Source of the DNA: Sinohyriopsis cumingii
Taxonomy: Eukaryota; Mollusca; Bivalvia; Unionida; Unionidae
Assembly: GCA_028554795.2 (NCBI GenBank)
Contig: JAPYKE020000564.1
Span: 196,501-260,500 of the forward strand
Direction: 5' to 3'
DNA length: 64,000 nucleotides
Part shown: in pieces, positions 1 through 64,000 of the stretch
Layout: each line of letters begins with the position of its first letter
How positions within the stretch are numbered: position 1 is the stretch's first letter
Translations under genes and position numbers: made by a program
Notes under the pieces: generated by a model
What the model was told of the DNA's origin: nothing
The model's input: the letters and a program-made list of their open reading frames with translations, nothing else
The model's database searches: none

Positions 1-584
1 GCGCGCGACTACGTTTAACTTTATCTGGGCGGAGTTATTTGCGCATTGATTATGTTGCTGGTGTGTACTGATGCTCATCTGTATGTATTTTGGAATACGG
101 CATAAATTCAGTTACTTTGTTTACTGTTGTGTATTTTTGTTTATATAATTAAGCCTTAGGTAGAATAAGAACTGTTCATATAACAAAAAAGTTATTGCAT
201 TTATATGCGTTCAAAAAAGAATATTTCTTCGCTGAATAAAATACAAAGATGTGTTAGTTGATTTTCTCAAAGTCAATCGAATAAGTTGTAAGAAAACAAT
301 GCACATAATGTACCGTATTGAAGGTATAACATTTATTTTCCTTATGGTATGATGGTTACACTGGTTACTTTTCACGTGACTCTGTCTATAGTAGTTGATA
401 TAAATTAGTTATGTGAATCGTTTATACAGAAATACACGCACGAAATAACATAAAATGCGACGATACATGTTTATTAAAAATTGACCATTAAACTACTGAG
501 GAGAAGCCCTCAGAAAACACAATCGCCGGAAAGATATTTTCTATGATTTCATGGCAGCGAAGTAAAATATTTGCTTCGAAGTTC

Positions 585-963
585 CAATCAATTATACATA
601 GCGCTAATAAAATTCATACAGGAAACGTGATCGGCCCTAAAAAATACCGACGCCAATGATCTAATTGCAGAAGAGCAACAGCTGCAAGGAGAAATCGCTA
701 AGACAACCGACTCACTCGTGACATACAAACGTCTGTTTTTGGTCGTATATAGTGCTTGTGGAATCATCGCCGCGACGACTGTTTCTCCATGGTAGTACTT
801 TATGTTGGTTACTGCGGCAATCATGATATTTACAGAAGTCGGTTTACTATTGGTGTTCTGGGTGTCTCTAGAAAGTTAATCCGTTACTGCCCTCCAGAGC
901 TTCTGCACCCCAAGTATCATTAGCGCAATTGCAAACTCTTTACCCGATGGATATCTAAGATAG
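585..963 (+). pseudogene. Decayed membrane-protein-like reading frame
   Basis: One frame stays readable from about 585 to 961 with three in-frame stops (near 630, 787 and 874). The part after the first stop has a charged, Gln/Glu-rich stretch (..LIAEEQQLQGEIAKTT..), then two hydrophobic segments (RLFLVVYSACGIIAA and MLVTAAIMIFTEVGLLLVFWV) of the length of membrane helices. Amphipathic charged sequence followed by two helices is more protein-like than chance AT-rich frames, so I read it as a broken gene. I do not recognise the family. The opposite-strand open frame 588-824 is taken to be its shadow. It may belong to the mobile-element debris that includes the polymerase fragment at 4.4 kb, but nothing in the sequence links them. 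Confidence 0.4.
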
Positions 964-2073
964 AACAATTAGCATTACATCCTTAAAAGAGTGCTGTTTG
1001 AAACAGGTAACCACCAGCAACTCGCTTGTGCCGCTTGGTAATCACACTTTAACAACCCAAACATGTAATTGATTTATTCAATTGTAGGTTTATCAGTCTG
1101 TTGGCATATACAACTACCTATATACAAACTCAGTTCACTTTTCTTGATCTCATGTAAATTAAGAATGGGGCACCCCTTGGAAACCTCGCTATAAGGACCA
1201 CGCGGGTTACAGTCGCATATTCACACGTGTCTAAATATTCCTGAGTGAGGAACGTTAACAGGAACCTATAAATTGTCTCAGGATTGAAAAACTGAAGCTG
1301 GTTTAAATTGACAATAATTTCATTACTGCACCTCACAGAACACACTCCCGAAATTAAAGAAAAGAAAACTGATTTTATTTATTTCAATAAGAACAGATAT
1401 GAACAAACACTGTAGCTTTATCTGCAATATATGTTTTCCCACTTAGCGTAAGTTACTAAATTTGGAGATATGAACTTTATTTAGGCAAGTGAACATAAAA
1501 GAGGAGGTGATCATTTTATGATTCCAGTATAAACTGATATCTGTAAACTAAAGATATGGTAAGCTTTTTGAAACCCAAGCAATAATTACTGCAATGTACA
1601 TTTCAATACAAATTAGTATTGTGTTGATCAGAATGTGTGTCTGGGCCTAACCAAGAAATAAAATCAAAAAATAAATTGAAAAGGGACAATAATCGTACGA
1701 ACAACGTTATATTAACTTTCGCTATGCTTTAAACAAAACACATTTTCAAGTGCATTTAGTTAAAATCAGGAACTATATTCACTATCCCCATAACTGTACA
1801 GGATAGATAGATATAGATAGTTCGTGTATTAGATATTTATATTTACTATATACGTATGACTAGATAAATATTAACATAAATATATTATGCAAATTTATAC
1901 CACTATAATTCTTCCCGGAATATACGATCACTGCCCTGCACGAGTTCAAGCATTAAGACGGTAGATTAGTTACGCTACGTAAGATGATATTTGAGCTTTC
2001 GTATTTCATAATGTGAAACTGTACGTACTTCATCGTAATGAAAAATTACTTTTACATAGTATTTAATCAATTA

Positions 2074-2267
<194 letters not shown>

Positions 2268-3264
2268 ATCGGGTCGTAAGAAAGTTTACTCTCAGTTGCG
2301 TTTTGTGCCTTTGTCAATTAACTGATCGAATATATATTAACCGTAGTGCATTAGTTCAGCTTATAAGCTTACACTTTAACTAAGTTTCATAATATTTTCA
2401 ATGCATACTATTACATTCACTCTGCATTCCTGAAAATTTAAACTGAAAATACAATTCATTTTATAGCAGCTGTTATATGACTTGAAAGACTCATTACATA
2501 ATTAACCAAGTTTAGCTCTTATGTTCCTGCAATGAAAATCGGTGCAAAACCTCACATTTTCAACCGTCATAGGTGCCCATGGAGTTCATGGCTGTGTTTG
2601 CTCGAAAGGTCTGTTTTTTAACGTCCTTCCTTTGCATTACTTTAAGCCCATAGTTCTTGCCCTAATTCATAAGTTGATTGTTTTCTACGTAAAATGCGCT
2701 GCGTTTCCTTCTAAAGCTTAACTCATCTCAATCTTTATCTTTTAAAGTCACATGATATTTTTCACTCTCAATACGTAATAATATTCACTGTGATCCATGA
2801 TTGAAGCAATAAATGCATGGAAAACATACCCATTTAATAGTTTACAACATTGTGATCTAACCAACGTCGGGTCAACATTGGTATTGAAATAAAACATGCT
2901 TGAAGTTATTAAAACACCCTTGAAGTTTTCATTGATGGTGCCAATGTAGACTATGCAGTCTTGCATTAACTTTCTGCAGTTTGATGTCTTTGATGATGGC
3001 GCTCATTATCTCCTTGTAAGAGCACATATGAAAATTTGAAAGTGATGGCATCGAATTTCTTGCAAAAGTAAGCGACATTGATAAGTAGGAGGATCTCAAC
3101 CAGAAATGTCAGTTAATGTATGTGGCTGAAAAAAGGCTAACATACGATTTGCATTTGCTACAATCAAGGAAAACACTCTGGATATACTATTGTTATCTAC
3201 AGCTGATTTAATATGTTCTGTTTAAGCAAGGCAAACATAAAGGTAATAATAACATCAGCGACTG

Positions 3265-4014
3265 GTGCCTATACATCTTCAACCGAGTCAGGATGGCTTA
3301 ATGGAAGCCTACATTAAAGAATGCCACAGTATAGCCAACAAGCCACTATGTGAGTACTTACCGGTATCAGAAGAAAGCATCTTGTCAATCTTGTCCACCA
3401 CGGCCAAATGTGCATACAATACTTTATTTATGCAGACGTGGATGCACTTAATGCGTCGGCTGAAGGGCCCGACAACAATCCAGTGGAAGTCAGCATGCAA
3501 ACAATTGCTATCCAAGTTCATTGTGGCAACTGCTATATAATTAACTACTGAAATGGAGTCTTTATTTGTTAGTGTTTAACCAGGACAGTAATACGATAGG
3601 AAACTTTATCAGGTACCTTGGAGGTTCAGCTAGAAGAGATCGGTGAGTTGCCGTCCATGACGCATGTAACTTCAGACTACTCATATACAGACGAGAAACA
3701 AAAGTGAAAGCTGTCATTCACAATTGTATTCACTACATTGTGCAGGATGAACACGAGCAAACTCTGCGGAAAATATCGGTGCGATCCAATACAACATAGA
3801 AAAGCATATAGTGTTTTCACTGGGATATTGGCCTTTTGTAGACAGGCTCTGTTCTAACAGCGGCATCAGCAAGATGGCTGCCAACCTAACCAAGGATACA
3901 TTTCTAGTCACATCATGGTGCAACATGTATAATATTTACTTCCATCTACCTCTACGAATACAAGAGCAGCTGAGAGCATTTCATATTTCCCAAATGAAGC
4001 TTTCTACAGCTTAG
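3265..4014 (+). pseudogene. Unidentified coding-like fragments
   Basis: Two open frames, 3265-3540 (91 residues) and 3811-4014 (67 residues), with protein-like composition (for example LMEAYIKECHSIANKPLCEY), separated by DNA with stops in all frames. They lie just upstream of, and on the same strand as, the Polinton polymerase relic at 4345-4570 and could be eroded parts of the same element. I could not match them to polymerase motifs, so function is left open. No promoter or splice context supports an active gene. Confidence 0.25.
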
Positions 4015-4344
4015 TTGATCTGACATTTTTGACAAAGTAGCACACCAACAAAATGTGGCTCAAGATAGACTGCCGAAACCTTAGAGATTATGACGTTCAC
4101 TAATTATGACAGATATTGCTCCTCCTGTTGGGTGCATTTGAGACCTTTAGGGAAACTTGGCAGACACAATGGAATGAGATGGTATACATTCGTGAAAACG
4201 ACACAATATTAGCTAGAGCACCTGTCCGACATATACAAGCATATTTTCATTCTTAAGGACATTCCTGTGCAGCGACACTAACAGAAAAACCTACCGTTAC
4301 TTCAACAACCCATATGCAAATTCACTGGTTGTGCTTGGCTTGTT

Positions 4345-4570
4345 AAATTATAGGAACCTGAATCTTAACAGGAATGTGTCATTGCAGTCCACATGATATT
4401 ACAGTTTGACCAAAACATGTGGGCTGCTCCATACATGAAGTTCAACACAGATCTAAAAACCAAGGTCAAAACAGAGGAGACAAAAGACCTCTCCAAGCTG
4501 ATGAACAACACTTTATGGACACAAAGCCTTCCTTCATATTGTCAAACAACGTGTAACCTTGAATATGAGA
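4345..4570 (+). pseudogene. Polinton/Maverick protein-primed DNA polymerase B fragment
   Basis: The translation carries a run like the palm region of Polinton family-B polymerases. A YRNLNLN stretch (family: HYRNLQLYLSLG) is followed, after a one-base frame change near 4390, by ILQFDQNMWAAPYMKFNTDL and then KDLSKLMNN. The family usually reads VH.ILQFDQS.WL.PYI..NTELR..A...FEKD..KLMNN. Order and spacing agree, so this is seen in the sequence rather than guessed from one motif. Only about 75 codons remain. The catalytic DTDS block and the N-terminal exonuclease are absent and the frame is broken, so it is a dead remnant. Polintons encode this enzyme for protein-primed replication of the element. 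Confidence 0.72.
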
Positions 4571-4739
4571 TAATTACTAAATGCACTTTCCTTCTGAGAT
4601 TGCATCCGTTTCACTTGCAAGTTTTACATAATATAAAATTTGTTTCGTATTATATCTTTCATCATTATTGCACTGAATTTGATTCTTTCAAACCTTACAT
4701 GTGTGTCCTCCTTGTTCAAGCTAATATCTTTACATGAGT

Positions 4740-7160
4740 CTATTATACATTTTCAAATTGGACAGGCATGTTCAAGACATCAAAAATTTAGCTCATCAAA
4801 GTCATTTGCATGATATACATACTTACAGTATATTTACAGCATCGACAGTTTATGTTGGATCGTGAGCATCTATTACATCATCATCTTCGTACCTTTTCAT
4901 ATGAATAATCATATTGAATACTGTCCTCAGCCATTTACTATACATAGGATTGTTTCAAAGGCATATTCTCTCTGTTCAGCTCTGCTGTTCGTGCGATGAA
5001 GGCACAATTGTGCAAAAAATGACTCTCACAGAATTGTATAAATCCCTTTATTTATTCAATACCTGTACTCGGGTTTGGGTTTTTTGTGTACAACGATACC
5101 CGATGGTCATTTATGTATATTGTACCATATTTCGAAAGAGTGAGTTCGGTTCATCCTATGTCGCACGTGCGAAGTACTTCCGATGGGAAAAACCGAATAG
5201 TTCCAGCGCATAGACTGTGTATGGCTGCATCGTATGTGTATAAATGCCTCACCATATGACGAAATCTTTACAATACGGAACGTGTTTCAGTGAGCAGTCT
5301 TCTTAAGGACTTACACATCTTCAGCTGTAGAGGTATGCGATTTATTTATTAATTCCTTATGTATGTCATAGGTTATACCTATTGTACTTCCACGTTAACG
5401 TTTTGTATAATTTCTATGTAACTCCGGTTTCCCTAGTATAATGCAAATATTTTCTCGTCTTATATGTGACTTAACAGGAGATTTATATTCGCAATAAAGT
5501 TGCATTTTATTAAGAAATGTTTAGTACCATATGACTCTTATCGGGCACGGGTAGGTTCACTTATGGGCCTAATTATTGATTTGTAATGTTGTGCCGATAA
5601 TGTAATCTGCACAGATTACCGTATATAACGTCATCATGTGTTCTTCTGTATGCCGTGTCATTCTTCGTACACCGTGTTAAATTTATTTTTAGCTGATCAG
5701 AGTCGACGTGATAACGGCTGTATAAATAACCATAAAAGCTGACAATAGCAGCCGTAAAGCTGGTTGAGTAGCAGATGATCGAGCGTTGTTGACCTATTTG
5801 TGAGCGCTGATTGATTGACTCACCAAGAAATGGGATGGTGGTCGGTGACTACATGTAATGCTGGCTGCCTGGATGACGAGTGTGACTGGCAGCAAAGTAT
5901 TCTGGTGACGGAATGTTTTGTGTAACAGTGTTTAGAGACTGTAAAGATATTTTGTATGATATTTGTCCCATCGTATCATCATTTTACTATGTGAGTAAAG
6001 TACCTCATTTATCACTATTTAAGTGAATAGATTTTACTATGAGTAAAGAAACCTCAATTGTGTTATTTTATTAAAACACACCATTCTTTTCGTCGTGTGA
6101 AATGACTATGAATCATTAACCTTTGTCCCTGTCCTGTATAATGTCATTTACTTGTATTCACATTTAGTAGATTCGTACGGATTGTGTTAATGTTTCCAAT
6201 ATTTGGATCTTATACACGCACGTGACAATACTATTATTTTTATTTAGGTCATTCATCTATAAACCTTGTATTTATATCAACATCAAACGTGTTCTTTTAT
6301 ACGTCCGAAATCCAACCTTGTTATCTTGTTACAATAACATTGTTGCCTTCCAAAATATGTCTGTCTCGTCAGAAAAATGTCATTGTTACCTTCTACCAAA
6401 AAGTACATTCCTTCAGAACAATGGCATTGCGGTCCCCAAAAGCCTATTCATTCAGGAAATTGAATATTACTGTTCCAAAAAGGCATGTCCCTTCAGGAAA
6501 ATGACATTGTTGGCACAAAAATTGGCACAATTAGCTTGAGACATTTGTAGCAAAAGACTGTAGCATTGGTTCGCGCCATTCTCTGTTATTTAAATAGCTT
6601 TGAATGCATCAGATCCAATTAAAAAAGAGATTGTACTTTATTGTGGAGAAAGCTTATAATATTTTCCTTTTGCAATAATCAGAAGAGTACAATTGGGAAT
6701 TGAACACAGATATCGCAAGTGGATTACACGAAGAGATGACCAGTAAAATGTATGATAGTCGATTAATATGGACAAGAACATTTAAAGAACATGTATAACA
6801 TTGTTATCAATGCCTAAAATGTCAATATATGAAAGCATTGCCCGATGGTGAAATTTACACTGTGGCATAATAAATTACTTGCACCATTCCTTTTAAATTA
6901 TTCTCAACAATTAAAAGAACATGAATTTATTTGTATATTATCCACAACAAGATATACTTGAAATGTTTTGGAACATATCTAATAAAATGTCAACTGTAAC
7001 AAAAGATAGCAACATATATCCAACATAAAGCTTATATCTTTCCGTCATGGTTTTGGAAAACCTATCAAAGCATATAAATGATCATCATCAGTCATGGATA
7101 TTGAAGAACTTGTAAAGCTAATCGTTATTGTGTCTTTTAGCCAATTTACAATTTTCTCCC
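4740..7160. other. Non-coding AT-rich stretch
   Basis: No convincing gene. The open frame 4914-5213 lacks recognisable motifs. A short imperfect direct repeat (attttactatg..gagtaaag..acctca) occurs at about 5982 and 6031. 6926-6931 (tttatt, AATAAA on the minus strand) is a possible polyadenylation signal for the gene ending at 7161. The 6340-6520 minisatellite is listed separately. Confidence 0.6.
6340..6520. repeat. Degenerate minisatellite, about 41-bp unit
   Basis: Roughly four units of the pattern cattgttgccttccaaaaa..tgtcccttcaggaaaatga, each ending in a variant of cttcaggaaaatga. The two overlapping open frames here (6222-6539 and 6289-6504) follow from the repeat and are not taken as genes. 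Confidence 0.65.
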
Positions 7161-7384
7161 TCATAGCACATGAGCCTTTGCATAGTCCCGTAACAGTTCA
7201 ATCAGAAGTTCTTTCCGTCTCTGTCCTTCATTGCTTATGAATTTATCAAGTGCCTCTATGCTGTTGCTTTCAACCAGCTCCTGAACTTTCTGCACCAGTT
7301 TCTTTCTATCAACATCAGATAGGTTTCCAAGCACTTCCACCATTGACTTGTAGTCATCTGATTTGAAGTACCCGGCAAACGATC
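7161..7384 (-). CDS. C19orf12: C19orf12-like protein, coding exon 3 (C-terminal)
   Basis: Last coding exon. The acceptor is ..tatctatctag with the exon starting at 7384, and the stop codon TGA is at 7163-7161. It begins with two bases that complete a Gly codon split by a phase-1 intron, then encodes SFAGYFKSDDYKSMVEVLG and a charged helical tail ending ELLRDYAKAHVL. In the family, the part after the glycine-rich hairpin has this form: a short loop (human SGQFKPVPQ, here FAGYFKSDDYKS), then soluble helices rich in Leu, Glu and Lys. Joined to exons 10902-10994 and 16879-16954 it gives 393 coding bases, 130 residues, close to the human protein (about 141-152). The human gene, mutated in MPAN (a form of neurodegeneration with brain iron accumulation), encodes a membrane protein of mitochondria and ER contacts. 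A possible polyadenylation signal lies at 6931-6926. Confidence 0.88.
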
Positions 7385-7649
7385 CTAGATAGATATAAAA
7401 TACAAAGAACTTGATTAATATATTAAAGAGTATGTATAATATATGAAAGAACTTGATTAATATATATTTAACTTGTATGTATAATGTGTGTAAGAACTTA
7501 ATTACAATAGTTAAATATTATGTTTAATGTCCACTCCGTGACACGCAACACAAACATATATAAACTGTTTGATCAGGGTCAGTGCAGTTGTCTGGGAAAT
7601 ATCACTCACAGTTCATTTTGTTCAAAGGTGTATTGTATATGATTTTATG

Positions 7650-7938
7650 GTCTTATACCATGTTGCGGTCATATCGATACGCTGTCTGCAGCGTGGCAGT
7701 AAATAGCAATGTTTAGCACTGGGGCATCATGTCGCAGACACGTAGCATGATGTACTACTCAATCGCCTTATCCTGACACCAGGTCGACCAGTCCTAACAC
7801 TAGCCTCTTAATGCTGAGCGCCTAGCGAGGCAGCTGTTAGTTCCATGTTTATAAATTTTTGGTACGACTCGGCCGGGGGTTCGAACCAACGACATCCTGC
7901 ATTCGAGGCGGACGATCTGACCAATAGATTACCGGATT
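7650..7938 (-). mobile_element. tRNA-derived SINE, family A, copy 1
   Basis: Read on the minus strand, the head (7938-7870) has a tRNA-like A box region (ctattggtcagatcgtccgcc) and B box (ggttcgaaccc). The body is shared by all six copies in this window: gctgcctcg, then aggactggtcgacctggtgtcagg, then a histidine-like run tgatgccccagtgc, and the tail tgcagacagcgtatcgatatgac. Compare copies at 24932, 30258, 59990, 61918 and 62601. Confidence 0.82.
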
Positions 7939-8828
7939 CGTCGGTGGGAAAAGAGAGAATGCATTATATGGTTTGTCTTAATAGATATGTCGTGCATGAA
8001 TTTTATGTATTACTCATTTTTGTGAGTAAATACTCACACCAACTGTTCCATAAAAGTGCCTTCTAATATAGTCGTCAGAAACTTTAGTCTAACTATGCAT
8101 ACTGTATTTGGTAATCAAGCACAAAGATCGCATGTACCTCATCATTCTCTCCATCTTTCTCTCTTGTCAGGAGCTGAAATTTGTTTCACTTCATTTCACA
8201 GATCATAAAATCATTAATGCTTAATAATATATTTCCATGCTGATTACAGGTACAGATTTGTTTCGATACTGCTTGAATATGAATGGATGATTTAGAATAG
8301 TGTATTTTTTTCTCTAGAATGAAATAACATCGATAAACATGCAAATTCTTTCAAAATCCCGTAGCTAGTAATTCTTTTCAAAATAAATGTGTGACTTGAA
8401 GCAAAAACAGTTTATTTATAAATTACAAAGCGACAACCTTAAATGTAGACCTGTTGAAAAAGTGTAGAATTCCCGCTTAATCTTCATGTTCACATCGCAA
8501 TTTCCCGATGATGCATTTGTACATCTCACCAAGATTCTTTCATCTTTCTCTCTGTATTCCCGCTTCTCCTTGGTTTTACTTAAATGTAAGCTGTAGTTTC
8601 TATTTTGTGTCAACTGTGATGACCTGCCACTGAATCTTTTCGTTTAAAACTGCAATTCATGCCCTGTCCTATATTAAGAAACAAATCACACCCTAGTGCA
8701 TTCTCTGACTCTCATTTGTTCGGATGCTAACGCACATTCGCTACTAAAAAGACCTATAATTCAGTTTTCCCCTTATTTATATCATAGATTATACCGCTAT
8801 GTAACTATTATCTCTTAAAATAAAAAAC

Positions 8829-9330
8829 TTTATATAACCTGATACCGCCTAATACAATTAAATACATGCATATATCAGTGTTTTAAAGAACTGCCCTACA
8901 ATAAATGTATGCTATAATAATTTGTATTTGCAACCAATGGCCTTTATCACTGCACCTCCACAACTGTCACATGGCAAATTTGCACACCCTGATAAAAAAT
9001 ATCTTGACTTTGAAAATGCTAAACTCTCTTTCCCTCATCCACATACTACATTCACTACTTTGAGAGATCTTATATACAAAATTTCATTATTATAACGATG
9101 CCAGTTAAAGACGTGGAGAATACCGTTTGCCATTATCTTGCCAAAAAAGTACATTATATAACTTGAATACCACCTCAAACAAATTAAATATATGACCATA
9201 CCAGCCATTTATAAGACAGTTCTTTAATGAATGGTCTTATATTTAGGGTATGCTCTAATCAGTTGTAATTGTAATCAGTGGCCTTTATCTATGTACATTC
9301 ACAATAGTCACATGGTAGGTATACACACAC
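8829..9330. repeat. Diverged direct duplication of about 165 bp
   Basis: The segment 8829-8990 (tatataacctgataccgcc .. accaatggcctttatcactg .. cacatggcaaatttgcacac) recurs at 9153-9330 (tatataacttgaataccacc .. atcagtggcctttatctatg .. cacatggtaggtatacacac), offset about 324 bases, with substitutions and small indels. No terminal inverted repeat or target duplication was seen. Confidence 0.65.
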
Positions 9331-9789
9331 TTTATGTGTATGTAACCACTTTACATGTATTATACTGTAATGATTTAGACAAGAAAAGCAATTAAAGAAA
9401 GAAGTCATTATGTAGGAAAAAATGAAAATATGCAGCAAACGAGTCGGTCTGATCAAACAGGTGCTCTTGTCGAATGTACATCAATCAGCATTTTGTTTTA
9501 ACTTTAATGTCTCAAACCTGACACTGAATTAGATGTAATTTTAAGCAAATGTACAATCGGAAACAATTACAGAAAAACGTTATTGTGAAGGCTAATTTAT
9601 GTATTCATTAAATTATGCATGCTATTTTGTGTTTCGTTTGTCACTTTAAGTTATTATTCATTTTTCATTTATCCTTCATTCTATTTCCATGTCAAAGGGT
9701 TACAAAACTGTCTGAGCATCTGTATTGGCCATCCACCTGAAATTAAAACTATTGCTCCTGTGACATTTATCATTCAGTCTCGGTAGACA

Positions 9790-10380
9790 TCAGTCTTTTG
9801 AAATGGTCCGTCAATAACCCAAACCATATGGAAACCCAAGGGATAAACCACTGGCTATATGCAGCTAAAGTGATCAAACACTTACTGAGGATTGCCTACC
9901 AAAAGCCTAACATATTCCTGCTACAGAGAGCAGCTACCGTCTAAGACAGGGGTGCACAACTATTTTCGACCATGAGCCAGATGGCATTAAGACCACACAA
10001 GAGCCGCAAACACTAATGTTTTAATATAATTACTGCTCACGGACCAGATTTACGTGATGTTTTGATTTGTCATGAAGGCCGGATATAACACGTTGGCTAA
10101 CCGGATCCGACCCAAGGGATGTACACCCCCGATCTAAGGGCAGCCAACAAAAACTAACACAACAACTCAAATGATCAACCACTGGCTGAAGATGGTCCAC
10201 CAACAGCCCAAGTCAATTCCAGCTCAGTTCCAGAGATCAACTAACATCTAAGCGAGGCCCCGCAATCACCAACATGCGAACTCCAGTTATCAACCACAGA
10301 CTAAAGACGGTCCATCAACAACCCCGGTATATCCCACCACCATATATAAATTCCTGCTAAACATGGCCTAACTTCACTGA
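9790..10380. repeat. Degenerate repeat with phrase atcaaccactggctgaag
   Basis: A phrase like gatcaaccactggctgaagatggtccaccaacagccca occurs near 9808-9860, 10171-10220 and 10295-10325 in diverged form, suggesting an old tandem repeat of about 120 bp. The hAT-like element at 9947-10131 interrupts it. Confidence 0.5.
9947..10131. mobile_element. hAT-like MITE with 8-bp target duplication
   Basis: The left end caggggtgcacaac (9947-9960) is the imperfect inverse of the right end gatgtacacccccg (10118-10131). The flanks gtctaaga (9939-9946) and atctaagg (10132-10139) match at 6 of 8 positions, the duplication length of hAT transposons. It is 185 bp with no coding capacity. The CAGGGGTGCACAAC end is typical of a widespread class of hAT MITEs. 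Confidence 0.75.
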
Positions 10381-10384
10381 ACAA

Positions 10385-10850
10385 GTTTGCGTGACCGTGA
10401 TATCTAATCTCGTTAAAGCTGACATGACCATGATATCTAATTAAAGCCGACATGACCGTTATATCTCAATAAATCTGAGATGACCATGATATATAATCTA
10501 TCTAATGCTGACATGATTATAATATCCAATTAAGGATGACACAACCATGATATATAATCGAATTAAAGTTTACATGACCATGATATCTAATTAAATATGT
10601 CAGGACCATGTTATCTAAATCTAATCAAAGATTTAATGACCATGATATCCAATTAAAGATGACAAGACAATAATAACTAATTAAAGCTGACATGATCATG
10701 AATAGTTATCGCTGACATGACCATGGTATATAATTAATGATGACATGACCATGATATCTAACTAAAGTTGACATGGAAATTATATCTAATTTCTTTAATG
10801 TTGAGATGACCATGATACATGCTCTATTAAAATTGACACATGTAGTTTAC
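10385..10850. repeat. Intronic minisatellite, about 31-bp unit
   Basis: About fifteen degenerate units of the form gctgacatgaccatgatatctaattaaa, in places with cg or tg variants. It stops just before coding exon 2 of the C19orf12-like gene (10902-10994). Confidence 0.85.
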
Positions 10851-10901
10851 TATATTTTGTCTATAAGCATGTCTCTGACTCAAAGATTAAAGATTACATA
10901 C

Positions 10902-10994
10902 CGGCAATACCACCAACGAGGGCACCTGGTGGCCCCGCTACAACACCCCCAACTGCAGCACCGCCAGCTGTCCATGCCATCTGCTTGAACATTC
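10902..10994 (-). CDS. C19orf12: C19orf12-like protein, coding exon 2 (glycine-rich membrane hairpin)
   Basis: Exon of 93 bp with acceptor ..aaatggtttcag and donor g|gtatgtaat. It starts with two bases and ends with one base of split Gly codons, so both flanking introns are phase 1 and the exon is a multiple of three. It encodes MFKQMAWTAGGAAVGGVVAG followed by PPGALVGGIAG. This is the diagnostic part of the family: human C19orf12 has [20 protein letters not shown] at the same place, a Gly/Ala/Val zipper-like hairpin with a central GPPG turn that inserts in the membrane. The GPPG turn and the glycine spacing are intact, so the gene looks functional. The plus-strand open frame overlapping this exon (10773-10988) is a shadow. 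Confidence 0.9.
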
Positions 10995-12265
10995 CTGAAA
11001 CCATTTTGTTTACAAAAAAGGTATTCTTCGAAAGCAATTATCTGATAGCAACATTAAAAGTACAGAGGACGCAAATTCAAGTATTTATACTTAATACATG
11101 AGAACACTTCTACCCTTTAATATAATGAACAAAATTGTCAAAAATGCTATAATATATATCATTTAGGCTTTGAATTAGGTTCACAACTGAACAAGAAACA
11201 GTGATTCATTTGTGTACTAAATACATCATAATAACAAAATGTCTCCTAGGTAACCAACTATCAGGTAAGATGGATGGCATGAATACATACCTGCCAAACC
11301 CTGAGTACGAAAATATTGAATGTATGTTACAAAAATATTGGATTTTCAGGAACTAATACTAATTTTCAAAATTTTAGTGGATGTGTAACTACTTACAATA
11401 TCTGCAACCATCAGCAAATTAGAACAGTAACTTAATTATTTAATGTAAAAGATGCATGTGTGTACTCATGTTCCTTCTGAATGGGCACCTTGTTCAGTAT
11501 CGATTTCATTGTGCCATATATCATTGATGATCTGATATATGTGCGAGTTTTTTTTTTTTTTTTTTTGCTGAACTGTTTTCATTCTAGCAAACGAGCAATT
11601 CTCTGCGATTTTATTGTCTGGAAATGGTGATAGAAACAAATCGCAAGCAAACATATTAAACAAACAATTAAATAACGAACATACACACCGAAAATTATCT
11701 TATTTTATTTCTCTCTAACATCTTGGTAACTTTCAAAAAGAAATAAAAATGCATAATATTTGTTATCAACATACACTAAATTCGTTCTAGAACAAAACTT
11801 ATAACAAATGCTCTGAGGCCTCTTCACCTTCCTATCGACCTATATTTATTTTAAACTTAAGACTAGAATATATAAATATTGAAATTATCCAGAGGATGTT
11901 AAGAAGGAAATCCTATGCATTGACATTTACTAGCAAACATTAATTACTTGCGTTGGTTATATTACTGTACTTTGCGTTTGTTATATTACTGTACTTAGAT
12001 TTTGTTGACAAATTTAGCATTTCATGCCGATTTAAATTGTGAATACTTTTTCAATTGACAAACATTAAGAAAATCTTTAACAATTTCTCTAGAACAGCTG
12101 AATCAGCTAATTATAACTAAGTTGCTTTAAAACATTTCTATGAAATTTTCTTCTTCTAAATAATTGTTATTATAACTGCCACTTGTTTAGTCTTTAATTT
12201 TAGCAGACAGTCTTATAAATAAAAGACATGCACAATGAAACAGAAGAACGGAGGTAGATATGATA

Positions 12266-12266
<1 letters not shown>

Positions 12267-12349
<83 letters not shown>
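12267..12349. repeat. (TA)n(TG)n compound microsatellite
   Basis: TA dinucleotides to 12312 followed directly by TG dinucleotides to 12349. Confidence 0.97.
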
Positions 12350-12353
<4 letters not shown>

Positions 12354-13814
12354 GATAAATGGGTAAATAAAATTTCAAACAACTAAAAAAATGACTGAGC
12401 AAAGGATGCAAGAATTAAATGAGAAATTAATGACTAAAACAAAGGATGGAATTAATAATAAAATAATGTAAGAGATGAGTGACAAAAAGAGCAATTACAA
12501 TATATTCATATTTAAACATGAATGAGAACAAACATAAGAATAATAACAAACATAAGAATAATAACTATGTAAGAATAGCAACTGTCCTTACCATTTCACA
12601 AATGGACATTCGAAATTTAATTAAACAAGGACAGAAAATGCAAGGTGTACATTTCAACAATGAACGGAGGCTACTTCTGAATGGGGGCTTTTGCTTACAT
12701 TTTTTATGAAACAGAGCAGTAAACGAATTTTCCTTTTAGCCAAACGTTACCAGTCTACAGTATTTAGAGAACATACAAATGCAAGACAAGTCTTAATTTG
12801 TTTCATCTACTATCTGGGCTTTATTTTATCATTGTATATTCTTTGTACACATTGATATGAATGGATGATGCAACACAGGGAGTATAGGAAATAGCATCAG
12901 CATCACATTTTGCATACTACAATACTGTTCTGTTTTTCTAAATAATAATGTGGTGCACCCAGGATCTCGTGAGTATATGACATAAATACTATTTATGTCA
13001 AATAGATGAAATAGTAACTTGCATTATACAAATCTGAACCTGAAAGCCTTACAAGAATGACAAAAATCGTCTCATTTGTAGTTGTTCTTTATTTCACATA
13101 ACAGTTAGGTTACTATATTAACAATGATTTAGACTTGTCTGTGGAAGATGGGCTATGAGATTGTTGTTCCTGCAAATATGGTGTTCATTGGAATGCTCGT
13201 ACATATCTATATGAGCACACTCTCTTCTTTCAGATCAAAGCTAACAAACGAAAACGTTTCTCAATCCCTGGCAAACCTCAATAGATGCAGCAGCTACTTA
13301 AATCCAGCTAGAATATTCTAATTTATTATCACTATTCAGGTTTGACATCACTTCATTAACTCCTAGCTGTATGTGATAAATCAATCTAAAAAATAAATCT
13401 TACATATACCTGTGATGACATTCCCTGGTCCATACAGCTACCAATAATTGCTAGATAATTGAAATTTCTTGTACGTAACCCAACCTTTAGCATCGACTAA
13501 TTGAAATTAAAATTCTAGAGAACTTTTGTCATTACCTCCTTGCCAGGATAGCAGTATACAGTATTGGCTGTTCAGGCGCACTTTTTAATAGTCGCTTAGA
13601 GCCCTTCTTTATGAAAATAACAATAAGAGTTAGAAACATTTTTATAAAATCTCGATCAGGACATTCTAAATCAAAATCTGGAAAATATTTTTTTCAATTT
13701 TCAAAGGGTTTATTTTACAAAACAACAGCTTTATTTTATATTTTTTAAAACTATACTAGTATTTTTAGTTAACTAAAAACAAATTACAATAATAAAATGT
13801 CACAATCGTTTGTT

Positions 13815-14215
13815 TTAACACTCACATCAATAGGACTTTTACCTGTTCTTGCACAAGTGCCTTCACGAGGATAAACTTTTCCAATTTTAGTTTTACAAAC
13901 AACAGCTCGTTATTTGCGCAGCCGAAACATCAATAAATTGAACCTTCATCGGTTGATAAAAGAATCTCACACGTTTGTGTCCATAACGGCCAAGCGCAGC
14001 TGATCTCATTGGGGAATACAATATCAACACCAACATCTAAACAATCTGACGGCCACGGTTTATTCAACGGAACGTTAAACACTCGATCACCAACATCCAC
14101 AATATAAGTACCTCCAGGGTGTTGTTAGACAAATATTCCTACTTGTTACTATCTCAACAAACCTTGCTTCTGATACGGCAACTGCTGTTTCACCACTTTC
14201 ATCATCGTACAACCT
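13815..14215 (-). pseudogene. Unidentified coding relic in the C19orf12 intron
   Basis: On the minus strand a protein-like frame reads LYDDESGETAVAVSEARFVE from about 14210, changes frame by one base near 14120, then continues GTYIVDVGDRVFNVPLNKPW and on through CAWPLWTQTCEILLSTDEG to a stop (TGA, about 13930). The same frame then stays open for about another 38 codons. Balanced composition with Trp, Cys and Pro argues for once-coding sequence. A good donor-like CAG|gtaaaagt lies near 13840, so an exon of a nested gene cannot be excluded. I do not recognise the family. Confidence 0.42.
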
Positions 14216-15039
14216 TTGTTTAGTTACCATATAGCTAAACCATACCGTACTTATTAACGATCAAACTTAAATTATCAAGCTGGTCCTGAGACAGATTATA
14301 TTTTAGATGTTAATTAGATTTTAACTTTTTGACATTAATGTTTCTTAAATCAGGATGATTATGTGTTTACCATGTTGTTTTTTATACTATATATCGATTA
14401 TTTATCTAAAATGCTTTGTTAATAAAAAAAATAATTATGTTTGTAATAAGGCGGTCCAAGTATGATTCGACCAAGCGTGTTAGTAACACGCTCAGTTTCT
14501 AATATATTATCACTTGTTGCATTATAATATGACATTGTTCACTAACGTTTTAACGAATTTCTTTTTCAGCTCATTGTATTTCTGAGTTCCACTCGCCTAC
14601 GTCATTGTTGTACGATAATCTTGATTCGTTTCTCCCAGCAGTAATTCGAATTTAAGTTTTGAAAGAGAATTTAACTGTGTGGGGCTATTGATTTGTTATC
14701 AACGCTCATCATTGGTAAATTGTCACTCATGGAAAATGTGATTCATCGATGAATCTGGTGGTATTTGTTTTATTTTAGATTTTATTGTATTGATTGCCTT
14801 GGATTAAAAGCTTACTTTGTTCCTCTTGATACATAATTGGATGTTCCACAATTAGGCTCATTATGGTGTGATCTACATTAATTTCACCATCAATTTTGTT
14901 AAAATGTAATATGTTTGTCAATATGAAAATTATCATTGTAATTCTTTCATGAACAACTGTGCATCTGTTAGCGTTGGACGATTTGATAGTTTTAATCTTG
15001 GTGCAGTGTACGTATAATTGTATTCGCAAGATTTTCATG

Positions 15040-15365
15040 TTCCAGCCGGGTTTTCCTTTTCAACGCGATTGTATAATCCACAAACAATTTCAAACAACTC
15101 CATATGGATAGCGTCACTGTGATGCGGTGGCGACTGCAGCGGCATCATCGCGGTTGACTGTGGCGCTGTAGTCTGATTTGTCACTGTTGCTGTTAAATTA
15201 GTTGCCACTGCTTCTTGCCACATTTTGTAGATTATTGTTGGTACTAATTTTGTACGTTCTAGCGATTTCACTCACGTTCACGTTAACATTCGAAGCCATA
15301 ATTTCCTTGATTTCGTCATTGGACAGCTGTTTTCCGCGATGTGCATGGTAATATATTAAATGCAT
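15040..15365 (-). pseudogene. Helix-turn-helix DNA-binding fragment (transposase-like)
   Basis: The minus strand encodes HAHRGKQLSNDEIKEIMASN then VSEIARTYKIST, after which a one-base slip in an aacaataat run moves the frame to IYKMWQEAVATN and a Thr/Gln/Pro-rich tail ending at a stop near 15035. RGK.LS..E..EI followed by VS.IAR.Y.IS.NTIY..W is the usual look of a homeodomain-like HTH such as the N-terminus of many transposases. No catalytic domain follows. It is probably an eroded transposon piece; an exapted small DNA-binding protein is the alternative. Confidence 0.5.
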
Positions 15366-16878
15366 AAAGTTTTTATAATTTACGAAAATAAATAAATGAC
15401 GAAATATGTCATATTCGATGAGCACTATAATGATTATTAATTGACTAACAGAGTATACGAACTGCTTATACACCACTAGATAGCGCTTCTAGATGTATAT
15501 AAAATATGGAACTCGTGGTAATAACGATATTCAAGAATGCTAACCCGTCTAAAAATGGGTAAAGATAACATAGGGTATATATGAGTTTGGCTGGCCAGGA
15601 TTTGTTAATAACGAAATGAAGAGTTTAGTAATAATAATCCTGTTAGATGCAACTGAAGAAACAGAGACATTGTTTTATTAATATAATGTTTGTCCACTGT
15701 CATCAAGGATGTGTCTATACTGACAAATATACGTTTGATCATGACCACTCAGAACGTCTAAGTTATTGCGTTTTCAATACCATAGGGTTTGCATAGGTTT
15801 ACTATGGCAACTGAATTGATACCATGAGTCCTAAATATATATATTTACTCTCAAATCATGTGTCTACACATTTTATGACATACTTTGCCTCACGAACTTT
15901 ACTCAATTAATAATCTTTGAAAACGTCCACATCACAGGCATTAAGTAAACAATGATTGATACATGCCACCCTCCCAAAAAGTATAAGCATAATAAGTACT
16001 ATTACTCGAGGCAAAAGCGTATATAGGGCGTACAAATTGTAATTAAATATCATATTCCTAATTACAGCATGTTTGGAAAAAGGGTTATTTTGACAACTAA
16101 CTAAACTATAATGACACCTAACCTGGTTCTGACGCTGTTCCAAATTCTTCTCGCAAAGGGCAAAATCTATATACATTAGAACCAGAATAAAATATATACT
16201 AAAGTATTTTTTATATTTAGCACTCACTTCAACTTGTCTACATGTGTACATTTCACTGATAGATCTTGAAGTGGAATTCTGCAATGCGCATGTTCAAGTT
16301 CTGAGAGTGATGTATTACATTACTCTCGTATTCGTCTTTTAAAGTCTGTAAAATGGTGTTGATTTCTTTTAAAGTTTGTAATAATTAATCTGCGCGAACA
16401 TTTCCCGTCATATGCCATTCACAAAATAATCAATCGATCAGGCAAGTTCACTTTTAAATAAACCCTTTTGTTTTCTTTGAAATGGGACATCTGCAGTTGC
16501 CAGAAATAACAACAAGGAAAGCACTGTTGCAATATTATTATGCAGCACTCATCTTTTAAAGAATATCCTCAACTTTACTTAAGTAGAACTAAAGAGATGA
16601 TAATGCAATTACATAAACAACTTTGTCTGGCTTTATTTTAATGTTATTTTTTAATGTAGCAAGAAAGCGTAATCCATATGCAGGCCTGCAGAAAATGTAA
16701 TTTCGTGCAGAAACAGCATAATGATTACACTAAAAGCGTAATAGATGGTATGTATGATGATGGAGTCAGATAGAAACTGAAGAATACGTATAGGTGGATT
16801 AAAAACGAATATTGCTGACAATATCTAAAAACAATAGATTCATAAATCAATAGACAGAACATGATACATTGTATACAC

Positions 16879-16978
16879 CTTTGCTTGTTTTCTTCAACTC
16901 TTCATTTGTTTCCAGTAACTCCATGAGGTGTTCGTAGTAATGTTTATCAGCCATTATATAACACCCTTTTGGTTAAAT
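16879..16978 (-). CDS. C19orf12: C19orf12-like protein, coding exon 1 (N-terminal)
   Basis: Exon 16978-16879 on the minus strand, preceded by a strong acceptor (ttgttttttctttcgtcag). Translation starts at the ATG at 16954-16952, 24 bases into the exon, so a 5' non-coding exon must lie further right; I could not place it. The exon encodes MADKHYYEHLMELLETNEEL and then KKTSK, ending one base into a Gly codon at CAAAG|gtgtat. The human protein has a matching short helix ending in HSGKG just before the glycine-rich hairpin. Phase and sequence join perfectly to the exon at 10994-10902. Confidence 0.85.
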
Positions 16979-17086
16979 CTGACGAAAGAAAAAACAATTT
17001 AAGTTTAACAATAGACTTTTAATAAACCTGTAATTTCAAAGAGGCTAGGGAAAAATGGATTAAAGATGACATCATATTGTAAGTTT

Positions 17087-17320
17087 TTCTTTGATGTCAG
17101 GTAGCCTGTCAGTCGTTCTAAGATGTAATTTAGTATGTCAGTTTTTCTTTATGACAGGCAGTCTATCACTTTCTATATGATGACAAGTAGCCTGTCAGTT
17201 TATCTATGATGACATATAGTCTGTCAGGTTTTCTATGTCAGGTAGTCTATTATTGTATTTATGATGTCAACTAGCCTGTAATTATTTATATGTCAGATAG
17301 CCTGTCAGTTTTCAGTAGCC
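17087..17320. repeat. Minisatellite, about 35-40-bp unit, 5' of the C19orf12-like exon
   Basis: About six degenerate units of gtagcctgtcagttttctatgatgtcag. It lies just upstream of the first coding exon, presumably in the 5' intron. Confidence 0.75.
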
Positions 17321-20300
17321 TTATACAAGTGCTGGTACTAATACCCTTGCCGATTTCGCAATCGTAAGACGGAAACCTTTATGACCAAAAGGTATTCACT
17401 TGGGTTTACAATGGTACACTATGGTATGAACAAAATATTGTAATTCATTTTAATTAGAGGTGTTTTGTTTACATATAATTGCCTTATGTGTCATTATCTA
17501 AACAATGCTGTATTCGTCCTTCTTTCTTGCCATGAATATAATTCTGAATATAAGAACTATATTAGTCTGTAACAAACGAATGATGAAATCTGAAATGCCA
17601 TTGAATATTTTACTGAATAATTTAAGTTTCGCAACTGAAAATAACTTTTACTGTCTCACCACGATTAACTGACGATGTACCCGTTCATATCAAGTTAATG
17701 TCTTACAATATATGATTAACCGACGAAGTGCATTGTGTCCATGAAGCTATTGAAAGTATGATATAATAATTATGATTAAACGTTTCTTTAAGAAAGCCAG
17801 AACGAACATACAGTGGGATACACCCCACATCGTACATAAACCGAAGTAAATCCGTTTACAACAAAAACATTCCTTAGAATCCCTTAGATTTGTGACGGCT
17901 GAAAAAATAATGCTAGCTTGACAAATGGAACCACCAGGAGACCAGAACGTGTACTTAGAAACAAACGTGATGCAAATGCATCTTTCTGGGGGTTAAGCTT
18001 CAAGCATCGAAATCTCTCCAGATAAAAACACTTTCGCATTAATTATAAGTGATTTAATTGGGTAATAACATAATGTTTCCTTCTTAACTTCGAACTGTTG
18101 GCATTTGCAAGTAAGCCATTGCGAAAATTAAATGTGTTTTCCGCACATGAATGTTATTAACATTACAAAAACTATCTCAAGATTAATGACCAATAACAAT
18201 TACGTTAACTTATTGAAGAAAGAAGAAGAAAGAAAAACAAGGAGTGTTTGTATGTAATACTTTTCAAGAATTCCAGACGTATGGTTTGGAAAAGTATAAC
18301 GTTTATAACGTTTGGTTGTAATTAAAACTCGTGAGATCTGTTACCAGAAACAGGTGCATTTTCCCAAGAGGTCTGAATGTTTTCGGAGAAAAATTCTTGA
18401 GCCTTCATAGGGAAATACTATAAACTCCCTCGCAGACACTCACACACACACACACACACATGCATTTCAAACGTCTGTGTTAACTCCTATAGTTTTACCT
18501 ATGAAGGTCTACAAATTCACGCTGTTTAATTTGCCATAAAACTATTTAAATTTGTAACATGTTGGTACCTATTCGTCTCTAAGACACAAATGCTTTCAGA
18601 TTTGTTTCTCATAATGAAATAATAATGATAATTACAACAAGAACAAAAACAACAACAACAACAATAATAATAATAAATAATCATAATAATAATAATAATA
18701 ATAATATAATAATAAACTGATATATTGAGTAATTAATGGTAGAAAGAAACAAAACGCATACTCAAAGCTTCCTAAACAAAAAAATCTTTAGCTTAATTCT
18801 AAAATTTCGATAGTCAGACTGAGTTTCAATCTTAAAAAATAATTAGCGTATGTTTATTATTTTTCACTCAGTATATTAAACAACTATGGCATGCTTCTAA
18901 AACAAAATTGAAAATAAGTCATGCAGAATAATGCGATTTCACTGGATAAATTTATTTTTAGGATCATATTTCGCTGTTCATTTTCTAAACACAGCAGCCG
19001 AGCAAGACGTCTTTTCTTGTTATGTTAGGATATAATTTAACCAACAGCCTGTTTGCAAAAGGAAAATGCTCTTGAAATATATTATGGACTGAATTAATGA
19101 AACAAAGACTTTAAGTTATCACACATGTTTAAGTACTTTGTGAAATTTCCATGTCACGTTTGGCAAATACACACTGAAAGAATAATAATAATAATACTAG
19201 TGACTATATCTCGTTCTCTCTTTGCATCAGTTACTCAAACACCACACACGCACGTTATTAAATATCAGCAAACCAAACGCAAATTTAACACATTACATTT
19301 GTTCGTAAAATTCTGTGTCTAATTATTTTATTAAACATTTTAGTGGTTGCAGGTATGGTGACGGTGGTGGGTCCAGAAAAATCGGTATGTGTATTTAGCA
19401 CATTGAAAGGGTTTTTCTTAAATCTGTATTATATTTGATGAATTAATCTTTAACCTTATATTGCTCTAGCAAAACTGTAACATATTTAAGATATTGAACA
19501 CACAAAATCTGAGACTAGCAGAATACTTTGACATCTATTGTTACAAATCTTGAACTAAGTAACAGAAACGAGTGAAAACCGACAAAGTGGATCTGAATTT
19601 CAAAAGCAAATTGAAGTTTCTGACATTATTTTAAAAAATTAATATCCTAGAATGGGTCCCTAATTTTCTGGTACGCCTCCGTAGCTAACATTAAGTAACA
19701 GTAAAAAGCGAAACTCAACACATTGAATACAAAATTAACAAATAAGATATTTCCCTAGGTTGCATAGTGAAATGTTAAACAGTACTTATTCATTATGATA
19801 TAGGAGATAACTAACAGCGTTATAGACGAAACTATATTCTTTTTTACTGTACTTATTCGAGGTTTTCGGAAGGTAGGGTGGCTTAATAATGTTTACTTTA
19901 ATCCCGTCTTTAAAATCATTCCTTGGGTACATGGGATGGTAGTTTTGTTTCAAATCAGGCGAGTAGGTGAGAGTAGGTACATTATATATGGCAATAGAGA
20001 TTGTGACTTTAAACTAGAATTATAGTGTCCAACGGGAGATAATAAATGTAGTTTTGCTAATAAGAGACTTACATTGTATTTTATACTGCTTCTTTCGCAT
20101 CTAAAGCTGTGGATGTCAGTTTGGTTTGGGTAGAGATTTTATAGAAAGAGTAAAAATATTGTATAAGTGAGATCCTAGGGCAATAAGGGGAGACATGGAA
20201 TGTATTTGTAATGATGAGTGACAAATTTTATTTCTTGTTGTGCTTTTTCATCATATCCTCTGTGCATTGGGTGGTAGTTTTAATTGAAATAGGAAGGTAA

Positions 20301-22500
20301 GGACCTTAAAGATGAAATTATAGATTTTTCTTTATTTATAAAAAGATTATAAAGGTTAATGTAGCCATTTGGGTTATTGGTTTTACTTAGAATGGATTGA
20401 AGTCGCCCGTAGCCTGTTGAACACGGTTTACTCTATAGGGTTATAGTGGAGATATTAAAAGTACGTTTGAAATTAGGAGGATAAAATAATGGTAGTCCTT
20501 CGACACAGAAAATGGTAGGCACTGAGATGGCTTTGCAGTCCCAGTCTTGACTTGCATAGTCGCTGACAGACGGAACATTAGAAGTATAATTTCAATAGTA
20601 GTAACAGAAAACTCTGACCTGTGGCGACGTTCCCGGGCTGCCACCGTCTTTTATTTTCAAGAGCAACGAACGCTTTGCGGGTGACGACACGCAAGCGGGT
20701 TCGGTCGTGAGCTGTTAATTCCAAATTCGGCAGTCCGAGGCCTCTGCATCTTTAGACTGTCTAATAGAATGTAATTAATACCATTGCATTGTCGGTCTTG
20801 ACTTATACGGTCATGTGCTAGTTTCCCCAAAAAGAATTGTTTCAGCGAAGTTGGACCGTGTGCACCATTGCTTTGACTTTATGTATTCCACTTAACTTTC
20901 AAGTGTCATCATCGAATACTACGGATTGTAGTGAGGTCAATTTTATTTCGAATAAAAAGATAAATGATTGATGTGTAGAATGAATGTTATAACATCATTT
21001 CGGTTGGATGTGCAGACAAATTCGCTTTTAATTCTAAATAGAACAAACATGTGATAAACATAGGGAATCGACTTAGATCTAGAGTGATTGGTTTATTTCT
21101 TGGTGGAGTGGTGATGATATTGTAAATTTAACGTCTGTCACGTGTGTATGAATTCTTTAGTGTGTGCCTTGGACAATATCCCTCCCGTTTCCTCAGCCTG
21201 TCTTTCCTATAGTTACAATGATGAAACAAATATAAATGGTTTTGTGAACATTATAGTTACCTATTTGCTTTAGCGCAGAAATGTACTTTATCTCGATGGC
21301 ACAATGATACTGCCCTTCATGATCAAAACAAATCTAATCTAACTTTTAAACACTACCAGTATGATGATATTTAATATTTTGTACATGAATATGGAAGGAA
21401 CAAGCCCTAATCCTTCCTCTTCATTTAAACTGAGCGGGCTTTTAACTTTTAATAAATGTTGATTTTGAAACCTTGCATTCATTTGTATCTTTTCATGTTT
21501 TAACCCTCTCTCTGTGATTCACACAGTGACTCGCATGAACAGACCTCACACACATTGACATGCAAACAAATACCTACCTCATTTTAAACGTATGTCTTCA
21601 CACCACATACAAACAAACATGGCGTATTTGTTACATTACCATTCGGCTCTCAAATATTTTGACCCTATTTCACACAGGGCCAGCAACTCCCCTCCGTTGG
21701 TCTAAAGTGACATCTACTCTTTTGAATCTGCATTTTAACTTTGTATTTCTGTCTGACTGTCTCTGTTACACATTCTCACACACTGACAGACAAATTCCTC
21801 ATTTTGCAAAGTATGATATCAAACACATACCGTCACCTCAAGCAGCTACACTGTTAAAATATATGACCTGACTTGGTGTCTATGTTAAATATTCACTTGG
21901 TACCTTGAAGCTCTTTACCATAATCCTTCCCTCTCGCTCCGTTCCCGCCCCCAGCATTCTTTATTATCTTAATTATCAAAGTCATCAATAAAAATGTGAG
22001 AGGAACATATAGTATTATGAAGTGAATCTAAACTAATCCTAATAAATGTCTATGAAATCATAAATTAATTTAAGGTTCCTTACAAATTTCAAAACAGGAA
22101 ACGTAATGGTATTCCAAAAACGGTGATGATATCAAGATGGCTTTGGCCAGAATTCCTTCGAAATAATTTCAGAGTTCTAGAAAAATAGTCTTGTTCAAAA
22201 TGAGCATCTTCTATTTCCACTGAAAAGTCACAACAAATAGGTCTGTTGTCGAATAATATATAAGTACAATATAAAACACGCCTGCAGACTTACAACAGAA
22301 GCACAGAAGGAAGAATGACTTCAAAATCTGAATGAAATTGATTCTCAGTTCTCTCTTTATATATTCTCCGCCTACCGAGTCTTTATTGCGCTAAAGACTC
22401 CACATGACGGACATTCTAACTCGCTTTCCTTCGACTTTGCCCATTCAAGTGATCCAGCCAAGCCATTGGGAAGTTACCTAATTTTTGCAGAAACAACCAA
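17321..22500. other. Long stretch without recognisable genes
   Basis: AT-rich sequence with (CA)n at 18440-18460, an AAC/AAT trinucleotide tract at 18645-18716, and short open frames lacking motifs. A slightly GC-richer patch at 20600-20760 could be a fragment of an old element; on the minus strand it reads HDRTRLRVVTRKAFVALENK. I see no gene, tRNA or obvious transposon. Confidence 0.55.
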
Positions 22501-22708
22501 CCCAATCAGTCATTGAGAAATTCAACCAATGACGCCATTACATCTTATTATTAAGACTATTATTAATAATTGTCAACACATACGAAAGCATAGATTTATT
22601 CATTCCAAACAGTTTCCGTTCTATCCTTAGATTAATTAGACGAAATATCACAAAATATATCATGTACAGCCAATGACCTTGAATAAAAATTACAAAAATT
22701 ACATAAGG

Positions 22709-22790
22709 AGTTATATATATCTGTGTGTGTGTGTGTGTGCGTGTGTGTGTGTGTGGGTGTGTGCGTGTGCCTGTGTCCGTGTGTTCGATG
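22709..22790. repeat. (TG)n-rich microsatellite
   Basis: TG dinucleotides interrupted by single-base changes. It creates overlapping His-Thr repeat frames on the minus strand that are not genes. Confidence 0.95.
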
Positions 22791-23699
22791 TAGTGCAACA
22801 TTGAAATGGGTGTGCATCGATTTGAGGTTAGTTAAAGTCACACATCTCGACTGATACATTAGGATTAAACAATATTTAGTGTTAAATGACACAATGTTAT
22901 AGATTTCATTAAGTTATGTCTGAGTGTATTCCACATCATTATGAATGTAATTTGATGATAAAGTGCTACACTGTAAGGAATATGTAAGGCCCAAGGCTAC
23001 TTACCCCTCCAGAAAGCTGGCAAACCTTGGAATACAAATAATAGTAATTGTTAGCACATACTACGAGGTAACAACCAGAATTGAAGATTGTAACAAAAAG
23101 AAACTAGATTCACATTGCATCAACATCAATTTGACATCCGGTACTTGACTGTAGTGGGCCGTCAAATCGCACATCATCTTCTCTTCCTCCTTCGTGGTAA
23201 ATTATATATGCTATTGTACTAAAATGACCTGCTTGTATTCGTTCAACATGATCGTCCCATTTAAATAAGTGTGTAAATTTAAGTGCATATCATGGTTTAG
23301 TTCTCTTTTTGCACTCAGTTTTGACGCAAATATTCATAAACAAGTCCAACAAAATCCCCATCAATGTTAGCATCCACTGTCAATGGGTATAACATTTAGT
23401 CTACATATTCCACAACTTCATCATATTGGTCATAATACATTACTTATATGGAGTAATAAATCGAATCTTCATCAGAAACACCGAATACGGTTAAGCAGTA
23501 CATTTTCATCTTAATCTATCAATAATATTTGTCTTTAGTTATTAATGATAATGCTGCTGTAGATATGAAAGATTCGAAAATACGTTACCTATTATTTAAT
23601 TCTGGACCAGGCTAAATTTTTATAAATGTTGTTTGTTGATCCCCCCTCCCACTATAATAACAGAATACGATGAATACCATCCGGAGGAGCGCGCCTTTA

Positions 23700-24225
23700 A
23701 GATGTGAGTTTTAGGTTTATCAAAACCGTTGACATTATCAAAAACATTTGTTATTACGTTTTTTATCAGTTCTTTTCCTCTATTTCATTCGTCAGCAGTT
23801 TCCGGTATGATGTAGTTAAACTTACTACACGTGGTGGTCAGGGCAACTCTGTAATCTTTACAACCATGTATTGTTTTACTTCATCTTCTAATGTGTCAGT
23901 ATAATGTTGGATAAATGCAACAGACACGCCGGTGTCTCGAAGCCACCCTTTTCGGTAATCTCAGGCTGGTTCATTGCAACAGAACATATCAACCAGACTA
24001 CGAAATCGCGAATGTCCACATTAAACGTTTTTATCTACCATTTAGATCTTGAAATATCACAAGCTCACCAGGGTCGACGTGCACAACAACACGGCTGGCA
24101 AATTCGGTTAAGTCTGCATTGGTGGAAAACTGTTTGATCCACATCAGCACCTCATCTAGTTTAGTAACATCCGTAAATAGTAATATTCATTTTCTATAAT
24201 ATTAAACGTACGTTAATGTAAAATC
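23700..24225 (-). pseudogene. Minus-strand coding relic next to the Polinton protease
   Basis: Downstream (leftward) of the protease relic the minus strand has two protein-like pieces: TNADLTEFASRVVVHVDPGE within about 24170-24030, and LEDEVKQYMVVKITELP then PPRVVSLTTSYRKLLTNEIE within about 23900-23770. Stops and frame changes separate them. Position and strand suggest a neighbouring gene of the same Polinton, but I cannot match them to a specific capsid or accessory protein. Confidence 0.35.
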
Positions 24226-24229
24226 AATA

Positions 24230-24526
24230 AGAAGTTGCGTGTTTCAACGCTCCCCTTTATGAAACGCTTTAACAGGAATATGACCACATATTGGTCTATC
24301 CAATCTTGTTTGTACCTTTATAATCGAATACATTAATGTTAGATGACGGGCGATAACACCCTGGGTTAAATAATAAAAAAGGAACTTCAAGCGGCTGTTC
24401 TAGGCGATGATGATTACGTACCACCATACATGTAACACATTGAGTACCATGTCCTGTTGTCAAATCAAGGTTAGCAATACCGGTTTCACACTGGCGTGGT
24501 GGCATCGATACGAGTTCATTTTGCAT
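24230..24526 (-). pseudogene. Polinton adenain-like cysteine protease relic, copy 1
   Basis: The open frame 24526-24296 contains CETGIANLDLTTGHGTQCVT. Polinton and adenovirus-type maturation proteases (C5 family) have CGI.NLD...GPGTHWV here, with the His of GTHW catalytic. A second frame at about 24295-24240 holds RPICGHIPVKAFHKGE, matching the C-terminal CGH.C..FL box that carries the nucleophile Cys. Thus both catalytic boxes are visible in the right order, but in this copy the His is replaced by Gln and the Trp by Cys, and the two boxes are in different frames, so the enzyme is dead. In Polintons this protease is expected to process capsid proteins. Confidence 0.68.
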
Positions 24527-24824
24527 ATATTAAATACAACAAAACAAATTGTTGACTGATTTAACCTTCTCGAATAAAGAAAGATTGTTTATTTGACGAG
24601 GGACTTTCTACGTAATTGGAGATTTCTGACTAATGTTATTTGACGACTTGTTCCTAGTAGTCGAAAGAGTTTTCCTTCTGATTATAAACCCTGTGTGGTT
24701 AGGGCACTTGGGCCTGGAAGGACCCCTTCCGACCGAATCTTTCAAAGCTTTTCATAATTCTGTCTAAATATGGCATAATGCCGCTGCGTTTGAACTGCTA
24801 GAGCCACTGCTGGTAACAACGATG

Positions 24825-24863
<39 letters not shown>

Positions 24864-25107
24864 TAATAATAATAATAATAAAATTAATAATAATAATAAT
24901 GTTAATTAATAATAAAAATGTGTTGGATTTGTAGCTTTAACAATATCACTCTGCAGTGTGTCAGTTTGTAGTGGTGTCTAACAATGGTGGTATCATGTCA
25001 CACTAAGTCACATTATCTTGACACCTGGCCTGCCAGTCCTAATACTAACCACTATATCCTGATATCCGAGGCGGTTGCTCTAACCACTTAGGGCACCGGA
25101 GCGGTCC

Positions 25108-25140
<33 letters not shown>
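24825..25140. repeat. Two (AAT)n tracts flanking a SINE fragment
   Basis: AAT trinucleotides at 24825-24901 and 25109-25140 on either side of the SINE fragment 24932-25108. Microsatellites commonly grow from SINE or LINE tails; the right tract also abuts the 3' end of the LINE relic at 25142. Confidence 0.9.
24932..25108 (-). mobile_element. tRNA-derived SINE, family A, copy 2 (internally deleted)
   Basis: Carries the family tail (tagctttaacaatatcactctgcag on the plus strand), the body phrase ttgacacctggcctgccagtcctaatac and a tRNA-like head (ccgaggcggttgctctaaccacttagggcaccggagcggtcc), but the segment between body and head, including the B box, is missing. Confidence 0.78.
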
Positions 25141-25141
<1 letters not shown>

Positions 25142-25680
25142 TGGAATTAGTATATCGCCTAATCGTACTATATGAATGATCTGCATTTTTAACGTTTTAA
25201 AGTTTATGTAGTATGTACTGAGCCGAACCAGACAGAAGTAAATTACAATAATCCGGTATTGAAATTACTAAGGAACAAACTAAGAAACACACAAGTTTTT
25301 TAGCGACATCAACAGAAAGAAACTTCCAAATGGAACTGATGCGCCTCAGCTCCAGATATGCAGCCTTGCATATATTTATTACATATTGGCCAATGCGAGA
25401 GTAATGTCGAGAGTGACATCTAGGTTTCGTAATGACAGTGAATTTAACGTTGGTATTGCTGATACTTATTGTTTGAAGTAAAGGATGTGAATGAGAAAGT
25501 CTTTGCATTGTGTACAGGATGGCATCAGTTTTCTTATCAATCCTCTGCCGGTTGTTGCGTGTCATACATGACCTCACGTAGGAAATGCACCTCTCTACGC
25601 ATTGGATGGTAGCCTTAACATTAGTTGGGCTGCTAAATTTGTATATTTGAGTGTCATCAACGTACAATTGTCGAGACGCC
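25142..25680 (-). pseudogene. LINE reverse transcriptase fragment (CR1/L2-like)
   Basis: The minus frame starts with YVDDTQIYKF, the catalytic [YF][AV]DD box followed by TQ.Y as in CR1/L2-type non-LTR elements. It continues with DKKTDAIL, then CKAAYLELRRISSIWKFLSV, VAKKLVCFLVCSLV and PDYCNLLLSG, which is the standard RT C-terminal order (CK.AYF.LR.I..IR.YLS, A..LV.A.V.SRLDYCNSLL.G). About 156 residues are open, then the frame degrades toward 25142 where an AAT tract begins. The 5' part of the RT and the endonuclease are missing, so this is a dead 5'-truncated copy of the kind left by target-primed insertion. Confidence 0.88.
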
Positions 25681-25699
25681 GGATGTCGGTCTATGACAC

Positions 25700-27600
25700 T
25701 TGAGAGTGTTTGAGTGAGTGTATATAATATTAAGGACTTTTGTAATGCACAATTCAGTACAGGTGGGTGGGAGTGGAATTCTATTTGTGAAGAAATTGCT
25801 AAACGTATGGTAATAGTGATGTCTCATTTCTTTCAGTTAAGTATAATGCACTATTTAACAGTGAGTGTGTGAAATAATAACTTGTGATAAAAACAATTCC
25901 AAACAATTTTGTCCAATGCATTGATGCAGTATACAGCATTATTGAGACTGTATGTAGCGAAACATAAATTCCACTGACACTTAAGAATACTGATTTAGTG
26001 GTACTTTCAATACAACTTTGAGAAATTGAACATGAGCTCTTTATATGCATATCCTGTTTGCAACTAAAATGGGTCCTGCTCAGTCCTAAACAACCTTTAC
26101 AGTAATTCCTAAAGCAAGGTATGAAAGCATGTGTTGGCCATATACATAATTTTATGATGAAGACAATAGCACAGCTCTCTATGTTTTTGTTAACAATAAT
26201 AATGACATATTAGTAACAAACATTATGATGTTCACCAAAATGAAGTGTCTGTATTATTCATATTGTCTGCCTTACTATACATGTTGAAAGATCTATTAAC
26301 CACAAGTGATAATTCAGTTTTTCAAACTTTAATACCGGGTAATTATTGAATCTTACGTTAAAAACAACAACAAATTTCTTGGTATGTTGATAATGGGTTC
26401 AAGGCAAACTACTTTGATCGAATATTTTTCCTTTATGTAGACAACCAGCCACGATAAACTGCACCCTAGTGTAATGGTTCTAAATCAGTCATTGCAAAAT
26501 ACTACAATTGACAACAATACAAAATTATTTTTCAAGTGTCCAACTGTCATACACAAAAGAAAATAAATAACTAGTAATCACAATTACATTATCACTAAAC
26601 TGCAACTAACATGTACATAACTAATGGTACAAATAAGTGTCAACTCACTCCGAAGCCTATTTTGCTCATCGTACACTCTAGTGTAGAAAAGCACGTGGAT
26701 GTATAATGTATAAATGTCATATTCATAGTCACTGAGCATGCTGCGCTATACTTCGCTTAACATTCACGATTAGCGACACTCGTGACAGCCACCAGTATGC
26801 AACTGCTTGTATGCCTTACTTGATTAGTTTGTAACATTGTTAAACGTTGTCTTTTTTAATTTGATTTACACTGCTATTGGTGAGAAGGGTTTTCTCAGGC
26901 GCCAACAGAAACATATACCACGACCAGAATAGTTCTCAAACTTGCATTTAAGTTTAATATATATCATATGTAAGTAGTATATGGGGACAGTATAGTGTCA
27001 ATTTGATTTTACAATGTAAAAGGTATATATGGCTTCTAGGAAATTTATAGGCTTAACAACTGTACAGCGCCAAGGTATTTTTAACACGCTGGGAGTGTGA
27101 GGCCTCAAGGGGAAAGGAACTGGGTGACGAGACGGTACTGGACACTAGAGAACAAATGTCAACAATGTAGCAACTAGCTGACCTATATCGGGTGCTCATG
27201 TAGTAAGTGTTCGAGTTGACCTGAATGTGTGCTACTGAAGGTAGGAAGGTGTGATCGGGACAAAATAAGCATACTTAAACATACATACACAAACAAACAA
27301 CAGCACAAGGTATACCACATAAAGACAAAATAAATTGGCAACGAGACAAAATCTTTAAGATGTAATGGAGTAACGATGAAATGGGCCTTTGGTTCCTTGT
27401 TTCTTCTATTACCTCCAGATCTTTCACCCAGTTCTTACTTATTGGAGAAAATCCATATTCTCTTCTTCATCCCGGGTTTGATGTCCCATGGCTCTAAACT
27501 TTCCTTAAACTTTCATCCAGTGTGTTTGAGTCTTTCAAGGGCTGCTTTTTTCTTTCTATTTTCTGTTTATTTCTATCCTTGTTGAAGATGGTATTGATAT
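25700..27600. other. No recognised gene
   Basis: AT-rich DNA with short open frames lacking motifs, such as 25799-26050 on the minus strand. The plus-strand frame at 27376-27585 is a pyrimidine-rich stretch; its complement continues the reading of the relic at 27620-27985 and is more likely the former coding strand. Confidence 0.5.
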
Positions 27601-27619
27601 TTGTGACTTGTTCTTCAAT

Positions 27620-27985
27620 CACTTACCTCACCAGTCTCTCAGCACTAATCAATATATAAATTCCCCATCTTAAACTGTTTAGAGTTATGTAATCGACGGG
27701 GGTCTCCATTGTCTTTAAAAAATACCTCATCCCTTCCATCCAATGTACAGTCTCCAACAACTTTTCCCACTCAGCAATGTGGAAAAGTAAACACCCATTT
27801 ATCTGCATTTCTTCCTCGAACCATACGTATTGCACAGGTTGTTTTGTTCTGTTTAGGGCTGACATTTCCTTTCTCACATAGTCTAAGGTAATTTGGTAAC
27901 TTCTGGAATTCTCTAATACAATCTTAACCAACGACAAACGTCTCTTAAATCGTCTACGCAGCTCACTTTCTGGGTTGGTGACATG
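27620..27985 (-). CDS. Unidentified open frame ending at a consensus splice donor
   Basis: A minus-strand frame open from about 27985 encodes NPESELRRRFKRRLSLVKIV then YQITLDYVRKEMSALNRTKQ, VWFEEEMQI and PVDYITLNSLRWGIY, ending at ..CTGGTGAG|gtaagtg near 27624, a perfect metazoan donor. It reads like real protein: basic N-terminus, amphipathic helices and few low-complexity runs. If the donor is ignored the frame meets TAA at once, then runs on another 36 codons. It could be a genuine internal exon on the minus strand or a piece of an element in the Polinton-relic zone to its right. I do not recognise the family. Confidence 0.42.
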
Positions 27986-28376
27986 TCAACGATGTTAGCC
28001 CGACTGGCACCGCGTTATATGCCTCACGTACGTTCGTGAACGAAGAATAACTACACACCAACTACACATATCACATAACAAACAACCAAAAGAGATCACA
28101 ACGGTGACCTTAAAGAAACCTTTTTAAACATTTTACAAACCAACACAGTCTTCCATGCAAAACACACTATAATCCATACCAACTCATGTTAGAAAAATAA
28201 AAAACCAACAAAAACATCATACTAAAATAGCGTATAATCACCAATTAGACCAAACAAAAATAATATCACACACAAGCAGAGTTAGTAAGTGTTTATAGTC
28301 ACACCTCTAAACCCTTATATACAAACTCATTCACCAGAATAAGGAGATGGGTTGTTTTGTTTGGGACAAATAATAT

Positions 28377-28378
<2 letters not shown>

Positions 28379-28409
<31 letters not shown>
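28379..28409. repeat. (CA)n microsatellite
   Basis: CA dinucleotides, about 15 units. Confidence 0.97.
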
Positions 28410-28411
<2 letters not shown>

Positions 28412-28619
28412 TAAATACACACTCACAATCACATCCTTTCATCCTGTTGTGGCACATTGAGCAGATCTCTCTTTTTTGGAGATCTGGTAGACCCTGATAA
28501 CGACCACTTTTATATCTTTATCGCACATAATTTACGAACCTCCCAGGCCGCGCACGACACACACATTGTCAAATTCAATTGTTCACTCAACTCACAGTGA
28601 TAGTAAAGAGGGCAGAGGG

Positions 28620-29030
28620 AGCATGGGTCGCGTTAGAGTTATAATCCTCTCTTTGAGGAAGTCTGAATTAGACTTTCCTTCTACGCAGACTATGTGGTGG
28701 TGATGTTGCTGTGTTCGTACAGGTTCCCATTGTATGCGCTGCCTCTGCAACTCCTGGTCCCAATCCTCAGTTTGGGGATACTAACTGGTGGTTGCTGTGG
28801 TCGTTGCTGTATTCTGACCATGGGAGACACAGCATAGTCCGGGCGCATCATGATGTGTGAAGTATCTTTTCTTCCGTCTTCTTCTTCTCCTGTTCTGCCT
28901 TTCTTCCTCCTCCTTCAAGATAACGAGGACGAATTAATCCGTCAGTTGTCTAACACGGTTTAGACTCACAATGGATCTCTAGCATTTTGATGCTTCTTTT
29001 GCTTATCGTGTTTCGTTCTTCATCAGTCAA
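28620..29030 (-). pseudogene. Minus-strand coding-like DNA, unidentified
   Basis: Higher GC than its surroundings. On the minus strand it gives protein-like pieces: SSLTDEERNTISKRSIKMLE, then a Lys/Glu-rich run, then VRIQQRPQQPPVSIPKLRIG, separated by stops. It could be the remains of a mobile-element gene beside the Polinton debris. No family recognised. Confidence 0.3.
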
Positions 29031-29116
29031 GGATGAGTACCCAGACTAACGAACGCACCGCTTTATATAACTGAAGCACAGAAAGGAAAGAAAAACACCC
29101 CTCACTCAAATTAACA

Positions 29117-29119
<3 letters not shown>

Positions 29120-29170
<51 letters not shown>
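29120..29170. repeat. (CA)n microsatellite
   Basis: About 25 CA units; gives a poly Val-Cys frame on the minus strand that is not a gene. Confidence 0.98.
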
Positions 29171-29171
<1 letters not shown>

Positions 29172-29424
29172 ACATCCAAAACATGGAAGCCTGCTCTTTA
29201 ACATGTTGCATCGAAACACATAATACTACATACAATCATACACCAAACCTACCAAACAATCACTATTACACAAGGAAGGGTGTGAAGTACTTTAGAGATA
29301 TATTTAACCTCTCATATTTACATACACACATTAGATTATGGAGACGTTTTTGTGAGGGGAAACATACACACACACGCACATTTATTCGCACATGAACTGA
29401 TCTACAAGTAAACCTCGACTTAGG

Positions 29425-29935
29425 TCATTTGACCATTGATGTACACTGCGTTCTCTTTGCTAAAGACAAGATATAAACATAATGTTTACACAAAACTACT
29501 TTACAATCGTTTCCAGAATAATCACGATGACAATAAGTCACTAAATGTTCTAAGACATTGTCAAGACTGCTTTGATGAAGATCATGCACACAACATTGTC
29601 TACATACCATCGAATCAGTGCGTTGTAATTTCACATTATTGAATCAAGTCGTCTTTGCATTTCTTCTAATAAAGTCAATTATGTCGTCTTCCAAAGGTTG
29701 CAATCCATAATAATCAAAAATAATCCACACTGTGATCCTTGGAAAAGTTGACGGCCACGCAATGGCTTCATATGAGATGATTGTAGTCGAAGTTGATGCC
29801 ATAAACCTGAAGATTTATTTTGGTTTGCGATGGCTAAGTTCGCATTTAGCGCAGACGACATAATTCCATGAAGCATGCTCGAACTGTTTCTCAAAAGGCA
29901 ATGAAGTTCCCATGTATCCATGTTTTTCTTTCACA
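29425..29935 (-). pseudogene. Polinton adenain-like cysteine protease relic, copy 2
   Basis: Minus-strand pieces in order are GYMGTSLPFEKQFEHASWNY near 29915-29850, SHCVAVNFSKDHSVDYF near 29770-29720 (family: HWVA.YF....EYFDSYG), GLQPLEDDIIDFIRRN near 29705-29660 and LQRTDSMVCRQCCVHDLHQ near 29625-29565 (family: LQ..DS.VCGQYCVY.L). The first catalytic box keeps His, with Trp changed to Cys. The second keeps the Cys of VC.Q, but Gly is changed to Arg. At least three frame changes and stops separate them. The boxes differ from those of copy 1 at 24.3 kb, so the two come from different insertions or lineages. It lies about 0.9 kb from the hexon relic on the same strand, as Polinton genes do. Confidence 0.7.
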
Positions 29936-29969
29936 GGTAATAATGAGTCATCAGTTCAACCCTAACTTT

Positions 29970-30257
29970 CTTCTTGCAAATCTCTGAAAAGTAAATGGCT
30001 CTTCGCATCGTCTACGTTCTCTACGAAAAGAGAGATCCGATGCGTTGAATCTCCAGATAAGTCTATGGAGAGGAATAATAGTTATGCAAGTCTTTACACG
30101 ACTGAGACAACACTTCCTCTTCCAATATTTCTTCTTGGCGCATCATAAAGAAGTTTATCGTCTCGAATTGACTGGGATAATCGTTGTAACATCTATAACA
30201 ATGTTTCTCGGTCAACGCTGTACTTTTTATCAGACAGGTGCTTAAAAAAACAGGAGA
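29970..30257 (-). pseudogene. Eroded coding DNA between protease and hexon relics
   Basis: Minus-strand reading gives DDKLLYDAPRRNIGRGSVVS and DLSGDSTHRISLFVENVDDA in one frame interrupted by stops. Probably part of the same Polinton remnant. The product was not identified. Confidence 0.3.
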
Positions 30258-30577
30258 TGTGTGTGATTTGATTTTTTTTACATAGCTTTAACCATTGTTT
30301 AGTAATATCGCTACGATGTCTGTAGTCAGCAATTTATATTCACGTCTAGCACTGAGGCATCGTTCCACAGACATGTAGCACGATGTCCCTCCCACACATC
30401 ATCCTGACACCAGGCCAACCAGTCCTAACACCAACCTCTTAATGCTTAACTCTAAGCGAGGCAGTTATAAGTAATGTTTTTATAAGTCGTTGGTATGACT
30501 CAGCCGTGGTTCGATCCCATGACCTCCCTAATCCGAGGCGGACGCTATAACCGCAAAGCCAGCGGAGCGGTCTAGCG
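30258..30577 (-). mobile_element. tRNA-derived SINE, family A, copy 3, with target duplication
   Basis: Flanked by the 10-bp direct repeat aaacaggaga at 30248-30257 and 30578-30587, so its ends are defined. Read on the minus strand it has a tRNA-like head (gctttgcggttatagcgtccgcc .. gggatcgaacc), the family body and a short T/A-rich tail (gtaaaaaaaatcaaatcacac). It interrupts the Polinton relic and therefore arrived after it. Confidence 0.9.
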
Positions 30578-30755
30578 AAACAGGAGACTAAATGTTCTAT
30601 TTTTTCTATTCTATCTCGACATCAGGATGTCCTCTTTTTATTCGTCTTTTTGGCTGGTTGAAATACATTCTCATCTTCTATCTCCAAAGAGGTCCGAAGG
30701 TCTAAAGAGAAATAAATGTATTCCACAGCGTATAACATTCTACAATCACTTCTCT

Positions 30756-30840
30756 CAAACTGTTGATTTATATCGTAATGTAGAAATCTCCATACACCTT
30801 GTAAGCAGATTTCTACATTACGATATAAATCAACAGTTTG
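30756..30840. repeat. Perfect 34-bp inverted repeat with 17-base spacer
   Basis: The left arm at 30756-30789 starts caaactgttgattt; the right arm at 30807-30840 is its exact reverse complement and ends aaatcaacagtttg. The right arm is the edge of the hexon relic, where the family would read a beta strand (minus strand KLLIYIV). The left arm is therefore an inverted copy of hexon sequence, produced by a fold-back or inversion event. It could form a cruciform or an RNA hairpin. Confidence 0.93.
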
Positions 30841-31790
30841 ACTTCATTGTGAGGCCAAGGTCATTTGCAAACTGACGTTCGACATGCAGATGATCGAGTT
30901 TTATGGGCGGAAAATGTCCCTCTTCGCTGCCGTGGTCATGAATGAAATCAATAGCCCACAAAGTGTAACCTCCTGCATAATCGTTGTACGAAATACAGTG
31001 GCTTATGTTCATACATAACTGTCCGGTGGCTTCGTATAGTACAATCGCAAGCAATTCTTCTCCTTAAAGGTAGGTTCAATGGTTCTGATGCACATGATCT
31101 TTCCATCTCGACTGACTTTGATCCTGGATACGTCAAAGTGTTCACAATGGAAGGATTCTACGCGGAGGTTCCGTTAAAGGCTGAATTCTTGAAGAAGCCG
31201 TTTAGGTAACTGTCCTTGGAACATATAATTTTCGACCATAGATCGCTGTCCAGCGGAAATGGTAAAGGTTTTCACTTCCATTAGCCGTATCGGATACTTG
31301 GCAGTCGTTCTGCACAAAGTGTGACTGATTGCGTTTCCCACTTTAGTGAACACTTCCTCACGTCTGACATCAAGGATGATGGTTTTGAATTGGCGGCATT
31401 ATCTGACATCAAATAGAAATTGGTACTGTTTCGATCCAGTCTTAAGCGAACACCCACTATGTTGGTTTTGAATTTGCGGTATTATTTGACATCAAATGGA
31501 AATTGGTACTGTTTCGATCGAGTCTTAAGCGAACACACACTTCGTTCAACAAATCCGTGTCTTACAACCTAATGTTCCAATGCAATCGGTCCATGAGTTC
31601 TAAACTGTTATTGGTTGCAATATTGCTGCGCTACATCTTTCATTGTTCACATCTAGGTTGTCGGACGTGTTTGCTGTGTCAGGTTTTCATGCTACGAAAG
31701 CATGCAGATGGATCTCTTTGGCTTCTTTCCCGAATGTCAAGAAAGTGTATATGTACCCTTGGTAAAAAGAAAGGATCCATGCTTTTGCTG
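30841..31790 (-). pseudogene. Polinton hexon-type major capsid relic (F54H12.2-like)
   Basis: Minus-strand pieces occur in family order: LELMDRLH and LLNEVCVRLRLDRN (31600-31500), EEVFTKVGNAISHTLCRTTA (31345-31290), KYPIRLMEVKTFTISAGQ and GQLPKRLLQEFSL (31290-31180), VESFHCEHFDVSRIKVSRDG (31165-31105), then NDYAGGYTLWAIDFIHDHG and GHFPPIKLDHLHVERQFAND (31000-30860). F54H12.2-like proteins, encoded by Polintons and related to adintovirus hexons, have KYPIR..E.K.F.I..G, GQLP.RLV, HF....I.V..DG and the hallmark GYTL.AFDLTPD..EGHF...K.GNLRLE..FA at the same places. Several frame changes and stops make it non-functional. An internal 83-bp duplication is listed separately. Remnants of other genes of the element probably extend to about 33.3 kb. 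Confidence 0.82.
31381..31538. repeat. Direct tandem duplication, 83-bp offset, inside the hexon relic
   Basis: 31381-31455 (ggttttgaattggcgg .. cttaagcgaacaccc) recurs at 31464-31538 (ggttttgaatttgcgg .. cttaagcgaacacac) with a few substitutions. It repeats the strand encoding VRLRLDRNSTNFYLMS, so it arose during or after decay. Confidence 0.9.
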
Positions 31791-31799
31791 ACCAGTTAA

Positions 31800-33300
31800 G
31801 TATTCAAATATAAATATAATTCGCTGAATAAAGAATGCATGAACTTAAGCTCATCTGGAGGGGTGTCGTCGTCATCTCTTTATGTCTTGTTCTTGCTGTA
31901 ACGTGAATGAAGAAGGAATGTCTCGCACAAGGCATTTACAGGAGTTTCTGCGCGAGTCAAAATGCCTTTTCCAGTTTGAAGCAACACATTTTTGCCTGCT
32001 CTCTACAAGGATTCTTTGGGATTTTGTTTGTCGATGATGATATTTTGGAACAATTATGTTCCTTGCGTTAAAGAGGCAGCTTTCAATGCTTCAAACAATC
32101 TCAAGTAAGATCTCAAATACATTTCCTAGGAAATGTTAGGCTTAGAAGATAGGGTAAACAACGTTTGCCCATCTCGAGTGACGTCTTTATTAGGCAAGCT
32201 GAAGTGCTAGAGCTCTAAAGGCCATTTTAAGCACTCATTGCTGGCAATGCCAAAGGGCACATATTTTGGTAGTTGTTCATGCAAAGAATAATATTTCACC
32301 TTGGGTTGCAGTCCAGGGGAGGCAGATATGAAGGTTGCAGTCCAGGGGAGGCAGATATGAAGGTTTATTCTTCAATCCGGAGTTTATGATACTTGGCTCT
32401 CCTTTGGCTCAGAATTTGATTATTATTTTTTCTCATTTTAAGAACGACTTCCACACGTGTCTCCCGAACCCTGGTTTCTTCGATGTTCGTTTTGTACTCC
32501 TTTGCAATAGCCATAAAAAACCACTGTGCTGTTTTCATTCAGTCTCCTAGTATATCCACACAATTAAACCAAAACATGCAACCAGAAATCAAAATGTAAA
32601 TGATCCATCATCTCTAATAGGTGTCCTTGTTTCTTTTTATTTCGACTGTCGTTAAATATAAACGCATTGTGAAGATCGTCATCCGCAATTAACGCTGTGT
32701 TGATTGACTGTCCAACGTGTAATGTATTTCAGCTTATTAATGGCAAGTGTCCATGATGTTTCTGACTAGTTTGTTAATGAGGTACAGTAAATGCATGAAA
32801 TTGTAGATGGATGCTACTCTGGCATCGGCACCTGGTTTGCCAATGTCCAATTTGAAAAACTTTAACTTTCAGATTCAAATAACTGTAATCATAAGTTTGA
32901 CATTTGTTACAAATTCCATACGACCTGAGATTCATAAAGATAACAGAGGATGAAATTCTATATACTTTGGAAACTTCCATCGTTATCATATTCGGTGGCA
33001 CACATATCAAGGTCTGACTTTCAATATTCGAAACATCACTGTGCATTAATTTTATTTGTTTGAAATGTCCAGTGTTCTGACAAATTTTGCTTTCTTATTA
33101 TTGAACATGCTTTTGAGATCGGAAAGGGTTTTGGACGTCTTTTTCTGCCCTGCCCATTCTATAACGTAGAGAAGACAGTAATATCTTGGCCAAAAGTGTG
33201 AGGGGAATTTGCTGCATCCCAAAAGTACTTTTCTAGTTTGAATAAACTCATTGTTTAATGCTTTTATAAACATGTCATAGGACTTTGTCCGTGCTTAAGA
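31800..33300 (-). pseudogene. Probable further Polinton debris, unidentified
   Basis: Minus-strand open frames 33046-32774 and 33273-33052 (for example VLLGCSKFPSHFWPRYYCLL) and scattered shorter pieces are protein-like but match no Polinton gene I know. A 31-bp tandem duplication (ggttgcagtccaggggaggcagatatgaa) lies at 32304-32363. Strand and adjacency to the hexon relic are the only reasons to link them. Confidence 0.3.
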
Positions 33301-36270
33301 CTTAGAGAATATTTATTTCCTTGTGTCGAATATGAATGTTTTACAACATTCATTGCGCGTGTTATCATTGGTTTTGACATGGAAACTACAGTATGAAACA
33401 CTGCTTTTCACATATCCTAAAAACAATGTCGGCGTTGTCGCGAAATTACTATGTACGCAGGATACATATATTACAATTCACTATCTGAAATATACTTTTA
33501 CTTACATTTCTTTTGTAGACCGACTATTGTCGTCAGGAACTCCTTTTATACCAATACTGGCACTGTTGAAACACCAATTAATGACAGGAATATGATTAAG
33601 ATATATAAACCTTCTGTGAACATAATTTTTTTTTATTCCTTCATCATAAATAGCTACGGCATAATCCGCTTCGAAACGAATTACTATCAACAACGAGAAT
33701 ACAAATAATAAAGTTTGCCCTACAATAATTTTAATAGGATAGTGAAATGACTTGAAAAAATATACCGTTGTTGTGAATGTCTTTTGAGAGAGCTGTATCA
33801 ACACAGAATAACAAATAAACCGAGGCAGAATATCACGGGAATCGTTTGCCCGTTAGGAAACTATATTGTAAAACGGTAAGTAATTTTTTAAATTTTGCAT
33901 CATTTTTTGGCGCATTGTCTCCAGTAAACGGCCACATTGATCGCTAAAATCAATCGAAATCGTTTCAATGAGATATTGGGCATTGACGTAACATCCTATA
34001 TGAATTCTCCTAGTATAAGTGTTCACCAGTAATTTAAATAATACTAGCATTACGATGATATATTGTTCGCGTAATTTAAAGCTTCATTTCTTCTTCGTGT
34101 CATCCTTACGTTTAATATAAGATGACAAGAAGTGAGTTACCATAACATAGTCATCCAGAGAAGTGGAATGTATTCAACAAACGAAATGCATTCTGCATGA
34201 CTTTTTTGTGACGTGTATCACATTTGCCATTCTTTGTATAACAACACTGAAGCAATGGTGATTTATCGTCGAATAAACGTTTTATAAATTTAGGTTGTCT
34301 CATTCACTGAGTCTACCAATCAGCGCGTTAAATGAATGGCAAACATACAATGGCTTCCATCTGAATTTTTATTTTTAGAAATACTGTTACCGCCAAAGGA
34401 ATTCATTGACGTAGCCTGAAAAAAATGTATTCAAAAGGTCCTCGTCGTCCCGTCGCAAATGTCCCGTGAAGGTGAAATATTTCATACACTATTTGTATGA
34501 GATCGAGAGTATGAAACATTTTTACACTAATCCACATTCCTGTCAAAACTCGTTATTGATCATTGTTGGTATCAGTACTACGTTTTAGTACACGTCAGAC
34601 ATCAAACTATTAGGTTTCTTTAGCAATGATGAAGCAAAGCAGGATGTAACAAGATCGTTAGTGAAATCATTTTGCATTTGATCAAGTGTTCCTATTAACG
34701 AACCTATTCCACGTCCATATGTCCAGTTAACATTTCAAAGTGACCAATGTAGAATGAAGCATATTTGAAAGCAAAAGGAAACGAACTAACAAACAACGAT
34801 GTATATCAGTAATTGAGAGTTCATCCATGTTGAATAACAGTCGTGGCACATAGTAACATTCGCTAATGGATACAAACATTCTTATCACTTTTGAAACGTC
34901 GGTCATAGTCGTGATCCCACTTTTCTATCCTTTAGTATCCATGAATATCTAAACGATAGCGTCGCTGTTATATTTGGTGATGCAACTTGTCAATAGTAAA
35001 TGATTAGAAGGGAACTGTCTGGTCACGAAGATGGAAAGAATTGGGAATCAAATAATTAAAATTCACTGAAATAAACCAGCTATGTCTCAATCCATTCCCG
35101 CGACTAAATCACTCCCGTCCTAGCCTTTTCACCACCAACACCCTGTGTCAATTAAGCTTTCATATAAGGCTCCACCTTGAAGTGCTATAATATTAACACA
35201 AGCAGGTCTACAAGATCCACAAGAATCTCGTAAATGCATGCATTACATAATTTGTGTACCACAATGCATCTTTAAGCGGGAGTAATGTGTTGACCATTTA
35301 AGTTCAGTTGCAGCCAGCGAGATTGTCGCTCGTCGTTACAGAGTTTCTGCATAAAATGGCCTGTTGAGCATTACATGAATCGAGAACTTGATACTTTAAT
35401 TTAATATCTTCGTTCCATTATGATAATGCACGTGTATAAAAAAAAAATATTTAGAATTCAATTTGTAGCATTTTTGCTATATAGGTCTAGAACCCCTTGA
35501 ACATTAACAATAACCTTTCCAACTGAGGTAGTTTTGCGTACATATGCAGCCGCAATTACAAGCCACGTAGGCATTGCCTCTATACGAAGTTTCCGCCTGG
35601 AGCCCCATTATTCTTTTACCTGACATCAAGGCATGAGCGTTGCGTTTGTACAGAGATAGCTGTATCAAGGTTCGTATTGATCTGCGATTGTCTATCTGCA
35701 TTATACAGTCTCTTGTATAAGACAGCATAGGTCCAGAAATAGGGCATGATGGAAGTTTATAATTTTGGAAAAGCAAACAAAATTGTCTTGACGTAAACTG
35801 TCTGATGCCAAAATATATTCTCCATTGCCGAAGTGAAAAATGTATCTAACCTTTGTTAGTGGAGTTCCAATTTAATATATATAGGGCAGAATTAATATAA
35901 CGAGATGCCAGTTATTATAATAGTGTACGACCGCGTGTGAGATCTTTAACACTGAGAAAACGAGGTATATACACCATACACAGACAGCACTCGAAATTAA
36001 TAAGGTACGGAGTGTAATTCATACATGGATTCCATTTAGCATGGTAAAAAGGAGGTTAATTCTAACATGGATTCCATTTAGTATGGTAGGAAGGAGGTTG
36101 CTATCACATGGTGTTATATGTATACGAGTTCTTTTCTCTTGCATATCACCGGTTAAGACATGTTAGGTTCGAATCACACTTGCATAACATTATCGCTAGT
36201 TATATCCTTTTTATTAATTGAGGAAACGTCGAATTCAGGTTGGATTATACATAAAAGACTAAAGTCGAAC
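33301..36270. other. AT-rich DNA with weak coding traces
   Basis: Overlapping short frames at 33323-33804 on both strands have no motifs. The minus-strand frame at 35776-35504 (90 residues, ending in a Cys-rich YVACNCGCICTQNY) looks protein-like but is unidentified. A 45-bp tandem duplication (catggattccatttag.atggta..aaggaggtt) lies at about 36020-36105. Confidence 0.4.
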
Positions 36271-36316
36271 CCTACGATATATTAACTGTGTAGATTATAC
36301 ATTTTCTCAAATATAG

Positions 36317-36318
<2 letters not shown>

Positions 36319-36347
<29 letters not shown>

Positions 36348-36590
36348 TGTATGTATGTATGTATGTATGTATGTATGTATGTATGTATGTATGTATGTAT
36401 GTATGTATGTATGTGTGTGTGTGTATGTATGTATGTATGTATGTATGTATGTATGTATGTATGTATGTGTGTGTGTAGGTGCATGTGTATGTATGTATGT
36501 ATGTAAATACGTATGGATGGATAGATGGATGGATGGATGCATGCATGCATGGTATGTATGTATGTATGTATGTATGCATGTATGTATTAT
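36319..36590. repeat. (ATGT)n tetranucleotide array
   Basis: About 60 units of ATGT with short GTGT, GGATGGAT and GCATGCAT variants. It is open in most frames on both strands, giving spurious Tyr-Val-Cys-Met and Tyr-Ile-His-Thr proteins. Confidence 0.98.
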
Positions 36591-36924
36591 CACAGAAAAT
36601 ACTATTTCTACCAGGTACGTCACATATGTCATATCGTGTATGATATTCGGGTCTTCTTAAACAAATTCATGTATCTATATATCTTAATGACTAAGCATGA
36701 GTAAAACATTGGAAAGAATATATTTTGCAAGAAAACTCGAAGTGTATAACTTTTATTTGGTCTCCAGTGATCGAGCCCAATAACAACTCATTTATTGACT
36801 AGTAAAGAATAGCATGGGTAAATCAATTAGAACAATTCTTTTGACACGGTACAGCAGTAATATCCGGAAAAGACATTTATGAGAAATAACAATTGATTTA
36901 CAAAGATGTAGACTGAAGTTGACA

Positions 36925-37548
36925 TCTGATTTTAGCGTATGCTGTGAACAAGAGAATCCTTGTTTACATGAAGTATTACGGGAAACATTTCGGTGATATT
37001 TTCAGTGGATTGTCCACAGGTATACCAAACCCCTGACCTAGCACACTGCACAAATTGCTAAAATGTTGTAATGAGCTGTTGATAGCATCAAACGTGTGCT
37101 CCGGGTCAGTTGAGGAATGTATGTTTACAGGCGGTCTAGTCGATTCGAGATTAAATAAGACAATTAGTTATTCGGCGTCATCAAAGACGGTTTCGATTTT
37201 ATTAACAGCAACTATCACAGACCTGGTCAGTAAGGTCATCAATGAACTGCTCACAACGACTGGTCATTTCGATGATTATACATTCGGCAATATAAAACGG
37301 ATTGTCGTTGTGGACATACCACAAAAGATTTTATACAAAACCGGTAATGTGTAAATAGAATATAAGGCAAACTTCAAAGGAGTACCCGACACTGTGTTTC
37401 ACATGGAAGTACCTGTGTCGATAGGTAGAAGAAAAATAGATTTCGATATTATTAATACACATATACGTTTCCTAATCAAAATGAAGGAAAGGAATTACCA
37501 GTACATTGCACGAGTCGGTATTGTCTTCCATACGTACGTCTTAACGTG
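36925..37548 (+). pseudogene. Long coding-like frame with two in-frame stops
   Basis: One plus-strand frame runs about 205 codons from about 36930 to TGA at 37546-37548 with only two internal stops (TGA near 37034, TAA at 37352). Pieces include YMKYYGKHFGDIFSGLSTGI, CNELLIASNVCSGSVEECMF, VSILLTATITDLVSKVINEL, FDDYTFGNIKRIVVVDIPQK and MEVPVSIGRRKIDFDIINTH. The composition is protein-like on both sides of each stop, and the frame never shifts. This indicates a recently inactivated single-exon gene, probably from a virus or mobile element given its neighbours. I do not recognise the family. Confidence 0.5.
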
Positions 37549-37559
37549 AGAAAATGCTT

Positions 37560-40500
37560 CTCAAAGAGTTGTAATTTGCCTAATCATATCATAAGGGTCG
37601 GGCATATAGATTTAAATAAAGGAATTTTCTAATCCGAACCACATTCGCATGTAGTATTTGTTTTAGATATATATGTGTTATGTTTACCAGGTTTAACTTG
37701 CACAATGACTAAGAAGCATCTAGCTGATTAATTGTAATATCTATGTACAAGATAGGCTGTTCCGATTTGTTCTCAGGACCAACAAAAAAGATAAATTAGT
37801 CTCTTAGTCTTAACTATCATGCATCTAACAGTTTATTGATATCATTAGAGACTGCCTGATGTTTCTTTTAATCTTTAACAAGGCCATACTTTTCCCATCT
37901 TTTTAAATGCTATCATAATCTAATTGTAATAACTGAATCTACTGATACTCATGTAGTAGCATTTTCTAAACAAAGATATGAGCAAAAAATAGTTTCAATG
38001 GAATATAAATAAATAAATGCATATCAGAATATTATATAGAAAATAAATGTCAGAATATTCATTTTAAAATAGACGATTTTATTCGAATTTAAAATAGAAG
38101 ATATTATTAGAATTTAACAGCCTGAATTTTGTAAAAGCCATAAAGATTAATTTTAATTAAATACGTGCTATCTAATGCAAAGCGCTTTCTATCGTTTTGT
38201 TTGTGTTTATAAAATCTTTTTAAAAATACAACCATTTATCCTAAACCATGAGAACATTAGATCCTTGAAGACTGTTAAACCATTGATAATTATACGTACT
38301 TATACGTACATGGCCACCAGCGACGTTCCATATACATCGATAGCGATGATTGGATGCAATCAAACAGAGTACTATTAAAACATATGTTAATAAAGTTAAC
38401 AGAACTATAAAACAGTAGGACCATCCTAAGCAGTATCTGAATTTACATAGTTTATATTTCTCACAGTCAACTTTTGCAACATAATCGTTGCTGGGATCGA
38501 GTCGTCCTTATACCGGAAGACTAAAGTCTACTGTATTCTTCTGAATCAGTACATTACAAAATAGAAAACAACATATTGTACTAAAGCAAACGGATATATA
38601 TTCAGCAAGAAAGTTCGCTTTGTACAACTGAGTCGTAACGTATAGCATTCAGGGGTACATTTTGTACATACACATTTTCGGTGCGCATAATGGCCCATTT
38701 CTGTTTATTGCTTCAAGCTTGCAGAATTCTACTCTACTGTTCCGAGTATTTTTAGAGGTCTATAAGGTATACAATAGAGGTAGTTGCAATTCATATTTAG
38801 AATCCCCGACAAAAAAGGCACATATAGAAAAAGGAAATGGTTTGTTCAGTATCACGGCAGAATCTGCTGAATCAGAAAGTAATATAACAAAAGCCGTAAA
38901 TATTTTAAAACTTTGTCATTATAGCCAAGGTAACAAACTTGAAATAAGGTATTAACTTGTTCATGCTTAAAGATTGATGCCCTATTTATATGACAAGTAT
39001 TGATCTATGTCCTTATATACATTTTCTTACCAAGCTTCGATACACTCGCAACACAAACCAATAAAGCTGCAGATTGATAGTATAAAGATATCAAAGAACC
39101 TTTGCTCACTGTTGTTACATGAAACGAATCTGAAAGAAAACCATGCTGCTGCCATTGGTACTAAACTTCAAAATGTATTTAGCTAATTTACATAAAACCT
39201 TTTGAAAGCCATCCATATAAATGAAATATAAATCAATATACTATAGGTAATGAGATATATAACAAATATCGTCTTCCTATTTGCTTCTAGAATTTAGAGA
39301 CAAATGAACTTCGACGAATAACCAGCATATCAACGGTTAGAAGTGTCCTTCTCGATGTGCAATTTATGGTAGTACAGTCATACGCCCCGCATCGTCTGTT
39401 CAGGTCTGAAATTAGCAAGAAATATACTTGAAACAAACGATTTGTCCACATAATTAGCTTTCATCCAAAACGATTTACAACATTTTAAGTAGCATCGAAG
39501 TGAAAGTGGTTTAAATGCTGACATTAAATCCAATCTATGCGACAAAATAGTCACGTAACAATTCCTACAATATTTGAAGATAATACACCTTTTATAAGAT
39601 GCATAGCGACTCATAAATCCAGTTTATTCACTATCCAATGTTTGAAACATAGTACAGACGTTAATCAGTTCTACCACACCGACATCTATTTATGCATTTA
39701 ATATTGATGACTGATTCAAATAGTTGTCAAATCAAATTTAGCCAAAAAATTGCAAGTAGATGATGTAAGTTGGATTATGCATCCAGATGTGTAAGTTTTC
39801 GTAAGCAGTATAAATGAATATACGTGCATGTCATAATAGTATGATGCAGCTAAATGAACTAAACTTAATTATTTTTCTATTATCAGAAGTTGGAACAGAA
39901 CAGGATCTACAACAACCTTTCAGTAGTATTTTAATAATATTGTTTTGTTACAATACAAGGATTCGGATTATCATTGTTTATTAAATATAACATAATGAAT
40001 GAACTTACAATAAATTGTATATTCTTGCAGTGATAAACTAGTTTAAACAGTTCACAAACGAAGTCTACGGGAATGATAAGTCCGAGTATTTGTCCACTTT
40101 TACGTTCTAGCAAATCAATATCATTGGTTCTTGGCAGAATACACAGGGATCCATTTATATAAATCAGAACCGAATATACCCAACTATAATTCAGATTATT
40201 TGTTTATGACAAAGACGTATCCACATAGTTTTCTTGCGAACAGTATCAAACAATTATGTTAATATATATTCGTCCCAGATGATTAGAGTATATATGCTCT
40301 TTAAAAACGCTCGTCAACATACCCAAGTTCATTCACTTTATCAAGATATATTAGGACCTCAAACTTATAAAAAGAAAGAAACAACGGAAACAGGTTTTTA
40401 TGAAATTGTGCTTTAACACGGAATTTCTTTTATGAACATGTAGATGTTCATCCAAGATCAGATATTTTATTAATGAAAACAGAAAATACCACAAAGACAG

Positions 40501-41940
40501 TTCTACAATTATATTCCACATCAAGTGCAATCATCTTTCAACTTCTGTTCATGTATTATGTAGTACTTGTAAGTAAATTTTGTCGACAGGAACATGTGGT
40601 GAGGTGAATGGATAAATGGCTAAACAAGCCATCACATTTGATATTATGGCAATATGATGAACATTCCTGTTATCACCACTTTATAAGATAACAACAAAAA
40701 ATATTATTCTTACTTTACTAATTCAACCGTGTGGTGAATATATTGCATACCTCAGTGGTGTGTTCTGGTGTTAAAGAACTGTACATATTCTTTCCTTGAT
40801 TTTCACATGGACGAAGTGTTTCATAACTGTTGCTGAAATGAAAAATCTGTCTACGTATGTGTTTGCTTCACTATCTTTCAGTCGCTATACAATAATGACT
40901 GCCCTTACCCAACAATGTGAGTTTTTAATTAAATGGCGAATAACGTCGACAAAAGCATTTGTGTAACAAATTATCAATTTATATCACTTGTTTCCATACT
41001 GTAATTACAATTATGACTTCCTATGTGGAAGATGGTATGGCTTAATGCCAGAGAAACCGCATCAGTAACTAAACACAACTTAACATAATAAATACATACA
41101 TTCAGAGTCGACTGGTTCATTGTATAAATTAATTTTGAAGTCGATCTTGACATAATTTAGGGATAAAGACATTGCAAATAAAAGTGGAAGCATATAGCCG
41201 ACACCATTATTTTAAACTGGACTTATTCAATTAAATTAAAGCAATCTTTTGATAATCAACCATCAGTTTGATCATTTGTTAGAATGGGATACAAGGCCGA
41301 TGCCAGCATTTTTAATGAAAAACATCTTGTGGCGTGCATTTATTATTATCAGACGTTTAAGATGCTAGACCTACCCTGTATAGTTTACTAATAAGAATGT
41401 TAATTTTTAACGTCAGTGACTAGGTGAGAACATTATACAACATGATGACGAGAATACCTATACCTCTTGCTCCTTTGTTATACTTTATTGCAACAAATCC
41501 TTTTTTATGTTTCAATCAGAGACCGCTCTACAATCTGTTTTTTTTATTTAAATTTTACTACTAATCAAGTTCGAAATTTCACTGCAGATAGGTGGGAGCA
41601 TTCAAGCTACTACTGAATGACAAATCTCAATTATTGTTACGTATTATTTCTCTAGTTATTATGAATCCAAATAACCACCCATCTATCAATCGTTCATACG
41701 AGCTAACGAAGCACCAGCGTGAGCATGGCATCACGCCAGAGTTTCCTCTATTTCCAAAGACCTCAAGACGACAGTTGTTAAAATCTAAATTGTTCTAAAC
41801 CGCTTGAATACTACACATAATATGATCCTGATTACCTAATGACCACAAATCACGAAACTTTGATTTTACACTTGCATATTTTTCTTTTGTGTTACACTTG
41901 TAATGTTTATTAGTAAGCTGTTCCAAGGGAAATATTAGTA
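37560..41940. other. Mostly non-coding, with isolated protein-like frames
   Basis: The plus frame 38662-38955 is protein-like from about residue 20 (for example FRVFLEVYKVYNRGSCNSYL, SITAESAESESNITKAVNIL). The plus frame 41592-41798 ends NRSYELTKHQREHGITPEF and a basic tail, preceded by an acceptor-like tttcactgcag at 41577-41587. Neither is identified. The rest shows only AT-rich DNA with short frames. Confidence 0.4.
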
Positions 41941-41994
41941 TTTCACTCCATGAAATACAAAAATCCTACACAAAAATGTGTTTTTAATTTAAAT

Positions 41995-41997
<3 letters not shown>

Positions 41998-42069
<72 letters not shown>
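41998..42069. repeat. (TA)n microsatellite
   Basis: About 36 TA units. The following coding-like duplicate is fused to it in frame by chance. Confidence 0.97.
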
Positions 42070-42070
<1 letters not shown>

Positions 42071-42089
42071 CTGTAAATATAATCTCATA

Positions 42090-42470
42090 TGATAAGAATG
42101 ACGGATGGGTCTATTTTATGAATGTAATACATGATGGCAAAAGCATGTATTTTATGAAATCTGCTCTTATCAACAATTACGTCCAAGTTACGCCTCAATG
42201 CAACAAATATTCATTAGAATCTAACAACTTTAGATTAGAATCTAACAACGTTATAAAGGTTATAGACGGGGATTTAAACACAAACTGTACATACCCTAAG
42301 TTTAATCCATGATGGCAAAAGCATATATTTTATAAAAGCTGCTCTTATCAACAATTACGTTCAAGTTACGCCTCAATGCAACACATATTTATTGGAACCT
42401 AACAACGTTATAAAGGTTCTAGACAGGGACTTAAACACAAACTGTAAACTGTACATACCCTAAGTTTATT
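42090..42470 (+). pseudogene. Tandemly duplicated coding-like segment
   Basis: Copy 1 (42090-42312) encodes GWVYFMNVIHDGKSMYFMKS, then ALINNYVQVTPQCN.Y and NNVIKVIDGDLNTNC. Copy 2 (42309-42463) encodes HDGKSIYFIKAALINNYVQV, then TPQCNTYLLEPNNVIKVLD and ends in a stop. Both copies keep the same frame, and differences are silent or conservative (MKS to IKA, VQV kept despite gtc/gtt). Copy 1 has an extra 18-bp internal repeat (LESNN twice). Retained frame in both suggests it was coding when duplicated. Family unknown. Confidence 0.45.
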
Positions 42471-42495
42471 ACACATCGATCAATCCCTCCATCTA

Positions 42496-42696
<201 letters not shown>

Positions 42697-43086
42697 CCCT
42701 GGATTGTGGTATTCTATCTGTTCCGGTTCAATACCTATAACATTGATGATATAAATATTAATAATAATGCAAATCAGTAACTATTTCAATAATAAGCTCC
42801 ACTGTGAAAACAGTGTGCACCCATGGCAGTAAACTTATCAGCCATACAATTTAATATGCAAAAAATATTTATTTTTGGTTATAGATAAATTGTCCGTATC
42901 CTTATTCCCATATTTGCCTTTATATTGATGTTTTGATACAAATAAAATGGCACAAAATCTCAGGCTAGATAGGTGTACAAAAATATTTACTAAACAATGT
43001 TTTTCAGAAATGGCTAAAAATGTAATAGTTTTCGCTTTTTTTAATTTGATATAAGTGTGCTTTTCGTTGAAATCCTAGACAGGTGA

Positions 43087-43305
43087 ACATGTATTCATCG
43101 ACTGCAAAACAGCGATCGATTTGGGGAGCGGCAAGTTCTAGAAACTCTTGAAAGTTATACTTCCCGTAATTCTGTTTTCAAGATTTGTCTAACGCCTGTT
43201 AAGTCGTTTAACAAACATAAAGACACTACGAACGATCCAGAGAATTTACCAGCAGCAGAGAGGGTGAACAGAACAATTACTGGAAGATCCATTTTTGAAA
43301 CATAA
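43087..43305 (+). pseudogene. Open frame without ATG, unidentified
   Basis: A plus-strand frame of 72 codons lacking a start reads RFGERQVLETLESYTSRNSV, then FNKHKDTTNDPENLPAAERV and NRTITGRSIFET before a stop. Protein-like, but no family recognised and no splice context established. It is antisense to the receptor gene and so may be a fragment of an insertion. Confidence 0.3.
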
Positions 43306-43545
43306 AGCTTCATACGGAAACGAAATAAATAATGTTAATAAGGTCAAATCGAAGAATCTAATGCCCGAGAGTTTCTCTAGTTGGCTTAGTTTATTTTCTT
43401 ACTCTGTCATATGTGGGTTTTTTAAAATGACCTTCTAGCAAGATCATATACATATATATGTGAACACCATCTTCGCAGCTTTATCTTTTACATAATTTAT
43501 ATACAATTTTAGTTTATATACAGAAAGATAAAGAGACATAGTTAC

Positions 43546-43673
43546 CTGTAGGTTCTAAATATACACTCAAGTCGATACTATTGCTATGCAGTCCCTCATA
43601 TTCTCTTTCATCCACATCTCCTCTATGGGCAGTGTCACAAGAAATTCTGCTCATCCTTATATCTCGTTCAGAG
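43546..43673 (-). CDS. Candidate cytoplasmic exon of the Ig receptor
   Basis: 128-bp exon with acceptor ..tgatggcgattag and donor CTACAG|gtaact. The open frame reads SERDIRMSRISCDTAHRGDV then DEREYEGLHSNSIDLSVYLE PT. Acidic residues around tyrosines (EREYEGL, a YxxL motif; LSVYLEP) are typical of signalling tails of Ig-family receptors. This frame needs a phase-2 intron upstream and ends phase 1, but the TM exon at 44895 ends phase 1. Direct splicing would reach TAA after five codons, so either a small exon of 3n+1 bases is missing, another acceptor is used, or a short-tail isoform exists. Further cytoplasmic exons should lie to the left. Confidence 0.55.
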
Positions 43674-43837
43674 CTAATCGCCATCAAAAGAAATGGAAGC
43701 GGTTAATTTCAAATATAAATAGATGTACGATAATAATAGCCTATAACAGTATATAAATAATCTTTATCATAGGAAAATATAAACTCCAGCGACGTTTGGT
43801 ATTGACAATATTGACAAGGATATTTTTCCTGTAGGTT

Positions 43838-43963
43838 CGAAATCTACACTCAGTTCGATCCTATTACTATGCAGTTTCTCATATTCCCTTTCATCCACAT
43901 CTCGTATTTGAAAGAAACTGCGCTAACCCTTAAATCGCGTTCAGAGCAAATCGCCATCAAAGG
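43838..43963 (-). pseudogene. Decayed duplicate of the cytoplasmic exon
   Basis: The sequence matches 43546-43673 closely (gagatgtggatgaaagggaatatgag.. against gagatgtggatgaaagagaatatgag..). The acceptor AG has become TG, the donor GT is gone (ctacaggaaaaat) and small deletions break the frame. It is a non-functional tandem copy about 290 bp upstream of the intact exon; the flanks (..ggaaatggaagtggttgatttcaaatgtaaatagctgtacgaaaat) are duplicated too. Confidence 0.8.
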
Positions 43964-44251
43964 AAATGGAAGTGGTTGATTTCAAATGTAAATAGCTGTA
44001 CGAAAATAGTAAGCTATAACAGTATATAAATACTCCATATCGGAGGACTATATAAAACTACAGCAACGTTTGGTTTTGACAATACTGACAACGACATATT
44101 GACAGAAAAGAATATATTCAAATCATCTAATTGCTGATTATGTCCACATTTATTCACAAAATCATTTCTATGTTGTAGCTTGCAATCCGACTAATAATAT
44201 TACATGCATTCCTACTAGGTAGACAGGTATTTAAATATGAAGAAAAAAAAC

Positions 44252-44277
44252 ACACACGCACACGAACGCACACACAC

Positions 44278-44338
<61 letters not shown>
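44252..44338. repeat. (CA)n(TA)n microsatellite
   Basis: Imperfect CA tract to about 44278, then TA units to 44338, in the intron between TM and cytoplasmic exons. Confidence 0.96.
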
Positions 44339-44339
<1 letters not shown>

Positions 44340-44894
44340 TACCATATGACTTTTTCCTCTCTTGGCCTTCTTCCTGCAATATGTTGTTTTATCAAATTAG
44401 CTTATTGATTATGTCATTTAGCAGCGAACAAATATGGGTCACTATCAAATCCGAATATGTGTTTTGTACTTAAAAGTGTACCTGCAATTTAAGACCAGAT
44501 CAATATACAAATTCAAAACTGCGTATCTATCATGTTCATGGGCTCGGAAGGTCTAATGCAAAACGAAAAATTCCTCTACTTGGTAATGTATTCACAGTTT
44601 GTGCACGATCGTACCCAGATATTCCGTGGTAACGTCTTCTACAGGACGAATTGAATGAAGACTATAAGGTCATTTGACAAGAAATATAAGACTCAAGTCT
44701 AAGTAGCGCTTTATTCCAGTTTGCCTAAGTCTGATGACGAATTCAAATAGGCTTTATGTTGACGTGATTTCAGATGAGTGTTTTCTAATTCCTTTACCTT
44801 AATGTTGTCCCCTGTACATTCAGCTGTCACCAATCGTTCCCTCTATATATTTTGATCAAAGTTTATAAACGCATGGAAATATGAATTCACTCAC

Positions 44895-45017
44895 CTTGTC
44901 CTGTAAGACGAAACTGTAAACTACCTCTTCTCCATATTATAAGTAACGTAATGGCAACCGAAAACGGAACAGTCAATGCCGCTCCAACACCAGCGAATAC
45001 TAGTTTCACCAAAATCT
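44895..45017 (-). CDS. Transmembrane exon of the Ig receptor
   Basis: 123-bp exon with acceptor gctactgacag and donor GGACAAG|gtgagtg, both good. It begins with two bases and ends with one base of split codons (phase 1 both sides), matching the stalk exons. It encodes ILVKLVFAGVGAALTVPFSV followed by AITLLIIWRRGSLQFRLTGQ: about 24 hydrophobic residues with the stop-transfer pair RR just after, as expected for a type I receptor. On splicing, the upstream stalk exon supplies the G that makes the first codon GAG. Confidence 0.85.
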
Positions 45018-46817
45018 CTGTCAGTAGCATACAAAACGTATCTTAGCAACATAGCATATCCTCTCACCAAAATTAATTTCTTCTATCTACCCAAAATTAA
45101 TTTTGAAAACAAATCAGCCAGTCTACTCACAAAACATGATAACAATTATTCAATAAATAAGCTCCCCTTTACCTAAAGACGTTTTGCATATGTATATAGA
45201 AAAGGAAAACGCATCATGATATCTGATGTAGAAAGCTGCTTCCGTTTGAGGTTAAAATGTTGGATTCTTAACGCGTACGACTGTGTAAAAATGAAATCAA
45301 TAACATGCAATTTCCATTCAATATTATATATGGGAGGTGATGCTTAAATTATGTTTCATTTCTTAAAATGATTAATTGCCGGACAATGGGAGCCTGCAAC
45401 ATAGGAAAAGTACGGTCATCTGACTCTCGGAAATCATACATATATATTCCGACAAGTTAATCGTGCAAAATAAGCTGAAAATATGTCACAAGATTCAGTT
45501 CAAAACGCGTAGTAAATAACAGCTTCAATTTCAGACTGCTTACTATACTAACACTCCTGGCCGTGACTGACTAACCCCTTACAAAATATCATGATACCCC
45601 CTGCAAAAGATCATGTGGGTTCCCATTCGCAGGACAATGCCTTCCAGATTCAATGTTTTCCATCAGGCATCTAAAGCATTAATTAATATTAGAGTTTGTG
45701 TTAGGAAATCTTCTGATATATTTGCTATTGGATTGAATTTCTTAATGTCCCATACTAAAGGAATGTCATGTCTGAGGGAGTAGCTTAACGAATTATTAGT
45801 AATTTCTTGTGTATCTATCTAGGTATCCACCTTTTATAATTTTATTTTCATTTTGAAACTTTGTTAATTTTGTTTTATTTCTCATAAGATAAATTGTTAT
45901 TATAACTTGAAGTCCAAGATAAATTGTTATTGATACTATTCTGACCAAGTGTTACTGTTTTCGAGGTGTACGCTACCATTACAGAAAACGCAGGATAACG
46001 TTAAAGTCATGGGAATAACATCTGAAAAAATAAATCATGTATACTGTACTCATTCAGTACAGTGAGTGTAAGAGAGGTAACTCTGTTTACATTGCTTGAC
46101 GTTTCTGTAGGAGGATACGGCAGTGATTATCATGCAAGCTATGTAAATTAACTATGCTGTATGTACTAAAGGAAATTATCGAATTTTTCCAAGTAATATG
46201 TAAAATAAAAATAAATACATTTTCCACCTCAGGCATCTGTATGGCTGAATCAAGCAATTAATGTTTGACTAAAACTAGCCAATTTTATTGTTTATAAAGA
46301 CTATGTGTGTTAATAATTCAGTAGCCAAATATGACTGGCTGTATTCAAAACAAACAATGTGCCAGGAACTTATTGATGTTTCATGTTCACTTTATCTCTA
46401 TTCATTTGGGATATTATATACGAAAAGTATCAATTAAGAAGTTAGGAAAGTTTAACATTTTTATTCAACAATTTATGACTGGGCATTGTACATTTCTCAA
46501 AATGGAGATTTAGATATCGAGTTGCTAAGGTTAATGATGATGCAGAGGATGAACATATATTTAAGAATAAAAGTGTCTATTAAAGATTACAACAATTCAA
46601 CCATTATAATAAAGTTATCAATGATCATGTGTGAAAAATATGCAATAAAGGTCTTCGCTATATTTTAATTCCATTACATTTTGGCCGTTTTGAGTTCTTT
46701 TCTGTATTTATATTTGTGTAATCATTTGTTTGAAGTGGTTATTTTATTTTATTTAAATGCTGACTTAGAAAAACAAATGTTCAAGACACTAATTTCCTCT
46801 ATAATGTCAATAGTTAC

Positions 46818-46895
46818 CAGTTTGATTTGCAGTTGACGTAGACGGTACAGTGACATACCCTTTTGTACTTTCCAGGTTTGATGTTCTGGTGCCTT
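46818..46895 (-). CDS. Stalk exon, copy 4 in transcript order (repeat unit 1)
   Basis: 78-bp exon with acceptor ttttattttcgcttag and donor CAAACTG|gtaacta; phase 1 on both sides. It encodes GTRTSNLESTKGYVTVPSTS then TANQT; with the base from the preceding exon the first codon is GAA. It is the copy nearest the TM exon and the most divergent: it has GT..YVTVP where the others have DT..YVRIP. It carries the NQT glycosylation site and many Ser/Thr residues suited to O-glycosylation. Confidence 0.78.
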
Positions 46896-47619
46896 CTAAG
46901 CGAAAATAAAATTAAAAAATTATACGGAAGGGGAAAAACGAATTCCTGAAAGATTCACTCTAACTAGGGTCATCAGCACATTTATCACGTCCAGAAAAGC
47001 GTTGAAATAAAACATTTTTTTTGTTGATCATACAAAGTTATCGTTCCCTTTTTCGTTTTGTTTGGTTATGTATTTTTCTACAGGTAACATCTCAGTTGTT
47101 GAAAGAAAAAAGAATCTTTAAAACAAATGTTAAAATAATTTAGTTTGCAAGAAAAAAAACTAAATGAGCTTTGCCTTTGATTTTTTTCATAGGATTATGA
47201 CCCTTACGTGATTCAGATTTGATTGCGTGTAATAATCAAGAAGTTAGGAAAGTTTAACATTTTTATTCAACAATTTATGACTGGGCATTGTACATTTCTC
47301 AAAATGGAGATTTAGATATCGAGTTGCCAGAGTTAATGATGATGCAGAGGATGGACATGTATTTAAGAATAAAAGTGTCTATTAAAGATTACAATAATTC
47401 AACCATTATAATAAAGTTATCAATGATCATGTGTGAAAAATATGCAATAAAGGTCTTCGTTGTATTTTAATTCCATTACATTTTGGCCGTTTTGAGTTCT
47501 TTTCTGTATTTATATTTGTGTAATCATTTGTTTGAAGTCGTTATTTTATTTTATTTAAATGCTGACTTAGAAAAACAAATGTTCAAGACACTAATTTCCT
47601 CTATAATATCAATAGTTAC

Positions 47620-47697
47620 CAGTTTGATTTGCAGTTGACGTAGACGGTATCCTGACATACCCTTTTGTACTTTCCAGGTTTGATGTTCTGGTGTCTT
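47620..47697 (-). CDS. Stalk exon, copy 3 in transcript order (repeat unit 2)
   Basis: The same 78-bp exon with identical splice sites (cgcttag / CAAACTG|gtaacta). It encodes DTRTSNLESTKGYVRIPSTS then TANQT after a junction Glu. Because it is phase 1-1 and 26 codons long, adding or removing it keeps the receptor frame. Confidence 0.78.
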
Positions 47698-48421
47698 CTA
47701 AGCGAAAATAAAATTAAAAAAATATACGGAAGGGGAAAAACGAATTCCTGAAAGATTCACTCTAACTAGGGTCATCAGCACATTTATCACGTCCAGAAAA
47801 GCGTTGAAATAAAACATTTTTTTTGTTGATCATACAAAGTTATCGTTCCCTTTTTCGTTTTGTTTGGTTATGTATTTTTCTACAGGTAACATCTCAGTTG
47901 TTGAAAGAAAAAAGAATCTTTAAAACAAATGTTAAAATAATTTAGTTTGCAAGAAAAAAAACTAAATGAGCTTTGCCTTTGATTTTTTTCATAGGATTAT
48001 GACCCTTACGTGATTCAGATTTGATTGCGTGTAATAATCAAGAAGTTAGGAAAGTTTAACATTTTTATTCAACAATTTATGACTGGGCATTGTACATTTC
48101 TCAAAATGGAGATTTAGATATCGAGTTGCCAGAGTTAATGATGATGCAGAGGATGGACATGTATTTAAGAATAAAAGTGTCTATTAAAGATTACAATAAT
48201 TCAACCATTATAATAAAGTTATCAATGATCATGTGTGAAAAATATGCAATAAAGGTCTTCGTTGTATTTTAATTCCATTACATTTTGGCCGTTTTGAGTT
48301 CTTTTCTGTATTTATATTTGTGTAATCATTTGTTTGAAGTCGTTATTTTATTTTATTTAAATGCTGACTTAGAAAAACAAATGTTCAAGACACTAATTTC
48401 CTCTATAATATCAATAGTTAC

Positions 48422-48499
48422 CAGTTTGATTTGCAGTTGACGTAGACGGTATCCTGACATACCCTTTTGTACTTTCCAGGTTTGATGTTCTGGTGTCTT
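48422..48499 (-). CDS. Stalk exon, copy 2 in transcript order (repeat unit 3)
   Basis: By eye this is base-for-base the same exon as 47620-47697, including both splice sites and surrounding intron. It adds another 26 Ser/Thr-rich residues with one N-glycosylation sequon (NQT). Confidence 0.78.
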
Positions 48500-49223
48500 C
48501 TAAGCGAAAATAAAATTAAAAAAATATACGGAAGGGGAAAAACGAATTCCTGAAAGATTCACTCTAACTAGGGTCATCAGCACATTTATCACGTCCAGAA
48601 AAGCGTTGAAATAAAACATTTTTTTTGTTGATCATACAAAGTTATCGTTCCCTTTTTCGTTTTGTTTGGTTATGTATTTTTCTACAGGTAACATCTCAGT
48701 TGTTGAAAGAAAAAAGAATCTTTAAAACAAATGTTAAAATAATTTAGTTTGCAAGAAAAAAAACTAAATGAGCTTTGCCTTTGATTTTTTTCATAGGATT
48801 ATGACCCTTACGTGATTCAGATTTGATTGCGTGTAATAATCAAGAAGTTAGGAAAGTTTAACATTTTTATTCAACAATTTATGACTGGGCATTGTACATT
48901 TCTCAAAATGGAGATTTAGATATCGAGTTGCCAGAGTTAATGATGATGCAGAGGATGGACATGTATTTAAGAATAAAAGTGTCTATTAAAGATTACAATA
49001 ATTCAACCATTATAATAAAGTTATCAATGATCATGTGTGAAAAATATGCAATAAAGGTCTTCGTTGTATTTTAATTCCATTACATTTTGGCCGTTTTGAG
49101 TTCTTTTCTGTATTTATATTTGTGTAATCATTTGTTTGAAGTCGTTATTTTATTTTATTTAAATGCTGACTTAGAAAAACAAATGTTCAAGACACTAATT
49201 TCCTCTATAATATCAATAGTTAC

Positions 49224-49301
49224 CAGTTTGATTTGCAGTTGACGTAGACGGTATCCTGACATACCCTTTTGTACTTTCCAGGTTTGATGTTCTGGTGTCT
49301 T
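49224..49301 (-). CDS. Stalk exon, copy 1 in transcript order (repeat unit 4)
   Basis: First stalk exon after the second Ig exon (donor at 50427). The same 26 residues as copies 2 and 3. The Ig2 exon ends with G after a CAA codon, and this exon starts AAGAC, giving Glu-Asp across the junction, so the frame continues without a stop. Confidence 0.78.
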
Positions 49302-49641
49302 CTAAGCGAAAATAAAATTAAAAAAATATACGGAAGGGGAAAAACGAATTCCTGAAAGATTCACTCTAACTAGGGTCATCAGCACATTTATCACGTCCAG
49401 AAAAGCGTTGAAATAACACATTTTTTTGTTGATCATACAAAGTTCTCGTTCCCTTTATCGTTTTGTTTGGTTATGTATTTTTCTACAGGTAACATCTCAG
49501 TTCTTGAAAAAAAAAGAATCTTTAGAACAAATGTTAAAATAAATTTAGTTTGCAAGAAAAAAAAATTAAATGAGCTTTGCCTTTGATTTTTTCATAGGAT
49601 TATGACCCTTACGTGATTCAGGTTTGACTGCTTGTAATAAT

Positions 49642-50426
49642 CGAGACAGTCCGTTTTTAACCTTTTCGTTGTAAAACGGGTGATGGTGGAAGTATTTGTA
49701 ATCGAACTGTTTGTGAGGTAAAGAAATGTTCCCCAACTCATCGCATATTTGCCAATCATGAGACAATTTAAAGAATAAAAGAGAATACTGCATATAGACT
49801 TGCTTATTATTGTACAAATTAAATAACATAGCACTTAGTATAGATAGAACACATCTGAAACGATCATACTTTATTCCAAATATCTTAATTAATACGTAGT
49901 CAAGTGTAAATCACATAAGGGACATAATCCTATGAAAAAGCCAAGGCAAAACTCATTCATTTTTTTCATACAAATTAGATTATTTCTCTCAATAGCTGAG
50001 TTATACCAATAGAAAAATACTTAACCAAACACAATGATAAAGGGACCAATATACGCGAACACAACATTAAAAGCTGATGCTATATGCTTATGAGCCGGAC
50101 ACTAATAAATTTAAAGACTGTACTAAAATATCTCAAATAGCTTCTTCCTCTGCGTGAGACTGATTTAATATCCTTCTTATCTCTTAGCTTTGAACAATAG
50201 AGTTTTTAATTATTTATTTATTTACATGTTTACTCACTGAATATCAAACACCGATCAAAAATTTAAAATACTATAATAATGTCGTGAATCTCTTATAATA
50301 ATTCACACTTTATACATTATACCACTATAATTGTCATGGCAAATGTATCAAATGATTTTGTACTATGTGATATTCTTCAAGCAAAGAGTTAATAAGTGTA
50401 TCATTTAATTTGCAAGACACATTTAC
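49642..50426 (-). other. Intron between Ig2 and stalk exons
   Basis: Two overlapping minus-strand frames at 49566-49834 straddle the right edge of the 802-bp array. One contains a Ser/Thr-rich run (NSSITNTSTITRFTTKR) resembling stalk sequence, but in the receptor phase the same bases read differently and the donor (AAAG|gttaaa) is weak. It is noted as a possible worn stalk exon, not called. Confidence 0.4.
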
Positions 50427-50726
50427 CTTGAATGTCGAGAACTATTGAATCCAAAAGAAATCCCTTATCATCCCAGGTAACATACGTGCCAATGTCTAAC
50501 CATGATACTTTTTGCAACGTTAAAGAAAAACTGTTTACATTCAATACACAGTTTTCTATTCGATCCGTATACAGATACTCTGAACAGTTTGCCTGTTTCA
50601 CGTCATAGATTGCAATAGGAAGATGTGTAGGATCGATCATCTCAATTTTAATTGAAGATATATTCGTTTTGTTACACATAAACTGAACAATCAACGATGC
50701 ACCGTCTTGTACACGTATCACCGTAC
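50427..50726 (-). CDS. Second immunoglobulin-like domain exon of the receptor
   Basis: 300-bp exon with acceptor ttttatgttgtag and donor CAAG|gtaaatg, phase 1 at both ends, the standard arrangement for one-exon Ig domains. It encodes VIRVQDGASLIVQFMCNKTN then ISSIKIEM, RIENCVLNVNSFSLTLQKVS and WLDIGTYVTWDD. LTLQKVSWLDIGTY is the E-F strand signature of V-set domains (L.I..V...D.G.Y), and FMC is a plausible B-strand Cys. The usual F-strand Cys (Y.C) is replaced (YVT), while extra Cys occur in QANC and ENC, suggesting an alternative disulphide. Sequons are NKT, NIS and NCS. A decayed paralogue lies at 60590-60895. Confidence 0.82.
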
Positions 50727-51269
50727 CTACAACATAAAATTCAAGGTATTATAACAAATAATATCTGCAACCGAATGTTTGTTTAAAGAGTAATAAGTGT
50801 GACAGCCTGTAAAAAATGTCAAAGATCTGTTGACTTTAACATTATCATATTCTGAATCTCATATGTCTCTCATCGTTCTGATTGAGTGAATGACCATTAT
50901 GAGACTCTGGTTAAGGGTTGCTTGTAAACATATTATATTATTGCTTAACTTATCGAGGTCCTTTGATATGAAAAAAACAAAATGACAAAAACATGAGTAT
51001 ACATAACGTTATGTCAGAATTTCATAGAAGAAAGATCTAAAATTTCAACGCAAAATATAATACAATAAATTTCAATGAAAAACGAAATAAACATATATTT
51101 GTATAATTAAGTGAATTAACATGTATTATGAATAAGAGAAAAGGGTGGGGGAACACGTCATTTCACTAGTTATAGCCACTACTGTCATTGGGTATAATTG
51201 ATAAATTTAGTATGTAGAATATAAATATTTTGGAGCATTTAGGAATATTGCACAATTTGTTCTCTGTCA

Positions 51270-51640
51270 CATATCAATTTAAAAATATCAACAACAGGAG
51301 TAAGCTGAAAGATACAACGAGAAGGCTGCATTTTCTGACTAGTATATAAGGACCAAAAGCAAAGGAGTGTTCAACATCTTCTTTATCATGAATATCAAAT
51401 CTCCTTTGAGCAGAGAACATAACATTATGGACCCAGCAAGTAGTAATAGGATCCATTATCCGGTGGTCAGTTACCACTCCTTGATTCAGCTTTGTCGGAA
51501 GTCGATGGGTACTAGCATCCGTTGGACAATTAAACTTGTTAGGTTCTGTCGATTCAGTTGTAAACGGGTCCATGGTCTTCTAGATTTATCTGGTCATTTC
51601 GTCTCCAGTAGGAAGGAAAAAATAGACGCTGAAATTTTCC
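51270..51640 (-). CDS. Possible alternative C-terminal exon with GPI-like tail
   Basis: A minus-strand frame 51573-51274 lies in the intron between the two Ig exons. It starts with a Thr/Pro-rich stretch (DPFTTESTEPNKFNCPTDAS) and ends with CSLLVVSFSLLLLLIFLN directly before the stop, like a GPI-attachment signal or a terminal anchor. An acceptor-like tttttccttcctactggag lies at 51624-51606, but joined to Ig1 in phase 1 it meets a stop, and other acceptors give phase 0. It is a candidate for a short membrane-anchored isoform or the remains of one; the phase problem keeps confidence low. Confidence 0.3.
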
Positions 51641-51968
51641 TTTAAAGAAACGGTTTTTGGTACAAACTACTGAAGTATAGGGACGTGAGAGTGATCAATT
51701 ATAATTGATTGTTAACAATGAATATGTTTTAGTTCGTTGAAACGGGACTGTACTTGATTTAAATGTGTGGTTACCATTCAAGTGGCGACGAAACAGTGGG
51801 ATAGGCAGCAAGGATCAAACGGGGAGAGAGCGGGACATCCATTAGGACATGATAATCTTTATCCCATGAGTTTGTGGTGCATCAATAAACATTATTCACA
51901 AGATAGTTTTAGAACAGTTGGCGCCCCTGTTCTGGCTACCTTGCATGCGAGACAATAAGACAACTTAC

Positions 51969-52289
51969 GTGGGACAATAATGCTTTTCCTCCCTTTCTCA
52001 ACAGAACCATCCAATGTAGAGACTGTATAATTTCCACTGTCCATAAAATTGACTTTTAATAAGAGAATACTGAGAATACCATTGTTCATTTCGATCACTG
52101 TTATACGGCCAGTGTAATTTCTGTTAACAGATATGCCCTCAGTGAGATTCTTCCTTGGATGATAGGCCATTACATTAGTGACATATAGCTTACTGGTGCA
52201 GCCAAAGAAGGTTATTTTTAAATTTTGTTTTCCATTCATTTGAAGTAAGGTCACATTTTCTCCCTTATCATATATCTCAGGTTTCCATT
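51969..52289 (-). CDS. First immunoglobulin-like domain exon of the receptor
   Basis: 321-bp exon with acceptor tgatgcttttttgcag and donor CCCAC|gtaagttg, phase 1 on both sides. It encodes WKPEIYDKGENVTLLQMNGK, LKITFFGCTSKLYVTNVMAY and, toward the end, MNNGILSILLLKVNFMDSGN then YTVSTLDG. LSILLLKVNFMDSGNYTV fits the E-F region of a V-set Ig fold (D.G.Y). Only one Cys is present and the F-strand Cys is Val, so the canonical disulphide is missing. Four N-glycosylation sequons are visible (NVT, NLT, NYT, NYT). The last base joins GT of the Ig2 exon to give Arg. The signal-peptide exon must lie to the right and was not found. Confidence 0.82.
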
Positions 52290-52580
52290 CTGCAAAAAAG
52301 CATCATTTGAAATATGATTAAAATGTGATATTGACATTTCGATTTCTTTATTGAAAATCAGAAATGATAGGTTTAAAAAGCACGAACATTTATATCCGTT
52401 CATCCATTCCTTCATATGTTCTGGAAATGTTATGACTCTACAAGTATTAATTCCCTCCCTTAAGTTTTGTACTTTCTTAAGTCTACTTAAGTTCATAGCT
52501 AAAATTATATTCCATACTTCTTCTATGTTAAATGTTTTTATTTTAACTTCAGTCTATCTGTGTCAGATGAGTCAAACAAC

Positions 52581-52582
<2 letters not shown>

Positions 52583-52644
<62 letters not shown>

Positions 52645-52861
52645 TTTATAAATAGCATGGCTTTTAAAGAGATGATATAAAGCAATTTCTTATACCAATG
52701 ATATTGTTATATCAAATTGTGATTCCCCAATGGCCCATACATACGCAGTTAGAAAGATTCTTTGAAAATTAGGTTATATTTCAACAGCTAGCGATCGCTT
52801 CTGTATTCTATACATCTCTGATGAATTTCCCTTGATTAGTCATTACCGTTGTAATACAATG

Positions 52862-52956
<95 letters not shown>
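52583..52956. repeat. Two (TA)n microsatellites
   Basis: TA dinucleotides at 52583-52642 and 52862-52956, separated by about 220 bases of ordinary sequence. Confidence 0.97.
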
Positions 52957-52957
<1 letters not shown>

Positions 52958-53000
52958 CAATATAATGAATTGAACATGCTACACAAGATCAGGGAAATTC

Positions 53001-53022
53001 TCTCTCTCTCTCTCTCTCTCTC
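53001..53022. repeat. (CT)n microsatellite
   Basis: Eleven CT units. A similar tract lies at 53498-53522. Confidence 0.95.
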
Positions 53023-53056
53023 ATGCATAAGGAAGAGAACACGGGGAAGTCTGTGG

Positions 53057-53214
53057 CAGTGCCAGATTAAACACTGTGGAGGCCCTTAGGCAGTCGAAAT
53101 CTTGGGGCCTTCCTCGCAAATGATCTCCTAATACGTTTATCAATATTATTTTGAACCATTGCCGTGGGGTCCATAGGACGGTGCCTACTCTGCCTATTTG
53201 GTAATCTGGCACTG
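53057..53214. mobile_element. Small inverted-repeat element (MITE)
   Basis: The ends cagtgccagatta (53057-53069) and taatctggcactg (53202-53214) are perfect 13-bp inverted repeats. The interior (gtggaggcccttaggcagtcgaaatcttggggcc .. tgcctac) has no coding potential. The 8-bp flanks gtctgtgg and atcattgg do not match, so the target duplication is lost or of another length. hAT-like ends (CAG..CTG) are likely. Confidence 0.72.
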
Positions 53215-53867
53215 ATCATTGGAGTGAGAGAGAAAAAGACAACTGAATTTGCACACCTAGAAGAACCTGGTCTTGGTAACTGTTAGGTGTGCAGGCCTCG
53301 TGAAATTTTAATAAAGTGTTCACAATACCAATTATACAAAGTTGCAACACCCTGGTCAGATTAAATGATAAATGCTTGGGTTAGGAGGAGGAATATACTA
53401 TAATATATTTAATGCTTTGTTTATTTTTAAGAAACATTGGGATTGGCATTGAACAAATTCGTTTATGAAAAGGTCTCCCCAACCGCATCACCACATCTCT
53501 CTCTCTCTCTCTCTCTCTCTCTGTGACAGAAACAACTGCATGTTCGATTAATTAACACATAATAGCCACTTAAATCAACTGAAAATAATATAAATGCTTG
53601 AAATACCTCTTGCGGGTTATTTTATATTTCACACCCGTTTTATTAAGCTAGCCGGAATGTGAATATTTGCGAGTTCAGCGTTCAAGAAGCTTATCATACT
53701 GTATTTGTAGTTCTCTACTTTCTTCATTTAAGCCATATTTCAGGTTTAAATCATTAGAGTGTCTCATATTTATTTAATCAATGCAAATAAAAGTAGAAGT
53801 TGAAATAAAAGAAGTAACTTTTCAATTTGCAAAGGGGTTTGCAATTACTCACAAAAAGGAAAGAACT

Positions 53868-54137
53868 ACATTTTGTGGCATTGTCCCTGAGTGGCCGAGT
53901 GGTCTAAAGCGCTCTCCGTTACGGATCACTGCAATCTCACCTCTGTCTGCGTGGGTTCGAGTCTCGGTTTCGGCTAATGTAGGTATGTGAGAAAGCTTTC
54001 CAGTAGCTTCTCGTGGGTCGGTGGTTCTTTCTGGGGTTTTCCCGGGTTCTTCCTCCACCATTAATACTGGCCGCCATGTATAGCCTGTCGTGTGCTGAAA
54101 AATGGCGTTAAACCCTACAACAACAACATTTTGTGGC
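53868..54137 (+). mobile_element. tRNA(Leu/Ser)-derived SINE, family B, with 12-bp target duplication
   Basis: Flanked by acattttgtggc at 53868-53879 and 54126-54137. The head from 53886 (ctgagtggccgagtggtctaaagcgct) has an A box and long variable arm like a class II tRNA, followed by the B box gggttcgagtctc at 53952-53964. The body has ggggttttcccgggttcttcctccaccattaatactggccgcc, like the conserved central domain of many molluscan SINEs, and the end is (caa)n. It is not a working tRNA because the 3' acceptor half is missing. The overlapping frames 53781-53990 and 53849-54061 are shadows. Confidence 0.9.
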
Positions 54138-54346
54138 GGACAAAACTTGACAAGGCTAAGACGAGTTCATTAATTCTGTACGTAATCTAAACTTGTTGGA
54201 AATGTATATATGTGTATTTGTATATGATATCAATAAAATATATGTATAGTATGACTTCTGTATCTTTGACATACCACTAGTTGTATGAATTTTTCATTAA
54301 AAGAAAGTTCGTGGTATATCAGTGACACAGTGTAGACTATAATACT

Positions 54347-54353
54347 TGTGTGT

Positions 54354-54400
<47 letters not shown>
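54347..54400. repeat. (TG)n microsatellite
   Basis: About 26 TG units with one interruption. Confidence 0.97.
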
Positions 54401-54402
<2 letters not shown>

Positions 54403-54743
54403 CGTCATTTGCTGCCTTTCACAATTGCGTCGGAGAATTCATAGTAAGGAAACTCAATAGTTATCATTGTCAATGTCGATGTCTTATTTTGTTTTATACC
54501 TTTACATTTGTTAAAACATATAGTGAAGTCTTATTCTCAGTTTATTACGAATTCCATAGTACTACATTGGAAACATTATACTACATCAGTTTATTGCTTA
54601 CCTTTTGTATCATATATTCCAAACAACATAAGAAAAAAGCATATCTTGATTAGAATAGCCAGGATTTTGCACCAAGATGTGGTTCTCCACATTTTAGCAA
54701 TAATTCAAAATCTCAAGAAACGGTATATTATGTTAGATTATAG

Positions 54744-54950
54744 TCAAGAAGCGTAATTCTCTAAGGTAGTCATATGTGGTTCACAGGCTATGGTGCAAGC
54801 AGAATGACGGATGATGCGTTCTAGATAACTCAAATACGTCTTTAGTTCCGCATCAGAATTATAGACTGCAGAGATGTGATGAAAATCTATTTCTGACTCT
54901 TTTTTAAAATTAGGGATCACGTGCAAACGGTGGTGATAATGAATTTGCAT
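54744..54950 (-). pseudogene. Unidentified protein-like frame
   Basis: A 68-codon minus-strand frame (HYHHRLHVIPNFKKESEIDF, then SAVYNSDAELKTYLSYLERI, CEPHMTTLENYAS) has protein-like composition. No acceptor or donor in phase with the receptor was established, and no family is recognised. It may be an old insertion. Confidence 0.25.
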
Positions 54951-54959
54951 ATATGCTCG

Positions 54960-55296
54960 CTATTAAACGACATTTTTTGGAACAGTGTCAAAAGGAACAG
55001 AAGTGTATTGTTAACTTCGGCCGTATAAAGATTTCTGATACAATTGTAGATGGCGATATCCAATATCCGGTATATATGTGCAACGAGATGTTGCTAGGTC
55101 TCGTAGTTCTCTGTCTTCACTCTATTATTTAATGATGTGAAGGAAATAATCAACCAGGCCATATATGCGTCATCAAATCAATCTCTAATCAAGGTCTTAG
55201 CTCTAGACGGGAATTTCACATATTTTCAGTTTCAGAATAATTTTTGTTTCTCGCAGCAGAGTAATCCCTGGAGTTTGTTTTAATAAGGATAAACAA

Positions 55297-55341
<45 letters not shown>

Positions 55342-56537
55342 TAAAAATGTTTCAGTACACAAGGCAATTATATATATATTGGCTGCAACAATAAATTAAG
55401 CATATGAAACGATATAATTGTTCGAAATCTAAATCGTTAGTATATATTCATGAGTCTGTGAACGTGTAAGAATAACACTGTGACTGTTAACATAACACCG
55501 GATAATTTTATTTGTCGTTGTTACTCAAACTGATGTTTTTTCAAACACACTTCTGCTGTGAAATTCGTGCAAACTATATGATTTCTTCTGTATTTGTAGT
55601 AGATACATGAAAAAAAAGCAATGAGATATTTTTGTCTTGTTTGCCTTTGACAATTTTTCCTAAAACAAAGCAATTAAGGAATTAATAAATAAACGCCTCT
55701 TCTAACAGTGGTATATATAAGACTATTGATAATTTCGCAGTAATCTGTTCCATGCTTTATAGGCCAGTTTTTAACAAACATGTACTGGAGCTCTCTCTCT
55801 CTCTCTCTCTCTCTCATACACACACACATTTTTATAAGGGGTGTTACCTAAATTGATATGTTACATAAGTTAATCAATTTAAAAAATGATAATTTAATCA
55901 AAATCTTCTGACAGAAAAATGTGCATGAGGTACATTTTCAAAATAACGTTTTTTATGATTATTACAGCAAACAAGGAAATTTTCTATTAAAACTAATATA
56001 CAGAATTAGTAGATTTGTGTTTATAAAACAGCAAAACATTTCTACCGTTTCTAAAACAAAAATGACATAATTGACATTGTTGCATGCACATATAATCACA
56101 CCAATCTTATATGCAAACAAACTAATCAAATTTGACGTCACTCCATCAATTAGTTCTAATGATCTTTTCTGTATGTGCGGACCAATAATCACACGGTCGA
56201 AAACCAAAACCAAACGTCACCACTACCACCAGTAGTAGCCTAACTTGTAGCAAATGAAAATAAAACCCATTTATTACTGAGGAAAACAATTATCACACAA
56301 AGATACTCCAGACAATGCATTTTCTATGTCCACTTAACCCAATTATTGAAACCATTATTATAATGAAAGTAAACCCTACATTTAACACGTTTCTTAGACG
56401 AAAAAGGAAGTATGAAGTGTGGTGGTTATTTTTTGGAAACAATCTTTGTGTCGTAGTGTTACTTTGACAACACATAAATGAGATAATATCTGTTTTAGTC
56501 TTAAATAATTGTTATGTTATCTCTGTCAAAATCAGTG

Positions 56538-56628
<91 letters not shown>

Positions 56629-57180
56629 CATACATAAATACACGGCGGATGACCAAAAGTGAGCTTTTAGTGAATATAGCTAGGTTAATATACATTTGCA
56701 GAGCCATGCCTTTAAACTCGCGCATCCATTTATTTGTACTACAAGTGTGATGAAGTCGATGGGGGGGGGGTCAGATGTCTACCGTGTTGAACAATGACGC
56801 AGAATATTAATCTTCTGAGAACTTTATTATTGATATTGGCTCCTATTTCCCTAATCACACCGACGACAGTTTCATTTTTTTTTTTTTGATCATAATATTA
56901 CTTTTCTGTCACGGTGTTCATTGTAGAGGTTACTTCTGGAAAGGAACGTGTTTTCGGGGATCGTCCTAATTCACTTTGTTGAATATATCATTTGCATGTC
57001 CTTTATATAAAATGAAATTATGAATGCCTAATAATATATTGTAAATATTTGTTGAAGTTATGTTATCCTAAATTTGCAGAGCCAGACAGGTATGAGCTAT
57101 GTAATCTTCTCAAATGTGTTACTATAGCATTCGCGCACCCTGCCGTGTGTTTGTATCCCATACCGTTTTAAAAATGTAAA
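54960..57180. other. No gene recognised; several simple repeats
   Basis: (GA)n at 55301-55339, (CT)n at 55791-55814, a (CA)n(TA)n tract at 56540-56624, a run of ten G at 56761-56770 and a poly-T at 56875-56887. A minus-strand frame (56475-56293) contains a hydrophobic stretch (VGFTFIIIMVSIIGLSG) but nothing ties it to the receptor gene. Confidence 0.6.
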
Positions 57181-57189
57181 GCATCTAGT

Positions 57190-57577
57190 ATATAAAAAAC
57201 TCACAAAATCTTAGTCATTTCGTTAATCAATTTATAAGTTATAACCTGAGTGTCGCCAGGTAGTCCCTAACACTGTAGACTTATTGGCTTTTCAAACCAT
57301 ACATAATGTATCGATGTAAACAAGCAAACAGACTGATAATGGTCCCTTCTGGAGTCCAGAAAAGTATATTTTTCAGTAAAAACTGTGTCTTCTGCGTCCA
57401 ATATTTGCCGTGTCTAATTTTTTGGTTTCTCAAACAAATATGGCGACTATGCTACTAAAGAAACTCCCGTTTGCTTCAATATGCCAACAACCTGACTGTC
57501 TGGGACCCCTAGGCGACAACCTGGTTAAAACTTATAAATTGATAAATAAAATGACTAAGTTTTGTGCAGTTTTATAT
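57190..57577. mobile_element. MITE with about 90-bp terminal inverted repeats
   Basis: The left end (57190 on: tataaaaaactcacaaaatcttagtcatt..aatcaatttataagttataacc..gtgtcgcc) is the imperfect reverse complement of the right end (57577 back: tataaaactgcacaaaacttagtcattttatttatcaatttataagttttaacc..gttgtcgcc). It is about 390 bp with no open frame. The TATA at both edges is consistent with a TA-type target duplication (Tc1/mariner-like), which is not proven. Confidence 0.78.
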
Positions 57578-58544
57578 GCTTGATCCTCTTTTAGTTTTTA
57601 ACAAACAAACGAGATAGTGTCCGAATAACATAAAAGCTGCATTAAATGTCTCTAAGTCCCCATAAAGGAAAGGAAGGCTGCTTTCCTTGCAAACTGCGTG
57701 GCTTATTGAAATAGTTAGTGCCGAAATTTATTGCGCCTGTCCCAACAGCGATGGATAATCAAGTAAACGTTTCCAAAATGAATTTTCAACTAAGCCAAAA
57801 AAGACTCGATATATAGAGGGCTAATTCTTCAGTCTGACTGAAGTTTTCTAGTGTCATTGGCCATAGTCACACGTAAGATATGTCTCTCAACTCAAAATTT
57901 GAACATATGATTTGTCAGTGATTGGACGTTTGCCATTGATATGCTAGGGGAAGATAAAACGCTTGCAAGCGTTGTTGAAATAATTTCTCTCGGGTTTCAA
58001 GATATAAGCAAATGAGGATGTAGACAACAGTGTGGTAACTATATTGAATAATGTCATCCTTTCTCGAAGGAGCCAACCTGGCTGCAAAATTATTCCGACA
58101 CCTATGTTACAGATATGAAATGTTAAATGATATCCCCGATCGTAAAATGGACGAAACCATCATATCACAGATTTTCATTGAGGCTATTGATTTTTAAAAG
58201 ATCATATCAAAATATATCCTCATGAATCTATCCTACCTTTAGACGTTACTGTATTGTCTTTTTGCTTCTTCCTACCCACCCACCCTTAGATGATAGACTT
58301 AGAATAAATATATGACGCAATGTCATTTAAACTCTAGTAATTGTAGTCAAGCCTTAGCTCAAATCTTTTTACAGACTTCGCCGATTGTATTAAATATTTT
58401 AACAAATGATATGAGCGGTTGTAGATGGTGCCACTGGTGATAATTAATAACTATTTCTAAACTGTAGAGCCTCAAATGAACGTAGAAATAGTTACGATCT
58501 CAGACGGACGATACCGGGCAAAGAGGTGCAAATGTAATGTATGA

Positions 58545-58900
58545 CAAACTGTAGTATGTACGTTAGTATTGCATACTGTACTATCCATTTCTGTATTACC
58601 TACTGCACCATCTTGTATGTATTACATGCTGTACTATATGTGTATTACCTACTGCATTATCTATGTGTGTTTTACATACTGTACTATATTTGTATTATTT
58701 ATTGTACTATTTGTGTACTACCTACTGCACTATATATGTGTGTATTGCATACTGTGCTATGTGTATGCAACCTACTGTGACATCTAGGTTAATACTACAC
58801 ACTCTACTAAATAGAGTGTAATACCCAATGTACTATGTATGTGCGTATTATTTACTGTGATATGTACTTGCGTACTACCTATTGTACTATACATGGAGAA
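58545..58900. repeat. Minisatellite, about 30-bp unit
   Basis: About a dozen degenerate units of tgtgtattacctactgcactatatg. It produces Tyr/Cys/Leu-rich frames at 58541-58787 that are not genes. Confidence 0.85.
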
Positions 58901-59379
58901 TCAGATGTTATGCTATCTACATGCTTAATAGCTACACATTAACACTGTCATCAAATTATAAAACCACCATTTCTAAATATTTGTTATCCGTACCAATCTA
59001 CAGCATTATAATCAGGTTTCAGCTGCTGAAAACAAACTCCATATTTTTATTCAATAATTTAATTTAGTTTTTCCTTATACTTAATCGTAGATGATGTTTA
59101 ATGGAACTAGGGTAGAATCGATCAGGCTCTAATTCGGCGGGACTCTCTCTCTCTCTCTCTCAATAAGAAATTAAGAGACGTGGATCAGAAATATTTGAAA
59201 TTAGAACAACGAAAAACGATGTAGAGTAATTTTACTTCTTCCGAGTGAATAACGAATATATGGAGTTGGAAATTGATAGTTTTCGTTCACAAGATGAAAT
59301 ATGACAATAAGAACAAGCAAATGTTATTTTCATTGTATGCTCTGACGTGTTAAAGTGTAACAGCTTTCTAACATCAAGC

Positions 59380-59560
59380 AGTGACATCACTCGGGTTGGT
59401 GTCACCCAGTGCAGTAACTCAAGGTGTCACCCCCATGGGCCTCCCTGCACAAAAATTCAAAAATTACAGTCATTTGCTGTCATCCCGTCTGATGGTGTCA
59501 CCCGGTGCGGTCCGCAACCCCGCACCCCGCACCCTACCCTCCAGTGACGCTACAGACATC
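59380..59560. repeat. GC-rich patch with repeated ggtgtcaccc
   Basis: GC-rich island in AT-rich DNA. The motif ggtgtcaccc occurs three times (about 59398, 59424 and 59496), twice followed by a variant of agtgcagtaac/ggtgcggtccgc, and a run of ccgcacccc follows. It looks like a fragment of a dispersed repeat. The open frames here are incidental. Confidence 0.5.
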
Positions 59561-59728
59561 AAGTTCACCGGTTTATTATTTATTTTCTGCTGTTTTATGA
59601 ACGTGAGCGCAAAAAAGTTCCATTTCAGTTAGAGATAAATTAATTAATATTTCCATATATCTCATAGAATTAAATATATAACGCTAAAATTGAACACATT
59701 GAACACATATTACAAAACTAATTAATTA

Positions 59729-59730
<2 letters not shown>

Positions 59731-59818
<88 letters not shown>
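59731..59818. repeat. (TA)n microsatellite
   Basis: About 43 TA units. Confidence 0.97.
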
Positions 59819-59824
<6 letters not shown>

Positions 59825-59989
59825 AAAATGAATGAGATTGATTTCTTAAAACTGAATAATCTTTTTTTTTTATAAATCTTTGATATAATTTACACAAATT
59901 AATATGTAATACGTGAAGAAATACTACATAAAATAATAGTTTGGAAAACTATTAAAAATTCTGTATCTGTATGATTTGGGTATTCAACG

Positions 59990-60216
59990 TAACTTTAACA
60001 ATTTAAGTTATATCGCTATAATGTCTGCATTGTGGCAGTTTACAGTGATAGCTATGACTGGGGCATGTTGCATTATGTCCCACCCAGTCACATTACTTTG
60101 ACACCAGACAGACAAGTCCTAACACTAGCCTCCTAATTTTGAGCGCCAAGGTAGTACCATTTTTAAAAGTCTTTGGTATTAGTTTGAACCCGCAACAGCC
60201 TGCATCCAGCGGGATG
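59990..60216 (-). mobile_element. tRNA-derived SINE, family A, copy 4
   Basis: On the plus strand it reads aactttaacaatttaagttatatcgctataatgtctgcattgtgg .. ggggcatgttgcattatgtcccacccagtcacatt .. accagacagacaagtcctaacac .. gtttgaacccgcaac, the inverted form of copy 5 at 61918. The 5' end of the tRNA-like head is missing. Confidence 0.82.
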
Positions 60217-60589
60217 ACCTTTCCTTAAAGTGGCTTTAAATTTTGTACTTGTTTTATTCAGCAAGGAATAAATTGTTTTTGCTGGGTTTTCTTACACTAT
60301 GCATTTTATATAGTCCCCTTCTCTTATACTGCGTCTTTCTCTTAAACATTCATCTCTAGTTCAAACTAACGGAACTGTACATGAGTGAAAGGGCAAATGT
60401 AAACAACAAAAAGCAATTAAACGATTTTATAGAAGAAAAATTTATTCTTAACCATAATACTCGGTGAATACAATAATATCACTGTTCTGTTAATGACTGT
60501 ACCCTTTCACATAAAGAGTAATAGTAAATTCAATAAACTATCAAATAATAAGGCAATGTAACCTCAATATTTACCTCAAACGTAGACCA

Positions 60590-60895
60590 GAATCGTATCC
60601 GAAAGGAGCCTATTGACTATACTTCATCATACAGGACCTTATCTAACCAAATTTTTACCAAGATAAACGGGACACTGTTTTCTTTCAATGCACAACTTTG
60701 TATTCGATCCATTTACAACTTCCCAAACTATTTACAGTCCCCTGGCGTTGCATCATGAATTGCAAGAAGAATATTTATTTTAGGTATATCAGCTGTCACC
60801 ACGTCAGTTTTAATCGAACATATGTTTCTTTTATTACACATGGTCGGTGGGACCTTCGTTCCTCTGTTTAGTTCAATTAATATTCGGCCATGAAA
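60590..60895 (-). pseudogene. Decayed paralogue of the second Ig exon
   Basis: Minus-strand reading gives GTKVPPTMCNKRNICSIKTD against GASLIVQFMCNKTNISSIKI in the exon at 50427-50726, then DRIQSCALKENSVPFILVKI against DRIENCVLNVNSFSLTLQKV. DNA matches too (ttcaatgcacaactttgtattcgatcc against ttcaatacacagttttctattcgatcc, plus strand). In-frame stops after GDCK and before MDRIQ, and loss of the D.G.Y region, show it is inactive. It lies on the same strand about 10 kb upstream, so the receptor locus has undergone local duplication. Confidence 0.76.
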
Positions 60896-61003
60896 GTGAT
60901 TCACTAAAATGATTGCATAGGAAGAAAACATATCTTAACTTTAAGGAATGTATTATCTAGCCATTTCAACAGAAAGCAAATCTACAGGCTTTCCAGCGCA
61001 TAC

Positions 61004-61207
61004 TCAGATCTCGCAGCTTCCTATCTCACGACATTCAACCGTACCCATCGGACAGTGACCCAGGAGTCGTGAAAACGTTACCTTGTACATATACAAATAG
61101 TTTGATCCAGAACGCAACAACTCTTCTCCCAGGCAACATACATGTCCAGGGCATACGTTACTACTAGCAAAATATAAAATGAACTCATACGAAGAAAAAT
61201 AACTCAA
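61004..61207 (-). pseudogene. Cys-rich open frame next to the Ig relic, unidentified
   Basis: A 67-codon minus frame (FASSNVCPGHVCCLGEELLR, then YKVTFSRLLGHCPMGTVECR). It sits where an upstream exon of the decayed receptor copy could be, but shows no similarity to the Ig1 exon and no splice sites in phase were established. Confidence 0.25.
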
Positions 61208-61917
61208 AGTATTGTTCCCATAGCATTCAGTGTAAGGGCCATTTAAATAAATTTCAATTTAAGTTCCTGTCCAAATATTTTGCATTATATTTCCAGATAT
61301 ATATTTCTCCTGCCGTGCTGAAAATGAGTGTACATGCACCGTGTGGCTGCTTTTAAGCATATTTCGTGATTTGAATAAATAAAATGGGATTCGAATTTGA
61401 GTAAATTAACTCACCTAGGACCATTCCCAAAAAGAAAACAAAATGCTATAAATATGACGTTAATACATTAAAACGCTCGAAGCAATGGTTTGATGCATAC
61501 TACCTTTGTAAATATTTAGCTCCACGATATAGCTAGTATTAACAATGTATTCTATTCTTCTAAGTAGTGGTTCTATATATTCGTTTCCTTCATGTTGTTG
61601 CTGTACTTACATTGTCCAGTTTGTATGAAGGTAGGATAGATTTTATTGTATCTCCTCCATTTATATACTAGTTAATTCTTACAATTAATTGGTTTTGTTT
61701 AGAGATTTATTTGTTTGTCTTTCCTTTATCCTTTATGATAATTTACATTTTATGCATGTTGTTTCAGCAATCGTGGTTTTTAAACTGCGTAATATTTCGT
61801 TTTAGAGCTAACTGTACAAGTTTAACAAATTGGCCTTACAAATCATGGTAGCTGTAAATAAAGTTGTTAGAAAAAGGGTAGTGGTCGAGATCTCCATATG
61901 AAGTTCATATATTTTAT

Positions 61918-62231
61918 ATAGTGGTTAGAGCGTCAGCCTCGGATGCGGGAGGTCGTGGATTCGAAACCCTGCCGTGTCACACCAAAGACTTGTAAAAATG
62001 GTGCTACTAGCTGCCTCGCTTGGCGCTCGTAATTAACAGATTAGTATTAGGACTGGTCGGCCTGGTGTCAGGATAATGTGACTGGGTGGGACATGATGCT
62101 GAATGTCTGCGGCTTGATGCCCCAGTGTTTGATATAACTATAAACTACCACACTGCAGACATCATAGCAATATGACTGAAAAATTGCTAAAGCTACATTA
62201 AAATTTCAGAACACACACACACACACACACA
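61918..62231 (+). mobile_element. tRNA-derived SINE, family A, copy 5, with (CA)n tail
   Basis: The most complete copy. The head gtggttagagcgtcagcctcgg .. ggattcgaaaccc has A and B boxes. The body has gctgcctcgcttggcgctc, aggactggtcggcctggtgtcaggataatgtgactgggtgggacatgatgct and tgatgccccagtg. The end is gcagacatcatagcaatatgactgaaaaattgctaaagc, then a CA microsatellite at 62211-62231. Confidence 0.88.
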
Positions 62232-62600
62232 TTATAATTTTTATACAACATTATCTGCAAGTTTTAAACATTGTGTGTCCATCTGGCAGCTGGCAGCAGT
62301 TACTATTTTAAACTTTGAAACTGCCAGAAAAAGGTTACCTTCTTATGTGTTTTACTGCTCAAGTAAATGTCCCTTAGAGTCCTAATATATGGTGCATTTA
62401 TAGCTAGGAACTATGTCTAATCCCATTGTCAATATACACATGTCACTAAGCTATTCACAATGATATTGTCACTAGCAGCATGTGGCTATAGCTGTTTACA
62501 TGCTACAAGTATTTAAACTTAATCCGTCTATCAGGACTAGGCCTGGCAAGGTTCAAATATGGACACCGCTAACTTTAAGCATCAAGTTACGGTCACTCAA

Positions 62601-62853
62601 AAAAAATGGTACTAACAGCTGCCTCGTTTGACGCTCAGCATTAAGAGGTTAGTGTTAGGACTGGTCGGCCTTGTGACAGGATAATGTGACTGGGTGGGAC
62701 ATGATGCTACATGTCTGCGGCATGATGACTTAGTGCTAGACATCTCTGTAAACTGCCACATTGCAGACATCGTAGCGATATAGCTGAATAATTGTTAAAG
62801 ATACGCAAAAAGTCCAAATCACACACACATACACACACACACACACACACATA
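62601..62853 (+). mobile_element. tRNA-derived SINE, family A, copy 6, head truncated, with (CA)n tail
   Basis: Body and tail match copy 5 closely (ggactggtcggccttgtgacaggataatgtgactgggtgggacatgatgct), but the tRNA-like head is replaced by unrelated sequence before about 62601. It is followed, after a short A-rich stretch, by a CA/CATA microsatellite at 62821-62853. Confidence 0.85.
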
Positions 62854-62859
62854 CACGGT

Positions 62860-64000
62860 CACTCATACTCAGATTTTGAAGACACTGATATTAAGCTTCA
62901 TAAAACTGAAACACACTGAATTTGACATTTGTGTGCTTTTCAAAGCATATAATGAAATAAAAGAAAACTAACAAACAAGCAATCCAATTAGAATATGCAT
63001 AACATCTCCCCTCATAAAGAAAAAGAAAGATTTAAACAATGAATAATTTTTGTACTATTAACCAAATAGACAGGTTATAACAATTTGCATAAGATAAAGA
63101 CTTGCGAAAAACACAAACTATACACGAAACAATATATCGCTTATAAATTAGATGGCTAATTTCATTTGATAACAGCATTAACTGCGAAACCAGGAGAAGA
63201 ATATTACGATATCGCTTGCTGAATAAAGACATGCACTGCTATCGACCTTACAATGATGCAGTTGTGATTTTGCATGTACCAGATCTTGTACATTAAACCT
63301 ATTTATTATTTTTACCATGTCATATACTGACCTTTGAATACAGACAGAGAACCACTCGACTGCGTAGATTAACAATTTTGATATATGTTTAGTGCACTTT
63401 AAGTTTTGAGTATACTCGGAAGTTGAGCTCATGTTGAAGTGTTTATTAATGTCATTGTGCAATAAAATTATAGCTTTATTTCAGCGACCGACACTTGTGA
63501 CCCAATTATATCGGGGCCCGTAGTGCCCAGATAACCAGTGCACAGCTGATACGGGACAAAACTATAATGCTATGACTTTGAAAGGATGCGGGGCAATTAG
63601 AGTTGCAATATTATAATTGCCCAATTTTTCTTATCTCATTATCAACAACGATTACTTCGATATCATCGATAATTACAGATGTATAAATCTTATCCGCACC
63701 TTTTAAAATAAGTTCCTAAAACATTTTTAAAGAATGATTTCATATAATGAAAAGTACTATGGTCCGATTTAATGAGCCAAGTTATAATTGGAATAATAAA
63801 TAATTTTGTCTTACAGAACGTCATAGATATTTGGACATACAGTACATTCGAACTATCGTGCATGACTTGATTTTAGTTTCAAATCTGGTTATTTTCTGAG
63901 AAAATCAATTGTGCTAAATGAAGGAAAAACAAAATGGTACAAAATTATTAATTGAAAACGAAGCTACATCAGTACACATTTTTAAAGCAATTTTGTAATG
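62860..64000. other. No gene recognised
   Basis: AT-rich DNA. The minus-strand frames at 63032-63232 and 63178-63462 lack motifs. A short 9-bp inverted repeat (gggcaatta .. taattgccc) occurs at about 63592-63622. Confidence 0.5.

Follow-up and report, generated by a model that had tools for sequence, protein, structure and literature searches.

A tandem array of four probable stalk exons in a two-immunoglobulin receptor gene of the mussel Sinohyriopsis cumingii

Introduction

How did four copies of one short exon come to lie between the second immunoglobulin (Ig) exon and the putative transmembrane (TM) exon of a mussel gene, and do they encode a receptor stalk whose length can change in whole steps? 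The gene lies on the minus strand of a 64,000-nucleotide stretch of contig JAPYKE020000564.1 (Sinohyriopsis cumingii, assembly GCA_028554795.2, positions 196,501 to 260,500), hereafter the window. A first reading of its letters had proposed a stalk built by a tandem exon-intron array and changed in length by unequal crossing-over. Here we follow up this proposal by comparing the units of the array with each other, the predicted exons with the peptides of related proteins, and the resulting gene layout with known systems.

Results

The spliced model of the gene had a single protein match at E ≤ 1, the hypothetical protein P0001 of Sinanodonta woodiana (38% identity over 95% of the query, E 1.3e-52). 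Two profile searches, the second of which scored only the 7994 candidates sharing the most words, found at least 30 distinct relatives (P0001-P0030), all named as Sinanodonta woodiana or Potamilus streckersoni. The two Ig-like domains can be aligned over their length with those of the relatives, and tblastn matched the Ig exons of the window. Judged by these alignments, the gene is a member of a two-Ig family, whose known members all came, in these searches, from unionid mussels. They share a signal peptide and two Ig domains; in the fuller models these are followed, as in the window, by a stalk, a TM segment, and a tail, and a similar stalk motif was present in all four relatives tested. The published annotations of the S. 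woodiana and P. streckersoni genomes are described as combining RNA-seq with prediction (PMC12048480, PMC7937423), which is no proof of transcription for any one model. The family was not found among the matches listed in the literature on bivalve and mussel Ig receptors.

The family is a divergent one that belongs to the Ig superfamily and matches no Pfam Ig profile. A Pfam search with ten open reading frames of the window, including the Ig1 and Ig2 exons, gave no Ig match (0 families at E 0.1), the precomputed Pfam column was empty for 30 of 30 relatives, and a PDB sequence search with both Ig domains returned only a weak match, to Myotilin (E 0.4). For one of the relatives, structural modeling predicts a V-type Ig fold. 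Because the alignment behind that model covered well only residues 132-237, the evidence for the Ig1 fold is homology together with weak Foldseek matches of the whole model. P0015 is named a CUB domain-containing protein by one source, and its precomputed Pfam column is empty. Compared with Rfam at gathering thresholds, the whole window gave no match.

The features of the gene are collected in Table 1. The cytoplasmic part is the least certain. The phase of C1 cannot join that of C2b without a stop, so C1 may be optional, terminal, or wrong. Exon C2 has undergone a tandem duplication that left one intact copy (C2b) and one dead copy (C2a).

Table 1. Features of the gene and of the array, by position in the window
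Feature	Position	Strand	Remark
Tentative next cytoplasmic exon, 11 residues	42698..42734	-	read directly
Cytoplasmic exon C2b, DVDEREYEGLHSNSIDLSVYLEPT, tyrosine motifs	43546..43622	-	aligns with P0008 tail; exact acceptor uncertain
C2a, decayed duplicate of C2b, no donor GT	43829..43903	-	273-bp tandem duplication
Possible short cytoplasmic exon C1	44343..44373	-	acceptor scores poorly
Transmembrane exon (putative), phase 1-1	44895..45017	-	hydrophobic stretch read directly
Tandem unit 1 (a1a2 type), nearest TM exon	46433..47234		98.0% to unit 2
Stalk exon, fourth in transcript order (unit 1), phase 1-1	46818..46895	-	relatives' stalk peptides match; three residues differ
Tandem unit 2 (b1a2 hybrid type)	47235..48036		802/802 identical to unit 3
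Stalk exon, third, phase 1-1	47620..47697	-	relatives' stalk peptides match
Tandem unit 3 (b1a2 hybrid type)	48037..48838		identical to unit 2
Stalk exon, second, phase 1-1	48422..48499	-	relatives' stalk peptides match
Tandem unit 4 (b1b2 type), nearest Ig2 exon	48839..49639		14 differences to unit 2
Stalk exon, first, phase 1-1	49224..49301	-	relatives' stalk peptides match
Ig domain 2 exon, phase 1-1	50427..50726	-	
Ig domain 1 exon, phase 1-1	51969..52289	-	matched in tblastn
Signal-peptide exon (putative), ends phase 1	54602..54692	-	aligned opposite relatives' N-termini; hydrophobic stretch read directly

Four tandem units of about 802 bp, each with a minus-strand exon of 78 bp, occupy positions 46433-49639. 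The original prediction had four units of 802 bp; the number stands and so does the length of units 1 to 3, but unit 4 measures 801 bp, so that the array ends at 49639 and not at 49641, and the units are not all alike, only units 2 and 3 being identical. Unit 1 departs from unit 2 by 16 substitutions, every one of them within unit positions 3-488 (3.3%). The differences between unit 4 and unit 2 (9 substitutions, 5 single-base indels) are confined to unit positions 579-795; in unit 4, the first 578 bp are identical to those of unit 2 and the last 224 bp differ by 4.0% in substitutions. Under independent random placement, such clustering in one half of the unit has a probability of 3.5e-4 for unit 1 and 1.8e-8 for unit 4. 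Elsewhere in the window, the sole match to any part of a unit (E 1e-3) is an inverted arm of 68% identity at 49894-50051. Whether the unit derives from a transposable element was also considered; this arm is too little to call one.

The predicted exon structure was borne out in each unit: all four copies have the acceptor CGCTTAG and the donor CTG|GTAACT, and each exon is phase 1-1 and encodes 26 residues, of which 10 or 11 are Ser/Thr, with one NQT sequon. The unit 1 exon encodes EGTRTSNLESTKGYVTVPSTSTANQT and the exons of units 2-4 encode EDTRTSNLESTKGYVRIPSTSTANQT, the first residue being completed in both by the G of the preceding exon. They fit in frame, as foreseen, between the Ig2 exon, which ends in phase 1, and the TM exon, which starts in phase 1. 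Length (78 nucleotides), phase, and immediate splice sites do not vary among the copies, so the frame is kept whatever their number; and since the Ig1, Ig2, stalk, and TM exons are all phase 1-1, stalk exons can be included or skipped in any number without a frame shift. We rejected Dscam-type mutually exclusive splicing: with identical exons in units 2-4, a choice among them adds no sequence diversity. Scored against a splice consensus, the stalk acceptor stands at the 95th percentile of the 239 AGs of the Ig2-TM intron and the donor at the 97th percentile of its 250 GTs, the four copies themselves being counted in both sets. The coding strand of the stalk exon is 16.7% T, and no overlapping 78-nucleotide intron window outside the array (45022-46432 and 49640-50400) is as low.

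That these segments are exons was also indicated by the relatives. The Ig2-TM intron contains 43 open phase 1-1 AG..GT segments of 60-99 nucleotides, 8 of which are the stalk exons (four exons, each with two possible acceptors three bases apart). Only these 8 segments resemble the stalks of five relatives, with scores of 241-278; the other 35 score at most 83. The peptides that directly follow Ig2 are EGSSTSILETTKGHATIASTATTKQN in P0005, DTKTSRLETTKGYTTLKST in P0023, DTKRSSLETRKGYVTLLST in P0027, and EGSKFSSQEASNVYITLPSA in P0015. We used these 4 of the 30 relatives (Potamilus P0005 and P0023, Sinanodonta P0027 and P0015) as tblastn queries at E ≤ 1; here and in the scoring of the segments, the relatives' peptides were chosen by eye, which favors a positive result, but their location right after Ig2 was fixed. 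P0005, P0023, and P0027 matched all four exons with 52-67% identity (E 2.8e-6 to 8e-4), whereas P0015 matched only the unit 1 exon (41% identity, E 0.002). The best match of the four queries elsewhere in the window had an E value of 0.053.

Among the relatives, P0005, the gene model of a hypothetical protein, is the closest by identity (67%). It agrees with the exon in 13-14 of 25 residues and, after a one-base frame shift, with the intron just after the exon in 12 of 19 residues. The adjoining intron is thus as similar as the exon, so this pair gives no sign of exon-specific constraint. P0015, P0023, and P0027 have a similar peptide after Ig2, and their best local alignments with the model from the window show only 43-57% identity. 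Units 1 and 2 differ at 4 of 78 positions in the exon and at 12 of 410 in the neighboring half-unit (Fisher p 0.30), so the exon is not more conserved, and all four exon differences alter the protein. The stalk therefore appears to be conserved in kind across paralogues, with no sign of slow evolution, which would fit a linker without proving one. The stalk end of P0025 has a pLDDT of 32-35, as expected of a disordered stalk; a shallow alignment is another possible cause.

A stalk motif after Ig2 is not universal in the family. P0021 and P0024 are almost without a stalk, their Ig2 nearly adjoining the TM segment, and P0023 has a long stalk with a weak repeat (10/20) of the Ig2 tail at 60-residue spacing. 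P0005 has one 26-residue stalk segment against the four found here. When the best 20-residue self-match was taken for each protein, no near-identical repeat of a stalk segment was found in the 30 relatives, several of whose models end in or before the stalk; automated annotation may also miss repeated short exons.

Discussion

It is very likely that the 78-bp segments are genuine exons and encode the stalk of a two-Ig receptor with a TM segment and a tail with tyrosine motifs, as the splice signals, the reading frame, and the relatives' peptides suggest. We think it probable that the array as a whole encodes the stalk of a type I receptor, that it arose by tandem duplication followed by unequal crossing-over, and that all four exons are probably included in the product.

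The array bears marks of unequal crossing-over, a process invoked by the original prediction: the middle units are hybrids and the differences are confined to opposite halves of the unit. Comparison of the units suggests that the array arose by unequal crossing-over between copies. A single ancestral symmetric (phase 1-1) stalk exon would first have been duplicated in tandem together with its flanking intron. Two old copies, a1a2 and b1b2, would then have diverged by about 3-4% in substitutions, and a crossover between unit positions 489 and 578 may have produced the hybrid b1a2, which was presumably duplicated again to give the identical middle units 2 and 3. Gene conversion could mimic part of this pattern. 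The unit 1 exon looks ancestral at residue 16, where it keeps the T of the motif GYVT that is common to P0005, P0023, P0027, and P0015, so that R, found there in units 2-4, is likely the derived state.

The most likely product would contain all four stalk exons and thus a flexible stalk of 104 residues with 41 Ser/Thr and four N-glycosylation sequons. We infer that the locus is transcribed with all four exons included, that the stalk is glycosylated, and that its length may affect ligand reach. Copy number may also be polymorphic among present-day animals; the array described here is that of one haplotype of one individual. More tentatively, the gene could encode an invertebrate immune-type receptor of the cell surface in which members of the population differ in stalk length by multiples of 26 glycosylated residues, owing to unequal crossing-over that still continues; this design would be convergent with the hinge of IgG3. 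A polymorphic stalk length of this kind could set the reach of the receptor or its size-based exclusion at contacts.

Other readings of the array have to be weighed, and they are not mutually exclusive; the likelihoods we attach to them overlap. One that we consider unlikely is a recent neutral tandem duplication, whose transcripts would contain a single stalk exon or, with skipping, a small and variable number, and whose extra copies would have no function. Skipping of this sort has no evident reason to favor particular copies, since their splice sites are identical, and the acceptor, donor, and frame are intact in all four, even in unit 1 with its 16 changes. On the other hand, the identity of units 2 and 3 indicates that they are young, the models of the 30 relatives contain no comparable repeat, and in C2a/C2b, the second exon duplication of the same gene, one copy is dead.

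Still less probable is an assembly artefact, in which reads or haplotypes were misjoined into extra units. False tandem copies in assemblies are often identical, as units 2 and 3 are over 802 bp, but the different variants of units 1 and 4 in opposite halves make at least two real copies likely. An artefact, if any, could concern mainly the number of middle units.

We give little credence to the idea that read-through of the donor produces a secreted form ending in TGNY-stop and that the array serves a choice between soluble and membrane forms. The annotation of P0005 includes an apparent read-through of this type, but P0005 is only a hypothetical-protein gene model, and the donor is intact in all four copies. 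The models of several relatives (P0002-P0005, P0007, and P0025) stop shortly beyond the stalk, which makes a soluble product possible, whereas P0006, P0023, and P0027 run on in frame to a hydrophobic TM-like segment. Finally, that the segments are not exons but chance open stretches within an intronic repeat is hardly credible, as the conservation of the adjoining intron with P0005 and the undiminished exon divergence between units 1 and 2 are outweighed by the similar post-Ig2 peptide of the more distant P0015, P0023, and P0027 and by the large gap in score to all other segments.

Length-variable or exon-encoded spacers are known from other immune receptors, such as the neck of DC-SIGN, the stem of KIR, and the long homologous repeats of CR1. 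The neck repeats of DC-SIGN lie within one exon, KIR has a single stem exon, and the CR1 repeats are folded domains. The coding variable-number tandem repeats LPA KIV-2 and DMBT1 have splice sites inside the tandem unit and change the length of the protein (PMC11201333). Their units are much larger, about 5.1 and 4.1 kb, and each LPA kringle folds as a domain and is spread over two exons, whereas the stalk encoded in the mussel unit is probably disordered and the Ig domains are not affected by the repeat.

The claim that no example of this design had been described does not hold, as there is a published precedent in the hinge of human IGHG3, with two to five tandem exons that differ between people (PMC8674132). 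Alleles with 2, 3, 4, or 5 hinge exons occurred among 283 people, those with 2 and 5 in single individuals; the exons form a repetitive element of about 200 bp, and the hinge lengths of 32, 47, 62, and 77 amino acids correspond to 15 residues per step (PMC8674132). The hinge shares with the mussel array tandem copies of a whole small linker exon that is flexible and adjoins Ig domains; the copies in the mussel are of a whole symmetric linker exon with its intron. The layout of the mussel locus, and the way in which it probably changes, would seem to resemble those of the IGHG3 hinge. The two differ in that IGHG3 belongs to a secreted vertebrate antibody, with its hinge between CH1 and CH2, and the mussel exon encodes a 26-residue stalk before a TM segment. 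The IGHG3 element is also shorter than the mussel unit of about 802 bp, and the two have no known sequence relation. Polymorphism has been demonstrated for IGHG3, whereas the mussel array is known from one haplotype.

Among the matches listed in open-access PMC full-text searches, there was no example of a receptor stalk of this design, which is not proof of its absence, and the phrases "tandem exon duplication" and "stalk exon" were not found among them. By this comparison, the design of the mussel array may be taken as a known one in a new setting, the membrane receptor of an invertebrate. Near-identical exon copies could change the length of the stalk by whole steps, as in the human IgG3 hinge. 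If copy number varies between animals, nature would provide at this locus one receptor in a series of lengths, its ligand and membrane domains unchanged, and with it a direct test of the role of stalk length in an innate receptor. In that case, the solution found in the hinge of human IgG3 would seem to have arisen independently in a mollusc.

Features around the receptor gene and in its annotated relatives

A cytoplasmic exon with tyrosine motifs in the minus-strand two-Ig receptor gene is doubled in tandem, and one copy is intact, unlike its duplicate, in which the splice donor is absent. A short way upstream of the array of stalk exons, in transcript order, lies an inverted arm. It copies the repeat unit's tail (unit positions 607-796) at 68%, and it might have aided in starting the duplication of the units. 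Upstream of the gene itself lies a dead paralogue, a decayed Ig2-like fragment of the two-Ig family with two in-frame stops. An open reading frame elsewhere in the window weakly matches the Pfam family ATP_transf (PF09830), with an E of 4e-4 that falls short of Pfam's cut-off.

Positions of features in the window
Feature	Position	Strand	Remark
Duplicated cytoplasmic exon, tyrosine motifs	43546-44091	-	273-bp tandem duplication
Intact copy	43546-43622	-
Copy without donor	43829-43903	-	GA replaces GT
Inverted arm	49894-50051
Ig2-like fragment	60629-60868	-
Open reading frame	3253-3540	+

Among the annotated relatives, P0002, P0003, P0004, P0005, P0007 (a record marked partial), and P0025 stop just past the stalk, without a transmembrane segment, and they are either secreted forms or incomplete gene models. 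The spliced two-Ig model also matches a second region, at 30% identity, of the 760-residue P0015 (Sinanodonta woodiana ACJMK2_024929), labelled CUB domain-containing in one source. At residues ~180-260 of P0023 (Potamilus streckersoni CHS0354_013436), the Ig2 tail is weakly repeated at a 60-residue spacing, with 10 of 20 residues alike and both copies inside one annotated protein.
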